Shown: positions 1 to 64,000 of the stretch, piece after piece
Numbering within the stretch: position 1 is the first letter of the stretch
How the letters are laid out: each line of letters begins with the position of its first letter
NCBI RefSeq assembly: GCF_024213195.1
Contig: NZ_JANAVF010000006.1
Coordinates: 124,001-188,000 of the forward strand
Direction: 5' to 3'
Length of the DNA: 64,000 bases
Source of the DNA: Streptomyces sp. TBY4
GTDB lineage: Bacteria; Actinomycetota; Actinomycetes; Streptomycetales; Streptomycetaceae
Notes under the pieces: generated by a model
Told to the model about the DNA's origin: nothing
Database searches by the model: none
What the model saw: the letters and a program-made list of their open reading frames with translations, nothing else
Program-made: the position numbers and the translations under genes

Positions 1-660
1 CCGAAGACCATCGACAACGATCTGTCGGCCACCGACTACACCTTCGGCTTCGACACCGCCGTCGGGATCGCCACCGAGGCCATCGACCGGCTGCACACCA
101 CCGCCGAATCGCACATGCGGGTCCTGGTCGTCGAGGTGATGGGCCGGCACGCCGGCTGGATCGCCCTGCACTCGGGACTCGCGGGCGGCGCCAACGTCAT
201 CCTCATTCCCGAGCAGCGCTTCGACGTGGACCAGGTGTGCGAGTGGGTGACCTCCCGCTTCAAGGCGAGCTACGCGCCGATCGTGTGCGTCGCCGAGGGC
301 GCGATGCCCAAGGACGGCGACATGGTGCTGAAGGACGCGACGAAGGACTCCTTCGGGCACGTCCGGCTGTCCGGTGTCGGTGAGTGGCTGGCCAAGGAGA
401 TCGAGGCACGGACCGGCAAGGAGGCCCGTACGACCGTGCTCGGGCACATCCAGCGGGGCGGCACCCCCAGCGCCTTCGACCGGTGGCTGGCCACCCGCTT
501 CGGCCTGCACGCGATCGACGCGGTGCGCGACGGGGACTTCGGGAAGATGGTCGCGCTGAAGGGGACGGACATCGTGCGGGTGCCGATCGCCGAGGCCACG
601 GCGAAGCTGAAGACGGTGGACCCGGCGCTCTACAAGGAGGCCGGAGTGTTCTTCGGCTGA
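1..660 (+). CDS. pfkA: 6-phosphofructokinase, C-terminal part (5' end outside window)
   Basis: Phosphorylates fructose 6-phosphate in glycolysis. The frame is open from base 1, so the start lies upstream. The first codons read PKTIDND, the conserved catalytic loop of phosphofructokinases, whose Asp is the catalytic base. GRHAGWIAL and GGTPSAFDRWLATRFG further on are family motifs, and the latter belongs to the substrate-binding half. About 219 residues are present of a family length near 340, so roughly the first third is missing. The gene ends in TGA 83 bp before the next gene on the same strand. Family assignment is firm. Whether ATP or PPi is the phosphate donor cannot be judged without the N-terminal nucleotide site. 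Confidence 0.93.
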   Translation, partial: PKTIDNDLSATDYTFGFDTAVGIATEAIDRLHTTAESHMRVLVVEVMGRHAGWIALHSGLAGGANVILIPEQRFDVDQVCEWVTSRFKASYAPIVCVAEGAMPKDGDMVLKDATKDSFGHVRLSGVGEWLAKEIEARTGKEARTTVLGHIQRGGTPSAFDRWLATRFGLHAIDAVRDGDFGKMVALKGTDIVRVPIAEATAKLKTVDPALYKEAGVFFG

Positions 661-743
661 GCCGCAGGCGCGGGTGCGGACCTTGGGTCGTAAGGTGACA
701 AACGACCCATGGTCCGATTCTTTGGCGCAGTACGGGAGCGAAC

Positions 744-1736
744 GTGGAAATCCTGGCATTCGGGGTGACGGCGGACGAGAAGCCGCTCATCGAGAAGGCA
801 TTCGCGGGGCAGCACGAGGTGCGCTGCCTGGACGTCTTCCTGAGCGAGGACACCGCCCCCATCGCGGCCGGGTACGAGATCGTGTCCTCCAGCGTCAACG
901 CCGACCTGAGCGGGCGGGTGCTGCGGACCCTGGCGGCGGGCGGGACGAAGATGATCGCCCAGCGCTCCACCGGCTTCAACAACATCGACCTGGACGTCGC
1001 ACGGCAGCTCGGCCTGACGGTCAGCCGGGTGTCGTACTACTCCCCGTACTCGGTGGCCGAGTTCGCGTGGACCCTGGCCATGGCGGTGAACCGGCGGATC
1101 GTCCGGGCCTCGAACCGGACCCGGGACTTCGACTTCCGGCTGAACGGACTGATGGGCCGCGACATGCGCGGCCGGACGGTCGGCGTCCTCGGCACCGGCA
1201 AGATCGGCGAGGCGTTCACCCGGATCGCGCACGGCTTCGGGATGAACCTGCTGGGCTGGGACGTGGCGCAGAACCCGGCCTGCGTGGAACTGGGCATGAA
1301 GTACGTGGACAAGGACGAGCTGTTCACGTCCTCGGACCTGATCAGCCTGCACGTTCCGCTGCTGGAGTCCACGCACCACATCATCGGCGCCGACGCGCTG
1401 CGGATGATGAAGGACGACGCCATCCTGGTGAACTCCAGCCGCGGCGGGCTGGTGAACACGGAGGCGCTGGTCTCGGAGCTGCGGGCGGGGCGGTTCACCG
1501 GCGTGGGCCTGGACGTGTACGAGGCGGAGGCCGGCGTCTTCTTCCTGGACAAGTCCCTGGTGGCGGTCGAGGACGACACCCTCGCCCGGCTGATCACCTT
1601 CCCGAACGTGGTGGTCACCTCCCACCAGGCGTACTACACGCACGACGCGGTGGGCCAGATCATCGACACCACCGTCGCCAACGTCGCGGACTACACGGCG
1701 GGCCGCCGCTCGGAGAACACGCTGAGCCCCGCCTGA
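744..1736 (+). CDS. D-isomer-specific 2-hydroxyacid dehydrogenase (D-lactate dehydrogenase type)
   Basis: A cytosolic NAD-dependent enzyme of 330 residues, the usual length for D-lactate dehydrogenases, interconverting pyruvate and D-lactate or a related 2-oxoacid pair. The GTG start has a GGGAG-type ribosome site a few bases upstream. The Rossmann motif GVLGTGKIG lies near residue 150. The catalytic Arg (in NSSRGGLVN), Glu (in DVYEAEAG) and His (in TSHQAYYT) occur in the standard order. RSTGFNNIDLD near residue 75 is typical of the D-LDH subgroup. It follows pfkA on the same strand, which suits fermentative pyruvate disposal, but co-transcription is not shown. Exact substrate is inferred. 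Confidence 0.88.
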   Translation: MEILAFGVTADEKPLIEKAFAGQHEVRCLDVFLSEDTAPIAAGYEIVSSSVNADLSGRVLRTLAAGGTKMIAQRSTGFNNIDLDVARQLGLTVSRVSYYSPYSVAEFAWTLAMAVNRRIVRASNRTRDFDFRLNGLMGRDMRGRTVGVLGTGKIGEAFTRIAHGFGMNLLGWDVAQNPACVELGMKYVDKDELFTSSDLISLHVPLLESTHHIIGADALRMMKDDAILVNSSRGGLVNTEALVSELRAGRFTGVGLDVYEAEAGVFFLDKSLVAVEDDTLARLITFPNVVVTSHQAYYTHDAVGQIIDTTVANVADYTAGRRSENTLSPA

Positions 1737-1739
1737 CGC

Positions 1740-1840
1740 GGACGGGCTGGTTTTCCAGCCCGTCCGGCGTTTGAGGACCGGGTCCGGGCAGCGCCCGGGG
1801 AACGGTGGAAGGGCGGGTAGGGGACGGCCCCGCGCAGCGG
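1740..1840 (-). repeat. dispersed intergenic repeat, copy 1 (with terminator hairpin)
   Basis: Fills the gap between two convergent genes. It begins with an 11-bp stem and TTTT loop (1740-1750 with 1755-1765), a likely bidirectional terminator. GGCGTTTGAGGA follows, and then a segment whose reverse complement reads GGCCGTCCCCTACCCGCCC. The same blocks recur near 34.3, 51.1 and 58.1 kb. This copy is inverted relative to the other three. Confidence 0.75.
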
Positions 1841-3751
1841 CTACGCCGGGGCGGCGGCCCGGACCCCGGCGATCAGCTCGCGGACGATTTCCGCCCCGCG
1901 GAGGGTCAGCACCGACTCCGGGTGGAACTGGACCCCCGCGAACCCGCCGGAGGCGGAGCGCAGGGCGTGCACCTCACCCGTCACGGGGTCACGGGAGACC
2001 TCGACGCCCCGCAGGGCCAGGGACCGCTCCCGCTCCGCGGAGCAGTGCGCTGCGTACGTGTTGTAGAAGCCGACGACCTCCTCCGCCCCGAACAGCGGGA
2101 TCCGCGTCTGCGCCCCCTGCGCCGGCTCCGCCTTGCGGACCAGCGGGAGCCCCAGCTCGGCGGCGAGCAGCTGGTGGCTGAGGCAGACCCCGAGCAGCCC
2201 GCCCCGGTGCGAGGCCAGGAGCTCCGCCGTCAGCTCGCGCATCGTCCGGATCTTCGGGTCGCCGAAGTCCCCCGGGTCGCCCGGCCCGGGGCCGAGCACG
2301 ATCGGCCCGTCCCAGGCCAGGGCGGCGGCCCGCAGCCCCGGGTCGTCGTAGCGGCGTACGGTCACCTCCAGCCCGGTCACCCGCAGCACGTGCCGCAGCA
2401 TCGAGGTGAAGGTGTCCTCCCCGTCCACCACCAGCGCGTGGCCCGTCACCCGCGCCGGCCGCTCCTGCATCCGCAGCCAGAACGGCGCCAGGTCCTCGCG
2501 GCGGGCCGCCAGGGCTGCCTGGACCCGGGGGTCGTCGGCCAGCCGGGCCCCGGTGAAGGAGGGCCGCACCGCCGCCGGGCGGACGCCCAGCGCCGCCAGC
2601 ACCCCGGCCGCCTTCGCGTGCGTCTCCGCCACCTCGCCCGCCGGGTCGGAGTGGCGTACGAGGGTGGCCCCTACGGGCACCCGCAGCGCGCCGTCGGGCG
2701 CGATGTCCGCCGTCCGGATGAGGATGGGGGAGTCGAGGGTCTGCGCGCCCGAGGAGTCCACGCCCAGCAGCGCCAGGGCTCCCGCGTAGTAGCCGCGGCC
2801 GCCCGCCTCGTACCGCTCGATGACCCGGCAGGCGTTCTGCACCGGCGATCCGGTCACCGTCGCCGCGAACATCGTCTCCTTCAGGACCTCGCGGACGTCC
2901 AGCGAGGAGCGTCCGCGCAGCTCGTACTCGGTGTGCGCGAGGTGCGCCATCTCCTTGAGGCGGGGGCCGACGACCACCCCGCCCATGTCCCCGACGGTGC
3001 ACATCATCTTGAGCTCCTCGTCCACCACCATGGACAGTTCCTCGGTCTCCTTGCGGTCCCCGAGGAAGGCGAGGAGCGAGTCGGCCGTAGGCCCGCCGGC
3101 CGGATGGCGGTACGTACCGCTGATCGGGTTCATCACGACCGTGCCGCCGGACATCCGCACGTGCACCTCGGGGCTGGCCCCGACGAGGGTGCGCTCCCCG
3201 GTGTGGACCACGTACGTCCAGTAGGCCCCCCGCTCGCCCTCCAGCAGCCGCCGGAACAGCGCGAGGGCGTCGGCGCGGCCGAAGCCCTCGATCCGGCCCC
3301 GGTAGGTGCGCCGGATGACGAAGTTCGCGCCCTCGCCCCGGCCGATCTCGTCCTCGATGACCCGCCGGACGGTCTCCGCGTACTCCTCGTCGGGGATGTC
3401 GAAGCCGCCGTCGTCGACCCGTACCCCGTGGGCCGGCAGCGCGGCCAGCGCCTCGGCGAGCGGGATCTCGTACGCCTCCTCGGCGACCAGCACGCTCAGC
3501 GGCGTGCCGTCGTCGCGTACGTCGAACCCGCGCTCCCGGATCTGCCGGAAGGGGACGAGGGCGAGGGTGGGCAGCTCGCGGACGGGCAGGTCGGCCAGGT
3601 GCTCCGCCTCGTGGACCGGGCCGATCAGCACCTCGACGGTGTCGTGGTCGCGGCCGGGCGTGCGGCGGCGCAGCAGCGCGAAGGGCGGGCAGGTGTCGTC
3701 GAGCAGACGGCTCAGGTGCGGGTGAGGCTGGGGCTGCTGGTGCGGGTGCAT
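1841..3751 (-). CDS. trpEG: fused anthranilate synthase (TrpE-TrpG)
   Basis: Converts chorismate and glutamine to anthranilate, the first step of tryptophan synthesis. It is a single 636-residue chain. The chorismate-binding TrpE part occupies about residues 1-420 (PISGTYRHPAGG, ELKMMCTVGDMGG, TVTGSPVQNA). The glutamine amidotransferase part occupies about 445-636, with nucleophile Cys in GVCLSHQLL and the His-Glu pair in QFHPES. Fused TrpEG enzymes of this length occur in Streptomyces and in phenazine pathways (PhzE). The leader peptide upstream points to a tryptophan role, although supply to a secondary metabolite is not excluded. The ATG start lies about 185 bp downstream of the leader start. 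Regulation is by the attenuator listed below. The gene is divergent from DAHP synthase. Confidence 0.93.
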   Translation of the reverse strand: MHPHQQPQPHPHLSRLLDDTCPPFALLRRRTPGRDHDTVEVLIGPVHEAEHLADLPVRELPTLALVPFRQIRERGFDVRDDGTPLSVLVAEEAYEIPLAEALAALPAHGVRVDDGGFDIPDEEYAETVRRVIEDEIGRGEGANFVIRRTYRGRIEGFGRADALALFRRLLEGERGAYWTYVVHTGERTLVGASPEVHVRMSGGTVVMNPISGTYRHPAGGPTADSLLAFLGDRKETEELSMVVDEELKMMCTVGDMGGVVVGPRLKEMAHLAHTEYELRGRSSLDVREVLKETMFAATVTGSPVQNACRVIERYEAGGRGYYAGALALLGVDSSGAQTLDSPILIRTADIAPDGALRVPVGATLVRHSDPAGEVAETHAKAAGVLAALGVRPAAVRPSFTGARLADDPRVQAALAARREDLAPFWLRMQERPARVTGHALVVDGEDTFTSMLRHVLRVTGLEVTVRRYDDPGLRAAALAWDGPIVLGPGPGDPGDFGDPKIRTMRELTAELLASHRGGLLGVCLSHQLLAAELGLPLVRKAEPAQGAQTRIPLFGAEEVVGFYNTYAAHCSAERERSLALRGVEVSRDPVTGEVHALRSASGGFAGVQFHPESVLTLRGAEIVRELIAGVRAAAPA

Positions 3752-3827
3752 GGGATGGGCGTCCTGTCCGGTGTCGGAGGGTGGGACGGCCCGGGGTTCC
3801 CGCGTCTGTGTTGACTCACAGAATGCG

Positions 3828-3853
3828 GAAGGCCGCCCCTCGGGGCGGCCTTC
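3828..3853 (-). terminator. trp attenuator hairpin
   Basis: A perfect 12-bp stem (GAAGGCCGCCCC paired with GGGGCGGCCTTC, two-base loop, or 11 bp with a CTCG-type tetraloop). It lies 15 bases past the leader peptide stop and upstream of trpEG on the minus strand. The position and the Trp-rich leader fit classic transcription attenuation. There is no U tract, as is common in Streptomyces. Confidence 0.88.
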
Positions 3854-3868
3854 GTATCGCTCGTGTCT

Positions 3869-3937
3869 TCAGGTACGCACGAGGAGTGGGCCGCCGGGAG
3901 CGGTCCACCACCAGTTCTGGTTCGAGTGCGCGTACAT
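3869..3937 (-). CDS. trpL: trp leader peptide with three consecutive Trp codons
   Basis: A 22-codon reading frame upstream of trpEG. It begins ATG TAC GCG CAC, contains TGG TGG TGG at codons 9-11 (NQNWWWTAPGG), and ends TGA. A GGAG lies just before the ATG. Three adjacent Trp codons followed by a strong hairpin are diagnostic of ribosome-mediated attenuation: stalling for lack of Trp-tRNA would favour readthrough into trpEG. Known Streptomyces trpE leaders have the same form. The peptide probably has no function of its own. Confidence 0.92.
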   Translation of the reverse strand: MYAHSNQNWWWTAPGGPLLVRT

Positions 3938-4063
3938 GCTCCGAACCCTAGCCCACCCGTGGGGCGGAGTCAGGTAAACGGGTGAGTAACACAGTGAGAG
4001 ACATCCGTCTCACGTAGTGGTCCTCGACCGGGAGGCGAGGTGTGACGCCGTAATGTGTGTGGG

Positions 4064-5419
4064 GTGACCGTGAACGCTGAAACCCAAGCCCCCGCCTCCA
4101 AGGCGACCTGGCGAGACCTTCCCGCGGCGCAGCAGCCTTCGTACCCCGATGCCGAGGCCCTGCGCGCTGTCGTCGCGGACCTCGAGTCGTATCCCCCCCT
4201 CGTTTTCGCGGGCGAATGCGACCAGCTGCGCGCCCGTCTGGGAGCCGTCGCCAAGGGCGAGGCGTTCCTGCTGCAGGGTGGCGACTGCGCCGAGGCCTTC
4301 GATGCCGTCTCCGCCGACCACATCCGCGCCAAGCTGAAGACGCTGCTCCAGATGAGTGCCGTCCTGACCTACGCGGCCTCCGTGCCGGTGGTCAAGGTCG
4401 GCCGCATCGCGGGCCAGTACTCCAAGCCGCGCTCCAAGGACACCGAGACCCGCGACGGCATCACCCTGCCGACCTACCGCGGCGACTCCGTCAACGGCTT
4501 CGCCTTCACCGAAGAGGCCCGGATCCCGGACCCCGAGCGGCTGAAGCGCATGTACCACGCGTCGGCCTCGACGCTGAACCTGGTGCGCGCCTTCACCACC
4601 GGTGGCTACGCCGACCTGCGCCAGGTGCACGCCTGGAACCAGGACTTCGTGAAGAACTCCCCGTCCGGGCAGCGCTACGAGCAGCTCGCGCGGGAGATCG
4701 ACAACGCCCTGAACTTCATGAAGGCCTGCGGCACCGACCCGGCGGAGTTCAAGGCCGTCGAGTTCTACGCCTCCCACGAGGCGCTGCTCCTCGACTACGA
4801 GGGCGCCCTCACCCGTACGGACTCCCGCACGGGCCGCCTGTACGACACCTCGGGCCACATGGTCTGGATCGGTGAGCGCACCCGCCAGCTCGACCACGCG
4901 CACATCGAGTTCTGCTCGCAGATCGCCAACCCGATCGGCATCAAGCTCGGCCCCACCACCTCGGTGGACGAGGCGCTGACCTACATCGACCGGCTCGACC
5001 CCGAGCGCGAGCCGGGCCGGCTGACCTTCGTCGTCCGCATGGGCGCCGACAAGGTCCGCGACAAGCTCCCCGAGCTCGTCGAGAAGGTCACCGCCTCCGG
5101 CGCGACCGTCGCCTGGGTCACCGACCCGATGCACGGCAACACCTTCGAGGCGGCCTCCGGCCACAAGACGCGCCGTTTCGACGACGTGCTCGACGAGGTC
5201 AAGGGCTTCTTCGAGGTCCACAAGGGCCTCGGCACCCACCCGGGCGGCATCCACGTCGAGCTCACCGGTGACGATGTCACCGAGTGCGTGGGCGGCGGCG
5301 ACGAGATCTTCGTCGACGACCTGCACCAGCGCTACGAGACGGCCTGCGACCCGCGCCTCAACCGCAGCCAGTCCCTGGACCTGGCGTTCCTGGTCGCAGA
5401 GATGTACCGCGACCAGTAG
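4064..5419 (+). CDS. aroH: class II 3-deoxy-7-phosphoheptulonate (DAHP) synthase
   Basis: Condenses phosphoenolpyruvate with erythrose 4-phosphate, the entry step of the shikimate pathway. Class II (plant-type) features are seen: FLLQGGDCAEAFD near residue 65, KPRSKDTETRDG, and a C-terminal HPGGIHVELTGDDVTECVGGG segment with metal-ligand residues. The length is about 450 residues, as in relatives. The start is uncertain: GTG codons at 4055, 4064 and 4070 are in frame. 4064 gives MTVNAETQ, which resembles relatives, and GGAGGCGAGG lies 5' of all three. The gene is divergent from trpEG, so the two flux-controlling aromatic enzymes share about 125 bp of control DNA. Confidence 0.94.
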   Translation: MTVNAETQAPASKATWRDLPAAQQPSYPDAEALRAVVADLESYPPLVFAGECDQLRARLGAVAKGEAFLLQGGDCAEAFDAVSADHIRAKLKTLLQMSAVLTYAASVPVVKVGRIAGQYSKPRSKDTETRDGITLPTYRGDSVNGFAFTEEARIPDPERLKRMYHASASTLNLVRAFTTGGYADLRQVHAWNQDFVKNSPSGQRYEQLAREIDNALNFMKACGTDPAEFKAVEFYASHEALLLDYEGALTRTDSRTGRLYDTSGHMVWIGERTRQLDHAHIEFCSQIANPIGIKLGPTTSVDEALTYIDRLDPEREPGRLTFVVRMGADKVRDKLPELVEKVTASGATVAWVTDPMHGNTFEAASGHKTRRFDDVLDEVKGFFEVHKGLGTHPGGIHVELTGDDVTECVGGGDEIFVDDLHQRYETACDPRLNRSQSLDLAFLVAEMYRDQ

Positions 5420-5446
5420 GCGGAAGCTCGCTGTGAGCACCTCATG

Positions 5447-5486
5447 ACGATGGGGCGCGGATCGAATGTGATCCGCGCCCCATCGT
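5447..5486 (+). terminator. terminator after DAHP synthase
   Basis: A perfect 17-bp inverted repeat (ACGATGGGGCGCGGATC and its complement) around a six-base loop GAATGT, 28 bp beyond the stop codon. Confidence 0.9.
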
Positions 5487-5526
5487 CGTTACCGGCTCTT
5501 TTAGGGAACCCTAAGTTTGGGTATGG

Positions 5527-5545
5527 TTAGGTAAGCCTCACCGAA
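5527..5545 (+). promoter_or_regulatory. iron box (DmdR/IdeR-type operator) upstream of bfd
   Basis: TTAGGTAAGCCTCACCGAA closely matches the 19-bp actinobacterial iron box (TTAGGTTAGGCTCACCTAA). It lies 46 bp before the bfd start. A second short inverted repeat, TTAGGG-AA-CCCTAA, sits just upstream at 5501-5514. Repression by Fe(II)-loaded DmdR is inferred. Confidence 0.82.
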
Positions 5546-5590
5546 TAGGGGATGGCTGGCCGAACCATTCCTTCCTGGGAGGTGAACCGC

Positions 5591-5860
5591 GTGTACGTCT
5601 GCTCTTGTTTCGGGGTCACCGACAAGCAGGTCAAGGACCACGCGGAGGCCGGAGCCTGCACGCCCCGCCAGATCGCCTCGGCCACGAAGGCCGGCACCGA
5701 CTGCGGTTCCTGCGTGCGGACCATCCAGGGTCTCCTCGGCCGCGGGGCCTGCCCGCGCCGTGAACTGCTGGAGAAGGGCGACGCCGCCGCCGTGCTCGCG
5801 GCCGACCCGCTGGTACCGGCACTGGCGTCGGCCGGCACAGAGCTCGCCGAAGCCGCGTAG
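5591..5860 (+). CDS. bfd: bacterioferritin-associated ferredoxin
   Basis: A small [2Fe-2S] protein (89 residues) that passes electrons to bacterioferritin so that stored ferric iron can be released. The cluster ligands are visible as CSC at residues 4-6 and CGSC near residue 38, the BFD pattern. The GTG start is chosen because a full GGGAGGTGA ribosome site precedes it by six bases. An upstream in-frame ATG at 5552 would add 13 residues lacking family similarity. It is convergent with bfr (30 bp between stops) and has an iron box in its promoter, so it should be induced when iron is scarce. Confidence 0.9.
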   Translation: MYVCSCFGVTDKQVKDHAEAGACTPRQIASATKAGTDCGSCVRTIQGLLGRGACPRRELLEKGDAAAVLAADPLVPALASAGTELAEAA

Positions 5861-5890
5861 GACGCGCTCCGTACGGACCGGCTCGACGTA

Positions 5891-6367
5891 CTAGCTCGGC
5901 TGCTCGATGAGCTGCGAGATGTAGAGCGCCTCGCCGATGGACTCGATGAGCTCCAGCTGGGTGTCGAGGTAGTCGATGTGGTGCTCCTCGTCCTCCAGGA
6001 TCTCCTCGAAGAGGCGCGCCGAGGTGACGTCACCCTTGCCGCGCATGACCTCGATGCCGCGCTTGAGGCGGTCGATCGCCTCGACCTCGACCTGCCGGTC
6101 GGCCTGGAACATCTCGGTCAGCGTCTGGCCGACGCGGACGTGGAAGAGGCGCTGGTAGTTCGGCAGACCGTCGAGCATCAGGATGCGCTCGGTGATCTTG
6201 TCCGCGTGCTTCATCTCATCGATGGACTCTTCACGCGTGTACTTGGCGAGCTTGGTCCAGCCCTTGTTGTCCTGGATCCGGTAGTGGAGCCAGTACTGGT
6301 TGATGGCCGTAAGTTCGCCGGTCAGCTGCTCGTTGAGAAACTCGAGGACCTCGGGGTCGCCCTGCAT
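5891..6367 (-). CDS. bfr: bacterioferritin
   Basis: Iron-storage subunit of a 24-mer cage with haem at subunit interfaces. It has 158 residues, the standard length. The haem ligand Met52 is present (IDEMKHAD). Ferroxidase ligands Glu18, Glu51, His54, and later Glu94, Glu127 and His130 are in place (EDEEHHIDYL). The start is the ATG that gives MQGDPEVLEFLN, with GGAAGGAG eight bases upstream. A TTG six codons earlier overlaps that ribosome site and is rejected. No iron box is seen before bfr, unlike its partner bfd. Confidence 0.95.
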   Translation of the reverse strand: MQGDPEVLEFLNEQLTGELTAINQYWLHYRIQDNKGWTKLAKYTREESIDEMKHADKITERILMLDGLPNYQRLFHVRVGQTLTEMFQADRQVEVEAIDRLKRGIEVMRGKGDVTSARLFEEILEDEEHHIDYLDTQLELIESIGEALYISQLIEQPS

Positions 6368-6540
6368 CGCAGAGGCTCCTTCCAAGCAATGTCAGCAATG
6401 TGACGGGGCAGGTGCGCGCATCCTTGCACCGCCGCAGGAGGCCGTCCAGTAAGTGCCTCCTTAGTGGGAGTTACCGTGACTTGCCCGAATCCGGGCGAAG
6501 CTGGTCATGACCACCCCGCCAAGTCTGTCACCATGGAGAC

Positions 6541-7173
6541 ATGGGTCAGCCGGAAAGCCGGGAATCTCCGGGATCAGAACAACTGGAGCTCCCCCCGGGC
6601 CAGCGGTTGCAGCGAGGCTGGCCGGTCACCCATTACGGGCCGGTACCCAAGTTCAAGCCCGAGCGCTGGGAGTTCCGCGTCTTCGGCGCGACGGCCGACG
6701 GTGAGAAGCACTGCTGGAACCACGAGGAGTTCGCGGCCCTGCCGTTCGAGTCCGTCGAGGCGGACCTGCACTGCGTGACGAAGTTCAGCATGACCGGTGC
6801 CGAATGGGGCGGCGTGCTCGCCCGTGAGATCCTCACCCTGGCCCCGCCGTCCCCGCAGGTCACGCACGTGATGGTGTGGGCCGAGTACGGCTTCAGCTCC
6901 AACATGCGCCTCGCGGACTTCGCCTCCGAGCGGACCGTCTTCGCCACTCATCAGGGTGGTGAACTGCTCACCGCCGAGCACGGTTTTCCGCTCCGGCTGG
7001 TCGTGCCGCACCTCTACGCCTGGAAGGGCCCCAAGTGGGTCCGCGGCATCGAGTACATGACCGCCGACCGCCGCGGCTTCTGGGAGGAGCGCGGCTACCA
7101 CAACATCGGCGACCCCTGGCGCGAGCAGCGCTACTCGTACCAGGAGGAGCCGGGGGACGGCCCCGAGCTGTAG
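6541..7173 (+). CDS. sulfite-oxidase-like molybdopterin oxidoreductase
   Basis: A 210-residue protein of the molybdopterin-binding sulfite oxidase / YedY-like fold. The Cys in ADLHCVTKFS (about residue 80) aligns with the Mo-ligating cysteine, and the block VTHVMVWAEYGFSSNM and YAWKGPKWVRGIEYM are family motifs. There is no Tat or Sec signal, so a cytoplasmic location is likely, unlike periplasmic MsrP/YedY. The start is ATG with GGAGAC upstream. The physiological substrate is unknown. It is flanked by bfr (divergent) and a metal-linked membrane gene (convergent), but a shared process is only a guess. Confidence 0.82.
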   Translation: MGQPESRESPGSEQLELPPGQRLQRGWPVTHYGPVPKFKPERWEFRVFGATADGEKHCWNHEEFAALPFESVEADLHCVTKFSMTGAEWGGVLAREILTLAPPSPQVTHVMVWAEYGFSSNMRLADFASERTVFATHQGGELLTAEHGFPLRLVVPHLYAWKGPKWVRGIEYMTADRRGFWEERGYHNIGDPWREQRYSYQEEPGDGPEL

Positions 7174-7198
7174 CTCATCCGTTCATCCGTTCGGTGGC

Positions 7199-7717
7199 TC
7201 AGTGGTGGTACTGGTGGACCACCGCGTGGCCCTTGCCGCGGCCGATCATCCACTTGTTGACCGGCGTGGTGACGGCGAAGGCCACCGCGAACGCGATCCC
7301 GAGCGCCGTCCAGAACAGCGCGTCCGACAGCATCGCGTCCATGGCTCCGGGCCAGAGCAGGAGCACCCCGTTGTCGATCACTTCCATCACGGTGATCGAC
7401 AGGGTGTCCGCCGCCAACGCCACCCGAATGGCCGTACGGAAGTCCAGGCCGGCGGAGCGGACCGCCCGCAGAGTGAACGCGTAGCCGAAGAAGAACGCGA
7501 GGGCGATCGCGAGGACCATCGTCGGGGCGTTCCCCCAGCCGAGCGCGGTGCCGATGACCATGCCGAGCACCTCGCCGATGGCGCACCCGGTGAGGCAGTG
7601 GAGCGTGGCCCGCGCGGCGGTGGCCCAGGTGACCTTTCCGCCGGGGGTGGCGTGGTGGTGCGCGTGGTGTCCCTGGTGCTGCTCGTGCTCGTGCTGCTGC
7701 TCGTGCGCGTGTTCCAT
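7199..7717 (-). CDS. DUF4396 membrane protein with His-rich N-terminus
   Basis: A 172-residue protein. Residues 2-27 are extremely rich in His, Glu and Gln (HEQQHEHEQHQGHHAHHH), followed by four to five hydrophobic segments in a DUF4396-type domain with LHCLTGCAIGEVLGM and NKWMIGRGKGHA. The C-terminus is again His-rich (VVHQYHH). The start is the ATG preceded by CAGGGGG. Upstream in-frame codons run through the operator and are rejected. A CsoR-like palindrome lies about 60 bp before the start. Together these suggest a copper- or other metal-related membrane protein. No biochemical function is established for the family as far as I know. Confidence 0.75.
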   Translation of the reverse strand: MEHAHEQQHEHEQHQGHHAHHHATPGGKVTWATAARATLHCLTGCAIGEVLGMVIGTALGWGNAPTMVLAIALAFFFGYAFTLRAVRSAGLDFRTAIRVALAADTLSITVMEVIDNGVLLLWPGAMDAMLSDALFWTALGIAFAVAFAVTTPVNKWMIGRGKGHAVVHQYHH

Positions 7718-7777
7718 GACAACCCCCTGGCGAGGAACGCCGGATAGCGGCTCTGTCGGTCGATATGACAGAACCGT

Positions 7778-7794
7778 ATACCCCCCAGGGGTAT
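7778..7794. promoter_or_regulatory. CsoR-like copper operator
   Basis: ATACCCCCCAGGGGTAT is a near-perfect palindrome (ATACCCC, three-base centre, GGGGTAT) of the kind bound by Cu(I)-responsive CsoR repressors. It lies in the promoter region of the His-rich DUF4396 gene. Assignment rests on similarity to the described CsoR consensus. Confidence 0.65.
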
Positions 7795-7820
7795 TCCTCA
7801 ACAGATCATCGGATCGGGGA

Positions 7821-8696
7821 TCAGCCGAGCCCGCGCAGCTCCTTCAGGAGCGCCACGTCCGCCGCGTGCCCTTCCTTGCCGCCCGGCGTCTCGATGATCA
7901 GCGGTACGCCCTCCATCGCCGGGTGCGTGAACAGCTCGGCGAAGGCGTCCCGGCCGATGTGGCCCTGCCCGATCTGCGCGTGCCGGTCCTTGTGGGCGCC
8001 CACGCCCTCCTTGGAGTCGTTGGCGTGCACCAGCTTCAGCCGGCCCTCGCCCACCGTGTCCACCAGCAGGTCCAGCGTCTGCTTCGTCCCGCCCGGCTCC
8101 GCCAGATCGTGCCCGGCCGCGAAGATGTGGCAGGTGTCGAGGCAGATCCCGAGCATCGGGTGGCGGTCGAGGGCGTCGAAGTACGGGCCGAACTCCTCGG
8201 CGGTCGAGCACAGCGAGGAGCCCTGCCCGGCCGTGGACTCCAGCAGCAGGAAGGGGTCGTCCTCGTGCGTCAGCTCGTCCAGCAGTGGCAGCATGTGCTC
8301 CCTGACCTGCGCGTACGCCGCTTCGCGCGGCCGCCCGCCGGTCGCCGAGCCGGTGTGCACGACCACCCCGAGGGCGCCGATCGCGCGGGCCCGGCGCAGT
8401 GAGTGCCGCAGCGATTCCACGGACTTCTCCACGGTCGCCTCGGTGTGCGAGCCGAAGTTGATCAGGTACGGCGCGTGGACGTACGCCGGTATCCCCTCGG
8501 CCGAGCAGGCCTCGCGGAACAGCTCGTCCTGGGCGGGATTGCCGGCCGGGGTGGCCCAGCCGCGCGGATTGGCGACGAATACCTGCACGGCCTCGGCGCG
8601 CATCTCGCGGGCGTACGTCAGCCCGACCGAGGCGAGCCCGCCCGCGACGGGCACGTGCCCGCCGACTGGATTGCGGCTCGTTGAGTTGTTGTTCAT
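7821..8696 (-). CDS. nfo: deoxyribonuclease IV (AP endonuclease)
   Basis: Base-excision repair enzyme that cuts 5' to abasic sites. It has 291 residues. Zinc-ligand motifs of endonuclease IV appear in order: YVHAPYLINFGS (about residue 75), VVHTGSATG, LLLESTAGQG, LDTCHIFAAGHD (about 190), HANDSKEGVGAHKDRHAQIGQGHIG (about 225-250), and LIIETPG at the end. It starts nine bases after the kinase stop on the same strand and lacks its own ribosome site, so translation is probably coupled to the kinase gene. Confidence 0.93.
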   Translation of the reverse strand: MNNNSTSRNPVGGHVPVAGGLASVGLTYAREMRAEAVQVFVANPRGWATPAGNPAQDELFREACSAEGIPAYVHAPYLINFGSHTEATVEKSVESLRHSLRRARAIGALGVVVHTGSATGGRPREAAYAQVREHMLPLLDELTHEDDPFLLLESTAGQGSSLCSTAEEFGPYFDALDRHPMLGICLDTCHIFAAGHDLAEPGGTKQTLDLLVDTVGEGRLKLVHANDSKEGVGAHKDRHAQIGQGHIGRDAFAELFTHPAMEGVPLIIETPGGKEGHAADVALLKELRGLG

Positions 8697-8705
8697 GGCG
8701 TGCTG

Positions 8706-10622
8706 TTACAGCCCCTTGGTCCTGATGGTGATGGTGCTGCCCTCGGCGGCGTTCTGGCCCGCGGGGACCGACTGGGAGTCGACGGTGTTACTGAAGGAGA
8801 TGAAGGGCTTGTCGATCTTGACCTTGAAGCCCAGGCCCTCCAGGGTCTTGCGGGCCGCGTCGGCCTCCTGACCGGTGACGTCCGGGACCGGGATCTGGCG
8901 GGGCCCCTTGGACACGGTCAGGGTGACCGTGTCACCCGTGGCGGCCTGGCTGCCGGCGCCGATCGACTGGTTGGCGACCGTACCGGCGGGGGAGGGGGAA
9001 TTGACCTCCTCGGGGGCCGTCTCCACCTTCAGACCGAGGTCCTCCAGCGTGGAACGGGCCTGGTCGAGGGAGACGCCCGTGACGCGCGGGACCGGCACCG
9101 GACGGCCCTTGCTGACCACCATCGCCACCGGGGTGTCGAGGGACCGCTTCTGGCCGCCCACCGGGTCCGTGCTGATCACCGAGCCCTGCGCGACGTCCTG
9201 GCTGAAGGCCTGTGTGACCGCCCCCGGCGTCAGGCCGGCCGAGGTTAGCTCGGCCTTCGCGGCCTCCAGGGGCTTGCCCTTGAGGTCGGGCACCATGACG
9301 ACCTCGGGCCCGCGCGAGATGGTGAGCGTCACCGCGCCGTTGCCGCGGATGCGCTTGCCGCCGGCGGGATCGGTGTTCATCACGGTCCCCTTGTCGAAGG
9401 CCGCGCTGAACTTCCGGTCGATCCGCTTCACCCCGAGCCCGGCCGCCGACAGCTGCGACTTGGCCTCCGCCTCGGTCTTGCCGAGCAGGTTCGGGACCTT
9501 CGTGAATTGGCCGGAGCTGATGTACCAGACCCCCGTGCCGAGGCCGAGGAAGAGCAGGACACCGAGTACGACGAGCAGCGGTCCGGGGCGCCGGATCCGC
9601 GAGGCGGCCGGCGCCGGCGCGGGCGGCAGGGGCGGAGCCGCGAGCCGGGAGGTGTGGGACACGGGCTCGGCATGCGAGGCGTGCGTGGTGACCGGGCGCG
9701 GGATCACGCCCGTACGGTCCTCGGCGGCGGTCCGCTCCGTGGCCCGGGCCTGCGGCGGTACGGCGTCCAGGTCGGAGTCGGCCAGCTGCGCGCGGGCGTC
9801 CATGGCCAGCCCGAGGAGCGCGGCAGCGTCGTACGGCCGCAGATCGGGGTTGCGCGCGGTGGCCTGGGCGACGAGCTCGTCCAGCACGGCGGGCAGCCCG
9901 GGGACGGCGGCCGACGGGGGCGGTACGTCCTCGTTGAGGTGCTGGTAGAGCACCTGGGCGGGGTTGTCCCCGGTGTGCGGCTTGGAGCCGGTGAGCATCT
10001 CGTAGAAGACGACGCCGCAGGCGTAGACGTCCACCCGGGTGTCGGTGACGCCGTTCTCGATCTGCTCGGGGGCGAGGTAGGAGACGGTACCGAGGACGGA
10101 CCCGGTGGTGTTGGTCACGGAGTCCACGGACCGGACCAGCCCGAAGTCGGCCACCTTGACCCGGCCGTCGTCGCCGATCAGCACGTTCTCGGGCTTCATG
10201 TCCCGGTGCACGAAACCTGCGCGGTGCGCGGCGCCGAGGGCGGCGAGCACCGGCTCGAGGATGTCGAGGGCGGCCCGGGGCTGGAGCGCACCGCGCTCGC
10301 GGAGCACGTCGCGCAGCGTGCAGCCGGAGACGTACTCCATGGCGAGGTACGTGTACGGCCCGTGCGTGCCCTGGTCGAAGACGGCGACCACGTTGGGATG
10401 GGCGAGCCGGGCCACGGACTTGGCCTCCCGGATGAACCGGTCGACGAAGCCGGGATCGGCGGCGAGCGCCGGATGCATCACCTTGAGCGCGAGCACCCGG
10501 TCCAGGCGGGTGTCGACGGCCCGGTAGACCGTGGCCATGCCGCCGGCCGCGATGCGGGCATCCACGCGGTAGCGGCCGTCGAGCGTCTGCCCGACGAGGG
10601 GATCATCCAGGGTCGTATCCAC
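8706..10622 (-). CDS. PASTA-domain Ser/Thr protein kinase (PknB type)
   Basis: A membrane kinase of 638 residues. The catalytic domain is about residues 15-280: glycine loop RIAAGGMATVY, Lys in LALKVMH, catalytic HRDMKPENVL, and DFGLV. A Pro/Ala linker follows, then one transmembrane helix (about 346-366, PGPLLVVLGVLLFLGLG), and four extracellular PASTA repeats of about 67 residues (VPNLLGKTEAEA, VPDLKGKPLEAA, VPRVTGVSLDQA, VPDVTGQEADAA). PASTA repeats bind muropeptides or lipid II, so the kinase probably senses wall synthesis. GTG start, weak ribosome site, rare TAA stop. Streptomyces carries several PASTA kinases, so no symbol is given. An Rv2175c-like candidate substrate is encoded 4.6 kb away. 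Confidence 0.93.
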   Translation of the reverse strand: MDTTLDDPLVGQTLDGRYRVDARIAAGGMATVYRAVDTRLDRVLALKVMHPALAADPGFVDRFIREAKSVARLAHPNVVAVFDQGTHGPYTYLAMEYVSGCTLRDVLRERGALQPRAALDILEPVLAALGAAHRAGFVHRDMKPENVLIGDDGRVKVADFGLVRSVDSVTNTTGSVLGTVSYLAPEQIENGVTDTRVDVYACGVVFYEMLTGSKPHTGDNPAQVLYQHLNEDVPPPSAAVPGLPAVLDELVAQATARNPDLRPYDAAALLGLAMDARAQLADSDLDAVPPQARATERTAAEDRTGVIPRPVTTHASHAEPVSHTSRLAAPPLPPAPAPAASRIRRPGPLLVVLGVLLFLGLGTGVWYISSGQFTKVPNLLGKTEAEAKSQLSAAGLGVKRIDRKFSAAFDKGTVMNTDPAGGKRIRGNGAVTLTISRGPEVVMVPDLKGKPLEAAKAELTSAGLTPGAVTQAFSQDVAQGSVISTDPVGGQKRSLDTPVAMVVSKGRPVPVPRVTGVSLDQARSTLEDLGLKVETAPEEVNSPSPAGTVANQSIGAGSQAATGDTVTLTVSKGPRQIPVPDVTGQEADAARKTLEGLGFKVKIDKPFISFSNTVDSQSVPAGQNAAEGSTITIRTKGL

Positions 10623-10692
10623 CCGGAGATTCTACGAGGGCGCGACGGACCCCCGCCCCGGCCGCCGGGGGGTTGCAGCGCAGCTGTGACGT

Positions 10693-11300
10693 GGGGCGGC
10701 GGTACGGGTTCCCGTGCGAGCGGGGCCCTCGCCCCCTCGCGCTCCACCCCTGGCCGATGGCTGCCCACCCGCCGCCGCTCGGTGCGGGGCCGGAACGGGA
10801 CCAGTACAGCGGAACCGGGTGGGAAGAGAGGGGTTGTGACGGCGGTCAGTCGCTGAGCCGGGGGGTGTGTGTAGCGATCTGATGCGCCCGTCGCCAGCAC
10901 TGGCGGTTCGTGGGGTGCCTGGGCTCGGGGCGGGCCTTGCGGAGTTTGGTTGCGCCTCCCTGCTGGGCCCGTCCCTGCCTCTCTGGCCCGCCCGTTCTTT
11001 TGGGGTTTTCCGGCTGCCTTCGTTTTTCCGTGGCGGGTCGGTCTGTCAAGGGCGGCCGAAGGCCGTCGCGAAGCGACGCGAACGCAGTGAGCGCCCTTGA
11101 CAGGCCGGGCCGACGCGGAAGGACGATGAGGCTGCCGGGAAACCCCAACCCTTCGACGCTCCCGGCCGGCCCGGACACCGGTTCTTCCCTGGTCCCGCCG
11201 GGCTGGGCGGTTCGGTCGCGGCCCGGCATCGGTGGGCAGCCACCGGCTCGGGGTGGGGTGCGAGGGCCCCGCTCGCACGGGAACCCGTACCGCCGCCCCC
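10693..11300. repeat. 0.6-kb nested fold-back (imperfect inverted repeat)
   Basis: Fills nearly the whole gap between the kinase and thiG. The outer arms, 10693-10732 and 11260-11299, are perfect 40-bp complements (left arm begins GGGGCGGCGGTACGGG). Weaker pairing continues inward: GGCTGCCCACC at 10759-10769 has a complement at 11230-11240, and a TTGGGGTTTTCC-type block near 11000 matches one near 11140. The centre is a stem, TGTCAAGGGC (11044-11053) with GCCCTTGACA (11093-11102), whose loop contains small hairpins (GGCCGAAGGCC, GTCGCGAAGCGAC). No convincing reading frame is present. It abuts the thiG stop codon. It could be a MITE-like element or a structured RNA. Confidence 0.85.
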
Positions 11301-12314
<1,014 letters not shown>

Positions 12315-12318
<4 letters not shown>

Positions 12319-13538
12319 GCGAACGACTCCTGTCGCGCGAGGGCGGAGGTGGGGGTGGCCGTGAGGGCGGGCGTGGCGGCGAAACGGCGCGGGGTGAAGG
12401 GGCGGGCGATCTCCGGCAGTTCGCCGGTGGTCAGCAGGTCCGCCATCACGTCCCCCGTGAGGGGAGTGAGCAGGACGCCGTTGCGGTAGTGGCCGGTGGC
12501 CAGGTGCAGGCCCGGGAGTTCGGTCGGGCCGAGGAGGGGGGCGTTGTCCGGCGAGCCGGGACGCAGCCCGGCCAGGGTCTCCACCAGGGGGAGTTCGGTG
12601 ATCCCGGGCACCAGCTCGTGGGCGTCGCGCAGGAGTTCGTAGACCCCGCCCGCGGTGACGGTGGTGTCCCAGCCGAGTTCCTCGCTGGTGGCGCCGACGA
12701 CGAGTTCGCCGTTCTCGCGGGGCACGAGGTAGACGTGGCTGCCGCGCACCACGGCCCGTACGGTCCGGGACAGGAACGGGGCGTACGCGGGCGGCACCGC
12801 GAGCCGCAGCACCTGACCCTTCACCGGGCGTACGGGGGCCACGGCCTCGGGCGGTACGCCGTCCAGCCGGCCGCTGAGCGAGCCCGCGGCCAGCACCACC
12901 TGGTCGGCGCGCAGCTCCGAACCGTCCGCGTCGTCGAGGACCGCGCCGCAGGCCCGGTCGGCGGTGGTCAGCAGGCGGGCCGCGCCGGCCCGGTGCAGGG
13001 CGACCCCGGCCCGTTCGCAGGCGGCCAGCAGGGCGGCCGCGAGGCGGCGGGGGTCGACCTGGTGGTCGCCGTCCACGCGCAGGCCGCCGCGTACGCCCGG
13101 GGCCAGCATCGGTTCCAGGCGTCGGCACTCGCGGCCGGTCAGCCACTCGGACTCCAGTCCGCAGCGGCGCTGGAGGGCGTGCAGTTCGCGCAGGTGCAGC
13201 CGGTCGTCGGCGTCGAGGGCGACGGCGAGGGTGCCGCAGGCGCGGTAGCCGATGTCCATGCCGCCGCTGGCTTCGGCGAGCTCGTCGGCGAACTCGGGGT
13301 AGCGGGCGGCGGAGGCGAGGTTGAGCCCGAGCAGGGTCTCCTCGCCGTAGTGCAGCTCGGTGACGGCGGCCAGCATGCCGGCCGCGACCTGCGCGGCGCC
13401 GCCGCCGGGGGCCGGATCGGCCAGCGCGGTGCGCAGCCCGCGGCGGGCCGCCCGCCAGGCGGTGACCAGGCCGATGATGCCGCCCCCGATGACGAGGACG
13501 TCGTAGCCGGGACTCCGGCCGTTCCTGGATGAATGCAT
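12315..13538 (-). CDS. thiO: glycine oxidase
   Basis: An FAD enzyme that oxidises glycine to the imine (dehydroglycine) needed by ThiG in aerobes. It has 407 residues. The dinucleotide-binding motif VLVIGGGIIGLVTAW lies near residue 14, and the DAO-family C-terminal block ETLAGLRPGSPDNAPLLGPTELPGLHLATGHYRNG near 330-365 includes the Arg and Gly-His-Tyr positions typical of the family. ATG start with GGAGGGG upstream, directly after the TPP aptamer. First gene of the thiazole operon. Confidence 0.94.
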
Positions 13539-13549
13539 GGGCGTCCAGC

Positions 13550-13645
13550 CCCTCCCTTCGCCGGCATGACCCGGATCAGGTTCGTACGGTCGGAGGCCGG
13601 CCAGCCTCCCTCTCAGCCCGGTGCGCCCGGACTCCCGCGATAGGT
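13550..13645 (-). promoter_or_regulatory. TPP riboswitch (THI box)
   Basis: Read on the minus strand, the region holds both conserved TPP aptamer halves: ACCGGGCTGAGAGGGAGG (the pyrimidine-sensing CUGAGA element) and, after a variable arm, ACCTGATCCGGGTCATGCCGG (pyrophosphate-sensing arm). It ends about 10 bases before the thiO ribosome site, so TPP binding probably hides translation initiation. Confidence 0.95.
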
Positions 13646-13751
13646 TCGGAGTCAGAGTAACGCCGAGGCCGACGGGCGGTAAGGCGGCCTCCCCGGTGGG
13701 CCGCCGCGGCCGGGCCGCGGCGGGTTTCCGGTCGGTGCCCGCCCGCTATTC

Positions 13752-13766
13752 CTGACGGACCGTCAG
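13752..13766. promoter_or_regulatory. 15-bp palindrome, candidate operator
   Basis: CTGACGGACCGTCAG is a perfect palindrome around a central A, 19 bp before the flavoprotein GTG. TGACGG half-sites of this kind are common TetR/AcrR operators. No regulator gene is adjacent. A TTGATTAGGCT stretch follows directly and may be part of the promoter. Confidence 0.5.
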
Positions 13767-13784
13767 TTGATTAGGCTGGGCCGC

Positions 13785-15041
13785 GTGAGCGAGCAGAGGC
13801 AAGAGCAGGCGGAGCAGCAGACGCGGCAGGCCGACGGCGATCGGCGCGGCGTGGTGATCGTCGGCGCCGGGATGGCCGGGGTCCAGACCGCGGTCGCCCT
13901 ACGGGAACAGGGCTGGACCGGGCCGGTCACCCTGCTGGGGGCCGAACCCCACCAGCCCTACGACCGGCCCCCGCTGTCCAAGGCGGTGCTCCTCGGCAAG
14001 GCCGAGGACTCGGCCTTCGACGTCGACTTCGAGGAGCTCCGCATCGAGCTCCGGCTCGGGGTCGAGGTCACCGGGCTGCGGGCCGCCGACCGGGAGGTGG
14101 ACACCGAGGCCGGACCGGTCCCGTACGAGGTCCTCGTGCTGGCGACCGGAGCCCTCCCGCTGACCCTGCCCGGCGCGGAGGGCGTCCCCGGCGTCCACCT
14201 GCTGCGCACCCTCGACGACGCGGCCCGGCTGCGGCCCGTCCTGGCGGCCGGCTCCGCCGTGGTGGTGGTCGGGGCCGGGTGGATCGGCGCGGAATTCGCC
14301 ACCGCCGCGCGCGAGGCGGGCTGCGCGGTGACGGTGGTCGAGGCGGCCGACCGGGTACTGGCGGGCGCGCTGCCCGCGGAGGTCGCCGAACCGATGGGCG
14401 CCTGGTACGCCCAGGCCGGCGCCGAGCTGCTGACGGGCGCGCGGGTGGCCTCCGTGGAGCCGGGCCGGGTCCTGCTGGCCGACGGGCGGGCGCTGCCGGC
14501 CGGTGCGGTGGTCGTCGGCATCGGCGCGCGGCCGGCCACCGGATGGCTGGCGGGCTCCGGCGTGGAGCTCGGGGCGGACGGGGCGGTGGTCGCCGACGAG
14601 TGGCTGCGGACCTCGGTGCCCGGGGTGTACGCCGTGGGGGACTGCGCCTCGTTCCCGTCGGGGCGCTACGGGTCCCGCCTGCTGGTGCACCACTGGGACA
14701 ACGCGCTCCAGGGGCCGCGGGTGGTGGCGGCGGACATCCTGGCCGGGGGCTCCGGGGAGCAGGTCTACGACCCGGTCCCGTACTTCTGGTCGGAGCAGTT
14801 CGGCCGCTTCGTGCAGTACGCGGGGCACCACGGCGGGGCGGACGCGATGGTGTGGCGCGGGGACCCGGGGGCCGACACCTGGTCGGCGTGCTGGCTGCGG
14901 GAGGGCCGGCTGGTGGCGGTGCTCGCGGTGGGGCGCCCGCGGGACCTCGCCCAGGGGCGGCGCCTCATCGAGTCGGGGGCCCTGGTGGACCCGGCGAAGG
15001 TCTCCGACCCGGGGGTCGCCCTGAAGTCCACCCTCCGCTGA
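13785..15041 (+). CDS. FAD/NAD(P)-dependent oxidoreductase (ferredoxin reductase-like)
   Basis: A 418-residue pyridine nucleotide-disulfide-type reductase resembling ferredoxin/rubredoxin reductases of monooxygenase systems. The FAD-binding motif VVIVGAGMAGVQTA lies near residue 22, the loop PYDRPPLSK near 60, the NAD motif VVVVGAGWIGAEFA near 160, and the flavin motif GVYAVGDCASFP near 280. The C-terminal SEQFGRFVQYAG and DPGVAL are also typical. The GTG at 13785 is preferred to the TTG at 13767, which lies in the operator/promoter. No ferredoxin or P450 gene is adjacent, so the redox partner is unknown. Confidence 0.85.
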   Translation: MSEQRQEQAEQQTRQADGDRRGVVIVGAGMAGVQTAVALREQGWTGPVTLLGAEPHQPYDRPPLSKAVLLGKAEDSAFDVDFEELRIELRLGVEVTGLRAADREVDTEAGPVPYEVLVLATGALPLTLPGAEGVPGVHLLRTLDDAARLRPVLAAGSAVVVVGAGWIGAEFATAAREAGCAVTVVEAADRVLAGALPAEVAEPMGAWYAQAGAELLTGARVASVEPGRVLLADGRALPAGAVVVGIGARPATGWLAGSGVELGADGAVVADEWLRTSVPGVYAVGDCASFPSGRYGSRLLVHHWDNALQGPRVVAADILAGGSGEQVYDPVPYFWSEQFGRFVQYAGHHGGADAMVWRGDPGADTWSACWLREGRLVAVLAVGRPRDLAQGRRLIESGALVDPAKVSDPGVALKSTLR

Positions 15042-15232
15042 CCGGGCGGGGGCGGGCGCGCAGACCGGCGCCGGGGCCACCCAGGCCTCGCCCCGGGCCT
15101 TGTCCCGGCTCGGCCCCCCCCGAAATTCGGGTCGGCTCCGGCCCGGCTTGGGGGCTGTGTCGTGGCCCCTCCGGACCCCGGACGGGGTCGCTCGGGTACC
15201 GGCGGGGAGTTCGAGGTGGCAGGCTTGTGCTC

Positions 15233-15598
15233 GTGACCGAGATTGACGCAAAGATCGATGCCCTTGTTCCCGCCTGGCTGTACCTCCCCGACATCGCGGA
15301 GATGCTCGACATCGAAGTGACCAAGGTTCGCCAGCTGGTCAAGGAGGGTCAGCTGCTCGCGGTGCGCCGCGGCGAGAACCGCTCCCTCCAGGTCCCCGCC
15401 GCCTTCATCGACGGAGACAAGATCGTCAAGGGCCTGGTCGGTCTGCTGACCGTGCTCCGCGACGACCGCTTCACCGACGCGGAGATCCTGGAGTGGCTCT
15501 TCACCGCCGACGAGACCCTGCCCGGCACCCCCGTGCAGGCGCTGAGCGAGAATCGCGGCACGGAGGTGAAGCGCCGCGCTCAGGCGCTCGCCATCTGA
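15233..15598 (+). CDS. Rv2175c-family DNA-binding protein
   Basis: A 121-residue protein starting at GTG (MTEIDAKIDALVPAWLYLP). An N-terminal winged-helix/MerR-like region (IAEMLDIEVTKVRQLVKEGQLLAVRRGENRSLQVP) is followed by a helical C-terminal domain (EILEWLFTADETLPGTP). The mycobacterial homologue Rv2175c binds DNA and is phosphorylated by the kinase PknL. Thr residues are present at the N-terminus and in the body. The 190 bp before it contain no gene and no structure I can assign. A strong hairpin follows. Confidence 0.85.
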   Translation: MTEIDAKIDALVPAWLYLPDIAEMLDIEVTKVRQLVKEGQLLAVRRGENRSLQVPAAFIDGDKIVKGLVGLLTVLRDDRFTDAEILEWLFTADETLPGTPVQALSENRGTEVKRRAQALAI

Positions 15599-15623
15599 CC
15601 TGAACAGCAACAGCAAGCACAAG

Positions 15624-15660
15624 CGCGGTGTGCGGACCCCGGCCGGGTCCGCACACCGCG
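15624..15660. terminator. strong hairpin between Rv2175c-like gene and thiE
   Basis: A perfect 16-bp stem (CGCGGTGTGCGGACCC) with a five-base loop CGGCC, 25 bp after the upstream stop and 33 bp before the thiE start. TACGTACGTACG follows it directly. It is probably a terminator, and thiE transcription must then start within the short remaining gap or read through. Confidence 0.82.
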
Positions 15661-15693
15661 TACGTACGTACGACACACCACCCGGGGGTACCC

Positions 15694-16344
15694 ATGTCCG
15701 CCATCGCCGCCCAGCTGTCCGACGCCCGGCTCTACCTGTGCACGGACGCCCGCAAGCGGCAGGGCGACCTCCCCGAGTTCCTGGACGCCGTGCTCGCCGG
15801 TGGCGTGGACATCGTCCAGCTCCGCGACAAGGGCATGGAGGCCGGCGAGGAGCTGGAGCACCTCCAGGTCTTCGCCGAAGCGGCCCGCCGCCACGGGAAG
15901 CTGCTCGCCGTCAACGACCGGGCCGACGTCGCGCACGCGATCGGCTCGGACGTGCTGCACCTCGGGCAGGGCGACATCCCGGTGCCCGCAGCCCGCGCCA
16001 TCCTGGGGCAGACGGTCCTCATCGGCCGCTCCTGCCACTCCGAGGCGGAGGTCGACGCGGCCGCCGCCGAGCCCGGCGTGGACTACTTCTGCACCGGCCC
16101 CTGCTGGCCCACCCCCACCAAGCCCGGCCGGTTCGCCCCCGGCCTCGGCCTCGTCCGGCACGCTGCCTCGCTCGCCCAGGACCGGCCGTGGTTCGCCATC
16201 GGCGGGATCGACGCGGGCAATCTGGACGAGGTCCTGGACGCCGGCGCCTCCCGCGTCGTGGTCGTACGGGCCCTCACCGAGGCCTCCGACCCCGGCGCCG
16301 CCGCCGCCGACCTCGCCAAGCGGGTCCGGGCCCGGCTCGGCTAG
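15694..16344 (+). CDS. thiE: thiamine-phosphate synthase
   Basis: Joins the pyrimidine (HMP-PP) and thiazole phosphates to give thiamin phosphate. It has 216 residues. Visible motifs are VDIVQLRDK (substrate Gln-Arg-Asp-Lys, about residue 45), [25 protein letters not shown] (about 80), [22 protein letters not shown] and [16 protein letters not shown]. The ATG start has GGGGGTA before it. The usual GP(V/I)xxTxTK motif appears here as GPCWPTPTK. No TPP riboswitch is seen at this gene, unlike the thiO operon 2 kb away. Confidence 0.95.
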
Positions 16345-16440
16345 CCGACTCGGGCAGGGCCGCCCGCCGCGCGAAGCACCCCGCGTCTCATTTTTGAGTC
16401 CAATCCGTGGACAACGCTTCGGTGGACCCCGACCCGCGTC

Positions 16441-16446
16441 TAACCT
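16441..16446 (+). promoter_or_regulatory. candidate -10 of a leaderless metF promoter
   Basis: TAACCT lies seven bases before the metF ATG and no Shine-Dalgarno sequence is present (CTCCCCGT). A start point at or near the A of the ATG would give a leaderless mRNA, which is frequent in Streptomyces. Inferred from spacing only. Confidence 0.5.
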
Positions 16447-16452
16447 CCCCGT

Positions 16453-17367
16453 ATGGCCTTTGGTACCTCTTCCACCTGGTCGGACCGTGCGCACACGGTC
16501 CGAGACCTCATCGCGTCCGGGCGCTCGTACTCCTTCGAGTTCTGGGCCCCCAAGACGGAGAAGGGCGAGCGCAACCTCTGGAACGCGCTGCGCCGGGTCG
16601 AGGCGGTGGCGCCGAGCTTCGTCTCCGTCACCTACGGGGCCGGCGGCTCCACCCGCGGCGGCACCGTCCGGGCCACCGAGCAGATCGCCTCGGACACCAC
16701 GCTGACCCCGGTCGCGCACCTCACCGCCGTCGACCACTCGATCGCCGAGCTGCGCAACGTCATCGGGCAGTTCGCCGACGCGGGCATCCGGAACATGCTC
16801 GTCGTGCGCGGAGACCCGCCGGGCAACCCCATGGGCGAGTGGGTGCCGCACCCGGAGGGCGTGCACTACGCGGCCGACCTGGTCCGGCTGGTCAAGGAGT
16901 CCGGCGACTTCTGCGTCGGCGTCGCGGCCTTCCCCGAGATGCACCCCCGCTCCACGGACTGGGACACGGACATCCGTCACTTCGTGGACAAGTGCCGCGC
17001 GGGCGCCGACTATGCGATCACACAGATGTTCTTCGATCCGGAGCACTACCTCCGGATGCGCGACAGCGTGGCGAAGGCGGGCTGCGAGACCCCGATCATC
17101 CCCGAGGTCATGCCTGTTGTGAACATCAAGCAGCTCGACCGGCTCCCGCAACTCAGCAACGCGATCTTCCCTGCGGCTGTGAAAGAGCGCATGCTCGCGG
17201 TCAAGGACGACGCAGCCGCTGTACGCTCCATTGGCATCGAGTTCGCCACGGAGTTCTGCGCGCGGCTGCTGTCCGAGGGTGTCCCGGGGCTGCACTTCAT
17301 CACGCTGAACAATTCCACGGCGACGCTGGAGATCTACGAGAACTTGGGCCTGCACCAGCGGGCCTGA
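16453..17367 (+). CDS. metF: methylenetetrahydrofolate reductase
   Basis: Reduces 5,10-methylene-THF to 5-methyl-THF for methionine synthesis. It has 304 residues, the bacterial catalytic-domain length, with FAD as cofactor. The catalytic Glu appears in [13 protein letters not shown] (about residue 28). [22 protein letters not shown] and [18 protein letters not shown] (FAD/folate site) follow the family pattern, as does [11 protein letters not shown]. The start lacks a ribosome site (see promoter entry). It is followed 50 bp later by an unrelated membrane gene. Confidence 0.95.
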
Positions 17368-17417
17368 TCGGCCGGCCCCCGTTCCCGGGCGGGCGGCCGT
17401 ACCGAGAGGGGCCCCGC

Positions 17418-18320
17418 ATGGGAATGACGGTCCTCTACATCGCGTTCGGTTTCGTCGCGCTGTGGCTGCTTGCCGAGGTCCTGATGCAGTACAAGGCCCG
17501 GCTGCGCTGGCGCCTGCTCGCCTTCGCCGGCTTCGTCGGCGTGGTCGCCGGTGTCGTGCTGCCGTCGGTGCTCGTCATCGGGGCCGGCGCCGTCGCCTTC
17601 GCGATCGGCCAGACGCTGGTGACCCTCTCCTTCCGCAAGGGCTTCGTGTCCGGCTGGTCGCTGCGCCGGGGCAAGGCCCCCGCGCCCGAGCCCGCCCAGA
17701 GCCGGCGCCGCCGGGCCGGGGGCGCACCGCGTCCCGAGCCGGCCCTGGAGGTCACGGCCCTGGAGTACGGGCCCGACCCGGCCGGGGACGCGGACTCCGA
17801 GGACGACTCCGCCGAGGATTCCGGCGCGTTCACCGGGGGCGGCGTGCACGCACCGGCTCCCGGGTTCCACCCCGCGCAGCCGGCCGCCGGTTCGTACGCG
17901 GCCCCCGGCGAGACCGCCGCCTTCGCCTCTCCGTTCGCCCCGGCCGAGCAGGACGCCCACCAGTACGCGGCGTACTACGACCCGCAGGGCCAGGGCGGCT
18001 ACGACTACACGACCGGCTATCCGGCCCCCGGCGAGCAGCAGGTCTACGCCGCGTACTCGGATCCGTACATCGGCACCGGCGGAGCCGTCGCCCCGCAGCA
18101 GCCCTACGGCTACCCGGCCCCGTACGGCGGCTACGCCCCGGACCCGTACGCGACCGGGCAGCAGGAGCAGTACTCCTTGGACACCCCGCCCGGCGGGGTC
18201 TGGGTCCCGCAGCAGCGCGATGCCACCCAGCCCTACCCGGTGGAGGAGCCGCAGCAGCAGCCGTACCCGAACCCGTACCCGTACCAGGGCACGGGGGAGT
18301 ACGAGCAGTACCGCTACTAG
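17418..18320 (+). CDS. membrane protein with Tyr/Pro/Gln/Gly-rich low-complexity tail
   Basis: A 300-residue protein of unknown function. Two hydrophobic helices at about residues 3-20 and 33-60 anchor it, followed by a basic stretch (SLRRGKAPAPEPAQSRRRR). The remaining 200 residues are disordered: first acidic (DADSEDDSAEDSG), then dominated by Tyr, Pro, Gln and Gly (YDPQGQGGYDYTTGYPAPG, PYGYPAPYGGYAPDPYATG) up to the C-terminus. ATG start with GAGAGGGG upstream. Its stop overlaps that of the convergent flavoenzyme by four bases. The tail resembles phase-separating or prion-like domains. No recognised domain. Confidence 0.8.
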   Translation: MGMTVLYIAFGFVALWLLAEVLMQYKARLRWRLLAFAGFVGVVAGVVLPSVLVIGAGAVAFAIGQTLVTLSFRKGFVSGWSLRRGKAPAPEPAQSRRRRAGGAPRPEPALEVTALEYGPDPAGDADSEDDSAEDSGAFTGGGVHAPAPGFHPAQPAAGSYAAPGETAAFASPFAPAEQDAHQYAAYYDPQGQGGYDYTTGYPAPGEQQVYAAYSDPYIGTGGAVAPQQPYGYPAPYGGYAPDPYATGQQEQYSLDTPPGGVWVPQQRDATQPYPVEEPQQQPYPNPYPYQGTGEYEQYRY

Positions 18321-19717
18321 CGGGAGCCGCGGAAGTCCGCGCCCTCCACGATGAGCCCGGCCACCAGGGCCCCCGTCATCCCGGCGTGCGCCAGTCCGCC
18401 GCCCGGGTGCGCCCAGCCGCCGGCCAGGTACAGCCCGGGCACGGCCGTGGTGTTGGCGGGGTGCAGCAGCCGGCCCCCGGCTCCGGCCAGTGAGGGCGCG
18501 GGCACGCGGCCCTGCGCCGCGCCGGTGGCCGCCTCGACGTCGGCCGGGGTGCGCAGCTCGTGCCACAGCAGCCGCTCCCGCAGCCCGGGGACGACGCGGG
18601 CGGCCGCCGCCAGCAGGTCCTCGGCGGACGGAGCGGCCGCTGCCCCCGCCGTCACCACGGCGTGCACGGTGACCGCCTCGTGCTCGGCGTCCGGCCGGGT
18701 GGCGGGGTCGTCGGGGCGCAGCACGGTGACGGGGCCTGCCAGCGTGCGGTGCGCGGCCCCGTCCTCGCGGTCCCCGCGCAGCGCGGCGAACAGGGTGTAC
18801 CAGTGTGCGGGCTCCGTAGGGGCGGGCGCGGCGTCGAACGCGGGCGGCATCTTCACGAGCTGGGGGTCGGCCGCGCAGACCACGTGGTCGGCCGTCACCT
18901 CGGTGCCGTCGGCCAGGCGCAGCCCGGCTGCCCGCCCGCCCTGCACGAGGACCTCCCGCACCGCCACGCCGAACTCGAAGACGACCTTCCGCTCCAGGCA
19001 CCGTTCGTACACGGCGGTGGCCAGCTCCCGGACCCCGCCGCGCACGTACCAGCTGCCGAAGGTCTGCTCCATGTAGGGGAGCACCGCCGCCGAGGCGGGC
19101 GCGGTCGCCGGATCGACCCCGTACGCCCGTACGCGCGCGGTGAGCAGCTCGTCGAAGCCGTTGCCGCCGAGCTCGCGGGCCGCGACCTCGGCCAGGGTGG
19201 GCGGCCGGCGGCGCAGCAGTCCGCTCCCGCGCAGCGCGGGGTACGGATCGCGGCCCAGGGCCGACCGGTCCTGCTTCAGCGGCTCTTCCAGGAGCGGCCG
19301 GCGGGTGGCGTCCCAGGCGTCCCGGGCACGGCCCAGGACCGCGCTCCAGCGGTCCCCGGAGCCGGGCCCGAAGGCCGCGTCGACCGCGGCGGCGGCGCCG
19401 CCGTGCGAGCCGCCCGGGAAGGTGACCGTACGGCCGTCCGGGAGGAGGTAGCGGACGGCGGGGTCGATCTGGACCAGCTCGGCGCACTCCTCCAGGGGGC
19501 GCTTGCCGGTCTTGACGAACAGGTCGCGGTAGACGGCGGGCAGGTGCACCAGCCCGGGGCCGGTGTCGAAGACGAAGCCGTCGCGGGCGTACCGGCCGAC
19601 GGCCCCGCCGTAGGTCGCCCCGCGCTCGTACACCGTCACCTGATGTCCGGCCACGGCCAGCCGTGCCGCCGTCGCCATCGCGCCCATCCCGGCGCCGATC
19701 ACCGCAATTCGTGCCAT
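18317..19717 (-). CDS. phytoene desaturase-like FAD-dependent oxidoreductase
   Basis: A 466-residue flavoprotein of the CrtI / amine-oxidase superfamily. The N-terminal motif IAVIGAGMGAMATAARLAVAGHQVTVYERG binds FAD, with TYGGAVGRYARDGFVFDTGPGLVHLP next, both typical of carotenoid desaturases and related NAD(P)/FAD proteins. The C-terminal block AVPGLYLAGGWAHPGGGLAHAGMTGALVAGLI completes the FAD site. No crtB, crtE or other carotenoid gene is nearby, so the carotenoid role is unproven. CrtI-like stand-alone enzymes of unknown substrate are common in Streptomyces. Confidence 0.82.
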   Translation of the reverse strand: MARIAVIGAGMGAMATAARLAVAGHQVTVYERGATYGGAVGRYARDGFVFDTGPGLVHLPAVYRDLFVKTGKRPLEECAELVQIDPAVRYLLPDGRTVTFPGGSHGGAAAAVDAAFGPGSGDRWSAVLGRARDAWDATRRPLLEEPLKQDRSALGRDPYPALRGSGLLRRRPPTLAEVAARELGGNGFDELLTARVRAYGVDPATAPASAAVLPYMEQTFGSWYVRGGVRELATAVYERCLERKVVFEFGVAVREVLVQGGRAAGLRLADGTEVTADHVVCAADPQLVKMPPAFDAAPAPTEPAHWYTLFAALRGDREDGAAHRTLAGPVTVLRPDDPATRPDAEHEAVTVHAVVTAGAAAAPSAEDLLAAAARVVPGLRERLLWHELRTPADVEAATGAAQGRVPAPSLAGAGGRLLHPANTTAVPGLYLAGGWAHPGGGLAHAGMTGALVAGLIVEGADFRGSR

Positions 19718-19727
19718 GCCGCTGAGC

Positions 19728-20342
19728 CTATCGAGCGACCCGGGAGACCTCTGCGGCGAGCCTCTTTTCCTCGCGGCGCTGGGCGCGGCGGCGCAGGAAG
19801 CGGCGGATCCTGGCCCAGAGGTAGATCAGCAGGGCGAGTCCGATGATCAGCAGGACGGCGCAGATGATCGCGGCGGCCTCCGGATTGAACATGGCGAAGG
19901 TGACGATGCCGCCCACGCCGAGGTCCTCGGCGGTGCTCATGATGACGTTGCTGAACGGCTCGGGCGAGGTGTTGATCGCCATGCGCGTGCCGGCTTTGAC
20001 GAAATGGCTGGCCAGGGCGGTGGAGCCGCCGACCGCGCCGGCGGCGATGTCTGACAGCGAGCCGCTCTGCCCGGCCAGCAGTGCGCCGACCACCGCTCCG
20101 GACACCGGGCGGATCACGGTGTGGACGGTGTCCCAGAGGGAGTCCACGAACGGGATCTTGTCGGCGACCGCCTCGCAGAGGAAGAGGACGGCGGCGACGG
20201 CGAGCACGTCGGTGCGCTGCAGGGACGCGGGGACCTCGTCGGTCAGGCCGGCCCGGCCGAAGATGCCGAGCAGGAGGACCACGGCGTATGCGTTGATCCC
20301 ACTGGCCCAGCCGCTGGTGAAGACCAGGGGGAGCACACTCAT
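19728..20342 (-). CDS. DUF4126 membrane protein
   Basis: A 204-residue protein with about five hydrophobic segments and a basic C-terminal tail (RIRRFLRRRAQRREEKRL). The N-terminal LVFTSGWASGINAYAVVLLLGIFGRAG and the central VRPVSGAVVGALL and GGSTALASHFVKAGTRMAINTSPEPFSN blocks match the DUF4126 family, for which no function is established. It ends ten bases before the flavoenzyme start on the same strand, so the two may be co-transcribed. Confidence 0.78.
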   Translation of the reverse strand: MSVLPLVFTSGWASGINAYAVVLLLGIFGRAGLTDEVPASLQRTDVLAVAAVLFLCEAVADKIPFVDSLWDTVHTVIRPVSGAVVGALLAGQSGSLSDIAAGAVGGSTALASHFVKAGTRMAINTSPEPFSNVIMSTAEDLGVGGIVTFAMFNPEAAAIICAVLLIIGLALLIYLWARIRRFLRRRAQRREEKRLAAEVSRVAR

Positions 20343-20427
20343 CTGATCATCATGTCCCAGAAGCCGCGATCCGGCGCGGAAGCGGCGATGGCGACAGGCC
20401 GCGGGAACGCAGGCCGCGGGAAAACGG

Positions 20428-20463
20428 TGAGGGGACGGCCGCCTTCCGGCGGCCGTCCCCTCA
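20428..20463. terminator. terminator downstream of DUF3040 gene
   Basis: A 16-bp perfect stem (TGAGGGGACGGCCGCC) with a TTCC loop, 20 bp beyond the stop of the minus-strand DUF3040 gene. Confidence 0.88.
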
Positions 20464-20483
20464 CCCGAGTCTGTCAGCGGGGC

Positions 20484-20885
20484 CTACTGCCCCTGTTCGT
20501 CACGGCGGCGCTGCCACCGTTCCTCGATACGGGTCATCATCGACCGACGCTGCCGGTTCTGCCCTTGGGGCGAACCGGCTGCACTACCGGAGACGGGCTG
20601 CTCACCAGGCTTGGGTGCCTTGCGCCAACCGGTGACCACGAGCACCGTACAGCCCAGCATGACGAGGAATCCCACCACGCTGATCCACAGTACGTTCGGC
20701 ACGATCACACCGGTCATGAGGAGCGCGATACCCACCACAATGCCTGCGACTGCCTGGTAGACCCGTCGCCGGGTGTACGTGCGCAGTCCGCTTCCCTCAA
20801 GCGCTGTAGCGAATTTGGGATCTTCGGCGTACAGCGCTCGCTCCATCTGCTCGAGCATTCGCTGCTCGTGCTCCGAGAGCGGCAC
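20484..20885 (-). CDS. DUF3040 small membrane protein
   Basis: A 133-residue actinobacterial protein. The conserved N-terminus MPLSEHEQRMLEQMERALYAEDPKFA identifies the family. Two adjacent hydrophobic helices lie at about residues 46-85, followed by a polar basic tail (GQNRQRRSMMTRIEERWQRRR). The GTG start is chosen because AGGAGG precedes it by six bases and because the family begins at this point. The ATG five codons upstream overlaps that ribosome site. The function is unknown. In actinomycetes it often lies near the division cluster, as here. Confidence 0.85.
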   Translation of the reverse strand: MPLSEHEQRMLEQMERALYAEDPKFATALEGSGLRTYTRRRVYQAVAGIVVGIALLMTGVIVPNVLWISVVGFLVMLGCTVLVVTGWRKAPKPGEQPVSGSAAGSPQGQNRQRRSMMTRIEERWQRRRDEQGQ

Positions 20886-21019
20886 GGGAGTCCTCCTCAT
20901 CCGTCGGTCGCGGGGGGTAGCGACCAGGGGTCCCCTTCAGGATAGGCGGGGAATCGCCCCCGTGATACCCGCCCTCTACGCCACGTTCTAAAAAAACACT
21001 GCCCGTAAAAAGTACCGCT

Positions 21020-21071
21020 TGGGGAATGCTCAGCGCCGTCATGAACGGCCCACTGAGGGCGTTATTCCCCA
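21020..21071 (-). terminator. three-tier hairpin with T tracts
   Basis: Nested pairing: TGGGGAAT with ATTCCCCA (outer, 8 bp), CTCAG with CTGAG, and GCCGT with ACGGC (inner, loop CATGA). On the minus strand it is followed by TTTTT and then TTTTTTT within 40 bases, in an otherwise AT-poor genome. It lies 100 bp beyond the methyltransferase stop and 135 bp before the DUF3040 start. Read as a terminator for the methyltransferase; a structured leader or small RNA is the alternative. Confidence 0.65.
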
Positions 21072-21170
21072 GAGGTCCGCTCGGCATGCCGGGCGCTGAC
21101 CCCGATCATACGGGTCACGACGCCGGTTCGGAGGGTGAGTGGCGCACCGCGTTCCCGCAAGCTCCGCAGA

Positions 21171-21929
21171 TCAGGCGGGCTTCTCGCCCAGGACGTGCAG
21201 CTGCGTGGCGACCGCGTGGAACGCGGGAAGCTCGGCGGCGGCCTCCTCCAGTCGCATCAGGGCCTCGACGGCGCCCGGCTCGGTGTCGACCAGGACGCCC
21301 GGGACGAGGTCGGCGAAGATCCGGACCCCGTGCACCGCGCCCACGGCCAGACCGGCGTCGGAGACCAGGGCGGAGAGCTGCTCGGCCGTGAAGCGGCGCG
21401 GTACCGGATCGCCCGCGCCCCAGCGGCCGGCCGGGTCGGTCAGGGCCGTACGGGCCTCCGTGAAGTGCCCGGCCAGGGCGCGGGCCAGGACGGCCCCGCC
21501 GAGCCCGGCGCCGAGCAGGCTGAGGACGCCGCCGGGGCGCAGGGCGGCCACCGCGTTGGCCACGCCCTCGGCCGGGTCGTCCACGTACTCCAGCACGCCG
21601 TGGCAGATCACCACGTCGTAGGAATCGCGCTCGACGACATCGAGCAGACCCTGCGCGTCGCCCTGCACCCCGCGGACCAGATCGGCCACGCCGGCCTCGG
21701 CGACCCGGCGCTCCAGCCCGAACAGGGCGTTGGGGCTCGGGTCGACCACGGTGACCCGGTGGCCGAGGCGGGCCACCGGCACGGCGAACTTGCCCGTACC
21801 GCCACCCGTGTCCACCACGTCCAGCACGTCCCGCCCGGTCGCCTTCACCCGGCGGTCGAGCGCCTCCTTGAGGACCTCCCACACCACGGCGGTGCGGAGA
21901 GAGGCGCGGGGGCGGGAAGTGTCCGACAC
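21171..21929 (-). CDS. class I SAM-dependent methyltransferase
   Basis: A 252-residue protein with the Rossmann SAM-binding motif VVDTGGGTGKFAVPVA near residue 38, an acidic residue ending strand 2 (VTVVDPSPNAL), GDAQGL, and motif IV VICHGVLEYVDDP near 110. The arrangement matches small-molecule or CmoA/UbiE-type methyltransferases. The substrate cannot be told. GTG start with GAGGAG upstream. The C-terminal third is Ala/Glu-rich with no second domain. Confidence 0.82.
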   Translation of the reverse strand: MSDTSRPRASLRTAVVWEVLKEALDRRVKATGRDVLDVVDTGGGTGKFAVPVARLGHRVTVVDPSPNALFGLERRVAEAGVADLVRGVQGDAQGLLDVVERDSYDVVICHGVLEYVDDPAEGVANAVAALRPGGVLSLLGAGLGGAVLARALAGHFTEARTALTDPAGRWGAGDPVPRRFTAEQLSALVSDAGLAVGAVHGVRIFADLVPGVLVDTEPGAVEALMRLEEAAAELPAFHAVATQLHVLGEKPA

Positions 21930-21998
21930 GGCTGATGGCTCCTCGGCGCGTTGGTGAGCGGTCGCTGCCCACCCTATTGCCTCGCGCTGCCGGGCAGG

Positions 21999-22496
21999 TC
22001 ATCCCGCGTCCGGACGCTCCGTACGAGGCAGCGGCAGGCTCTGGGCCGAGCCGGTCGGCGTCAGCGGACGGAGCGAGAGCATCCGCTCCACCAGGCGCAG
22101 GAACATCGCGACGGCACGCACCAGATCGTCCGCGTCCCGGCCGGTGGCCGCTCCCGCTATGCCGGCCTCCGCCCGCGCCCGGCGTGCCGCGCCGGAGGCG
22201 AAGAGCGCGCTCCACTCGGTCAGTTCGGGCGCTATCTCCGGGAGCACCTCCCACGCGCTGCGGATCCGCGGCCTGCGCCGGGGGTGCACCGGTTCGGGCC
22301 GCCCGCGCGCGGCGAGCACGGCCGCTGCGGTGCGCAGCGCGGCGAGATGGGCGGTGGCGTACCGCTCGTTGGGCCGGGTCAGCCGGGCGGCTTCGGCCAG
22401 GCCCTCGTGGGCCTTGGCGAGCAGATCGAGGGCGGCGGGGGGTGCCGCCGACTTCCGGGGGACGGGGTGGACAGGGGACGGGGACGGTGTGGCCAT
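21999..22496 (-). CDS. SAV_6107-family HEPN domain protein
   Basis: A 165-residue, largely helical protein matching the SAV_6107 HEPN family of streptomycetes. The helices AALDLLAKAHEGLAEAARLTRPNERYATAHLAALRTAAAVLA and the second half DADDLVRAVAMFLRLVERMLSLRP carry the match. The RX4-6H ribonuclease motif of toxin HEPNs is not evident, so it may not be a nuclease. ATG with a strong AGGAGG. No adjacent nucleotidyltransferase antitoxin partner is seen. Four 13-bp tandem repeats occupy its upstream region. Confidence 0.72.
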   Translation of the reverse strand: MATPSPSPVHPVPRKSAAPPAALDLLAKAHEGLAEAARLTRPNERYATAHLAALRTAAAVLAARGRPEPVHPRRRPRIRSAWEVLPEIAPELTEWSALFASGAARRARAEAGIAGAATGRDADDLVRAVAMFLRLVERMLSLRPLTPTGSAQSLPLPRTERPDAG

Positions 22497-22556
22497 GACG
22501 AACCTCCTGTCGTTGCGTGCGCTGCGCGCTGCCTGGTGGAGCTCCTACGAGTTGCG

Positions 22557-22608
22557 CTGTTCCTGCGGGCTGTACCTGCGTGCCGTTCCTGCGTGCTGTT
22601 CTTACGTC
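22557..22608. repeat. four tandem 13-bp repeats upstream of the HEPN gene
   Basis: Units are CTGTTCCTGCGGG, CTGTACCTGCGTG, CCGTTCCTGCGTG and CTGTTCTTACGTC, perfectly in phase at 13 bp with one to four differences each. They lie 61-112 bp before the HEPN ATG, in its probable promoter. Confidence 0.8.
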
Positions 22609-22726
22609 CCCCATCGTGACGGCCCCCACTGACAATCGCGCTGACCTGCGGTTTCGCCCCCGGTCCCGGGGCCTTGGCCGGGCAACTGCCGCCCGGTGCG
22701 CAGCGGATGCCGCAGGGGATGCTAGT

Positions 22727-22752
22727 TTTTGAACTGACCGGTCAGTTCAAAA
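22727..22752. promoter_or_regulatory. 26-bp perfect palindromic operator (TetR type)
   Basis: Half-site TTTTGAACTGACC is followed at once by its exact complement GGTCAGTTCAAAA. The right end runs into the AAGGAGGGGG ribosome site of the ABC ATPase gene, so a bound repressor would block initiation. The TetR-family gene at the end of the same operon is the obvious candidate ligand. A weaker stretch TAGTTT overlaps the left edge. Confidence 0.85.
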
Positions 22753-22765
22753 GGAGGGGGAGGGC

Positions 22766-23746
22766 GTGGACAGCCCGCACGGCGCGGCCGTCAGAGCCGA
22801 GGACTTCGGAGTCAAGGGCCCGCGCGGCTGGGTGTTCCGGGGGATCGGGATCGACGCGGCGCCCGGCTCGCTCATCGCGGTCGAAGGCCCCTCCGGCAGC
22901 GGGCGGACCTGCCTGCTCCTCGCCCTCACCGGCCGGATGAAGGCCACCGAGGGCCACGCCGAGATCGGCCGCCACCGGCTGCCGAAGAAGATGGCCGCGG
23001 TCCGCCGCATCGCCGCCCTCGGCCCGGTACCCGGGGTCAACGACCTCGATCAGGCCCTCACCGTCGCCGAGCAGCTGCGCGAGGGCGCCCTGCTCCAGCG
23101 CCGCTACGACGGCCCCGTGCGCGCCCTGCTCCGCCCGCGCGGCGAGCGGCGCGCCTCCGCCGCGGCCCGCATCGACGCCGCGCTGGCCGCCGCCGGACTC
23201 GACCTCGGCACCCTGCCGAAGGGTCCGCGCACCTCCGTACGGGACCTGGAACGGCTGGAGTCCGTACGGCTGTCGGTGGCCATGGCGCTGCTCGGCTCGC
23301 CGCGCCTGCTGGCCCTGGACGACCTGGACCTCAAGCTCTCGGACGCCGAACGCGCCGAGGCCTGGGACCTGCTGCGCTCCCTCGCGGCCCGCGGGACCAC
23401 CGTCCTCGCGGTGTGCAGCGAAGCCCCGGCCGACGCGACGGTCCTGCGCACCGGCCCGGCGGCGGAGCCCGCCGCGGAACCGGCCGCGGAACCGGCCGCC
23501 GAGCCCGCCGCCGCTCCGGCCGGGGGATCTGCCGCGGGCGCAGCGGTCGTACCCCGGCCCCTGGACTCCAAGATCACCTGGGGCACGCGGACCGCCACCC
23601 CGCAGGACTCCGAGGGCGCCGCGGCCGCCGAGCCCGACACGACCGCCGAACCGGCCGAGCCCGGCCCGACCGCCGAGCCCGACCCGCACCACACGCCCGA
23701 CACGAAGGGGGACGACGATGCGCTCGCCGAAGCTGGCCGCGCTTGA
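22766..23746 (+). CDS. ABC-type ATPase with degenerate signature and Glu-Pro-Ala tail
   Basis: A 326-residue protein with an ABC ATPase core. Walker A is VEGPSGSGRTCLLL near residue 40, and Walker B is LLALDDLDLK near 190. The LSGGQ signature is not recognisable; its place holds RDLERLESVRLSVAMALLGSP. From about residue 235 the protein is low-complexity, with tandem EPAA units and Pro/Thr/Glu stretches, and may be disordered. GTG start with GGAGGGGGAGGG. The 3' end overlaps the permease gene by 29 bp. Likely partner: the YhgE-type permease. Regulated by the palindrome above. Confidence 0.8.
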   Translation: MDSPHGAAVRAEDFGVKGPRGWVFRGIGIDAAPGSLIAVEGPSGSGRTCLLLALTGRMKATEGHAEIGRHRLPKKMAAVRRIAALGPVPGVNDLDQALTVAEQLREGALLQRRYDGPVRALLRPRGERRASAAARIDAALAAAGLDLGTLPKGPRTSVRDLERLESVRLSVAMALLGSPRLLALDDLDLKLSDAERAEAWDLLRSLAARGTTVLAVCSEAPADATVLRTGPAAEPAAEPAAEPAAEPAAAPAGGSAAGAAVVPRPLDSKITWGTRTATPQDSEGAAAAEPDTTAEPAEPGPTAEPDPHHTPDTKGDDDALAEAGRA

Positions 23747-25802
23747 GCTGAAGCGGTTCGGGCGGGGGAAGCTGCCCCGGGCCGCCCTCGTCGCGCTGCT
23801 CCTGCTGCCGCTGCTCTACGGAGCCCTGTACCTGTGGTCCTTCTGGGACCCCTACAGCCGCCTCGACAAGGTGCCGGTCGCCCTCGTCAACTCCGACAAG
23901 GGCGCCACCGTCGACGGCAAGCAGATCGACGCCGGCGGCGAGATCACCCGCAAGCTGCACGACAGCAAGACCTTCGACTGGCGCGAGGTGAGCGAGAAGG
24001 AGGCCGCCAAGGGGCTGGAGAACGGCACCTACTACCTCTCCCTCACCATGCCCACCGACTTCAGCGAGAAGATCGCCTCCAGTTCCGGAGCCGACCCCGC
24101 CACCGGAGCCCTCCAGGTCCGCACCAACGACGCGAACAACTACATCGTCGGCTCGATCTCGCGCACCGTCTTCGCCGAGGTCCGCTCGGCGGCGTCCACC
24201 AACGCCTCCCGCGGCTTCCTCGACAAGATCTTCGTCAACTTCTCCGACCTCCACGACAAGACCGCCCAGGCCGCCGACGGAGCCGACAAGCTCACGGACG
24301 GGGCGGGCAAGGCCCAGAAGGGCGCCAAGGACCTGGCCGACGGCCTGGACACGGCGAAGGAGAAGAACGGCGAGCTCACCGGCGGCCTGAAGAAGCTGAA
24401 CGGCGCCGCCGGACAGCTGGAGACGGGGACGAAGGACATCGCGGCCGGCACCCAGCGGCTCGCCGACGTGGTCGGCGGCGTCGCCGACAAGGCCCGCCCC
24501 TTCCTCAAGGACCCCAAGAGCCTCGCGGACAGCGCCGAACTCGTCGCCGACACCGCCAAGGTCGTCAACAAGCACCTCGAAGCCTTCGCCAAGGCGGCCC
24601 CGGCGGCCGCCACCGTCACCCAGCGCGTCTCCACCGGCGCCGCCGAGGTCTACGCGAAGACCTGCACCACCGGCGCCCAGCCGCTCCCCGAAACCTGCCC
24701 GCAGCTGAAGCGGCTCAAGGAGGACGCCGCCGAAGCCGCCGAGCTCGCCGGTGACGTGGACACCCTGCTCAAGAACGCGAACGGCGACCTCGCCACCCTC
24801 CGCCAGCAGCTCACCGACCTGGAGCGCGAAGCCCGCCTCCTCGTCACGAAGGCCCCGGGCCTCTCCGCGGACCTCGAAGGGGCGGTCACCCAGGTGAACG
24901 CCCTCAACGACGGCGCCCACAAGGTCGCCGACGGCATGGTCCGGCTGCACACCGGCATCGGCTCGGCCACCCAGGGCTCCGGCGAACTCGGTGCGGGCGT
25001 CGGCAAGCTCGGCGCCGGCGCGCACGACCTCGACGGCGGCCTCGTCAAGCTCGTCGACGGCAACGGCGAACTCGCCGGCGGCCTGCACGACGGCGCCGGA
25101 CAGATCCCGGCCTACGACCAGCAGCAGCGCGAAGCCCGCACCGAGGTCATGGCCGACCCGGTCCGGCTCGCCAACCAGTCCCTGCACAAGGCGCCCAACT
25201 ACGGCACCGGCTTCGCCCCGTACTTCATCCCGCTCTCCCTCTGGGTCGGCGCGATGGTCGCCTACATGCTGATCGCACCGCTGAACCGGCGCGCGCTCGC
25301 CGCCGGAGCCTCGCCCTGGCGGATCGCCTTCGCGGGCTGGCTGCCCGTGGTGGGGATCGGCGCCGCGCAGGTGGGCGCACTGATGTCCGTACTGCACTGG
25401 GGACTCGGCCTGCAGATGGCCCGGCCGGCCCTCACCGTCGGCTTCCTGATGCTGGTCACCGCCTGCTTCGCCGCGATCGTCCAGTGGCTCAACGCCAAGT
25501 TCGGCGCCGCCGGACGGATCCTGGTCCTGGCCGTCCTGATGCTCCAGCTGACCTCCGCGGGCGGCACCTACCCCGTCCAGACCAGCCCCGGCTTCTTCAA
25601 CGCCATCCACCCCTACCTGCCGATGTCGTACGTGGTCGAGAGCCTGCGCCGGCTCATCACCGGCGGCGATCTCGCCCCGGTCTGGCAGGGCTTCGCCGTC
25701 CTCACCGCCTTCACGGCGGGGGCTCTCGCCCTCACCGCGCTCGCCGCCCGCGGCAAGCAGGTGTGGACGATGGACCGGCTGCGCCCGGAACTGAGCCTGT
25801 AG
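23718..25802 (+). CDS. YhgE/Pip-type ABC-2 permease
   Basis: A 694-residue membrane protein. One N-terminal helix (about 20-42, LVALLLLPLLYGALYLWSF) precedes a YhgE/Pip domain with the DKVPVALVNSDKGA motif. A long extracytoplasmic region (about 150-500) follows, with repeated heptad-like segments such as DGADKLTDGAGK and GAHDLDGGLVKLVDG. Five or six C-terminal helices belong to the ABC-2 permease fold. Relatives include the phage infection protein Pip and the EsaA secretion factor. The ATG lies inside the end of the ATPase gene, so the two are translationally coupled. Exported substrate unknown; drug or lipid efflux is a guess. Confidence 0.85.
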   Translation: MRSPKLAALELKRFGRGKLPRAALVALLLLPLLYGALYLWSFWDPYSRLDKVPVALVNSDKGATVDGKQIDAGGEITRKLHDSKTFDWREVSEKEAAKGLENGTYYLSLTMPTDFSEKIASSSGADPATGALQVRTNDANNYIVGSISRTVFAEVRSAASTNASRGFLDKIFVNFSDLHDKTAQAADGADKLTDGAGKAQKGAKDLADGLDTAKEKNGELTGGLKKLNGAAGQLETGTKDIAAGTQRLADVVGGVADKARPFLKDPKSLADSAELVADTAKVVNKHLEAFAKAAPAAATVTQRVSTGAAEVYAKTCTTGAQPLPETCPQLKRLKEDAAEAAELAGDVDTLLKNANGDLATLRQQLTDLEREARLLVTKAPGLSADLEGAVTQVNALNDGAHKVADGMVRLHTGIGSATQGSGELGAGVGKLGAGAHDLDGGLVKLVDGNGELAGGLHDGAGQIPAYDQQQREARTEVMADPVRLANQSLHKAPNYGTGFAPYFIPLSLWVGAMVAYMLIAPLNRRALAAGASPWRIAFAGWLPVVGIGAAQVGALMSVLHWGLGLQMARPALTVGFLMLVTACFAAIVQWLNAKFGAAGRILVLAVLMLQLTSAGGTYPVQTSPGFFNAIHPYLPMSYVVESLRRLITGGDLAPVWQGFAVLTAFTAGALALTALAARGKQVWTMDRLRPELSL

Positions 25803-25823
25803 CCCGATGGGACAAGTTGACCT

Positions 25824-26471
25824 GTGACAATCAGCGCCATGGACAGCAGCAGCACCGGTACGGCCACGGGCGGCGGACGCCGCCAGGCCACACGGCAGAA
25901 GCTCTACGAAGCAGCCGTCACCCTCATAGCGGAGCAGGGGTTCTCCGCGACCACGGTCGAGGAGATCGCGGAACGGGCGGGCGTGGCGAAGGGCACCGTC
26001 TACTACAACTTCGCCAGCAAGAACGACCTCTTCGAGGAGCTGCTGCGGCACGGGGTCGGACTCCTGACCGCCTCCCTGCGGACGGCCGCGGAATCCACCG
26101 AGGCCAGTGGCGGGACCAGGGTCGAGGCGCTCGACGAGATGATCCGGGCCGGACTGGTCTTCATCGACCGGTACCCCGCCTTCACCCAGCTCTACGTCGC
26201 CGAGCTGTGGCGCACCAACCGGACCTGGCAGTCCACGCTGATGGTCGTCCGGCGGGAGGCGGTCGCCGTCGTCGAGACGGTGCTGCGGGAAGGTGTGGAA
26301 CGGGGGGAGCTCAGCGCGGAGATCGACGTGCCGCTGACGGCTGCGGCGCTGGTGGGGATGGTGCTGGTCGCGGCGCTGGACTGGCAGTCGTTCCAGAGCG
26401 AGCGGTCGCTCGACGACGTGCACTCGGCGTTGTCGCTGCTGCTGCGGGGGCGGGTGAGCGGGAACCGCTGA
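25824..26471 (+). CDS. TetR/AcrR-family transcriptional regulator
   Basis: A 215-residue one-domain-plus-ligand-pocket regulator. The helix-turn-helix lies at about residues 20-65 (RQKLYEAAVTLIAEQGFSATTVEEIAERAGVAKGTVYYNF), and the all-helical C-terminal domain follows. It starts at GTG 25824, 21 bp after the permease stop. An ATG five codons on (25839) is possible, and neither has a clear ribosome site. Being last in the ATPase-permease-regulator unit, it probably binds the 26-bp palindrome before the first gene and so controls itself. Confidence 0.88.
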   Translation: MTISAMDSSSTGTATGGGRRQATRQKLYEAAVTLIAEQGFSATTVEEIAERAGVAKGTVYYNFASKNDLFEELLRHGVGLLTASLRTAAESTEASGGTRVEALDEMIRAGLVFIDRYPAFTQLYVAELWRTNRTWQSTLMVVRREAVAVVETVLREGVERGELSAEIDVPLTAAALVGMVLVAALDWQSFQSERSLDDVHSALSLLLRGRVSGNR

Positions 26472-26824
26472 CGGTGGCTGTCTGTCGGGGGTGACCCCCG
26501 ATCGGCGGTGCCGCGGGGGTGGCGGGGCCGCGTAGAACTGGTGGGGCGGGTGAGTATCCGTACCTAGTCGCGGAAATGAGTATCTGCGCGGATGGGGTGC
26601 GGGTTGCTGGCACGCCAGACTGGGGGCAACGGACAGGGACCCGGCTCGCACCGCCGACACGGGGCGGCAGGTGCGGATCGGGTCTCTCTGGCCGACGGGG
26701 TGGGAACACGGCTGAGGCCGGGGCTCGGGGGGATCGAGCCCCGGCCTCGGCCCTTTCCCCGTTCCGGGCCCGGATCCGGTGCGCGGCCCCGGCTGCGAGT
26801 GCCCCGCAGGGCCCGGCCCCGCCG
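26472..26824. other. 353-bp intergenic region with terminator and a direct repeat
   Basis: Between convergent genes. A 14-bp stem (GAGGCCGGGGCTCG, 26714-26727 with 26735-26748, seven-base loop) is a probable bidirectional terminator. Upstream of it TGAGTATCCG (26551) and TGAGTATCTG (26577) form a direct repeat spaced 26 bp. I see no gene. Confidence 0.75.
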
Positions 26825-29251
26825 TCAGCCGCGGCCGCGCAGCGGGATGCGGGTACGGAGGCGGGCCGTGGCGGCAGCCACGCGGTCGGTCAGGGCCGAC
26901 CACCGGGCCGAGGCCGCCCAGGCGACCCGGGCCGCCGAGCGGGGGAAGAGCAGCGCACGCAGCCGCGCCCCGCGGGACACCCCGGAGAGCAGCCCCGCCC
27001 GGGCCAGGAGGACGTCCTGGGCCAGCTCCCCGTAGGACGGCTCCGCGCCCGGCGGAGCGTATAGCTCCCGCTCCACCGCGCCCGCGACCCGGCGTACGGC
27101 ATCGGCCGCCCCCGCATCGAGCCCGCCCAGGGACACCACCCGGTCCGCCGCCCCCCGCGGCGACAGCGCCTCGTCCGGGACGATCCCGACGTCCCACGCC
27201 GCGTCGCGCAGTTCCCGCCAGGCGGCCAGCACCCGCCCGGAGCCGAGCCGCCGCGCCCGCAGCCGCCCGCGCCACAGGAACGGGAGCAAGGGGAGGGAGA
27301 GGAGCAGGATGCCGGCGGCCGTCCAGGCGAGCACCGCCGCAGCCGAGGTGCCGTCGCCGCCCGCGCCCGTGCTCTGCTGCCCCGCGGCCGGACCGCACTC
27401 GCCCAGCCTCTTCAGTTCCGGCGGGCAGTCGTCCGCCGTCGAGGGCCCGGCCGAGGGCTGCGCCGCACTCGCGGAGGGGGCCGCCGTGGGCGCGCTCGGC
27501 TGGGTCTGCGGGGTGGCGGGCCGGCTGTAGTCCGGGACGGTGATGCCCGACCGGGGCGTCGGCTCGAAGCGGGTCCAGCCCACGCCCTCGAAGTACAGCT
27601 CGGGCCAGGCGTGCGCGTCCCGCATGGAGACGTTGACGATCCCGTCGGCCTGCTTCACCCCGGGCGTGAAGCCGACCGCGACCCGCGCCGGGATCCCGAG
27701 CGTGCGCGCCATGGAGGCCATCGAGAAGGCGAAGTGGACGCAGAAGCCCTCCTTGTCGGCGAGGAACTTGGCGATGGCCTGCGAACCCGTACCGGAGGAG
27801 ACCTTGGTGTCGTAGCGGAACCCGCCGCTCACCGCGAAGTACTCCTGGAGCTTGACCGCCGCCGTGTAGTCGTCCTTCGCGCCGTTGGTCACCTCGCGGG
27901 CCGTCTGGGCGACGACCGGCGGCAGGTTGTCCGGCACCTTCGTGTACTCGGCCGCGATCTCCGGATTCGGCGCGGGCGCCTTGCGCAGCTGCTCCGCCGT
28001 CGGGTTCAGCAGCAGGCTCCGCACGGAGTACTGCACCCCCTGGGCGTTCTGGAACCGGTCCTTGCCCAGCTGGTCCCCGACGAGGGTCCGCCCGGCCGGC
28101 TCGAACCGCCACTTCCCGGGGATGTCCACGCCCGTCGCCGGGTACGGCATCGGCAGGTAGCGCTGCGCGTACGTCTGCGCCGAGGAGATGAAGGTCTCCA
28201 CCTCGGTCGCGCCGTTCAGGACGCTGTCGCTCACCCCGGGCGGGTTCGGCATCCGCTTCGGGACGTCCGTCAGGGCCCGCCCCGACGCCTCCCACTTGAT
28301 GCCGTTGAACTCGTCCAGCGCGAGGATCCGCAGGTACTGCTCGCTGAGCTGCGGGCTGTTCGTGCGGTACCGCAGCACCACCCGGTTGTCCTGGGTGTTC
28401 AGGCTGCTCTGCAGGGAGACCAGCGGGTTGACCGCCTGGATCGAGGGGCCGAGGCCGTTGCCCTCGCCCTCGCCGGCTCCGCCGCCGTTGCCCAGGACTC
28501 CGCTGCCCAGCGAGGGCAGCACCGCCGGTACCACCAGGGCCAGACCCAGCGCGACCGCGCCGATCCGCCGCCCGGTGCGCACCGGGGCCACCGCCTGCCC
28601 GCCGCCCGCGTACCCGGCCGCCACCTGGCCCCGAGGGGCCGCGCCGAAGACCCGGCCCCACTGGGCGAGCCGGTCGCGGCCCTCGGCCAGGAGGAGGAGC
28701 AGGTAGCCGCAGCCGGCCAGCAGGAAGGAGACCCAGGAGGATCCGCCGGAGCCGGCGGCCGCGCCCGACAGGCCCGCCGCCACCGAGTACAGCGCGAGCA
28801 GCGGGAGCCCGGCCGCGGCGGCCGTGCGTACGGTCACCGCCAGCAGGTCCACCAGCAGCCCGATCAGCAGCACGCCGGAGACCAGCAGCAGCCGGATCCC
28901 GTCCGTCAGCGGGGCCGGCATCGAGAACTCGTTCACGTCCTGCACGCCCTGGCGGAACAGCGCGCCGAAGTCCGTCACGAGATAGTCGAACAGCCCGTCG
29001 CCGGCGGCGGACTGCATCTTCCCGCCGAACAGCAGCATCAGCGCCAGCAGGGACACGAGGAGCTGCGCCGCCACGGTCAGCGTCCGGGCCAGCGGCACCC
29101 GCCGTGCCCCCGCGCCCACCGCGCTCTGCAGCGCCAGCAGCGCCGCCGCCTGCGGCAGCCAGCTGCCCGATTCCACCAGCGGGTTCAGCGACCAGGCGGT
29201 GAACAGCGTCGCCAGAGCCGCGAAGACCGTCAGTCTCGCCCGTCCGCTCAT
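26825..29251 (-). CDS. TgpA-type transglutaminase-like membrane protein
   Basis: An 808-residue protein. About six N-terminal helices (residues 5-210) precede an extracytoplasmic DUF3488-type segment and a transglutaminase-like domain with the Cys-His-Asp triad visible in GFCVHFAFSMASMARTLGIPARVAVGFTPG (Cys) and RDAHAWPELYFEGVGWTRFEPTPR (His, Asp). One further helix (about 640-660) and a cytoplasmic tail close it. The ATG overlaps the DUF58 stop (ATGA). An in-frame start 83 codons earlier would lie inside DUF58 and is rejected. Third gene of a MoxR-DUF58-TGase operon, a conserved actinobacterial set. The substrate is unknown; a cell-surface protein or peptidoglycan role is proposed for relatives. 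Confidence 0.88.
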   Translation of the reverse strand: MSGRARLTVFAALATLFTAWSLNPLVESGSWLPQAAALLALQSAVGAGARRVPLARTLTVAAQLLVSLLALMLLFGGKMQSAAGDGLFDYLVTDFGALFRQGVQDVNEFSMPAPLTDGIRLLLVSGVLLIGLLVDLLAVTVRTAAAAGLPLLALYSVAAGLSGAAAGSGGSSWVSFLLAGCGYLLLLLAEGRDRLAQWGRVFGAAPRGQVAAGYAGGGQAVAPVRTGRRIGAVALGLALVVPAVLPSLGSGVLGNGGGAGEGEGNGLGPSIQAVNPLVSLQSSLNTQDNRVVLRYRTNSPQLSEQYLRILALDEFNGIKWEASGRALTDVPKRMPNPPGVSDSVLNGATEVETFISSAQTYAQRYLPMPYPATGVDIPGKWRFEPAGRTLVGDQLGKDRFQNAQGVQYSVRSLLLNPTAEQLRKAPAPNPEIAAEYTKVPDNLPPVVAQTAREVTNGAKDDYTAAVKLQEYFAVSGGFRYDTKVSSGTGSQAIAKFLADKEGFCVHFAFSMASMARTLGIPARVAVGFTPGVKQADGIVNVSMRDAHAWPELYFEGVGWTRFEPTPRSGITVPDYSRPATPQTQPSAPTAAPSASAAQPSAGPSTADDCPPELKRLGECGPAAGQQSTGAGGDGTSAAAVLAWTAAGILLLSLPLLPFLWRGRLRARRLGSGRVLAAWRELRDAAWDVGIVPDEALSPRGAADRVVSLGGLDAGAADAVRRVAGAVERELYAPPGAEPSYGELAQDVLLARAGLLSGVSRGARLRALLFPRSAARVAWAASARWSALTDRVAAATARLRTRIPLRGRG

Positions 29252-30666
29252 CCCCAGCCCCCCGCCGAACCCGAACCGCCCGCCGTTCCGATCGGTGCGT
29301 TCCCCGCCTGCCGCCACAGTTCCCCGAAGGGCGTCCCGGGCGGGGCGGCCAGCGCCGTCCAGCCCGCGTCGCGCAGCCCGGCCAGGCGCTCCTCCAGCGG
29401 AGGCAGCCCCTGCGACATCACCGAAGCCAGCCCCTGGGGCCGGCCCGACCACTCCGCGGAGTCCAGGACGAACGCCACGGCGCCCCCGCCGCGCCGGCAC
29501 ATCTTCGCCGCCAGTCCCGTCTGTACGTCGTCCAGGTCTCCGAAGAAGGCGATGAGGAGCCCGTCACCGCCCGCTCCGCCGAAACCACTGCCGGCGCCGT
29601 TGCTGCGCACCGCGTCGCAGGCCCGCGAGAGGCCCGCGCCGTCGGAGTGGCCGACCACCGCGAGCGTGTCCATCATCAGCCCCGCCGCCTCCGCGGACTC
29701 CTGGCCGCCGGCGGTGAAGCCGCCGCCCTCGCGGGGCACGCAGTCCCCGGTGTCGGTCAGCAGCCGCACCGAGAAGCCCTGCTCCAGGAGGTGCACCAGG
29801 GCCGAGGCGGCGGCGGAGACGGCCCATTCGAAGGCCGAGTCGGGGCCGGCGCCCTCGTAGGCCAGGCGCCGGGTGTCCAGCAGCACGGTGGCCCGGCTGC
29901 GCTGCGGCTGCTCCTCGCGGCGCACCATCAGCTCGCCGTAGCGGGCGGTGGAGCGCCAGTGCACGCGGCGCAGGTCGTCGCCGCGCCGGTAGCCGCGCGG
30001 GATCACGTCGTCCTCGCCCGCCAGGGCCAGCGAGCGGCGGCTGCCGTCGCCGTAGCCGGATGACTCACCGGTGAAGCGCACCAGGGGCAGGGCCTCGGTG
30101 CGCGGGATCACGGTGAGGGTGTCGTAGGCGGAGAAGGAGCGGGTCAGCTCGACCAGCCCGAAGGGGTCGGTGAGCCGCAGCTGGAGGGGGCCCAGCGGGT
30201 AGCGCCCGCGCAGGTCGGAGCGGACCCGGTAGGACACCTCGCGGCGGCCGCCCGGCTCCACCCGGTCCAGCACGAAGCGCGGCCGCGGCCCCAGCACGTA
30301 CGGCACCCGGTCCTGGAGCATCAGCAGGCCGGTCGGCATCCGGGAGGTGTTGTCGAGCCGCAGCTGCACCCGGGCCTCGGAGCCGGCGGGCACCCGCATC
30401 GGGGTCAGCCTCCGGTTGCCGGAGACCCGGTGGCGGGTGCGGTGCAGGGCCAGGACGCAGAGCAGCGGCAGCACGGCGAGCAGCAGTCCGACCCGGAGCA
30501 GCTCGGACTGGCCGAGGACGTACGCGCACAGCCCGGCGGCGATCCCGGCGGCCAGGAAGGACCGGCCCCGGGTGGTCAGCCCGGACAGCGAGGCGCGCAG
30601 CCCGGCGGCGCTCCCGGCGGTCTGCGGTCCCCGGCCGCCCGCGTCGTGCGGGGCGCCGGCGCTCAT
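29248..30666 (-). CDS. DUF58 domain membrane protein
   Basis: A 472-residue protein with two adjacent helices near residues 35-80, an extracytoplasmic beta-rich part, and the DUF58 motif DDVIPRGYRRGDDLRRVHWRSTARYGELMVRREE near 225-260, followed by a VWA-like region (ATVLLDTRRLAYEG). DUF58 proteins are encoded with MoxR ATPases and are thought to be their partners or substrates. The stop overlaps the transglutaminase start by four bases, and its start overlaps the MoxR stop by one base. Confidence 0.88.
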   Translation of the reverse strand: MSAGAPHDAGGRGPQTAGSAAGLRASLSGLTTRGRSFLAAGIAAGLCAYVLGQSELLRVGLLLAVLPLLCVLALHRTRHRVSGNRRLTPMRVPAGSEARVQLRLDNTSRMPTGLLMLQDRVPYVLGPRPRFVLDRVEPGGRREVSYRVRSDLRGRYPLGPLQLRLTDPFGLVELTRSFSAYDTLTVIPRTEALPLVRFTGESSGYGDGSRRSLALAGEDDVIPRGYRRGDDLRRVHWRSTARYGELMVRREEQPQRSRATVLLDTRRLAYEGAGPDSAFEWAVSAAASALVHLLEQGFSVRLLTDTGDCVPREGGGFTAGGQESAEAAGLMMDTLAVVGHSDGAGLSRACDAVRSNGAGSGFGGAGGDGLLIAFFGDLDDVQTGLAAKMCRRGGGAVAFVLDSAEWSGRPQGLASVMSQGLPPLEERLAGLRDAGWTALAAPPGTPFGELWRQAGNAPIGTAGGSGSAGGWG

Positions 30667-31676
30667 CAGAAGCCCCGGATGCCCGCGCCGGGCGGGATCT
30701 CGCCGTGCGAGGGGGCGGCCGGTACGGGCGTGCGCTGGAGGATGTCGGCGACGACCTGCTCGGCGGTGCGCCGGCTCAGCTGGGCCTGCGCGGTGGGCAG
30801 CAGCCGGTGCGCGAGCACCGGTCCGGCCAGGGCCTGGACGTCGTCGGGCAGGACGTAGTCCCGCCCGGCCAGGGCGGCGGAGGCCTTCACGGCCCGCAGC
30901 AGGTGCAGGGTGGCGCGGGGCGAGGCGCCCAGGCGCAGGTCCGGGTGGCCGCGGGTGGCGGAGACCAGGTCGACGACGTAGCGCCGCACGGGGGCGGCCA
31001 CGTACACCTCGCGGACCGCTTCGATGAGCTTGACGATGTCGTGGGCGTGCGCGACGGACGTCAGGTCGTCGAGCGGGGAGAGCCCGCCGTGCACGTCGAG
31101 CATCCGCAGCTCGGCGTCGGGGCTGGGGTAGCCCACCGAGACCCGGGCCATGAAGCGGTCGCGCTGGGCCTCGGGGAGCGGGTAGGTGCCCTCCATCTCC
31201 ACCGGGTTCTGGGTGGCGACCACCATGAAGGGGCTCGGCAGCGTGTAGGTGGTGCCGTCGATGGTGACCTGGCGCTCCTCCATCGACTCCAGCAGCGCGG
31301 ACTGGGTCTTGGGGGAGGCGCGGTTGATCTCGTCGCCGATGACGATCTGCGCGAAGATCGCGCCCGGCTTGAACTCGAACTCCCGGCGCTGCTGGTCGTA
31401 GATGCTCACGCCGGTGATGTCCGAGGGCAGCAGGTCCGGGGTGAACTGGATCCGCTGGACCGAGCAGTCGATGGACTTGGCGAGGGCCTTGGCCAGCATC
31501 GTCTTGCCGACGCCGGGCACGTCCTCGATCAGCAGGTGGCCCTCGGCGAGCAGGACGGTCAGCGCGAGCCGGACCACCTCCGGCTTGCCTTCGATCACGC
31601 TTTCGATCGATTCCCGTACCTGCTGCGCCGTGCTGGTCAGATCCGCGAGGCTCGCTCGGTCGTCATACGTGGTCAC
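30666..31676 (-). CDS. MoxR-family AAA+ ATPase
   Basis: A 336-residue AAA+ chaperone-like ATPase. Walker A is EDVPGVGKTMLAKAL near residue 50, Walker B is IVIGDEINRASPKTQSALLE near 115, sensor 1 is MVVATQNPVEMEGTYPLPEAQRDRFM near 150, and a C-terminal lid domain follows. The GTG is chosen because GAGGAGAACC precedes it. Two upstream ATGs give residues outside the family. First gene of the MoxR-DUF58-transglutaminase operon, probably remodelling a membrane complex. Confidence 0.92.
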   Translation of the reverse strand: MTTYDDRASLADLTSTAQQVRESIESVIEGKPEVVRLALTVLLAEGHLLIEDVPGVGKTMLAKALAKSIDCSVQRIQFTPDLLPSDITGVSIYDQQRREFEFKPGAIFAQIVIGDEINRASPKTQSALLESMEERQVTIDGTTYTLPSPFMVVATQNPVEMEGTYPLPEAQRDRFMARVSVGYPSPDAELRMLDVHGGLSPLDDLTSVAHAHDIVKLIEAVREVYVAAPVRRYVVDLVSATRGHPDLRLGASPRATLHLLRAVKASAALAGRDYVLPDDVQALAGPVLAHRLLPTAQAQLSRRTAEQVVADILQRTPVPAAPSHGEIPPGAGIRGF

Positions 31677-31852
31677 CTGGTTCTCCTCGACCCTTTCCCA
31701 GGGCCGGCGCCCCATGGCGCATGACCGGCCCACCCCGAAACACCTCAGAAACCGCGAGCAATCAAGAACGTCGAAACGCGATCACCGGCCCGGAAGGGTT
31801 CTTCCGGGTGACGTCTCCCCGCATTCTTGACGGCGCTTGGCCCTGGTGTCAC

Positions 31853-32404
31853 TCAAGAGGTGGGATCGATCTCCCGCAGGAGCCCGGTGTGCACGTCGAA
31901 GACGAAGCCTCGCACATCGTCCTTGTGGGGGAGGAAGGGGTTCGTGCGGACCCGCTGCATGGACTGGCGGACGTCCTGGTCCACGTCGCGGAAGGCCTCG
32001 ACGGCCCAGGCGGGGCGCTGGCCGACCTCGTCCTCCAGCTCGTGCCGGAAGTCCTCGGTCAGGCTTTCGAGACCGCAGCCGGTGTGGTGGATGAGTATCA
32101 CCGTGCGGGTGCCGAGCGCCCGCTGGCTGATGGTGAGGGAGCGGATGGTGTCGTCGGTGACCACCCCGCCGGCGTTGCGGATCGTGTGGCAGTCGCCCAG
32201 CTCCAGGCCGAGGGCGGCGTGCAGGTCGAGGCGGGCGTCCATACAGGCCACGACGGCCACCTGGAGGACCGGGCGGGCGTCCATGCCGGGGTCGGTGAAC
32301 TTCGCTGCGTAGGCGCGGTTCAGTTCCACGAGCCTGTCGGTGGTGGCGGAGCCCTCGCGGGTCAGGTGGTCGGACTCGGCGGGCAGGGATGCGGAAGTCG
32401 TCAT
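31853..32404 (-). CDS. beta-carbonic anhydrase
   Basis: Interconverts CO2 and bicarbonate with a zinc ion. It has 183 residues. Zinc ligands and the Asp-Arg pair are in VVACMDARLDLH (about residue 53) and LIHHTGCGLESL (about 107). RNAGGVVTDDTIRSL is the conserved middle block. This short form matches the Cab-type beta subclass. ATG start. It lies 176 bp beyond the MoxR start on the same strand. Confidence 0.92.
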   Translation of the reverse strand: MTTSASLPAESDHLTREGSATTDRLVELNRAYAAKFTDPGMDARPVLQVAVVACMDARLDLHAALGLELGDCHTIRNAGGVVTDDTIRSLTISQRALGTRTVILIHHTGCGLESLTEDFRHELEDEVGQRPAWAVEAFRDVDQDVRQSMQRVRTNPFLPHKDDVRGFVFDVHTGLLREIDPTS

Positions 32405-32715
32405 GGATACGACGTTAGTGGTCACAGGGCGTCTGAGCATCGAGTGAGGGTGGACAAAGAAGGTCACCTGATCCTGTTGTGAGCTAACCCACAGGGGTGA
32501 GGAGCGCACGGCCGTCCGGGTGATTCGGGGCTTTTGCGGCTTCGGTCGCAGCGGGGCGCACGGCGCGCGGGGCGGTTCGTTGACCGCGGCGACCGTTGCA
32601 CTAAAGTGACGCGAACCGGCCGGAGCCCGGCCCTGACCGGCCGCCCGGCCCTTTGGTAACACTCCGCGTGCGCGGCGCGGCGTATGCCTGCCGCGCCGTT
32701 ATCTGAGAGGGCGCT
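32405..32715. other. 311-bp intergenic region before the dcw cluster
   Basis: Divergent control region for carbonic anhydrase (minus) and rsmH (plus). A 9-bp hairpin CGGCGCGGC / GCCGCGCCG (32673-32681 with 32690-32698) lies 17 bases before the rsmH start. TGTTGTGAGCTAACCCACAG near 32470 is an imperfect dyad. No mraZ, whose usual place is directly before rsmH, is present. Confidence 0.6.
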
Positions 32716-33675
32716 TTGACTAGCGAGTCCCGACACGTCCCGGTGATGCTCCAGCGGTGCCTGGACCTGTTGGCCCCGGCACTGGAGAGGCCCGGGGCCG
32801 TCGTCGTCGACTGCACCCTCGGCCTCGGCGGCCACAGCGAGGCCCTGCTCACCCGGTTCCCCGAGGCCCACCTGATCGGCCTGGACCGCGACAAGGAAGC
32901 CCTGCGCCTCTCCGGGGAGCGCCTCGCGCCCTTCGGGGACCGGGTCACCCTCGTCCACGCCATCTACGCCGACCTGGCCGAGGTGCTCGACGGCCTGCGC
33001 ATCCCCACCGTGCAGGGCATCCTCTTCGACCTCGGCGTCTCCTCCATGCAGCTGGACGAGGCCGACCGCGGCTTCGCCTACGCGCAGGACGCCCCGCTCG
33101 ACATGCGGATGGACCAGACGACGGGCATCAGCGCGGCCGAGGTGCTCAACACCTACGCGCCCGGCGAGCTCGTCCGGATCCTGCGCCAGTACGGCGAGGA
33201 GAAGCAGGCCAAGCGGATCGTGTCCGCGGTCGTGCGCGAACGGGAGAAGGAGCCCTTCACCAACAGCGCGCGTCTCGTCGAACTGATCCGGGACTCCCTG
33301 CCGCAGGCGGCGAAGCGGACCGGCGGCAACCCGGCCAAGCGCACCTTCCAGGCGCTGCGCATCGAGGTCAACGGCGAGCTGTCGGGGCTGGAGCGCGCCA
33401 TCCCGGCCGCCGTGGACCGGATCGCGGTCGGCGGCCGGATCGCGGTGCTCTCGTACCACTCGCTGGAGGACCGCCTCGTCAAGCAGGTCTTCGCCGCCGG
33501 CGCGGCCTCGACGGCCCCGCCCGGGCTGCCGGTCGTACCGGAGAAGTACCAGCCGAAGCTGAAGCTGCTGACGCGCGGTGCGGAGCTGCCGACCGAGGAG
33601 GAGATCGCGCAGAACCGGCGCGCGGCGCCGGCCCGCTGCCGCGGAGTGGAGCGCATCCGGGAGGCGCGGCTGTGA
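32716..33675 (+). CDS. rsmH: 16S rRNA m4C1402 methyltransferase
   Basis: Methylates N4 of C1402 in the ribosomal P site (formerly MraW). It has 319 residues. [13 protein letters not shown] opens the fold, [16 protein letters not shown] near residue 36 binds SAM, and [22 protein letters not shown] (about 105) and [14 protein letters not shown] (about 220) are family blocks. It starts at TTG with GAGAGGGCG upstream, an uncommon start that should give modest expression. First gene of the dcw cluster. Its stop overlaps ftsL by four bases. Confidence 0.96.
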
Positions 33676-34208
33676 AACGCCTGGGGCGGGTACTGGGGGG
33701 GCCGGTCGCCGGACAGGCGGCGCGGACCCCGTTCGTCCTGCTGGTCGTGGCGCTGCTCGGCGGCGGGCTGATCAGCCTGCTGCTGCTGAACTCGGCGCTG
33801 AACCAGGGCTCCTTCCAGCTGAGCAAGCTGAAGCGGGAGACCACCGCCCTCACGGACGAGGAGCAGGCGCTGCAGCGGGACGTGGACGGGTACTCGGCGC
33901 CCGATGCCCTGCAGCGGCGGGCGCACGAGCTGGGTCTGGTGCCCGGGGGCAGCCCGGTCTTCATCGGGCCCGACGGCAAGGTCGCGGGGGCCGCCTCGCC
34001 TGCCGCGGAGCCGCCGCCCCCGGCGCCGCCGGCTCCGCCCGCGTCCGCCCCGGCGGTTGCGCCCTCCCCGGGTGCGGCCCTCCCGAGCCCGGCCGGCTCC
34101 CCGGCTCCGGCCGGTTCCCCGGCTCCCTCGGGTGCGGCCGCTGCCCCGGCCCCCTCCGGCGCGCCTTCGGGCGGCGCTCCCCAGCCCTCCCAGACCCCTG
34201 GACGGTGA
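33672..34208 (+). CDS. ftsL: cell division protein FtsL-like
   Basis: A bitopic division protein of 178 residues. There is a short cytoplasmic N-terminus, one helix at about 20-42 ([20 protein letters not shown]), and a coiled-coil region ([26 protein letters not shown]) ending with the [12 protein letters not shown] motif that follows the coil in actinobacterial FtsL/FtsB. The last 75 residues are Pro/Ala/Ser-rich and probably disordered. GTG start in a GTGA overlap with rsmH. It forms the FtsQLB complex that activates FtsWI. Confidence 0.88.
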
Positions 34209-34224
34209 CGTCGTGACGCGTACC

Positions 34225-34400
34225 CCTGCGGGGGCGGTCCCCTACCCGCCCTTCCACCGTTCCCCGGAGCTCCGCCCCGGACCCGTTGCCGGGGGCCAGC
34301 CCCCGGACCCCCGCGCCTCAAACGCCGGCGAGGCTGGATTTCGGCTGATCCAGCCCCTCCGGCGTTCGAGGAGCGGGGTCCGGGGCGGAGCCCCGGGGGT
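34225..34400 (+). repeat. dispersed intergenic repeat, copy 2, between ftsL and ftsI
   Basis: It contains all blocks of the family: GTCCCCTACCCGCCCTTCC, then TCCGCCCCGGACCC, a hairpin GGGGGCCAGCCCCC, CGCCTCAAACGCCGGCG, a stem GCTGGA...TCCAGC, and the inverted half CCGGCGTTCGAGGAGCGGGG ending GGCGGAGCCCC. It fills the only large gap among the early dcw genes. The hairpins may attenuate or process the polycistronic mRNA. Confidence 0.8.
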
Positions 34401-34406
34401 CGCCGC

Positions 34407-36419
34407 ATGAGCCCGCAGGAGCCGCCGCGGCGGCGGGTGCCCGGGCCCGGGCGGCCCCGGCCCGCCGGGGAACGGGGGCGGGCCACGGCCCGGCCGGGCG
34501 GGGCCAGGCCCGCGACCCGCCGCCCCGCCCCCGCGAGGAAGCCGCACACGATCCGGCTCGGCTCGCCCAAGCCCCGGCTGCGGCTGGTCAGCGTGGGGCT
34601 GACGGTGGTGATGCTGGTGTTCGTCGTACGGCTGCTCCAGGTGCAGGCCGTCGACGCGTCCGCGTACTCCGCCAAGGCCTCGGAGAACCGCTTCGCCAGC
34701 TACACCCTGGCCGCCGAGCGCGGGGAGATCACCGACCGCAAGGGCGTGGCGCTGGCCACCAGCGTGGACGCGTACGACATCACCGCGGACCCGCACATGT
34801 TCACCGTGCAGGAGAGCAAGGCCCCCGACGCCCCCGAGCAGGCCGCGGCCCTCCTCGCCCCGATCCTCGGCAAGGACGCCAAGGAGCTCACCGAGCGCCT
34901 GCAGACGAAGAACACCCGCTACGTGGTCCTCGCGCGCCGCCAGACCCCCCAGGTCTGGAACCAGATCAAGGACCTCAAGAAGGTCTTCGCCGAGAAGGCG
35001 ACCGCGGACAAGAGGAACAGCGGCCCCGGCGCCAACGTCCTGGCCGGCGTGTTCAACGAGCCCAGCAGCAAGCGCGTGTACCCGAACGGCGACCTCGCCG
35101 CCGGGATACTGGGTTACGTCAACGCCGAGGGCAAGGGCGGCGGCGGTCTGGAGTCCTCCCTCGACAAGAAGCTGGCCGGCAAGGACGGGGAGCTCAGGTA
35201 CGCCCAGTCGGGCGGCCGCCGCGTGCCGACCGCCGGGTCCAGCGAGAAGCCCGCCGTGCCCGGCGAGGACATCGAGCTGACGATCGACCGCGACATCCAG
35301 TGGGCCGCGCAGAGCGCGATCACCGAGCAGGTCGCCAAGTCGGAGGCCGACCGCGGGTACGTCATCGTCCAGGACACCACCACCGGTGAGGTCCTCGCGA
35401 TGGCCAACGCCCCCGGCTTCGACCCCAACGACCTCTCCAAGGCCACCTCCGCCGCCATGGGCAACGCCGCGCTCCAGGACGTGTACGAACCCGGCTCCAC
35501 CGCCAAGGTGATGTCGATGGCGGCCGTCCTGGAGGAGAAGAAGGCCCAGCCCGACACCCACGTCGAGGTCCCCAACCGGCTGCACCGCGGCGACCGGCTC
35601 TTCAAGGACGACATCGACCACCCGACCTGGTACCTGACCCTCAACGGGGTCCTGGCCAAGTCCTCCAACATCGGCACCATCCTGGCCACCGGCCAGCTCG
35701 GCCCGACGCAGCCCGAGGCCAACAAGGTCCTGCACTCGTACCTGGACAAGTTCGGCATCGGCCGGCCCACCGGCCTGAACTACCCCGGTGAGTCCCGCGG
35801 CATCCTCGCCCCGCCCGAGAAGTGGTCCACTTCCCAGCAGTACACGATCCCCTTCGGCCAGGGCCTGTCCCTCAACGCCATGCAGGCGGCCTCCGTGTAC
35901 TCGACCATCGCCAACGGCGGGGTCCGCATCGCCCCCACCCTGGTCCGCGGCACCAAGGGCCCCGACGGCCGCTTCACCCCGGCCCCGGCGCCCGCGAAGA
36001 ACCGCGTGGTCAGCAAGGAGACCGCCAAGACCCTCGCGGAAATGCTGGAGTCGGTGGTCGACGACCAGGAGGGCACCGGCACCAAGGCCCGCATCCCCGG
36101 CTACCGGGTCGGCGGCAAGACCGGCACCTCCAACCGGGTGGATCCGGTCACCGGCCGCTACAAGGGCTACACCGCCTCGTTCGCGGGATTCGCACCCGCG
36201 GACAACCCCCGCATCACCGTGTACTGCGCCATCCAGAACCCCACCAAGGGCAGTTACTTCGGTGGCCAGATCTGCGGGCCCATCTACAAGAAGGTCATGG
36301 AGTTCGCCCTCAAGACCCTCCAGATCGCCCCCACCGGAACCGCCCCCGCCGGACTTCCGGTCACCTACGAACCCGGCGCGCAGCCCGGCCCCCGGCCGAG
36401 CCCGCAGCCGGGCCAGTGA
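34407..36419 (+). CDS. ftsI: division transpeptidase FtsI (penicillin-binding protein 3)
   Basis: Class B PBP that crosslinks septal peptidoglycan with FtsW. It has 670 residues: a Pro/Arg-rich cytoplasmic tail (about 1-55), one helix (about 62-80), a dimerisation domain (VQAVDASAYS..RGEITDRKG), then the transpeptidase domain with the active-site SxxK in YEPGSTAKV (about residue 365), SxN in AKSSNIGT (about 420) and KTGTS (about 572). ATG start six bases after the end of the repeat and only a GGGGGT for a ribosome site. There are 45 bp to murE. Confidence 0.95.
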   Translation: MSPQEPPRRRVPGPGRPRPAGERGRATARPGGARPATRRPAPARKPHTIRLGSPKPRLRLVSVGLTVVMLVFVVRLLQVQAVDASAYSAKASENRFASYTLAAERGEITDRKGVALATSVDAYDITADPHMFTVQESKAPDAPEQAAALLAPILGKDAKELTERLQTKNTRYVVLARRQTPQVWNQIKDLKKVFAEKATADKRNSGPGANVLAGVFNEPSSKRVYPNGDLAAGILGYVNAEGKGGGGLESSLDKKLAGKDGELRYAQSGGRRVPTAGSSEKPAVPGEDIELTIDRDIQWAAQSAITEQVAKSEADRGYVIVQDTTTGEVLAMANAPGFDPNDLSKATSAAMGNAALQDVYEPGSTAKVMSMAAVLEEKKAQPDTHVEVPNRLHRGDRLFKDDIDHPTWYLTLNGVLAKSSNIGTILATGQLGPTQPEANKVLHSYLDKFGIGRPTGLNYPGESRGILAPPEKWSTSQQYTIPFGQGLSLNAMQAASVYSTIANGGVRIAPTLVRGTKGPDGRFTPAPAPAKNRVVSKETAKTLAEMLESVVDDQEGTGTKARIPGYRVGGKTGTSNRVDPVTGRYKGYTASFAGFAPADNPRITVYCAIQNPTKGSYFGGQICGPIYKKVMEFALKTLQIAPTGTAPAGLPVTYEPGAQPGPRPSPQPGQ

Positions 36420-36464
36420 CCCCGACCCGGCCGGCCCGCCCCAGAAAAGCGTGAGGCACCATCA

Positions 36465-38174
36465 GTGACAACGATCACCCCCGAATCCGGGAACCACGCG
36501 TCCGCCGCCCCCGAGGCCGGGCCCTCGCTTCGCGAGCGGCCCGCCGGGCCCGGTACGCTCACCGCCGTGCCCCACGCTGATCAGCCCAGAACCACCCAGA
36601 ACGACGCACCGGCAGCGCCGCCGGGAGCGCCACGCCCCCTGTCCGTCCGCCCGACCCCCCTCGGTGAGCTGGCGGAGCTGCTGGGAGTGGAAGTTCCCGG
36701 CGCCCCCAGTGCGCTGACGCGGATCACCGGCATCACGCACGACTCCCGTGCCGTGCGCCCCGGAGACCTCTACGCGGCCCTGCCCGGCGCCAAACTGCAC
36801 GGCGCGGACTTCGCCGCCCAGGCGGCCGCCCTCGGCGCCGCCGCCGTGCTGACCGACCCGGCCGGCGCGGAGCGCGCCGCGGCCACCGGACTCCCGGTCC
36901 TCGCCGTCGCCGACCCGCGCGGCCGGATGGGAGAGCTGGCCGGCGCCGTCTACAACTGGCCGGGCGAGGCCCTGCTCCAGATCGGCATCACCGGCACCTC
37001 CGGGAAGACCACCACGGCGTACCTCGTCGAGGGCGGTCTGCGCGGAGCCGGACGCCGGACGGGGCTCATCGGCACCGTCGAGATGCGCATCGGGGACGAG
37101 GCCATCAAGTCCGAGCGCACCACCCCCGAGGCCACCGACCTCCAGGCGCTCTTCGCGGTCATGCGCGAACGCGGCGTCGAGGCCGTGGCCATGGAGGTGT
37201 CCAGCCACGCCCTGGTGCTCGGCCGGGTCGACGGATGCGTCTTCGACGTGGCCGTCTTCAACAACCTGAGCCCGGAGCACATGGAGTTCCACTCCGACAT
37301 GGAGGACTACTTCCAGGCGAAGGCGCAGCTCTTCGCCGGGCGCCGGGCCCGCGTCGGCGTGATCAACATCGACGACGAGTACGGCCGCCGGCTCGCCAAG
37401 GAGTCGCCGATCCCGGTCGTCACCTTCTCCGCCGCGGGCGACCCGGCCGCCGACTGGCGGGCCGAGGACGTGGTCTCGCGCCACATGGACTCCACGCTGA
37501 CCCTGGTGGGCCCCGCGGGCGAGCGGATCCGGGCCACGGCCCCGCTGCCCGGCCCGTTCAACGTCGCCAACACCGTGGCCGCCGTCGTCACCCTCGCCGT
37601 GGCCGGCCTCGACCCGCAGACCGCCGCCGACGGCGTTGCCGCGGTCCCCGGGGTTCCCGGCCGGCTGGAGCGGGTCGACGCGGGACAGCCGTACCTGGCC
37701 GTCGTGGACTACGCGCACAAGACGGACGCCGTCGAATCGGTCCTGCGGGCCCTGCGCGAGGTCACCACCGGCAAGCTGCACGTCGTACTGGGCTGCGGCG
37801 GCGACCGCGACACCACCAAGCGGGCCCCGATGGGCGCGGCGGCCGCGCGGTTCGCCGACACGGCCGTACTGACCTCCGACAACCCGCGCTCCGAGGACCC
37901 GCTGGCGATCCTCGCCGCGATGTTCCGCGGGGCCGTGTCCGTGCCGCCCGCCGAGCGCGGCGCCGTGCTCGTCGACGCCGACCGGGCGGCGGCCATCGCC
38001 GCGGCCGTCGCGCGCGCCGAGCCGGGGGACACCGTGCTGGTGGCCGGCAAGGGCCACGAGCAGGGCCAGGACACCGCGGGTGTCGTCCGCCCCTTCGACG
38101 ACCGGGCGGTCCTGCGCGCGGCCATCGAGACCCAAGCACGCCAGCGTCCCCGACAGGCCGAGGTGAACCAGTGA
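36465..38174 (+). CDS. murE: UDP-MurNAc-tripeptide synthetase
   Basis: Adds the third stem residue to UDP-MurNAc-Ala-Glu. It has 569 residues, about 60 longer than typical because of a Pro/Ala-rich N-terminus. The ATP loop is ITGTSGKTTTAYL near residue 178. DNPRSEDP near 472 is the motif of enzymes that use diaminopimelate rather than lysine, which fits the LL-DAP wall of Streptomyces. GTG start with GAGGCACC. A GTG at 36567 (MPHADQPRT) would remove the unusual N-terminus and is a real alternative. GTGA overlap with murF. Confidence 0.94.
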   Translation: MTTITPESGNHASAAPEAGPSLRERPAGPGTLTAVPHADQPRTTQNDAPAAPPGAPRPLSVRPTPLGELAELLGVEVPGAPSALTRITGITHDSRAVRPGDLYAALPGAKLHGADFAAQAAALGAAAVLTDPAGAERAAATGLPVLAVADPRGRMGELAGAVYNWPGEALLQIGITGTSGKTTTAYLVEGGLRGAGRRTGLIGTVEMRIGDEAIKSERTTPEATDLQALFAVMRERGVEAVAMEVSSHALVLGRVDGCVFDVAVFNNLSPEHMEFHSDMEDYFQAKAQLFAGRRARVGVINIDDEYGRRLAKESPIPVVTFSAAGDPAADWRAEDVVSRHMDSTLTLVGPAGERIRATAPLPGPFNVANTVAAVVTLAVAGLDPQTAADGVAAVPGVPGRLERVDAGQPYLAVVDYAHKTDAVESVLRALREVTTGKLHVVLGCGGDRDTTKRAPMGAAAARFADTAVLTSDNPRSEDPLAILAAMFRGAVSVPPAERGAVLVDADRAAAIAAAVARAEPGDTVLVAGKGHEQGQDTAGVVRPFDDRAVLRAAIETQARQRPRQAEVNQ

Positions 38175-39589
38175 TCGCCCTTTCCCTCGCCGAGATCGCC
38201 GAGATCACCGGCGGGCAGCCCCACGACATACCGGACCGGTCCGTCCTGGTCACCGGTCCCGTGGTCTACGACTCCCGCGAGGTCGAGGCCGGCAGCCTGT
38301 TCGCCGCCTTCGTCGGGGAGCGGGTCGACGGCCACGACTACGCCGAACGCGCCCTGGCCGCCGGGGCCGTGGCCGTTCTCGCGACCCGTCCCGTCGGCGT
38401 CCCGGCCATCGTCGTCCCCGACGTGGTGGCCGCCCTCGGCGCGCTCGCCCGCGCCGTCGTCGAACGGCTGGGCACCGACGTCGTGGCCCTCACCGGCTCC
38501 GCCGGCAAGACCTCCACCAAGGACCTGATCGCCCAGGTCCTGCAGCACCACGCGCCGACCGTGTGGACCCCCGGAAACCTCAACAACGAGATCGGCCTGC
38601 CGATCACGACGCTGCGGGTCACCGAGGAGACGCAGCACCTGGTCCTGGAGATGGGCGCCCGCGGCATCGGCCACATCGCCTACCTCACCGGACTGACGCC
38701 CCCGCGGATCGGCCTGGTCCTCAACGTCGGCACCGCGCACATCGGGGAGTTCGGCGGCCGGGAGCAGATCGCGCAGGCCAAGGGCGAGCTCGTCGAGGCC
38801 CTGCCGTCCGAGGCGGAGGGCGGCATCGCCGTCCTCAACGCCGATGACCTGCTGGTACGTGCAATGGCCGGGCGCACGAAGGCCCGTACGGTGCTGTTCG
38901 GCGAGGCCGAGGACGCCGACATCCGGGCCACCGAGGTCCGGATGACGGACAGGGGACAGCCTTCGTTCACATTGCGAACACCGACCGGGTGCAGCGACGT
39001 GACCTTGCGGCTGTACGGTGAGCACCACGTGTCGAACGCGCTCGCCGCGGCCGCCGTCGCCCACGTACTGGGCATGTCAGCACAGGAGATCGCCACCGCG
39101 CTCTCCGGAGCGGGCAGCCTGTCCCGGTGGCGGATGGAGGTCACCGAGCGGGCGGACGGCGTGACGATCGTCAACGACGCCTACAACGCAAACCCCGAGT
39201 CCATGCGGGCCGCACTGCGCGCACTCGCCGCGATGGGCGGTGCCGGCAAGGCGAACGGGGGCCGCACGTGGGCGGTGCTCGGCCCGATGGCCGAGCTCGG
39301 GGACGACGCGCTCGCCGAGCACGACGCGGTCGGACGGCTTGTCGTCCGGCTCAACGTGAGCAAGCTGGTCGCGGTCGGGGGCAGGGAAGCCTCCTGGCTG
39401 CAACTGGGCGCATATAACGAGGGTTCGTGGGGTGAGGAGTCGGTGCTCGTGTCCGACGCGCAGGCGGCGGTCGACCTGTTGCGCAGTGAGCTGCGCCCGG
39501 GAGACGTCGTGCTGGTGAAGGCTTCCAGGTCAGCCGGCCTGGAGCGGGTGGCGCAGGCCCTGCTCGACGGCGAGGTCGCCGGCCGATGA
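38171..39589 (+). CDS. murF: UDP-MurNAc-tripeptide--D-Ala-D-Ala ligase
   Basis: Completes the UDP-MurNAc pentapeptide by adding D-Ala-D-Ala. It has 472 residues. The N-terminal substrate domain begins [15 protein letters not shown]. The ATP loop is [15 protein letters not shown] near residue 107, with NLNNEIGLP next. [16 protein letters not shown] and [16 protein letters not shown] (about 337) are family signatures. GTG start overlapping murE by four bases; the stop overlaps mraY by four. Confidence 0.96.
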
Positions 39590-40656
39590 GGCAGATCCTG
39601 TTCTCCGGAGTCATCGGACTCTTCCTCACGCTCATCGGCACCCCGCTGCTGATCAAGGGTCTGGCCCGCAAGGGCTACGGCCAGTTCATCCGGGACGACG
39701 GGCCGCGCGGTCACGCCGGGAAGAAGGGCACGCCCACCATGGGCGGCATCTCCTTCATCCTGGCCACGCTGATCGCGTACGCCCTCACCAAGGTGATCAC
39801 CGGAAGCCAGCCGACCTTCTCGGGCCTGCTCGTCCTCCTGCTGATGGCGGGCATGGGCCTGGTCGGCTTCCTCGACGACTACATCAAGATCGTCAAGCAG
39901 CGTTCGCTCGGTCTGCGGGCCAAGGCCAAGATGGCCGGCCAGCTGATCGTCGGCATCGCCTTCGCGGTGCTCGCGCTGCAGTTCAAGGACGCGCGCGGAC
40001 TGGCGCCGGCCTCCACCAAGCTGTCGTTCGTCACGGACTTCGGCTGGTCGATCGGCCCCGTGCTGTTCGTGGTCTGGGCCCTGTTCATGATCCTGGCGAT
40101 GTCCAACGGCGTGAACCTGACCGACGGTCTGGACGGCCTGGCCACCGGCGCCGCCGTGATGGTCTTCGGCGCCTACACCTTCATCGGCGTCTGGCAGTAC
40201 CAGGAGTCCTGCGCCAACGCGCAGACCCTGACCAACCCGGCCGCCTGTTTCGAGGTGCGCGACCCACTGGACCTCGCGGTCGTCGCCGCCGCCCTGATGG
40301 GCGCCTGCTTCGGCTTCCTGTGGTGGAACACCTCGCCGGCCAAGATCTTCATGGGCGACACCGGTTCGCTGGCCCTCGGCGGCGCGCTCGCCGGCCTCGC
40401 GATCTGCTCCCGCACCGAGTTCCTGATGGCGCTCCTCGGCGGCCTCTTCGTCCTGATCACCATGTCGGTCGTCATCCAGGTCGGCTCCTTCAAGCTGACC
40501 GGCAAGCGCGTCTTCCGGATGGCACCGCTGCAGCACCACTTCGAACTCAAGGGGTGGTCGGAGGTCCTCGTCGTCGTCCGGTTCTGGATCATCCAGGGCA
40601 TGTGCGTGATCGTGGGCCTGGGAGTCTTCTACGCGGGATGGGCAGCCGACAAGTGA
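39586..40656 (+). CDS. mraY: phospho-MurNAc-pentapeptide transferase
   Basis: Makes lipid I by moving phospho-MurNAc-pentapeptide onto undecaprenyl phosphate at the cytoplasmic membrane. It has 356 residues and ten predicted helices. Conserved polar loops are visible: [13 protein letters not shown] (about residue 45), GFLDDYIKI with catalytic Asp pair (about 90), [12 protein letters not shown] (about 180), [14 protein letters not shown] (about 258) and [11 protein letters not shown] (about 310). This is the target of tunicamycin-class and muraymycin-class antibiotics. ATG start in an ATGA overlap. Confidence 0.97.
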
Positions 40657-42107
40657 CCGCCTGGCACGGCAAGAACATCACCGTCGCCGGCCTCGGCGTG
40701 AGCGGCATCAGCGCCGCGCGCGCCCTGGCCGGGCTGGGTGCGCTCGTCACTGTCGTGGACGGGGGCGACAGCGAGGGCCACCGCACACGGGCCGCGGAGC
40801 TGGAGGCGGCGGGCATCTCCGTACGCCTGGGCGACGCCCAGACCCTGCCGGAGGGGACCGGCCTGGTCGTCACCTCGCCCGGCTGGAAGCCCGACAGCCC
40901 GCTGTTCGCGGCAGCCGCCGCGGCCGGCGTGGACGTGGTCGGCGACGTCGAGATCGCCTGGCTGCTGCGCGAGGTTGCGGAGGACCTGCGCGCCGCCCGT
41001 TCCGGCGAGCCCCGCAGGGAACCGGCCCCGTGGCTGGCGATCACCGGGACCAACGGCAAGACCACCACCACCCAGATGCTCGCCTCGATCCTGAAGGCGG
41101 CCGGTCTCAGGACGGCCGCCGTCGGGAACATCGGCACCCCGATCATCGACGTGGTGCTCGGCGAGGAGCAGTACGACGTACTCGCCGTCGAGCTCTCCAG
41201 CTACCAGCTGCACTGGGCGCCCTCGGTGCGCCCCCACTCCGCGGCCGTCCTGAACCTGGCCCCGGACCACCTCGACTGGCACGGCTCGATGGAGGCGTAC
41301 GCCGCCGACAAGGGCCGGATCTACGAGGGCAACACGGTCGCGTGCGTCTACAACGCCGCGGACAGGGCCACCGAGGACCTGGTCGTCGAGGCCGACGTCG
41401 AAGAGGGCTGCCGGGCCATCGGCTTCACCCTCGGCGCCCCCGGCCCCTCCATGTTCGGCGTCGTCGACGGCATCCTCGTCGACCGGGCCTTCGTGGCGAA
41501 CCGGCAGAAGAACGCCCAGGAACTCGCCGAGGTCGCGGACGTCAACCCGCCGGCCCCGCACAACATCGCCAACGCCCTCGCGGCCGCGGCCCTGGCCCGC
41601 GCCTTCGGCGTGGAGCCGCGCGCCGTCCGCGACGGACTGCGCGACTTCCGGCCGGACGCCCACCGGGTCAGCCACGTGGACGAGGTGGGCGGGGTCACCT
41701 ACGTCGACGACTCCAAGGCCACCAACACCCACGCCGCGGAAGCCTCCCTGGCGGCCTTCGAGCCGGTGGTCTGGATCGCCGGCGGCCTCGCCAAGGGCGC
41801 GACCTTCGACGAGCTCGTGCAGAAGGCCGGGAAGCGGCTGCGGGGCGCCGTCCTGATCGGCGCCGACCGGGCCCTGATCGCCGAGGCACTGGCGCGACAC
41901 GCCCCGGAGGTCCCGGTCGTGGACCTCGCACGGACCGACACTGGGGCGATGCTCGCGGCGGTCCGGGAAGCGGCCCGGCTCGCGGAGCCCGGCGACACGG
42001 TCCTGCTGGCACCGGCCTGTGCCTCGATGGACATGTTCGCGAACTACGGCAAGCGTGGGGATGCGTTCGCCGACGCGGTGCGCGAACTGGCCGCCGAGCG
42101 GGCCTAG
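40638..42107 (+). CDS. murD: UDP-MurNAc-L-Ala--D-Glu ligase
   Basis: Adds D-glutamate to UDP-MurNAc-L-Ala. It has 489 residues. An N-terminal Rossmann-like motif [20 protein letters not shown] loop [14 protein letters not shown] near residue 135, [23 protein letters not shown], and C-terminal [18 protein letters not shown] are Mur ligase signatures. The start is uncertain: ATG 40638 overlaps mraY by 19 bp, and GTG 40653 would give the GTGA overlap common in this cluster and a protein five residues shorter. Confidence 0.95.
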
Positions 42108-42184
42108 GTCCGGCCCGACCCGGGGCAGGTTCCCTCCGGCCGACCGGCTGCTCGCCTCGTACGAGTTGGAGGGGAAGATCACAG

Positions 42185-43594
42185 ATGCCGGCCAAGCAAG
42201 TGCTGCCGGGGCGGCGGCCGTCCACCGACAAGAGCGCCAAACCCGGTGCCCCCAGGGCGCCCAGGGCCGGCCGGGGGGTGCTGGGCGGCAGAGGTCGCCC
42301 CGCCGCACGTCCGCGGCGGCCCGCCGGCGGCGGGCCGCTGACCCGGCTGCGGCGTACGCACCGGCAGTTGCGCCGGGCCTGGGACCGGCCCCTCACGGCG
42401 TATTACCTGATCTTCGGCAGCTCGCTGCTCATCACCGTGCTCGGCCTGGTGATGGTCTACTCGGCCTCCATGATCAAGGCGCTCCAGCTCGGCCTGGGCG
42501 ACGCGTACTTCTTCAAGAAGCAGTTCCTGGCGGCCGCGATCGGCACCGGACTGCTCCTGATCGCCTCCCGGATGCCCGTCAAGCTCCACCGGGCCCTGTC
42601 CTATCCGGTGCTCACCGGCACGCTCTTCCTGATGGTCCTGGTCCAGGTCCCCGGGATAGGAGTGTCGATCAACGGCAACCAGAATTGGATCTCCCTTGGC
42701 GGTCCGTTCATGCTGCAGCCCAGTGAGTTCGGCAAACTGGCCCTCATCCTCTGGGGCGCCGACCTGCTGGCGCGCAAGGGCGACAAGGACCTGCTGAGCC
42801 AGTGGAAGCACCTGCTGGTGCCGCTGGTCCCGGTCACCTTCCTGCTGCTCGGGCTCATCATGCTGGGCGGGGACATGGGCACCGCGATGATCCTCGGCGC
42901 CATCCTGTTCGGCCTGCTGTGGCTGGCCGGGGCCCCGACGCGGATGTTCGCGACGGTCCTGGCCCTTGCGGGCGTGCTCGTGGCGCTGCTCATCAAGACC
43001 AGCCCGCACCGCATGGACCGGCTCCAGTGCATCGGAGTGACCGAACTGCCCGAGAACGGCCTGTGCTGGCAGGCCGTCCACGGAATCTACGCCCTCGCCT
43101 CAGGCGGATGGTTCGGTTCCGGACTGGGTGCCAGTGTGGAAAAATGGGGGCAACTGCCGGAGGCCCACACCGACTTCATCTTCGCCATCACCGGCGAGGA
43201 ACTGGGGCTGGCGGGGACGCTGTCGGTGCTCGCCCTGTTCGCGGCCCTAGGCTATGCGGGTATCCGCGTGGCCGGACGCACGGAGGACCCCTTCGTACGG
43301 TTTGCCGCGGGAGGCGTGACCACCTGGATCACGGCGCAGGCCGTGATCAACATCGGGGCGGTGCTCGGCCTGCTGCCGATCGCCGGGGTTCCGCTCCCGC
43401 TGTTCTCCTACGGCGGGTCAGCCTTGCTGCCGACCATGTTCGCGGTCGGACTGCTCATCGCCTTCGCGCGGGAGGAGCCGGCGGCACGGGCGGCGCTCGC
43501 GATGCGGAGGCCCAAGAACGGCCGGACGCGGACCGGGCAGAGATGGAAGTCGATGGGACGGCGCGTCAAGAAGCGTCCGTCCGGAGAGCGGTGA
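42185..43594 (+). CDS. ftsW: septal peptidoglycan polymerase FtsW
   Basis: SEDS glycosyltransferase that polymerises lipid II together with FtsI. It has 469 residues. A basic disordered N-terminus (about 1-65) precedes ten helices. NQNWISLGGPFMLQPSEFGKLALI (about 165-188), EAHTDFIFAITGEELGL with the catalytic Asp region (about 320), and PLPLFSYGGSALLPTM (about 400) are SEDS signatures. ATG with GGAGGGGAAG. It is separated from murD by 77 bp and precedes murG by six bases. Confidence 0.96.
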   Translation: MPAKQVLPGRRPSTDKSAKPGAPRAPRAGRGVLGGRGRPAARPRRPAGGGPLTRLRRTHRQLRRAWDRPLTAYYLIFGSSLLITVLGLVMVYSASMIKALQLGLGDAYFFKKQFLAAAIGTGLLLIASRMPVKLHRALSYPVLTGTLFLMVLVQVPGIGVSINGNQNWISLGGPFMLQPSEFGKLALILWGADLLARKGDKDLLSQWKHLLVPLVPVTFLLLGLIMLGGDMGTAMILGAILFGLLWLAGAPTRMFATVLALAGVLVALLIKTSPHRMDRLQCIGVTELPENGLCWQAVHGIYALASGGWFGSGLGASVEKWGQLPEAHTDFIFAITGEELGLAGTLSVLALFAALGYAGIRVAGRTEDPFVRFAAGGVTTWITAQAVINIGAVLGLLPIAGVPLPLFSYGGSALLPTMFAVGLLIAFAREEPAARAALAMRRPKNGRTRTGQRWKSMGRRVKKRPSGER

Positions 43595-43600
43595 TTTTCC

Positions 43601-44695
43601 GTGCATGTCGTACTCGCCGGTGGGGGGACCGCCGGCCACATCGAGCCGGCGCTCGCCCTCGCGGACGCCCTGCGCAGGCAGGACCCTTCCGTGGGCATCA
43701 CCGCCCTCGGCACGGAACGCGGACTCGAAACCCGCCTGGTGCCCGAGCGCGGCTACGAGCTGGGACTGATCCCGGCCGTCCCGCTGCCCCGCAGGCCCAC
43801 GCCCGAGCTGATCACCGTCCCGGGACGGCTGCGCGGCACCATCAAGGCCGCGGAGGAGATCCTGATCCGCACCAAGGCCGACTGCGTCGTCGGATTCGGC
43901 GGCTACGTGGCCCTGCCCGGCTACCTCGCGGCCAAGCGCCTCGGGGTGCCGATCATCGTCCACGAGGCCAACGCCCGGCCCGGACTGGCCAACAAGATCG
44001 GCTCCCGGTACGCGTTCGCCGTCGCGGTCTCCACCCCCGACAGCAAACTGCGCGGCGCCCGCTACGTGGGCATCCCGCTGCGCCGCTCCATCTCCACCCT
44101 CGACCGGGCCCTGGTCCGCCCGGAGGCGCGCGCCGCCTTCGGCCTGGACCCCAACCTGCCGACGCTGCTGGTCTCCGGCGGTTCGCAGGGCGCCCGCCGC
44201 CTCAACGAGACGATCGAGCAGATCGCGCCGACCCTCCAGCGCTCCGGGGTCCAGATCCTGCACGCGGTCGGCCCGAAGAACGAACTGCCGCGTGTCGACA
44301 ACATGCCCGGGATGCCGCCGTATGTGCCGGTACCGTACCTGGACCGGATGGATCTCGCGTACGCCGCGGCCGACATGATGCTCTGCCGCGCGGGCGCGAT
44401 GACCGTCGCCGAACTGTCCGCCGTCGGGCTGCCCGCCGCCTACGTCCCGCTGCCGATCGGCAACGGCGAACAGCGGCTCAACGCCCAGCCGGTGGTCAAG
44501 GCCGGCGGCGGCCTGCTCGTGGACGACGCGGAACTGACGCCCCAGTGGGTGCAGAGCCAGGTCCTCCCGGTGCTCGCCGACCCGCACCGGCTGTACGAGA
44601 TGTCCCGCGCCGCCGCCGAGTTCGGCCGCCGGGACGCGGACGAGCTCCTCGTCGGCATGGTGTACGAGGCGATCGCAGCCAACAGAGCCCGCTGA
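43601..44695 (+). CDS. murG: lipid II synthase (UDP-GlcNAc:lipid I transferase)
   Basis: Adds GlcNAc to lipid I at the inner face of the membrane. It has 364 residues, GT28 family. [22 protein letters not shown] opens the acceptor domain, [34 protein letters not shown] contains the conserved His-Glu, [12 protein letters not shown] starts the donor domain, and [18 protein letters not shown] with QRLNAQ form the UDP-GlcNAc site. GTG start. A paralogue lies at 60.9-62.2 kb on the other strand. Confidence 0.96.
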
Positions 44696-44726
44696 CGCGG
44701 GAAGCACCGACGCAGGAGGCACAGGA

Positions 44727-45602
44727 GTGGCCGGAGCGAGCACCGCGCGCCGTGGCGGTCCGGGAGCCGCCGGGAAGGGCTCCGGCCCCCTCCGGCGGCT
44801 GGGGACCCCGAAGGCCCCCAAGCCGCCGAAGCCGCCCGGGGGATCCGGCCCGGGGGGACCCCGCGGGCCGCGCCCCGGCGGGCGGCTCCCGGGAGGACTG
44901 CGCCGGGGTCCCCTCGTGGTGGCCTGCACGGTCCTCGCCCTGCTGCTGGCCGCCGGCTGCACCTGGGTGCTCTACGGCTCCTCCTGGCTCCGGGTCGAGA
45001 AGGTCACCGCGGCCGGCACCGAGGTCCTGACCCGGGACCAGGTGCTGGCGGCGGCGGCCGTTCCGGTCGGCGCACCCCTGGTGTCCGTGGACACCGACGA
45101 GATCGAAGCCCGGCTCCGCGGCCGCCTGCCCCGTATCGATTCGGTCGATGTGGTGCGGGCCTGGCCGCACGGAATCGGGTTGAAGGTGACGGAACGCAAA
45201 CCCGTTCTGCTCATCAGGAAGGACGCGCAGTTCGTGGAAGTGGACGGTTCCGGTGTGCGATTCGACACGGTCGGACAAGCACCGGAAGGCGTTCCGCTCC
45301 TCGACCTGAGCGCCCAGCAGTCTCCGAGCGGCCGCCGTTTCGACGAGGAACGGCTGCTGCGCGAGGCCGTCGGGATCGCCGGAGTCCTTCCGGAACCCGT
45401 CCGCAAGGAGACCGTGCAGGTCAAGGTCCGGTCCTACGACTCGGTGGTACTGGAGTTGACCGGCGGCCGAACGGTGGTCTGGGGGAGCGGCGAACAGGGC
45501 GAGGCGAAGGGCCGGGCACTGACCGCACTCCTGAAGGCCTCGCCCAAGGCTGACCGATTCGACGTGAGCGTCCCCACCGCCCCGGCGGTGTCCGGTAGTT
45601 GA
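44727..45602 (+). CDS. ftsQ: cell division protein FtsQ
   Basis: A bitopic divisome scaffold (291 residues). A Pro/Gly/Arg-rich cytoplasmic segment (about 1-65) precedes one helix (about 70-92). A POTRA domain follows, beginning WLRVEKVTAAGTEVLTRDQVLAAAAVPVGAPLVSVDTDEIEARLR, then the FtsQ-type beta domain (SVDVVRAWPHGIGLKVTERKPV). GTG start with AGGAGG. It is followed by the 280-bp ftsZ control region. Confidence 0.93.
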   Translation: MAGASTARRGGPGAAGKGSGPLRRLGTPKAPKPPKPPGGSGPGGPRGPRPGGRLPGGLRRGPLVVACTVLALLLAAGCTWVLYGSSWLRVEKVTAAGTEVLTRDQVLAAAAVPVGAPLVSVDTDEIEARLRGRLPRIDSVDVVRAWPHGIGLKVTERKPVLLIRKDAQFVEVDGSGVRFDTVGQAPEGVPLLDLSAQQSPSGRRFDEERLLREAVGIAGVLPEPVRKETVQVKVRSYDSVVLELTGGRTVVWGSGEQGEAKGRALTALLKASPKADRFDVSVPTAPAVSGS

Positions 45603-45882
45603 CGTCCGGTCGAACAGCGTCGCACCCTGGTTGGCCACCGATACGGGTGATCACATAGGGTGAAAAGAAAAACGGGAGGTTCGGCGTGTTCGTTGAACAC
45701 GCGCTACTTGTCGACTTAGTGTCCTGTTCGGAAGAGTCCAAGGAACAGACACACTCATAACCCTAAACTTCAGGGTTAGGGTTCGGGTCGGCGTGTACGG
45801 ACCGTCCCAATTTCGGCATCAGTCGTCGCACCGCAGGCCCGCGAGGCGAACGACACGTAACTCGAGGCGAGAGGCCTTCGAC
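45603..45882 (+). promoter_or_regulatory. ftsQ-ftsZ intergenic control region
   Basis: 280 bp, unusually AT-rich for this genome around 45650-45780. In S. coelicolor the equivalent region carries several ftsZ promoters, one developmentally induced. Here TTGTCGACTTAGTGTCC (45707-45723) has promoter-like spacing. AACCCT (45759) and AGGGTT (45772) form a small dyad followed by the TTAGGGTTCGGGT stretch. GACAC at 45749, a WhiA-type core, lies between. Exact start points are not deducible. Confidence 0.6.
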
Positions 45883-47082
45883 GTGGCAGCACCGCAGAAC
45901 TACCTCGCAGTCATCAAGGTCATCGGTGTCGGCGGCGGTGGTGTCAATGCCATCAACCGAATGATCGAGGTCGGTCTCAAGGGCGTCGAGTTCATCGCCA
46001 TCAACACAGACGCCCAGGCGCTGTTGATGAGCGACGCCGACGTCAAGCTCGACGTCGGCCGGGAACTCACGCGGGGTCTTGGCGCAGGCGCCAACCCGGA
46101 TGTCGGCCGCAAGGCGGCAGAGGACCACCGCGAGGAGATCGAGGAGGTCCTCAAGGGGGCCGACATGGTCTTCGTCACCGCCGGCGAAGGCGGCGGCACC
46201 GGAACGGGCGGCGCACCCGTCGTCGCCAACATCGCGCGCTCGCTGGGCGCCCTGACGATCGGTGTGGTCACCCGGCCGTTCACCTTCGAGGGCCGGCGCC
46301 GCGCGAACCAGGCCGAGGACGGCATCGCCCAGCTCCGCGAGCAGGTCGACACCCTCATCGTCATCCCCAACGACCGCCTGCTGTCCATCTCGGACCGCCA
46401 GGTCAGCGTGCTCGACGCCTTCAAGTCGGCGGACCAGGTCCTGCTGTCCGGCGTCCAGGGCATCACCGACCTCATCACCACCCCGGGTCTGATCAACCTC
46501 GACTTCGCGGACGTCAAGTCCGTGATGTCCGAGGCGGGCTCGGCCCTGATGGGCATCGGCTCGGCCCGCGGCGACGACCGCGCGGTGGCCGCGGCCGAGA
46601 TGGCGATCTCCTCGCCGCTGCTGGAGGCGTCCATCGACGGAGCCCGCGGCGTGCTGCTCTCCATCTCCGGTGGCTCGGACCTCGGTCTCTTCGAGATCAA
46701 CGAGGCCGCGCAGCTGGTGAGCGAGGCCGCGCACCCCGAGGCGAACATCATCTTCGGTGCCGTCATCGACGACGCGCTCGGCGACGAGGTGCGGGTCACC
46801 GTCATCGCGGCCGGGTTCGACGGCGGACAGCCCCCGGCCCGCCGTGACAACGTCATCGGCGCGGCCTCCACCAAGCGCGAGGAGCCGGCCCCGGCTCCGG
46901 TCCGTGCCGCCGAGCCGGCCCGCCCGGCCTTCGGCGGACTCGGCTCGGTCACCCCGCGCGAGGAGCCGGTCCGCAGCGAGCCGGTCCCGGTCGCCGAGGC
47001 TCCGGCCCCGCAGGTCCCGACGGCCCGGCCGTACCAGGACAGCCCGGCCGAGGAGCTGGACGTCCCGGACTTCTTGAAGTGA
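45883..47082 (+). CDS. ftsZ: cell division GTPase FtsZ
   Basis: Tubulin-like GTPase forming the Z-ring or, in sporulating hyphae, Z-ladders. It has 399 residues. [18 protein letters not shown] opens the fold, the tubulin signature is [19 protein letters not shown] near residue 105, and [26 protein letters not shown] (T7 loop) is near 205. The disordered linker (330-390) ends in the conserved C-terminal peptide ELDVPDFLK that binds SepF. GTG start with GAGGCGAGAGG. GTGA overlap with pgeF. Confidence 0.98.
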
Positions 47083-47810
47083 CCCTGGAGCAGCACAGCG
47101 AGAGCGGCGCCCACTTCGCCTTCACCGACCGGTGGGGCGGGGTGAGCGCCGTTCCGTACGAGGAGCTCAATCTCGGCGGCGCGGTCGGAGACGACCCGGC
47201 CGCCGTTCGTGCGAACCGGGCCCTCGCGGCGAAGGCGCTGGGCATCGCGCCGGACCGGGTGGTCTGGATGAACCAGGTGCACGGCCGCGAGGTGGCGGTG
47301 GTCGACGGCCCGTGGGGCCCTGACCAGCAGGTCCCCGCTGTGGACGCGGTGGTGACCGCCCGTCGGGGGCTCGCCCTCGCCGTCCTCACCGCCGACTGCA
47401 CCCCCGTCCTGCTGGCCGACCCCGTCGCCGGCGTCGCGGGAGCCGCCCACGCCGGGCGGCCCGGACTGGTCGCCGGAGTCGTGGGGGCCGCCGTCGAGGC
47501 GATGGTCGCGCTCGGGGCCGACCCCGCGCGGATGGTGGCCCGTACCGGACCGGCGGTGTGCGGACGCTGCTACGAGGTTCCCGCCGAGATGCGGGCGGCC
47601 GTCGCCGAGGTGGTGCCGGCCGCTTACGCCGAGACGAGCTGGGGAACACCGGCCGTCGACGTGGTGGCAGGAGTGCACGCCCAGCTCGCGGAGGCGGGGG
47701 TGGCCGACCTCGGCCGGTCCCCGGTCTGCACACTGGAGTCGCGGGACCACTTCTCGTACCGCCGCGACCGGATGACCGGGCGGCTTGCCGGATATGTCTG
47801 GTTGGACTGA
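47079..47810 (+). CDS. pgeF: peptidoglycan editing factor / YlmD laccase-like protein
   Basis: A 243-residue cytoplasmic protein of the YfiH/YlmD family, described as a purine nucleoside phosphorylase/laccase-like metalloenzyme and, in enterobacteria, as an editor of mis-built UDP-MurNAc. Metal-ligand positions are seen in [10 protein letters not shown] (His), [12 protein letters not shown] (Cys) and AAHAGRPGL (His). The usual AHAGWRG reads AHAGRPG here. GTG start overlaps ftsZ by four bases, so expression is tied to ftsZ. Confidence 0.88.
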
Positions 47811-47813
47811 AGA

Positions 47814-48533
47814 ATGACGGATCGTAAGTCCGAGCTCGCCGAGAACCTCGCGCGGGTGGAGGAGCGGATCGGGGCCGCCTGCGCGGCCGCCGGCCGCAAG
47901 CGGGAAGAGGTGACCCTCATCGTGGTCACCAAGACCTACCCGGCGAGCGACGTACGACTGCTGGCGGACCTGGGTGTCCGTCACGTGGCGGAAAACCGGG
48001 ACCAGGATGCGGCCCCCAAGGCCGCAGCCTGTGCGGATCTGCCCCTCACCTGGCACTTCGTCGGCCAGTTGCAGACGAACAAAGTCCGTTCGGTGGCGGG
48101 ATACGCGCACCTCGTGCAGTCCGTCGACCGCCCGAAGCTCGTCACCGCCCTCTCGGCGGCCGCGGAAGGCGCCGGACGGGAACTGGGCTGCCTGGTGCAG
48201 ATCGCCCTCGACGCCGAGTCGGGCGAACGGGGGGCCCGCGGCGGTGCGGCGCCCGAGCAGCTCGCCGAGCTGGCGGACCTCGTGGCCGCGGCTCCCGGAC
48301 TGCGCATCGACGGCCTCATGACGGTCGCTCCGCTGGCCGGGCGGTACGCGGGACGCGAACAGGCGGCCTTCGAGCGGCTGGTGGAATTGTCATCCCGCCT
48401 GCGCGCGGACCATCCGGCTGCCACGATGGTGTCGGCCGGGATGAGCGCAGACCTGGAACAGGCCGTTGCGGCCGGTGCGACACATGTACGCGTCGGCACT
48501 GCGGTACTCGGCGCGAGACCCCGGCTCGGGTAA
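47814..48533 (+). CDS. YggS/YlmE-family PLP-binding protein
   Basis: A 239-residue pyridoxal 5'-phosphate carrier/homeostasis protein (COG0325). The PLP lysine is in LIVVTKTYPASDVRLLADLGVRHVAENRDQ (about residue 36-60). WHFVGQLQTNK and MSADLEQAVAAGATHVRVGTAVLG at the C-terminus are family blocks. Starts three bases after pgeF. In many Gram-positive dcw clusters this gene is called ylmE. The role in division is indirect at best. Confidence 0.92.
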   Translation: MTDRKSELAENLARVEERIGAACAAAGRKREEVTLIVVTKTYPASDVRLLADLGVRHVAENRDQDAAPKAAACADLPLTWHFVGQLQTNKVRSVAGYAHLVQSVDRPKLVTALSAAAEGAGRELGCLVQIALDAESGERGARGGAAPEQLAELADLVAAAPGLRIDGLMTVAPLAGRYAGREQAAFERLVELSSRLRADHPAATMVSAGMSADLEQAVAAGATHVRVGTAVLGARPRLG

Positions 48534-48684
48534 CGTCGCGAAGAAAGTCGGACCACAGCAGAAAATATGGTCATTTCCGCTGATGAGCGGACAGGCCACG
48601 TGGATCGCGGGCAGTTGGTGACATTCGTGACACGGCGAGACACCTGCGACAGGGCGATCCACCACAGAGCGGAGGACTCAGAGA

Positions 48685-49305
48685 ATGGCCGGCGCGATGC
48701 GCAAGATGGCGGTCTACCTCGGCCTCGTGGAGGACGACCGGTACGACAACCCGGGGTACGACCCCGACGACGAGTTCGAACCCGAGCCGGAGCCCGAGCG
48801 GCCGCGAGAGCGGGACCGCCGACAGCCACCCGTTTCGCATCAATCGCCCGTATCGGACGAACCGGTGCGAGTTGCCCAGCCTCCGGCACCAAGAGAACCC
48901 CTCCCAATGCCGGTTGAAAACGGACGTCCCGCGCGAATCGCCCCCGTGGCGTCCATCACACCCGAACGCTCGAATCTGGAGAAGAACGCCCCCGTGATCA
49001 TGCCCAAGGTCGTCTCCGAGCGGGAGCCGTACCGCATCACGACGCTGCACCCCCGGACCTACAACGAGGCCCGTACCATCGGGGAACACTTCCGTGAGGG
49101 CACTCCGGTGATCATGAATCTCACGGAGATGGACGACACGGACGCGAAGCGTCTGGTCGACTTCGCCGCAGGCCTCGTCTTCGGTCTGCACGGCAGCATT
49201 GAACGCGTGACACAGAAGGTGTTCCTGCTGTCTCCTGCTAACGTCGATGTCACGGCGGAGGACAAGGCCCGCATCGCGGAGGGCGGGTTCTTCAACCAAA
49301 GCTAG
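48685..49305 (+). CDS. sepF: SepF, membrane anchor of the Z-ring
   Basis: A 206-residue FtsZ-binding protein. The N-terminal amphipathic helix ([14 protein letters not shown]) inserts in the membrane. An acidic and Pro-rich linker (about 20-105, [17 protein letters not shown]) follows, then the SepF core ([47 protein letters not shown], about 112-165) that dimerises and holds the FtsZ tail. In actinobacteria it replaces FtsA. ATG with GCGGAGGAC. The 151 bp before it hold GTGACATTCGTGACAC, a direct repeat of GTGAC that could be regulatory. Confidence 0.95.
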
Positions 49306-49365
49306 ACCGATCCGTCAGATACGGGACCGGGTACAGGGCGGAAGCAGGGGAGAGGGAAGCGCTAG

Positions 49366-49662
49366 ATGGGCGTCGCACTGCAAGTGGTCTACATCGCGCT
49401 GATGTGCTTCCTCATCGTGCTGATCTTCCGACTGGTCATGGACTACGTGTTCCAGTTCGCACGTTCATGGACACCCGGCAAGGCGATGGTGGTCGTTCTG
49501 GAGGCCACCTACACTGTCACCGATCCACCGCTCAAGCTCCTTCGGCGGCTCATCCCGCCGTTGCGTCTCGGGGGCGTGGCACTCGACCTGTCCTTCTTCG
49601 TTCTGATGATCATCGTTTACATCCTCATCAGTTTCGTGAGCACCGCTGCGAGAAGCGTGTGA
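49366..49662 (+). CDS. ylmG: YggT-family membrane protein (YlmG)
   Basis: A 98-residue protein with two hydrophobic helices (about 5-30 and 70-93) separated by a loop holding FQFARSWTPGKAMVVVLEATYTVTDPPLKLLRRLIPP, the YggT signature (TDPPLK..RRLIPP). ATG start with GGGGAGAGGGAAG upstream. Sits in the conserved sepF-ylmG-divIVA order. Relatives influence nucleoid and division-site organisation, but the mechanism is unknown. Confidence 0.93.
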   Translation: MGVALQVVYIALMCFLIVLIFRLVMDYVFQFARSWTPGKAMVVVLEATYTVTDPPLKLLRRLIPPLRLGGVALDLSFFVLMIIVYILISFVSTAARSV

Positions 49663-49744
49663 ACGATGAGCTCCCCCGCAGGTGCGGGGACAGTCCCGAT
49701 ACGGTCCTGCCGACTGCCGACGACTACGTAGAGGTGAAGAAGAC

Positions 49745-50983
49745 ATGCCGCTGACTCCCGAGGACGTGCGGAACAAGCAGTTCACGACCGTCCGCCTGCG
49801 AGAGGGCTATGACGAGGACGAGGTCGACGCCTTCCTCGACGAGGTCGAGTCCGAACTGACGCGCCTGCTGCGCGAGAACGAGGACCTGCGCGCCAAGCTG
49901 GCGGCCGCCACGCGTGCCGCCGCGCAGAACCAGCAGCAGGGCATGCGCAAGCCCGAGCCCCAGGACCAGCGTGGCCCCGGAGCCCCCGTGCCCGCGGCCA
50001 TATCCGGCCCCCCGCAGCAGCAGCCCCCCATGGGTCAGCCGCAGCTCCAGGGTGGTCCGCCCCAGCTTCCGGCCGGCCCCGGCGGGCACGGCGGTCCGCA
50101 GGGTCCCGGCCCGATGGGCGGCCCCATGCAGCAGCACACCATGGGTGGGCAGCAGCAGATGGGTCAGCCCGGCATGCCGCAGGGCATGGGCCAGCAGGGT
50201 CCGGGTCCGATGGGCAACCCCATGCAGCAGTCCATGGGTGGCCAGAACCCGCTCGGCCAGCAGATGGGCCAGCCGATGGGGCAGCAGATGCAGCCGATGG
50301 GGCAGCAGATGCAGCCCATGGGCCAGCAGATGCACCAGCAGCCGCAGCAGCTCCCCCAGCAGGGTCCCGGTGGCGACAGCGCCGCCCGCGTCCTGTCGCT
50401 CGCGCAGCAGACCGCCGACCAGGCGATCGCGGAGGCCCGCTCGGAGGCCAACAAGATCGTCGGCGAAGCCCGGTCGCGCGCCGAGGGCCTGGAGCGGGAC
50501 GCCCGCGCCAAGGCCGACGCGCTGGAGCGGGACGCGCAGGAGAAGCACCGCGTCGCGATGGGCTCCCTGGAGTCCGCCCGCGCCACGCTGGAGCGCAAGG
50601 TCGAGGACCTGCGGGGCTTCGAGCGTGAGTACCGCACCCGTCTGAAGTCCTACCTGGAGTCGCAGCTGCGCCAGCTGGAGACGCAGGCCGACGACTCGCT
50701 GGCTCCGCCGCGGAACCCCGCCGGTCCCGCGCTGCCGCCGTCGCCGACCCCGTCGATGGCTCCGGCCGGTGCGATGCACTCCATGGGCGGTCCGTCCATG
50801 GGCGGCGGTCCCTCGCCGATGGGTGGCCCGTCCCCGATGGCGCCCTCCTACGGTGGCGGTCAGCAGCAGATGTCCCCGGCGATGACGCAGCCGATGGCTC
50901 CGGTGCGGCCGGCTGGGCCGCAGCCGATGCAGCAGGCGCCGTCTCCCATGCGGGGCTTCCTGATCGACGAGGACGACAACTAA
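49745..50983 (+). CDS. divIVA: polar growth determinant DivIVA (Wag31)
   Basis: Coiled-coil protein that marks hyphal tips and directs apical wall growth in Streptomyces. It has 412 residues. The membrane-binding N-terminal domain (MPLTPEDVRNKQF..VDAFLDEVESELTRLLRENEDLRAKL, about 1-50) is followed by a long Gln/Met/Pro/Gly linker with tandem QQMQPMG units (about 65-210), a second coiled coil (about 218-320, QTADQAIAEARSEANKIV) and a Pro/Ser/Met-rich tail. The ATG is preferred over an upstream GTG-type start because AGAGGTGAAG precedes it and the family begins MPLTPEDV. Confidence 0.95.
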   Translation: MPLTPEDVRNKQFTTVRLREGYDEDEVDAFLDEVESELTRLLRENEDLRAKLAAATRAAAQNQQQGMRKPEPQDQRGPGAPVPAAISGPPQQQPPMGQPQLQGGPPQLPAGPGGHGGPQGPGPMGGPMQQHTMGGQQQMGQPGMPQGMGQQGPGPMGNPMQQSMGGQNPLGQQMGQPMGQQMQPMGQQMQPMGQQMHQQPQQLPQQGPGGDSAARVLSLAQQTADQAIAEARSEANKIVGEARSRAEGLERDARAKADALERDAQEKHRVAMGSLESARATLERKVEDLRGFEREYRTRLKSYLESQLRQLETQADDSLAPPRNPAGPALPPSPTPSMAPAGAMHSMGGPSMGGGPSPMGGPSPMAPSYGGGQQQMSPAMTQPMAPVRPAGPQPMQQAPSPMRGFLIDEDDN

Positions 50984-51006
50984 GCGGTAGCCGTCGGCAG
51001 ACGGTT

Positions 51007-51050
51007 CGGGCCGGGCCCGGTTCCCCCTCGGGGGCACCGGGCCCGGCCCG
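51007..51050 (+). terminator. terminator after divIVA (end of dcw cluster)
   Basis: A perfect 15-bp stem CGGGCCGGGCCCGGT with its complement, enclosing a second small stem CCCCCTCGGGGG, 23 bp past the divIVA stop. Confidence 0.85.
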
Positions 51051-51099
51051 TTTCCGTACCCCGGGCGGTACGGGGCCCCCGCGGGCCGGGCGGGGGAGC

Positions 51100-51186
51100 C
51101 CTGCGGGGCCGTCCCCTACCCGCCCTTCGCCCGTTCCCCGGGGCTCCGCCCCGGACCCCGCGCCTCAAACGCCGGCGGGGACAGGA
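51100..51186 (+). repeat. dispersed intergenic repeat, copy 3 (half element)
   Basis: It has CCCTGCGGGGCCGTCCCC, TACCCGCCCTTCGCCCGTTCC, GGGGCTCCGCCCCGGACCCC and CGCCTCAAACGCCGGCGGGG, then stops. The inverted second half seen in copies 2 and 4 is absent. It lies between the convergent divIVA and ileS genes. Confidence 0.78.
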
Positions 51187-51191
51187 AACGG

Positions 51192-51231
51192 CTGTGGCCC
51201 GGTACCCCCCAGGAGGGGCGCCGGGCCACAG
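51192..51231 (-). terminator. terminator after ileS
   Basis: An 11-bp stem CTGTGGCCCGG with its complement; pairing of CCCC with GGGG can continue into the loop. It lies ten bases beyond the minus-strand ileS stop. Confidence 0.82.
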
Positions 51232-51241
51232 GTCGGAGGAG

Positions 51242-54200
51242 CTATGCCTTGCGGAGGCGGAAGGTCAGGCCCAGGGGCTCGTCCTCGAACGGGTCGCCGT
51301 ACGACGCGTCGGCCTCGCCGGAGGCGTAGTCCGTGGCCAGGACCTCGTCCGCGATCAGGGTCGCGTGGTCGGTCAGGGCCTTCGCCAGCTCCGGGTCCGA
51401 CGTGGACCAGCGCAGGGCGATGCGGTCGGCCACGTCGAGGCCGGAGTTCTTCCGGGCCTCCTGGATCAGGCGGATCGCGTCACGGGCCAGGCCCGCGAGC
51501 CGCAGCTCCGGAGTGATCTCCAGGTCCAGGGCGACCGTCGCGCCGGAGTCGGACGCCACCGACCAGCCCTCGCGCGGGGTCTCCGTGATGATGACCTCCT
51601 CCGGGGTGAGGGTGACGGTCTCGCCGTTCACCTCCACCGAGGCCTCGCCCGAGCGCAGGGCCAGGGACAGCGCCGCCGCATCGGCCGCGGCCACCGCCTT
51701 CGCCACGTCCTGCACGCCCTTGCCGAAGCGCTTGCCCAGCGCACGGAAGTTCGCCTTGGCCGTCGTGTCGACCAGGGAGCCGCCCACCTCCGAGAGGGAG
51801 GCCAGCGAGGAGACGTTCAGCTCCTCCGTGATCTGCGAGTGCAGCTCGGGGGAGAGGGTCTCGAAGCCCGATACGGCGACCAGGGCCCGGGACAGGGGCT
51901 GGCGGGTCTTCACGCCCGACTCCGCCCGCGTCGCGCGGCCCAGCTCCACGAGGCGGCGTACCAGCAGCATCTGCCGGGACAGCTCCGGGTCGATCGCCGA
52001 GGAGTCCGGGACCGGCCACGTGGTCAGGTGCACCGACTCCGGGGCGTCCGGGGTGACCGGGACGACCATGTCCTGCCAGACCCGCTCCGTGATGAAGGGG
52101 GTGAGGGGGGCGAGGAGGCGGGTGACCGTCTCCACCACCTCGTGCAGGGTGCGCAGCGCGGCGGCGTCGCCCTGCCAGAAGCGGCGGCGGGAGCGGCGGA
52201 CGTACCAGTTGGAGAGGTCGTCGACGAAGGCCGAGAGGAGCTTGCCGGCGCGCTGGGTGTCGTACGCCTCCATCGCCTCCGTGACCTCGGTGGTCAGGCT
52301 GTGGAGCTCCGAGAGCAGCCAGCGGTCGAGGACCGTGCGGTCCGCGGGCGCCGGGTCGGAGGCCGACGGGGCCCAGTTCGAGGTGCGGGCGTACAGGGCC
52401 TGGAAGGCGACCGTGTTCCAGTACGTGAGGAGCGTCTTGCGGACGACCTCCTGGATGGTGCCGTGGCCGACGCGGCGCGCCGCCCACGGGGAGCCGCCGG
52501 CGGCCATGAACCAGCGGACGGCGTCCGCGCCGTGCGTGTCCATCAGCTGGATCGGTTCGAGGGTGTTGCCCAGGTGCTTGGACATCTTGCGGCCGTCCTC
52601 GGCGAGGATGTGGCCCAGGCAGACCACGTTCTCGTAGGAGGACTTGTCGAAGACGAGGGTGCCGACCGCCATCAGGGTGTAGAACCACCCGCGGGTCTGG
52701 TCGATGGCCTCCGAGATGAACTGCGCCGGGTAGCGCTTCTCGAAGATCTCCTTGTTCTTGTGCGGGTAGCCCCACTGCGCGAACGGCATCGAACCCGAGT
52801 CGTACCAGGCGTCGATGACCTCCGGCACGCGGACCGAGGTGAGCGTGCAGCCCTCCGCCGTGCAGGGGAAGGTGACCTCGTCGATGTAGGGGCGGTGCGG
52901 GTCCAGGTTCGACTGGTCCGTGCCCGTCAGGTCGCTCAGCTCCGCGAGCGAGCCGACGCAGGTGAGGTGGTTCTCCTCGCAGCGCCAGATGGGCAGCGGG
53001 GTGCCCCAGTAGCGGTTGCGGGAGAGCGCCCAGTCGATGTTGTTGTTCAGCCAGTCGCCGAAGCGGCCCTGCTTGACGGAGTCCGGGAACCAGTTGGTCT
53101 TCTCGTTCTCCCGCAGCATCGCGTCCTTGACGGCGGTGGTGCGGACGTACCAGGACGGCTGCGCGTAGTAGAGCAGCGCGGTGTGGCAGCGCCAGCAGTG
53201 CGGGTAGCTGTGCTCGTAGGCGATGTGCTTGAAGAGCAGGCCGCGCGCGTCGAGGTCGGCGGTGAGCTTCTCGTCGGCCTTCTTGAAGAAGACCCCGCCG
53301 ACGAGCGGGACCTCCTCCTCGAAGGTGCCGTCGGGGCGGACCGGGTTCACGACGGGCAGGCCGTACGCGCGGCAGACCGCGAGGTCGTCGGCGCCGAAGG
53401 CGGGGGACTGGTGGACCAGACCGGTGCCGTCCTCGGTCGTGACGTACTCGGCGTTCACGACGTAGTGGGCGGGCTCCGGGAACTCGACCAGGTCGAAGGG
53501 GCGCTGGTAGGTCCAGCGCTCCATCTCCTTGCCGGTGAAGGACTCGCCGGTGGCCTCCCAGCCCTCGCCGAGGGACTTCTCCAGGAGGGGCTGGGCGACG
53601 ACCAGCTTCTCCTCACCGTTGGTCGCGACCACGTACGTGACGTCCGGGTGCGCGGCCACGGCGGTGTTGGAGACCAGGGTCCAGGGGGTCGTCGTCCAGA
53701 CGAGGAGCGCCGCCTGGCCCGCGAGGGGGCCGGAGGTCAGCGGGAAGCGGACGTAGACCGAGGGGTCGACGACCGTCTCGTAGCCCTGGGCCAGCTCGTG
53801 GTCCGAGAGGCCGGTGCCGCAGCGGGGGCACCAGGGGGCGACGCGGTGGTCCTGGGTGAGCAGGCCCTTGTTGAAGATCTCCTTCAGCGACCACCACACG
53901 GACTCGACGTACTCGGGGTCCATGGTGCGGTAGGCGTCGTCGAGGTCGACCCAGTAGCCCATACGGTTCGTGAGCTCGGTGAACGCGTCGGTGTGGCGGG
54001 TCACCGACTCGCGGCACTTGGCGTTGAACTCGGCGATGCCGTACGCCTCGATGTCCTTCTTGCCGTTGAAGCCCAGCTCCTTCTCGACGGCGAGCTCGAC
54101 GGGCAGGCCGTGGCAGTCCCAGCCGGCCTTGCGGGCCACGTGGTAGCCGCGCATGGTGCGGAAGCGGGGGAAGACGTCCTTGAAGACGCGGGCCTCGATG

Positions 54201-54388
54201 TGGTGCGCGCCGGGCATGCCGTTCGCGGTGGGCGGGCCCTCGTAGAAGACCCACTCGGGGCGTCCCTCGGACTGCTCCAGGGTCTTGGCGAAGGTCTTGC
54301 TCTCGCGCCAGAAGTCGAGGACCGCGTGCTCGAGGGCAGGCAGGTCGACCTGGGCGGGTACCGGGCGGTACTGCGGCGGTGTGGTCAT
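51242..54388 (-). CDS. ileS: isoleucyl-tRNA synthetase
   Basis: Charges tRNA-Ile. It has 1048 residues, the length of the long eukaryote-like IleS class. The HIGH region reads PPTANGMPGAHHIEAR (GAHH in place of HYGH), the KMSKS loop reads GRKMSKHLGN, and the editing domain includes LVWTTTPWTLVSNTAVAAHPDV. Cys pairs APWCPRCGTGLS and PCTAEGC may bind zinc. ATG with GGAGGAA upstream. Regulated by the T-box leader. Long-class IleS enzymes are often less sensitive to mupirocin, but that is family knowledge and not shown here. Confidence 0.97.
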   Translation of the reverse strand: MTTPPQYRPVPAQVDLPALEHAVLDFWRESKTFAKTLEQSEGRPEWVFYEGPPTANGMPGAHHIEARVFKDVFPRFRTMRGYHVARKAGWDCHGLPVELAVEKELGFNGKKDIEAYGIAEFNAKCRESVTRHTDAFTELTNRMGYWVDLDDAYRTMDPEYVESVWWSLKEIFNKGLLTQDHRVAPWCPRCGTGLSDHELAQGYETVVDPSVYVRFPLTSGPLAGQAALLVWTTTPWTLVSNTAVAAHPDVTYVVATNGEEKLVVAQPLLEKSLGEGWEATGESFTGKEMERWTYQRPFDLVEFPEPAHYVVNAEYVTTEDGTGLVHQSPAFGADDLAVCRAYGLPVVNPVRPDGTFEEEVPLVGGVFFKKADEKLTADLDARGLLFKHIAYEHSYPHCWRCHTALLYYAQPSWYVRTTAVKDAMLRENEKTNWFPDSVKQGRFGDWLNNNIDWALSRNRYWGTPLPIWRCEENHLTCVGSLAELSDLTGTDQSNLDPHRPYIDEVTFPCTAEGCTLTSVRVPEVIDAWYDSGSMPFAQWGYPHKNKEIFEKRYPAQFISEAIDQTRGWFYTLMAVGTLVFDKSSYENVVCLGHILAEDGRKMSKHLGNTLEPIQLMDTHGADAVRWFMAAGGSPWAARRVGHGTIQEVVRKTLLTYWNTVAFQALYARTSNWAPSASDPAPADRTVLDRWLLSELHSLTTEVTEAMEAYDTQRAGKLLSAFVDDLSNWYVRRSRRRFWQGDAAALRTLHEVVETVTRLLAPLTPFITERVWQDMVVPVTPDAPESVHLTTWPVPDSSAIDPELSRQMLLVRRLVELGRATRAESGVKTRQPLSRALVAVSGFETLSPELHSQITEELNVSSLASLSEVGGSLVDTTAKANFRALGKRFGKGVQDVAKAVAAADAAALSLALRSGEASVEVNGETVTLTPEEVIITETPREGWSVASDSGATVALDLEITPELRLAGLARDAIRLIQEARKNSGLDVADRIALRWSTSDPELAKALTDHATLIADEVLATDYASGEADASYGDPFEDEPLGLTFRLRKA

Positions 54389-54394
54389 GAGGCT

Positions 54395-54690
54395 GAACTC
54401 TTCCTCCGGCGGGGTGTCACTTCCGTCCGGAGGGACGAGAGCCCGTCCTTGTCTCCAAGGACCAGCCGCTCCCGCGGTACCACCCTCCTTGGCCTCCGGA
54501 CCTGCGGTCCGAGGGCCCCCTCATTGGGGTGCGAGCCGGTTCTACTCGCCCTACGGGAATCCCGGCGGGCTTTCTTCCGGCGGCTCCGGGGTGATCCTTC
54601 ACATCGCGCTCGCCCCCGGGCTCTCACCGTCCCCGGGTCGCTCCTGGCTGCGTCCGACGCTACTCGTCCCCATCCATGCCTTTCGCTGGG
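54395..54690 (-). promoter_or_regulatory. T-box riboswitch of ileS
   Basis: On the minus strand the leader holds the T-box core GGTGGTACCGCGGG (54484-54471), which binds the tRNA acceptor end. An upstream stem-I region has a candidate Ile specifier ATC at 54595-54593, and a hairpin (CCTCCGGACCTGCGGTCCGAGG) lies between. There is no terminator with U tract before the gene, and the leader ends at the GGAGG ribosome site, so control is probably at translation, as in other actinobacterial ileS T-boxes. Confidence 0.93.
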
Positions 54691-54693
54691 CCC

Positions 54694-54699
54694 AGTGTA
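54694..54699 (-). promoter_or_regulatory. candidate -10 of the ileS promoter
   Basis: TACACT on the minus strand, just upstream of the T-box leader. Transcription would begin near 54687, matching the expected 5' end of stem I. Confidence 0.5.
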
Positions 54700-54974
54700 C
54701 GGGCCGGGGGGCGCGTCGGCAGACCGGTTTACGGGGCGTGGCGCGGGGGTCCGGGCGGGGCGCGGACCGGGGCTCGGGCTGACCCGAATGGGCCGACGGG
54801 GCGCTCCGGGGTGCGGAGGGGGCGGGTGGGGCGGATTATCGGGCTCACCGCTGGGCACAACGGATGCAGGTTGACCTCGATGGACGCGTGCCCCGTTGCC
54901 GCGGGGCCGGAGTCGATTTATCGTTCCGGCACGATTCGCGAGCAATGATCACAGTATGTGAAGGGGCCGCGGCC
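54700..54974. other. divergent ileS/dksA-like upstream region
   Basis: 275 bp, very GC-rich on the ileS side and more AT-rich near 54910-54960. It should contain the promoter of the DksA-like gene. I see no gene and no clear operator. Confidence 0.5.
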
Positions 54975-55751
54975 ATGGTGGCGAAGAAGACCGCCGGGAG
55001 TACTGCCAAGAAGGCTGTCGCGAAGGCTGCGGAGAAGCCGGCTGCCGCGAAGAAGGCGGCTGTCACGACGAAGGCGGCTGCCGCGAAGGCGGCCACGACG
55101 AGGACGGGCGCCACGGCGAAGGCGGAGACCGGAACGAAGGCCGCCGGTGCGAAAAAGGCGGCGGCCGCCGTCAGGAAGACGGCCGCGAAGAAGGCCACGG
55201 CCAAGACGGCCGGGGCCGAGGGGGCGGCGCAGGCCGCGCACGAGACGGGAGCCCGGAAAGTGGTTGCCAAGAAGAGCACCGGCACGGCCAGGAAGACGGC
55301 CGCCGCCGCGACCAGCGGGCTGCCGAAGGCGCGGGGCACCGAGGGCCTGGCGCCCGGAGAGCTCGCCGTACGGCCCGGAGAGGACCCCTGGACCCCGGCG
55401 GAGGTCGCCGACGCGCGGGCCGAGCTGGAGAGCGAGGTGCTGCGGCTGCGCGCCGAGCTCCAGGCCTCCGACGAGGCCATCTCCGGACTGATGAGGGACT
55501 CCGGCGACGGCGCCGGCGACGACCAGGCCGATACCGGAACCAAGAACATCACCCGGGAGTCCGAGCTCGCCCTCGCCGCGAACGCCAACTCGATGCTGGA
55601 GCAGACCGAGCGCGCGCTGGAACGGCTGGAGTCGGGCACGTACGGCCTGTGCGAGAACTGCGGCCAGCCCATCGGCAAGGCGCGGATGCAGGCCTTCCCC
55701 CGGGCCACGCTGTGCGTGGACTGCAAGCAGAAGCAGGAGCGGCGGCACTGA
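54975..55751 (+). CDS. DksA/TraR zinc-finger protein with histone-H1-like Lys/Ala tail
   Basis: A 258-residue protein. Residues 1-150 are a Lys/Ala/Thr-rich repeat tract (AKKAVAKAAEKPAAAKKAA) like the tails of histone H1 and mycobacterial-type HU. Residues 160-258 form a DksA/TraR domain: a coiled-coil pair (EVADARAELESEVLRLRAEL and LEQTERALERLESGTYG) and a C4 zinc finger (LCENCGQPIG..LCVDCKQ). The ATG has AAGGGG upstream; an ATG ten codons earlier lacks a site. DksA proteins act in the secondary channel of RNA polymerase. The DNA-binding tail would be an addition to that role. It lies upstream of lspA. Confidence 0.85.
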   Translation: MVAKKTAGSTAKKAVAKAAEKPAAAKKAAVTTKAAAAKAATTRTGATAKAETGTKAAGAKKAAAAVRKTAAKKATAKTAGAEGAAQAAHETGARKVVAKKSTGTARKTAAAATSGLPKARGTEGLAPGELAVRPGEDPWTPAEVADARAELESEVLRLRAELQASDEAISGLMRDSGDGAGDDQADTGTKNITRESELALAANANSMLEQTERALERLESGTYGLCENCGQPIGKARMQAFPRATLCVDCKQKQERRH

Positions 55752-55886
55752 GCCGGGAACGGGTGGTGCGGGCAGGGTGGGCCCCCGGAGGGCGCCGGAC
55801 GGGCGCCTGAGGGCCCGGGGGCCGGGTCGGCAGGCTCCGCCGGTCCGGCCCGGGGTGTGACGGCCGGGGCGGTGCGGCCCGGGGTG

Positions 55887-55915
55887 CCCTGACGTACTCT
55901 CGTGTCTCGTCAGGG
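55887..55915. promoter_or_regulatory. inverted repeat upstream of lspA
   Basis: CCCTGACG, 13-base spacer, CGTCAGGG. The spacer begins TACTCT, which could be a -10 element, so the dyad may be an operator straddling a promoter. Three TTCGA copies (55950-55978) follow before the lspA start. Confidence 0.45.
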
Positions 55916-55986
55916 TCCAGAACCTGGCGGGTCGGTCGGCGCAGTACCGTTCGACAACCTGGTTCGAGCTAGTTCGAGGGACTCAC

Positions 55987-56550
55987 GTGGCAGAGGCGGA
56001 GCGCATCATCGGTACGCCGGAGACCGGGGAAGACGGCACCCAGCCCGACTCCGCCGCGCCCAGGGGGCATCGGCGGATCGTCGCGCTGCTCGTGGTGGCC
56101 CTCCTCGCCTACCTGGTCGACCTGGGCAGCAAGATGCTGGTCGTCGCGAAGCTGGAGCACCAGCCGTCGATCCAGGTCATCGGCGACCTGCTGAAGTTCG
56201 ACGCGATCCGCAACCCCGGGGCCGCCTTCGGCTTCGGCGAGGCCTTCACGATCATCTTCACCTGCATCGCCGCCACCGTCATCGTGGTGATCGTGCGGCT
56301 CGCGCGGAAGCTGTACAGCCTGCCCTGGGCGATCGCGCTGGGCCTGCTGCTCGGCGGGGCGCTGGGCAACCTCACCGACCGGATCTTCCGCTCGCCGGGC
56401 GTCTTCCGCGGAGCGGTCGTCGACTTCATCGCACCCGCCCACTTCGCCGTCTTCAACCTCGCGGACTCGGCGATCGTGTGCGGCGGGATCCTGATCGTCC
56501 TGCTGTCGTTCAAGGGCCTGGACCCGGACGGCACCGTCCACAAGGACTGA
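55987..56550 (+). CDS. lspA: lipoprotein signal peptidase
   Basis: Aspartyl protease that removes signal peptides from prolipoproteins after lipidation. It has 187 residues and four helices. Conserved blocks: [19 protein letters not shown] (about 76), GNLTDRI (about 130), and the two catalytic Asps in GAVVDFIAP (about 148) and FNLADSAI (about 163). The extra 35 residues at the N-terminus are polar and cytoplasmic. GTG start. Inhibited by globomycin in relatives. Confidence 0.95.
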
Positions 56551-56624
56551 ATGGACTGAGTGGGCGGGCGGTCCGCGGGCTGATCGCGGGAATGGTCTTC
56601 GGCCGAGTCCTGCATACTCGACGG

Positions 56625-57566
56625 GTGAGTACGATTCCCGAGATCCGCACCCTGCCCGTTCCCGATGGCCTCGAGGGCGAGCGCGTCGACGCCGCCATCG
56701 CCCGTATGTTCGGTTTTTCCCGGACGAAGGCGGCCGAACTCGCGGCTGCGGGAAAGGTGCTGGTCGACGGCAGTGTCGTCGGGAAGTCCGAGCGCGTGCA
56801 CGGCGGCGCCTGGCTCGAAGTCGAGATGCCCGAGCCGCCCCGGAAGGTCGAGGTCGTCGCCGAGCCCGTCCCCGGCATGGAGATCGTCCATGACGACGAC
56901 GACATCGTCGTCATCATGAAGCCGGTCGGCGTCGCCGCGCACCCCAGCCCCGGCTGGACCGGCACCACCGTCATCGGCGGCCTCGCCGCCGCCGGGTACC
57001 GCATCTCCACCTCCGGCGCCTCCGAGCGCCAGGGCATCGTGCACCGGCTCGACGTCGGCACCTCCGGCCTGATGGCCGTCGCGAAGTCGGAGCGCGCGTA
57101 CACCTCGCTGAAGAACCAGTTCCGCGAGCGGATCGTCGACAAGCGCTACCACGCGCTGGTGCAGGGCCACCCGGACCCGATGAGCGGCACGATCGACGCG
57201 CCGATCGGGCGGCACCCCAGCGCCGACTACAAGTGGGCCGTGACCCAGGAGGGCAAGCCCTCCGTCACCCACTACGACCTGATCGAGGCCTTCCGCGCCG
57301 CGTCGCTGCTGGACATCAAGCTGGAGACCGGGCGCACGCACCAGATCCGCGTGCACATGGCGGCCCACAAGCACCCCTGCGTCGGCGACCTGACCTACGG
57401 CGCCGACCCGACCGTCGCCAAGCGGCTCGGGCTCACCCGGCAGTGGCTGCACGCGGTGCGGCTCGGGTTCGAGCACCCGTCGGACGGGCAGTGGGTGGAG
57501 TTCGAGAGCACCTACCCGGCGGACCTGCAGAACGCGCTGGACGTGATCCGCAAGGAGAGCGAGTGA
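56625..57566 (+). CDS. rluD: RluD-family 23S rRNA pseudouridine synthase
   Basis: A 313-residue enzyme with an N-terminal S4 RNA-binding domain ([29 protein letters not shown], about 20-50) and an RluA-type catalytic domain with the Asp motif [19 protein letters not shown] near residue 142 and [23 protein letters not shown] near 230. GTG start giving [19 protein letters not shown] 11 bases before the start and no ribosome site hint at a leaderless transcript. A GTGA overlap joins it to the acetyltransferase gene. Confidence 0.93.
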
Positions 57567-58033
57567 CCGCGGGCGGCGTCACCGTACGGGTCGTCGCCAC
57601 GGAGGCGGACCTGAAGGCCTGCTTCGCCGTGCGGACCGAGGTCTTCGTGGTCGAGCAGTCGGTGCCGGAGTCGATCGAGTACGACGCGTACGACGAGATC
57701 GCGGTGCACGTGCTGGCCGAGGGGCCGGACGGGGTGCCGCTGGGCACCGGCCGGCTGCTGTACGGGCCGCGGGCCCTGGGCAAGACGGGCTCCCCGGAGG
57801 TCGGCTCGCTCGGGAGGCTGGCCGTCACCAAGTCCGCGCGGGGGCTCGGGGTCGGGGTGGCGCTGGTGCGGGCGATCGAGGCGGAGGCGGGTCGGCTGGG
57901 CCTTTCGGCCGTCGACCTCGGTGCGCAGACCCATGCGATGGGGTTCTACGAGCGGCTCGGGTACGAGGCCTACGGGCCGGAGTTCGAGGACGCGGGTATT
58001 CCGCACCGGTCGATGAGGCGCGCTCTGCCGTAG
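57563..58033 (+). CDS. GNAT-family N-acetyltransferase
   Basis: A 156-residue ElaA/Spt10-like acetyltransferase. [26 protein letters not shown] is the N-terminal signature of this subgroup. The acetyl-CoA loop is [28 protein letters not shown] (about 85-112), and [25 protein letters not shown] ends the domain. Translationally coupled to rluD. Substrate unknown. A dispersed repeat follows. Confidence 0.88.
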
Positions 58034-58044
58034 CCCGGCGGGGG

Positions 58045-58235
58045 TGCGCAGCCCTGCGGGGCCGTCCCCTACCCGCCCTTCCACCGTTCCCAGGGCTCTG
58101 CCCTGACCCGGTCCTCAAACGTCGGACGGGCTGAAAAGATCGCCTCAAACGCCGGCGGGGCTGGACTGCCCGGAGGGCAATTCCAGCCCCGCCGGCGTTT
58201 GAGGCGCGGGGTCTGGGGCGGAGCCCCAGGACACG
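58045..58235 (+). repeat. dispersed intergenic repeat, copy 4 (most complete)
   Basis: It has CCCTGCGGGGCCGTCCCC, CTACCCGCCCTTCCACCG, a degenerate TCCTCAAACGTCGGACGGGC, and then a perfect 25-bp inverted repeat (58141-58165 with 58182-58206; left arm begins CGCCTCAAACGCCGGCGGGG). The 16-base loop itself pairs (GCCC/GGGC). It ends with GCGGGGTCTGGGGCGGAGCC. Confidence 0.85.
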
Positions 58236-58292
58236 GCGCGGCACGCGTCCTCAACCGCCTCGCCGAGCGCAGCGCCCTGGCAGGGTGTGGGA

Positions 58293-59885
58293 GTGGATCA
58301 GCTTCTGCTGTTGTTCGTGCTGTTGCTCGGGGCCGTGGTGACGGTGCCGCTCGGGGACCGGCTGGGGCTGCCCGCGCCAGTGCTGATGACGCTCGGCGGC
58401 GTCGTGCTGGCGCTGGTGCCCGTGGTGCCCAATGTCGACATCCCGCCCGAGTACATCCTGCCGCTCGTGCTGCCCCCGCTGCTGTACGCCTCCGTGCAGC
58501 GGACCTCCTGGCGGCAGTTCGCCGCCAACGTACGGCCCATCCTGCTGCTGGCCGTCGCCCTCGTCTTCGTGACCACCGTGGCGGTCGCCGCCGTCGCGAA
58601 CGCCGTCGTACCGGGGCTCCCGATCGCCGCCGCCGTCGCGCTCGGTGCGCTCGTGGCCCCGCCCGACCCCGTCGCCGCCACCGCCGTGGCCGGGTCGCTC
58701 GGGCTGCCGCGGCGCATGGTGTCGATCCTGGAGGGCGAGGGGCTCTTCAACGACGTCACCGCCATCGTGCTCTACCACGTGGCCGTCGCCGCCGCCGTGA
58801 GCGGTACCTTCTCGTGGCCCGGGGCGCTCGGGGAGTTCGTGCTGTCGGCCGTCGTGGCCGTCGCGGTGGGGCTCGGGCTCGGCTGGGCCGCCAACCGGCT
58901 CATGGGGCGGCTCGGCGATGCCACGCTCCAGATCGGGCTGACGCTGCTCGTGCCGTTCGTGGCCTACGTGGTGGCCGAGGAGTTCCGCGGTTCCGGTGTG
59001 CTGGCCGTGCTGACCACGGCGCTGTTCCTGGCCGAGTACGCGAACGACGCCGACGACGTGCTGGGCCGGCTCGCCGGCCACACGTTCTGGGAGGTCGTCG
59101 ACATGCTGGTCACCGGTGTCGCCTTCGGGCTCATCGGGCTGGAGCTGCACAACGTCTTCGGGGCGGCCAGCGGCCGGGCCGGGGAGATGGTCGGGTGGGC
59201 GGCGGCCGTGGTCGCGGTGGTGGTCGGCGTCCGGCTGGTGTGGCTGCTGCCGGCCGGCTGGCTCGCGAAACGGCTCCACTCGCGGCGCGACTACGACGAG
59301 GAGATCCCGCTGAGCTGGCGGGAGTCCGTGGTGATGTGGTGGGCGGGCATGCGGGGCGTGGCCTCGGTGGCGCTCGCGCTCGCCCTGCCGTACGAGACGG
59401 ACGCGGGGGAACCCTTCCCGGCCCGGCAGGAGATCGTCTTCATCGCCTTCGCCGTGATCATGACCACCCTGGTGGTCCAGGGGCTGACCCTGCCGTGGCT
59501 GGTCCGCCGGCTCGGGGTGGAGGCCGACTCGGACGCCGAGGCGGAGATCGCCCGCGGGCTGGCGATCCGCGCCGCCAAGGCCGCGAAGCGGCGGCTGAAG
59601 GAGATCGAGGAGGTGGAGGACCTGCCCGAGGACCTGGTGGAGATGCTCTACCGCCGGGCGTACGACGTGGGCGCCAGGATCAGCCCGGACATGGTCGACG
59701 AGGAGCGGCGGGAGGCGTACGCGAAGCGGGTGGAGCGGATCCGCGACGTGCAGCGCATCCAGAAGGAGATGATGTCCGCCGCCCGGCACGAGGTGCTGTC
59801 CGCACGCAGCGAACCCGGCGCCGATCCGGAGATCGTCGACCGGGTGCTGCGGCATCTGGACGTCCGCAGTCTGCGCAATCCGTAG
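58293..59885 (+). CDS. CPA1-family Na+/H+ antiporter
   Basis: A membrane exchanger of 530 residues with about 12 helices (residues 1-405) and a charged cytoplasmic tail. Transport-site signatures are seen: LPPLLYASVQRTSWRQFAAN (about 60), GALVAPPDPVAATAVAGSLGLPRRMVSILEGEGLFNDVTAIVLY with the Pro-Asp pair (about 113-155), and WWAGMRGVASVALALALP (about 350). The tail has a charged helical stretch (AAKAAKRRLKEIEEVEDLPEDL). The GTG giving MDQLLLLF is preferred; a GTG two codons upstream is possible. Likely role: pH and sodium homeostasis. Confidence 0.9.
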   Translation: MDQLLLLFVLLLGAVVTVPLGDRLGLPAPVLMTLGGVVLALVPVVPNVDIPPEYILPLVLPPLLYASVQRTSWRQFAANVRPILLLAVALVFVTTVAVAAVANAVVPGLPIAAAVALGALVAPPDPVAATAVAGSLGLPRRMVSILEGEGLFNDVTAIVLYHVAVAAAVSGTFSWPGALGEFVLSAVVAVAVGLGLGWAANRLMGRLGDATLQIGLTLLVPFVAYVVAEEFRGSGVLAVLTTALFLAEYANDADDVLGRLAGHTFWEVVDMLVTGVAFGLIGLELHNVFGAASGRAGEMVGWAAAVVAVVVGVRLVWLLPAGWLAKRLHSRRDYDEEIPLSWRESVVMWWAGMRGVASVALALALPYETDAGEPFPARQEIVFIAFAVIMTTLVVQGLTLPWLVRRLGVEADSDAEAEIARGLAIRAAKAAKRRLKEIEEVEDLPEDLVEMLYRRAYDVGARISPDMVDEERREAYAKRVERIRDVQRIQKEMMSAARHEVLSARSEPGADPEIVDRVLRHLDVRSLRNP

Positions 59886-59913
59886 AACGCGGGCCGACGG
59901 AGGCCGGGCGGGC

Positions 59914-60936
59914 CTATACCTGGTAGCGGTCCGGGGCGAAGAGGTGGAGGTGGGCGGCTATCCACTCCGAGGTGCGGGTCAGGCCCTCCTGGAGGGAGAC
60001 CTCGGGCTTCCAGCCCGCCCACTCCCGGGCCCGGCTGTTGTCCGACAGCAGGCGCTGGACCTCGCTGCCCGAGGGGCGCAGCCGGGCCGGGTCGACGACC
60101 ACCTCCGCGTCCCGGCCCGACGCCGTGATCAGGGCCCGGGCCAGGTCGCCGATGGAGATCTCCTCGCCGGCGCCGAGGTTGACCACCTCGCCCAGGGCCC
60201 GGTCGCACTCCGCGACCGCGAGGAAGCCGGCCGCGGTGTCGGTCACGTAGGTGAAGTCCCGGGTGGGGGTCAGGGAGCCCAGGCGGACCTCCCGGGCGCC
60301 CGAGTGGAGCTGGGCGAGGATGGTGGGGATGACCGCGCGGGCCGACTGGCGGGGGCCGTAGGTGTTGAACGGCCGGACCACCGTCACCGGCAGTTCGAAG
60401 GCGTGGTGGAAGGAGAGCGCCATCATGTCGGCGCCGATCTTCGAAGCGGAGTACGGGGACTGCGGCTGGAGCGGGTGGCTCTCGGAGATCGGGGCCGTCA
60501 GGGCCGTCCCGTAGACCTCGCTGGTGGAGGTGTGGACCAGGCGGCGCACGCCGTGGCGGCGGCAGGCCTCCGCCATGTTCTCGGTGCCGGTGACGTTGGT
60601 CTGGACGTACGCGCCGGGCGAGTCGTAGCTGTACGGGATCCCGATCAGCGCCGCCAGGTGGAAGACGGTGTCGCAGCCGGCCACCGCGTCGCTGACCCGG
60701 CCCGCGTCGCGGACGTCGCCGGCCCACATCTCCACCGGGCCGCCGGGGTCGGCCAGGTACCGGGCCAGGTGGCCCTTCTCCGCGTACGGCTTGTAGTGCA
60801 CGAAGGCGCGCACCTTCGCGCCCCGTGCGACCAGCAGGTCGATGAGGGTGGAGCCGATGAACCCCTCGGCGCCCGTGACGAGGACGGTCCGGCCGCTCCA
60901 GTCGGCGGGAGCGTGAAGGGGCGTGGGCGTGGTCAT
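59914..60936 (-). CDS. NAD-dependent epimerase/dehydratase
   Basis: An extended short-chain dehydrogenase of 340 residues acting on a nucleotide sugar. The NAD loop is VLVTGAEGFIGSTLIDLL near residue 18, with acidic DVRDAG after strand 3. HTSTSEVYGTA (Ser/Thr site) and YSASKIGADMMAL (YxxxK, about 163) are catalytic. VRPFNTYGPRQSARAVIPTI resembles GDP-mannose dehydratase and UDP-glucuronate-processing enzymes. The ATG overlaps the upstream murG-like stop (ATGA), so the two are coupled. Product sugar unknown. Confidence 0.88.
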   Translation of the reverse strand: MTTPTPLHAPADWSGRTVLVTGAEGFIGSTLIDLLVARGAKVRAFVHYKPYAEKGHLARYLADPGGPVEMWAGDVRDAGRVSDAVAGCDTVFHLAALIGIPYSYDSPGAYVQTNVTGTENMAEACRRHGVRRLVHTSTSEVYGTALTAPISESHPLQPQSPYSASKIGADMMALSFHHAFELPVTVVRPFNTYGPRQSARAVIPTILAQLHSGAREVRLGSLTPTRDFTYVTDTAAGFLAVAECDRALGEVVNLGAGEEISIGDLARALITASGRDAEVVVDPARLRPSGSEVQRLLSDNSRAREWAGWKPEVSLQEGLTRTSEWIAAHLHLFAPDRYQV

Positions 60937-62159
60937 ACGAGCTCCAGGGGAATGGGGGTGGGAGTGGGGGAGAGGGAGGGGAATCCGGCGATCCGCAGGA
61001 CCTGCGAGGCCAGCAGTTCGGCGGCCCGTGCGTGCGGGCCCGGGTCGGCCGCGCCGGCCATCGCCGCCAGCCGCGCCGGGTCGGCCAGGAGCGGGGCGAG
61101 CAGGTCCGCGAGGCGGCCGGCCGTGGCCTCGGCGTCCGCCAGCAGCAGGCCGGCACCCGCGTCGGACAGCACCCGCGCGTTGTGGGTCTGGTGGTCGCCC
61201 GGGGCGTACGGGTAGGGGACCAGCACCGCGGGGACCCCGGTCGCCGCGAGCTCCGCCACCGTCGCCGAGCCCGCCCGGCACACGACCAGGTCGGCGGCGG
61301 CGTAGACCAGGTCCATCCGGTCCAGGTACGGCACGGCCCGCGCGATCCGCCGCCCGCCCGAGGCGGACAGCTCCGCCACCGTGTCCGCGTGCGCCGCCGG
61401 CCCCGTCTTGATCAGCAGCTGTACGTCCTCCCGCGCCTGCCAGGCCGCCGCCAGCCCGGCCGCGGCCGCGGTCAGGCGTACGGCGCCCAGGCTGCCGCCG
61501 TTGAACACCACCAGCCGCCGCCCGTCCGGCACCCCGAGCTCCCGCCGGGCCCGCGCGCGCAGGGCCGTACGCTCGGGGCCCGGCAGTTCGGCGAGGCCCG
61601 ACAGGGCGGCGGAGATCGGCATCCCGGTGGTCAGCGCCCGGGCCCCGCCCGCCAGGTGCTCCCGGCTGCGGTCGAAGGCCACCGCCATGTGCGGGGTGAG
61701 GCGGGCCGCGAACTGGTTGGCGCGGCCCGGTACCGCGTTGGACTCGTGGATGACCGCCGGCAGTCCCGCCAGCCGGGCCCCGAGCACGGCGGGCGCGCTC
61801 GGATAGCCGCCCATCCCGACGGCCACGTGCGCGCCCTGCGCCCGGATCACGGACCGGGCCTGCCCGGCGGAGCGCAGCAGCGCGGCGGGGAGGAGATAGC
61901 GCTTGGCGCCCAGCGCCGGGTCGAAGGGGATCATGTCCACGGTGTGCAGGCGGTAGCCCGCGGCCGGGATCAGCTCGGTCTCCAGACCGCGTTCGGTGCC
62001 GATGAAGGAGACCAGCGCGTCCGGGAGGGCGGCACGCAGCGCCTCCGCCAGCGCGAGCCCGGGATAGATGTGGCCGCCGGTGCCGCCCGCGCCGATCACG
62101 ACGGAGAGCGGCGGGTGCGGGGGCCGGCGTGAGGAGGTGGGTGAGGGTGAGGAGGTCAT
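60933..62159 (-). CDS. MurG-like GT28 glycosyltransferase (second copy)
   Basis: A 408-residue paralogue of the dcw Mur[75 protein letters not shown], and VCRAGSATVAELAATGVPAVLVPYPYAPGDHQTHNA all keep the MurG acceptor His-Glu and donor-site residues, so it is probably active. The N-terminal 15 residues are Ser/Pro-rich and the C-terminus is extended. ATG start. Coupled to an NAD-dependent epimerase, unlike murG itself. It could act on lipid I or transfer another sugar to a polyprenyl carrier. Confidence 0.88.
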   Translation of the reverse strand: MTSSPSPTSSRRPPHPPLSVVIGAGGTGGHIYPGLALAEALRAALPDALVSFIGTERGLETELIPAAGYRLHTVDMIPFDPALGAKRYLLPAALLRSAGQARSVIRAQGAHVAVGMGGYPSAPAVLGARLAGLPAVIHESNAVPGRANQFAARLTPHMAVAFDRSREHLAGGARALTTGMPISAALSGLAELPGPERTALRARARRELGVPDGRRLVVFNGGSLGAVRLTAAAAGLAAAWQAREDVQLLIKTGPAAHADTVAELSASGGRRIARAVPYLDRMDLVYAAADLVVCRAGSATVAELAATGVPAVLVPYPYAPGDHQTHNARVLSDAGAGLLLADAEATAGRLADLLAPLLADPARLAAMAGAADPGPHARAAELLASQVLRIAGFPSLSPTPTPIPLELV

Positions 62160-62240
62160 GGACGCAGACTCCCGCTGCGCCCTAAGAAGGTTCTAAGAGG
62201 GCGGTCGCCGGCGCGGAGTGCGACGAGGCGCCGGAGCACG

Positions 62241-62276
62241 ACGAGGCCCCGGGGTGTCGTCACCCCGGGGCCTCGT
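62241..62276. terminator. terminator between phosphodiester glycosidase and MurG-like genes
   Basis: A perfect 16-bp stem ACGAGGCCCCGGGGTG with loop TCGT, 21 bp past the stop of the minus-strand secreted protein gene. Confidence 0.88.
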
Positions 62277-62297
62277 GCGTTTGCTGCGTGCTGACTG

Positions 62298-63905
62298 CTA
62301 CTTGACGGCGATGCCGCCGTTGCCCGCGTAGACGGAGTCGGCGATGGGACGCTCACCGTCGGGTGAGTGGTTGACCGAGTCGGTCCGGCCCGTCTGGCGG
62401 ACACCGCCGACGATCATCGTGGTGGAGCCGCCGCCGTCGAAGTTGATGGCGTCGATCACCTCGAAGTTGTCCTTGAGCATTTTGGCGACGTTCGCCATGA
62501 AGTCGCCGTCGGGGTTCCCGGCCGCCGCGTCCCGAGGGCCGGTGAGCGTCGCGAGCACGGTGCGGCCTTGGGCGTCGACGCCCAGTACGGTCCGGGCGTC
62601 CAGGCAGGCGTCGCTTTCCTTGACGGTGGGGTCTTCCTCCTGCTCCACCTCATCCGGCAGGGTGCTCGCTCCCTCGCCCGGCAGGGTGCTCGCGGATACG
62701 ATCAGTCGGGCGCAGGACGGGAGGATCTTGGAGGTCTCCCCGTCCTGCAGCAGCCGGTGGATGCCGCTGACGATGTCGACCGACTCGTCCAGGTCCACCG
62801 ACCGCTGGACGGTCGTGCTGTCGACCTGCTTGGTGTGGTCCATGTCCTCGACCTGCTGGGTGACCTTGAGCGTGTAGCCCTGCGCGGTCGCGTCGTTGAC
62901 GAACGCGGTGAGGTCCGTCGCGCCTTGGCCGATGGCCTGGAGGACGTAACCGCCGGACTTCACGGACAGGCCGCCGCGGCCCGTCGTCGGCGGGTCCATC
63001 GTGCCGTCGGCTCCGACCGAGACCTCGATGCCCTGGGCGTCGTCCTCGTTGATCGCGGGCGTCGTGTCGAGATTCGGCTTCGGTGTCTTCACGTCGTAGC
63101 CGTCGTGGAACAGGACGATCTCGTTGGCGGTCGTGTAGGCCGGCTTCGCCACGGGGGCGAGGGTCTCCTCCTGGCTGTTCAGCGTCGCCTTGTCGTAAGC
63201 GCAGGGCGCGCGGCCGGGATCCCGGTTGACACCCCCGACGGTGAGGGTGCGGCCCAGGACCTCCTTCTTGTCCTTGTCGAGGTACGACAGGGTGACGGAG
63301 GCCTTCAGGCGTGCGATGTAGGGAACCCCGTACTGAAGGACGACGGCCTGGTTTCCGTAGTCCGGCACCAGCTTGTTCTTGTCGTCCTTGACGAACCCGC
63401 CCGCGGAGTTGCGCAGGGGCCTCACACAGCTGATCGAGTTGAGGACCCCGTCCCGGGCCGAGACACCCAGGAAGGCCAGGGTTTCCTCGGAGCCCGGAAC
63501 ACCGGACTTCGGCTCGGGGAGGAAGTAGGAGCCGTTGATCCCGGCGAGCGGCGGGTGATCCTTGAAGAAGCCCGCCTTCAGCTGGTCCCGGACGCTCTCC
63601 CTGCCGCTGATCGAGGCGCCGACCGTGCTCTCGATCCGCAGGGCCCCCTTGGCCGGGTCGAGGCGCAGCACGTTCAGCTCGCGCCTGGTCGGGTGGCCCG
63701 GGGTCGCGACGTCCTCGATGAAGCGGAAGTGTTCGGCGCCGCCGGCCAGTTCCTTGCTGTCCGGCTGCTTCGTCCACCCGGTGGGGCTTTCGACGGCGGT
63801 TCCCGCGGCCCCCGAGGGGCTCGACGTGGCGAGCAGGAGCATCGCGCTCAGGGCGGCGGCGGAGGCGATCAGTCCGCGCGGGGCGCGGCGGAAGGTGTTG
63901 GTCAT
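62298..63905 (-). CDS. secreted phosphodiester glycosidase (NAGPA-domain) protein
   Basis: A 535-residue exported protein. Residues 1-34 are a Sec signal (FRRAPRGLIASAAALSAMLLLATSS) ending near GAAGTA. The mature part matches the NAGPA/phosphodiester glycosidase family: NGSYFLPEP near residue 123 and, at the C-terminus, EVIDAINFDGGGSTTMIVGG and SPDGERPIADSVYAGNGG, the family catalytic block. Relatives hydrolyse sugar-1-phosphodiesters or have roles in exopolysaccharide. The ATG overlaps the stop of an upstream gene. Substrate unknown. Confidence 0.87.
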   Translation of the reverse strand: MTNTFRRAPRGLIASAAALSAMLLLATSSPSGAAGTAVESPTGWTKQPDSKELAGGAEHFRFIEDVATPGHPTRRELNVLRLDPAKGALRIESTVGASISGRESVRDQLKAGFFKDHPPLAGINGSYFLPEPKSGVPGSEETLAFLGVSARDGVLNSISCVRPLRNSAGGFVKDDKNKLVPDYGNQAVVLQYGVPYIARLKASVTLSYLDKDKKEVLGRTLTVGGVNRDPGRAPCAYDKATLNSQEETLAPVAKPAYTTANEIVLFHDGYDVKTPKPNLDTTPAINEDDAQGIEVSVGADGTMDPPTTGRGGLSVKSGGYVLQAIGQGATDLTAFVNDATAQGYTLKVTQQVEDMDHTKQVDSTTVQRSVDLDESVDIVSGIHRLLQDGETSKILPSCARLIVSASTLPGEGASTLPDEVEQEEDPTVKESDACLDARTVLGVDAQGRTVLATLTGPRDAAAGNPDGDFMANVAKMLKDNFEVIDAINFDGGGSTTMIVGGVRQTGRTDSVNHSPDGERPIADSVYAGNGGIAVK

Positions 63906-64000
63906 GAGGTGCAGTCCGAGTTCGAGGCGAGCTTGTGGGATTGGACGTCGCCCAGGTACGGCTGTACCAGGCTGGTGCTGTCACCGCTGAGGACGGCGTA
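63902..64000 (-). CDS. C-terminal end of an unidentified protein (5' part outside window)
   Basis: The minus-strand frame is open to the window edge and ends in TGA inside the ATG of the phosphodiester glycosidase gene (ATGA overlap). The 32 visible residues end VQPYLGDVQSHKLASNSDC plus two more. The polar composition with a single Cys is compatible with a secreted protein, but the family cannot be told from so little. Confidence 0.7.
   Translation of the reverse strand, partial: YAVLSGDSTSLVQPYLGDVQSHKLASNSDCTS

Follow-up and report, generated by a model that had tools for sequence, protein, structure and literature searches.

The intergenic repeats present in four copies in the window, the whole 64,000-nucleotide stretch of Streptomyces DNA analysed here, probably belong to a REP/BIME-like, non-autonomous, dispersed extragenic repeat of the Streptomycetaceae that would be spread by some activity acting in trans. 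The repeat is of a known kind with an anatomy of its own, and the analysis supports a real and abundant family with turnover and structure. In agreement with an earlier note on this DNA, which had likened the repeats to REP/BIME elements, the resemblance is supported by copy number, extragenic location, inverted pairs and differences in presence and absence between relatives.

All four copies that the earlier note had placed in the window are confirmed (Table 1). Block A, GTCCCCTACCCGCCCTTC, matches exactly in each of them, and the cores, CCTCAAACGCCGG, were located. The module order agrees with the description of copy 3 as a half unit and of copy 1 as a unit in reverse orientation, the latter having a short extra hairpin at its end, after C. 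The long hairpins attributed to inverted second halves in copies 2 and 4 are borne out by predicted folds of -133.5 kcal/mol (z -7.6) and -142.9 kcal/mol (z -7.5), respectively, with 0/200 shuffles as good in either case. According to in-house codon-usage gene calling, from which the gene ends around the copies were taken, copy 1 spans the gap between two convergent genes that end at 1736 and 1841, and block A follows the stop at 34208 by 28 nt in copy 2 and the stop at 58033 by 30 nt in copy 4. The idea that the repeat always directly follows a gene therefore holds for these three copies and fails for copy 3, in which block A starts 127 nt past the stop at 50983 and the core lies 66 nt from the end of the facing gene. 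An Rfam scan of the window gave a single match above the gathering score, a TPP riboswitch on the minus strand at 13536-13648, elsewhere than the repeats. Against Rfam, copy 4 gave only 11 sub-threshold matches, 9 of them to microRNA families. In the tree of the gene at 51242-54388, the window falls within Streptomyces in a group with G074, G083 and Streptomyces sp. H27-H1, and the wider clade around this group contains S. yangpuensis and S. cirratus.

Table 1. Repeat copies, their modules and the neighbouring hairpins, in window coordinates
Feature	Position	Strand	Remarks
Block A	1808-1825	-	Copy 1, exact
Block A	34237-34254	+	Copy 2, exact
Block A	51111-51128	+	Copy 3, exact
Block A	58064-58081	+	Copy 4, exact
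Core CCTCAAACGCCGG	1764-1776	-	Copy 1
Core CCTCAAACGCCGG	34316-34328	+	Copy 2
Core CCTCAAACGCCGG	34359-34371	-	Copy 2, one mismatch
Core CCTCAAACGCCGG	51163-51175	+	Copy 3
Core CCTCAAACGCCGG	58113-58125	+	Copy 4, one mismatch
Core CCTCAAACGCCGG	58143-58155	+	Copy 4
Core CCTCAAACGCCGG	58192-58204	-	Copy 4
Copy 1, half unit filling convergent gap	1737..1840	-	A 1808-1825, B hairpin 1784-1798, C 1764-1776
Copy 2, composite palindrome, first half	34222..34402	+	Tail from 34223, A 34237-34254, B 34264-34280 and 34289-34306, C+ 34316-34337
Copy 2, inverted half	within 34222..34402		C- 34350-34371, B- 34380-34396
Copy 3, half unit	51099..51184	+	Tail CCCTGCGGGGC from 51099, A 51111-51128, B 51138-51154, C 51163-51184
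Copy 4, composite palindrome, first half	58050..58235	+	Tail CCCTGCGGGGC from ~58051, A 58064-58081, B 58091-58105
Copy 4, C modules and inverted half	within 58050..58235		C+ 58113-58134, C+ 58143-58164, C- 58183-58204, B- 58213-58229
Hairpin beside left-hand gene, outside copy 3 element	51007..51050	+	19-bp stem; putative terminator
Hairpin beside right-hand (minus strand) gene, outside copy 3 element	51192..51231	-	16-bp stem; putative terminator

Side-by-side reading of the copies gives the order of the unit as a tail (CCCTGCGGGGC or GCTGCGCGGGGC), block A, hairpin B and then module C. In the clade of the TBY4 genome, module C is linked in this way to hairpin B, block A and the outer tail. 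Some half units occur singly and others in facing pairs, and there are copies with additional B-C units. Palindromes made of two half units head to head, about 150-430 nt long, are common in this clade, to which the window belongs, and C modules are arranged in tandem, 28 nt apart, at a locus of another genus (L262). Hairpin B is a GC hairpin, CCGGGGCTCCGCCCCGG and variants, and the variants look compensated by eye. Closely spaced A blocks are oriented plus then minus in 12/12 pairs over five stretches, in 15/16 pairs among the matches listed for TBY4 (the exception, C20:22260/22432, has both on the plus strand) and in 14/15 pairs among the matches listed for G074 (the exception is 6911915-/6912000+). 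An alternation of Y/Z-like arm types looked promising in 20 TBY4 pairs but did not carry over to other sets; heterotypic arms were counted in 14/16 TBY4 pairs (p 0.036), 8/9 pairs of G074 (p 0.45) and 1/7 of named relatives. Arms paired within one island are no more alike than shuffled partners (20.15 versus 20.57 of 24).

Module C is the basic building block and forms a short stem-loop whose NN/N'N' pairs covary. It reads NN-CCTC(AAA)CGCCGG-N'N'-GGGCTG with an almost fixed 13-nt core, and the bases flanking CCTCAAACGCCGG pair as CG/CG, GT/AC, CT/AG or GC/GC in 94 of the 102 distinct TBY4 modules. Over all distinct 25-mers, a set of 134 modules that includes the CC loci picked for the covariation test, both flank positions are Watson-Crick in 98, compared with a mean of 26.4 and a maximum of 44 in 2000 shuffles, and sliding the frame by -3 to +4 leaves 1-39 paired modules. 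The other 36 modules comprise 6 with one G-T, 5 with A-C and 25 with another mismatch, and the inner CC/GG is nearly invariant (125/134) and so uninformative on pairing either way. For the covariation test in other lineages, 20 loci were fetched, 19 picked for a downstream CC and one for TG. The predicted GG stands upstream of CC cores in 26 cases against 4 other CC cases, and 44/54 modules at these loci are Watson-Crick, compared with 23.4 expected under independence. The TG locus has CG upstream, which makes a G-T wobble and not the Watson-Crick CA. Single C hairpins, folded from partly idealised letters, have unremarkable stability (z -0.5 to +0.5), so that the stem rests on covariation, which relatedness among copies can inflate. 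Because related copies are not independent, pairing across five dinucleotide combinations in more than one genus is stronger evidence than the raw counts.

The dispersed element proposed in the earlier note implied further copies in the genome, and these are plentiful. In the 8.47-Mb TBY4 genome, block A with at most 2 mismatches has 90 + 79 = 169 matches, compared with 2 + 2 = 4 for the reversed pattern, and the 22-nt core with 3 mismatches allowed has 142 + 127 = 269 matches, compared with 0 for the reversed control. Because a loose core pattern found no more than its control did (C matches versus control: 48/48, 47/58, 44/44 and 26/48), a strict island filter was used. This filter finds 40 islands in 848 kb of TBY4 sequence and 3 in the reversed control; elsewhere the control yields 3 and 1 islands (two G074 stretches) and 3 islands (G083). 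Since all 3 control islands in the TBY4 sequence are single C modules with one mismatch, some lone cores counted as islands may be chance.

Searches across genomes have placed the core within the family Streptomycetaceae. Among 150 genomes of the genus, TBY4 included, the core is present in 115 and has 0 matches in 35, and it reaches at least 10 matches in 65 genomes, at least 50 in 26 and at least 100 in 9. Block A is matched at least once in 136 of these 150 genomes, in most of them with counts like those of the control, whose maximum is 7. It stands well above control in G000 (169), G074 (159) and G083 (36), less strongly in G046 (16), G012 (15) and G038 (14), and with a doubtful excess in G019 and G085 (8 each versus a control of 1). 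A search of 150 family genomes gives high core numbers in two further genera, g111 (70-269 in the four genomes sampled) and g113 (0-123), and at most 3 matches in the other 14 genera. In the class, of which 246 genomes were searched, the core is at background outside the family, with at most 3 matches in each of 224 genomes. Partial matches to copy 4 occur at 42 places on 10 plasmid records (8 Streptomyces and 2 Embleya), and none of these places covers 80% of the query. The best place on each record lies under no gene annotated in an incomplete gene table, and an annotated plasmid stretch showed ordinary genes. Phage records gave no match to parts of copy 4.

Turnover of islands takes place in 3' and convergent intergenic space, with repeated gain and loss at a single gap. 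TBY4 and G074 are 92-95% identical where aligned, and 35 of the 40 TBY4 islands have a syntenic gap in G074, of which 24 are filled, often with another module order, and 11 are empty; leaving out the 4 in-gene islands gives 23 filled and 9 empty gaps among 32 testable islands. In the reverse comparison, 29 of the 33 G074 islands have a syntenic gap in TBY4, with 22 filled and 7 empty. In these counts two islands share one gap in C43 of TBY4, and likewise two in G074. Two thirds of the testable sites are common to both genomes, indicating that turnover is slow. All 18 islands of C48 of TBY4 have a partner gap in G083, where 6 are filled and 12 empty. An empty gap is one without a strict module, and remnants of the tail or of block A in some of them (220147 in G074 and 209975 in G083) indicate that some empties are losses. 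Other islands look like gains, the gap being empty in each of the two relatives compared; the island at 118844 is an example.

Identical conservation at orthologous positions, which the earlier note would have read as gene-specific terminators, is not what the relatives display, since orthologous gaps differ between them. The copy 3 gap is readable in 74 of 83 sequences, two of which are from the same strain, SID5910, and it holds the element in 23 of the 74, with 11 changes as the fewest on a quick gene tree and at least 9 changes forced by well supported branches. The copy 4 gap was read in 67 of the 83 sequences and holds the element in 10 of them, with 7 changes as the fewest for the 60 sequences on the tree. 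No target duplication or constant insertion boundary can be read in the aligned gaps, because intergenic divergence blurs the junctions. In S. toxytricini, a tRNA-Ala (GGC) gene lies at 13218-13291 of L180, inside the convergent gap that matches that of copy 3. Another gap of the window, 678 nt long and without an element, carries a 44-nt inverted repeat (10693-10736 and 11256-11299, 98% complementary, 519 nt apart), and G074 has a C+ C- A- element of 229 nt there.

The reuse of the same gaps with changed module order would also be expected if no enzyme were involved and quasi-palindromes were copied and corrected by template switching during replication, together with gene conversion between gaps. 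Outer ends that can persist where inner parts are missing are consistent with such a process, and palindrome correction would yield covariation as well. However, it leaves unexplained both the conservation of the 13-nt core across genera at very unequal numbers and the apparent gains in gaps empty in both relatives, and an enzyme-free origin of this kind is rather unlikely.

Placement was analysed on the 40 strict islands in 848 kb of TBY4 sequence, with genes from the in-house calling. Thirty-six islands are intergenic and 4 lie inside called genes. Convergent gaps hold 17 of the 36 islands, compared with 3.9 expected by gap length (p 5e-8), tandem gaps 17 compared with 20.9 (p 0.24) and divergent gaps 2 compared with 11.2 (p 4e-4), and 14 of the 17 islands in tandem gaps are closer to the stop than to the next start. 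This bias and the very stable folds of the long palindromes would suit intrinsic terminators, possibly bidirectional ones, that have been spread or kept for ending transcripts, but tolerance of insertions would give the same gap-type bias. Single-orientation islands in tandem gaps have no clear sense preference (4 sense and 6 antisense).

The copy 3 gap bears indirectly on a terminator role. In the window, the copy 3 element sits between the left and right gene-side hairpins. With a stem criterion of at least 12 bp, one mismatch and G-T allowed, applied to the first 120 nt and the last 85 nt of the gap, the left stem is found in 74/74 sequences (23/23 with the element and 51/51 without) and the right stem in 63/74 (18/23 with and 45/51 without), compared with 33/300 (120 nt) and 27/300 (85 nt) random windows of equal size; in short gaps the two search stretches overlap, and in filled gaps they may touch the element. 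Reading of 23 copy 3 gaps by eye finds a long hairpin beside each facing gene. We infer that these two hairpins are terminators, and since relatives keep them with or without the element, the element is probably not the original or primary terminator at copy 3. A U-tract terminator scan of this gap found nothing at the element or at the two gene-side hairpins, and so the scan favours neither side. Hairpins without a U-tract can still matter, because a U-rich motif occurs at about a quarter of transcript ends in S. avermitilis according to the available text of the Term-seq study (PMC8780764). At copy 4, most relatives have a gap without the element. The terminator function raised in the earlier note is not upheld as the primary role, and terminators as the reason for the family are unlikely.

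On contig C1 of G074 (8.71 Mb), which appears to be the entire linear chromosome, 84/84 exact A copies lie between 1.58 and 7.78 Mb, and the outer 1.58 and 0.92 Mb contain no exact block A. Copies with one mismatch run from 1.40 Mb inward among the matches listed, and 2 further exact copies are on contig C2. The chance of such inner clustering on C1 is 0.71^84 = 4e-13, or about 1e-9 by a hand estimate allowing for the post-hoc choice of interval. Freely hopping IS elements are not known to show such confinement to the inner chromosome, and this counts against a repeat spread in trans. Selected sites for gyrase, a nucleoid protein or a chromosome organiser would account for the confinement and for the almost fixed core sequence. 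Nevertheless, such binding sites are an improbable explanation, because covariation of the NN pair is not expected of a plain double-stranded site and many congeners have none, as seen in the 35 genus genomes with 0 core matches.

The known partner of REPs, RAYT, seems not to be required at present, judging from the transposase searches. PF01797, the RAYT-type transposase, is matched in 47 of 150 genus genomes, and a control search finds it in E. coli. The TBY4 genome has a single PF01797 match with a stop codon inside, and no match is found in 6 of the 9 genus genomes with at least 100 cores (G002, G039, G042, G051, G074 and G109), g111 and g113 lying outside this search. RAYT as the present driver is thus not supported. 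The median core number is 19 in genomes with PF01797 and 7 in those without (p 0.09), which speaks weakly against a non-RAYT reading. There is the possibility that the mobiliser has been lost or is of a kind not yet recognised. The mobilised element suggested in the earlier note is supported as an evolutionary pattern of presence and absence between relatives.

That the family is a true GTAG REP/REPIN family moved by RAYT (TnpA-REP) is very unlikely. REP-like abundance, inverted pairs and extragenic location agree with it, as does the weak positive trend of core number. The minus strand of block A carries GTAG in 32/35 copies and GTGG in 1/35, and GGGG-A(N1-6)-CCCC follows GTAG in 28/35. However, folding of a single A form did not predict a GTAG hairpin, the base of the module C hairpin lacks both a GTAG and a CGTC tag, and the transposase is unmatched or broken in the genomes named above. 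The A blocks inverted at both composite ends recall MITEs of an IS whose terminal inverted repeats resemble block A, a highly improbable origin in that numerous copies consist of a half unit with a single A or of C by itself, C is family-wide whereas few genomes have A clearly in excess of the control, no target duplication was read, and no transposase was recognised by eye in the translations of the 19 genes in 7 stretches between neighbouring islands.

For the preferred reading, a non-autonomous repeat spread in trans, a plausible mechanism would be that the C hairpin is recognised, probably as single-stranded DNA, by a trans-acting activity that copies or moves it, and that insertions persist where neither gene nor promoter is broken. 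Long palindromes that are transcribed would form stable 3' hairpins, which may incidentally halt polymerase or exonucleases. A more specific proposal, which can be made only tentatively, is that the repeats constitute a new REP-like superfamily of Streptomycetaceae, defined by a hairpin with the near-fixed core CCTC-AAA-CGCCGG and a free but paired flank and spread by a non-RAYT enzyme, chiefly in the inner linear chromosome.

ERIC, Correia/NEMIS, RUP and other MITE-like palindromes are non-autonomous, intergenic and long palindromic composites. The Streptomyces element shares these properties and differs in that no defined terminal inverted repeat or target duplication is seen and modular half units are common. 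Like the REP/PU and BIME elements of enterobacteria and the REPINs of Pseudomonas, as described in the available text of PMC3116915, it consists of high-copy extragenic hairpins whose inverted pairs form hairpins, and its amplification is likewise lineage-specific. It also shares the preference for unidirectional and convergent gaps that the available text of PMC3733652 gives for REPs in general. In contrast to REP, BIME and REPIN elements, the main Streptomyces unit has no GTAG tag and has a fixed loop and a covarying flank, most copy-rich Streptomyces genomes examined have no RAYT match, and the taxon is different. The same part of PMC3733652 reports CGTC-tagged REPs without a dedicated transposase, many of them with CCTC as the tag, in which an unpaired tag is followed by a stem of 8-9 bp and a CCA-like tail ends the unit; the five phyla in which it places CGTC repeats do not include Actinobacteria. 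The Streptomyces core starts with CCTC as well, but here CCTC lies inside the covarying pairs and the unit continues with GGGCTG, so that it falls outside the definition of CGTC REPs as given in that text.

No name for the family was found in the literature searched, which leaves out most subscription journals and includes the available texts of PMC3733652, PMC3116915, PMC6006769, PMC1590033, PMC4681348 and PMC8780764. One of four core and block strings occurs inside words in 5 papers, and the four that were listed concern unrelated subjects, judging by title and opening of the abstract. Although the family is common in Streptomyces, a genus mined for natural products, neither Streptomyces nor Actinobacteria is mentioned in the main text, as available, of the REP survey PMC3733652 or of the HuH survey PMC6006769. 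In the accessible portion of the stem-loop survey PMC1590033, Streptomyces is named in a reference only. A covarying hairpin with a near-fixed loop that is common where RAYT is unmatched makes the spread of transposase-less REPs testable in a culturable genus. Streptomyces transcript 3' ends, as characterised in the available text of PMC8780764, resemble the repeat in having GC-rich hairpins in 3' regions, whereas the repeat is dispersed and conserved in sequence, can have either orientation and, in the copy 3 gap, stands apart from the gene-side hairpins. A GC-rich palindrome after a Streptomyces gene need not be the terminator of that gene.

Other intergenic modules were seen beside the repeats. 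A further hairpin module, in which CCGCCGGACGGAGTCCGGCGCAGCGG precedes GCGAAGC or CACGAAGC, is located outside block A near 118844 and 220147 in C48 and near 123412 in C43 of TBY4. A second intergenic repeat, GGGGCGCGGGGAACTGCGCGACCAGCCACG-like and presumably common in Streptomyces, shares the copy 3 gap with a C module in L207 and L213.
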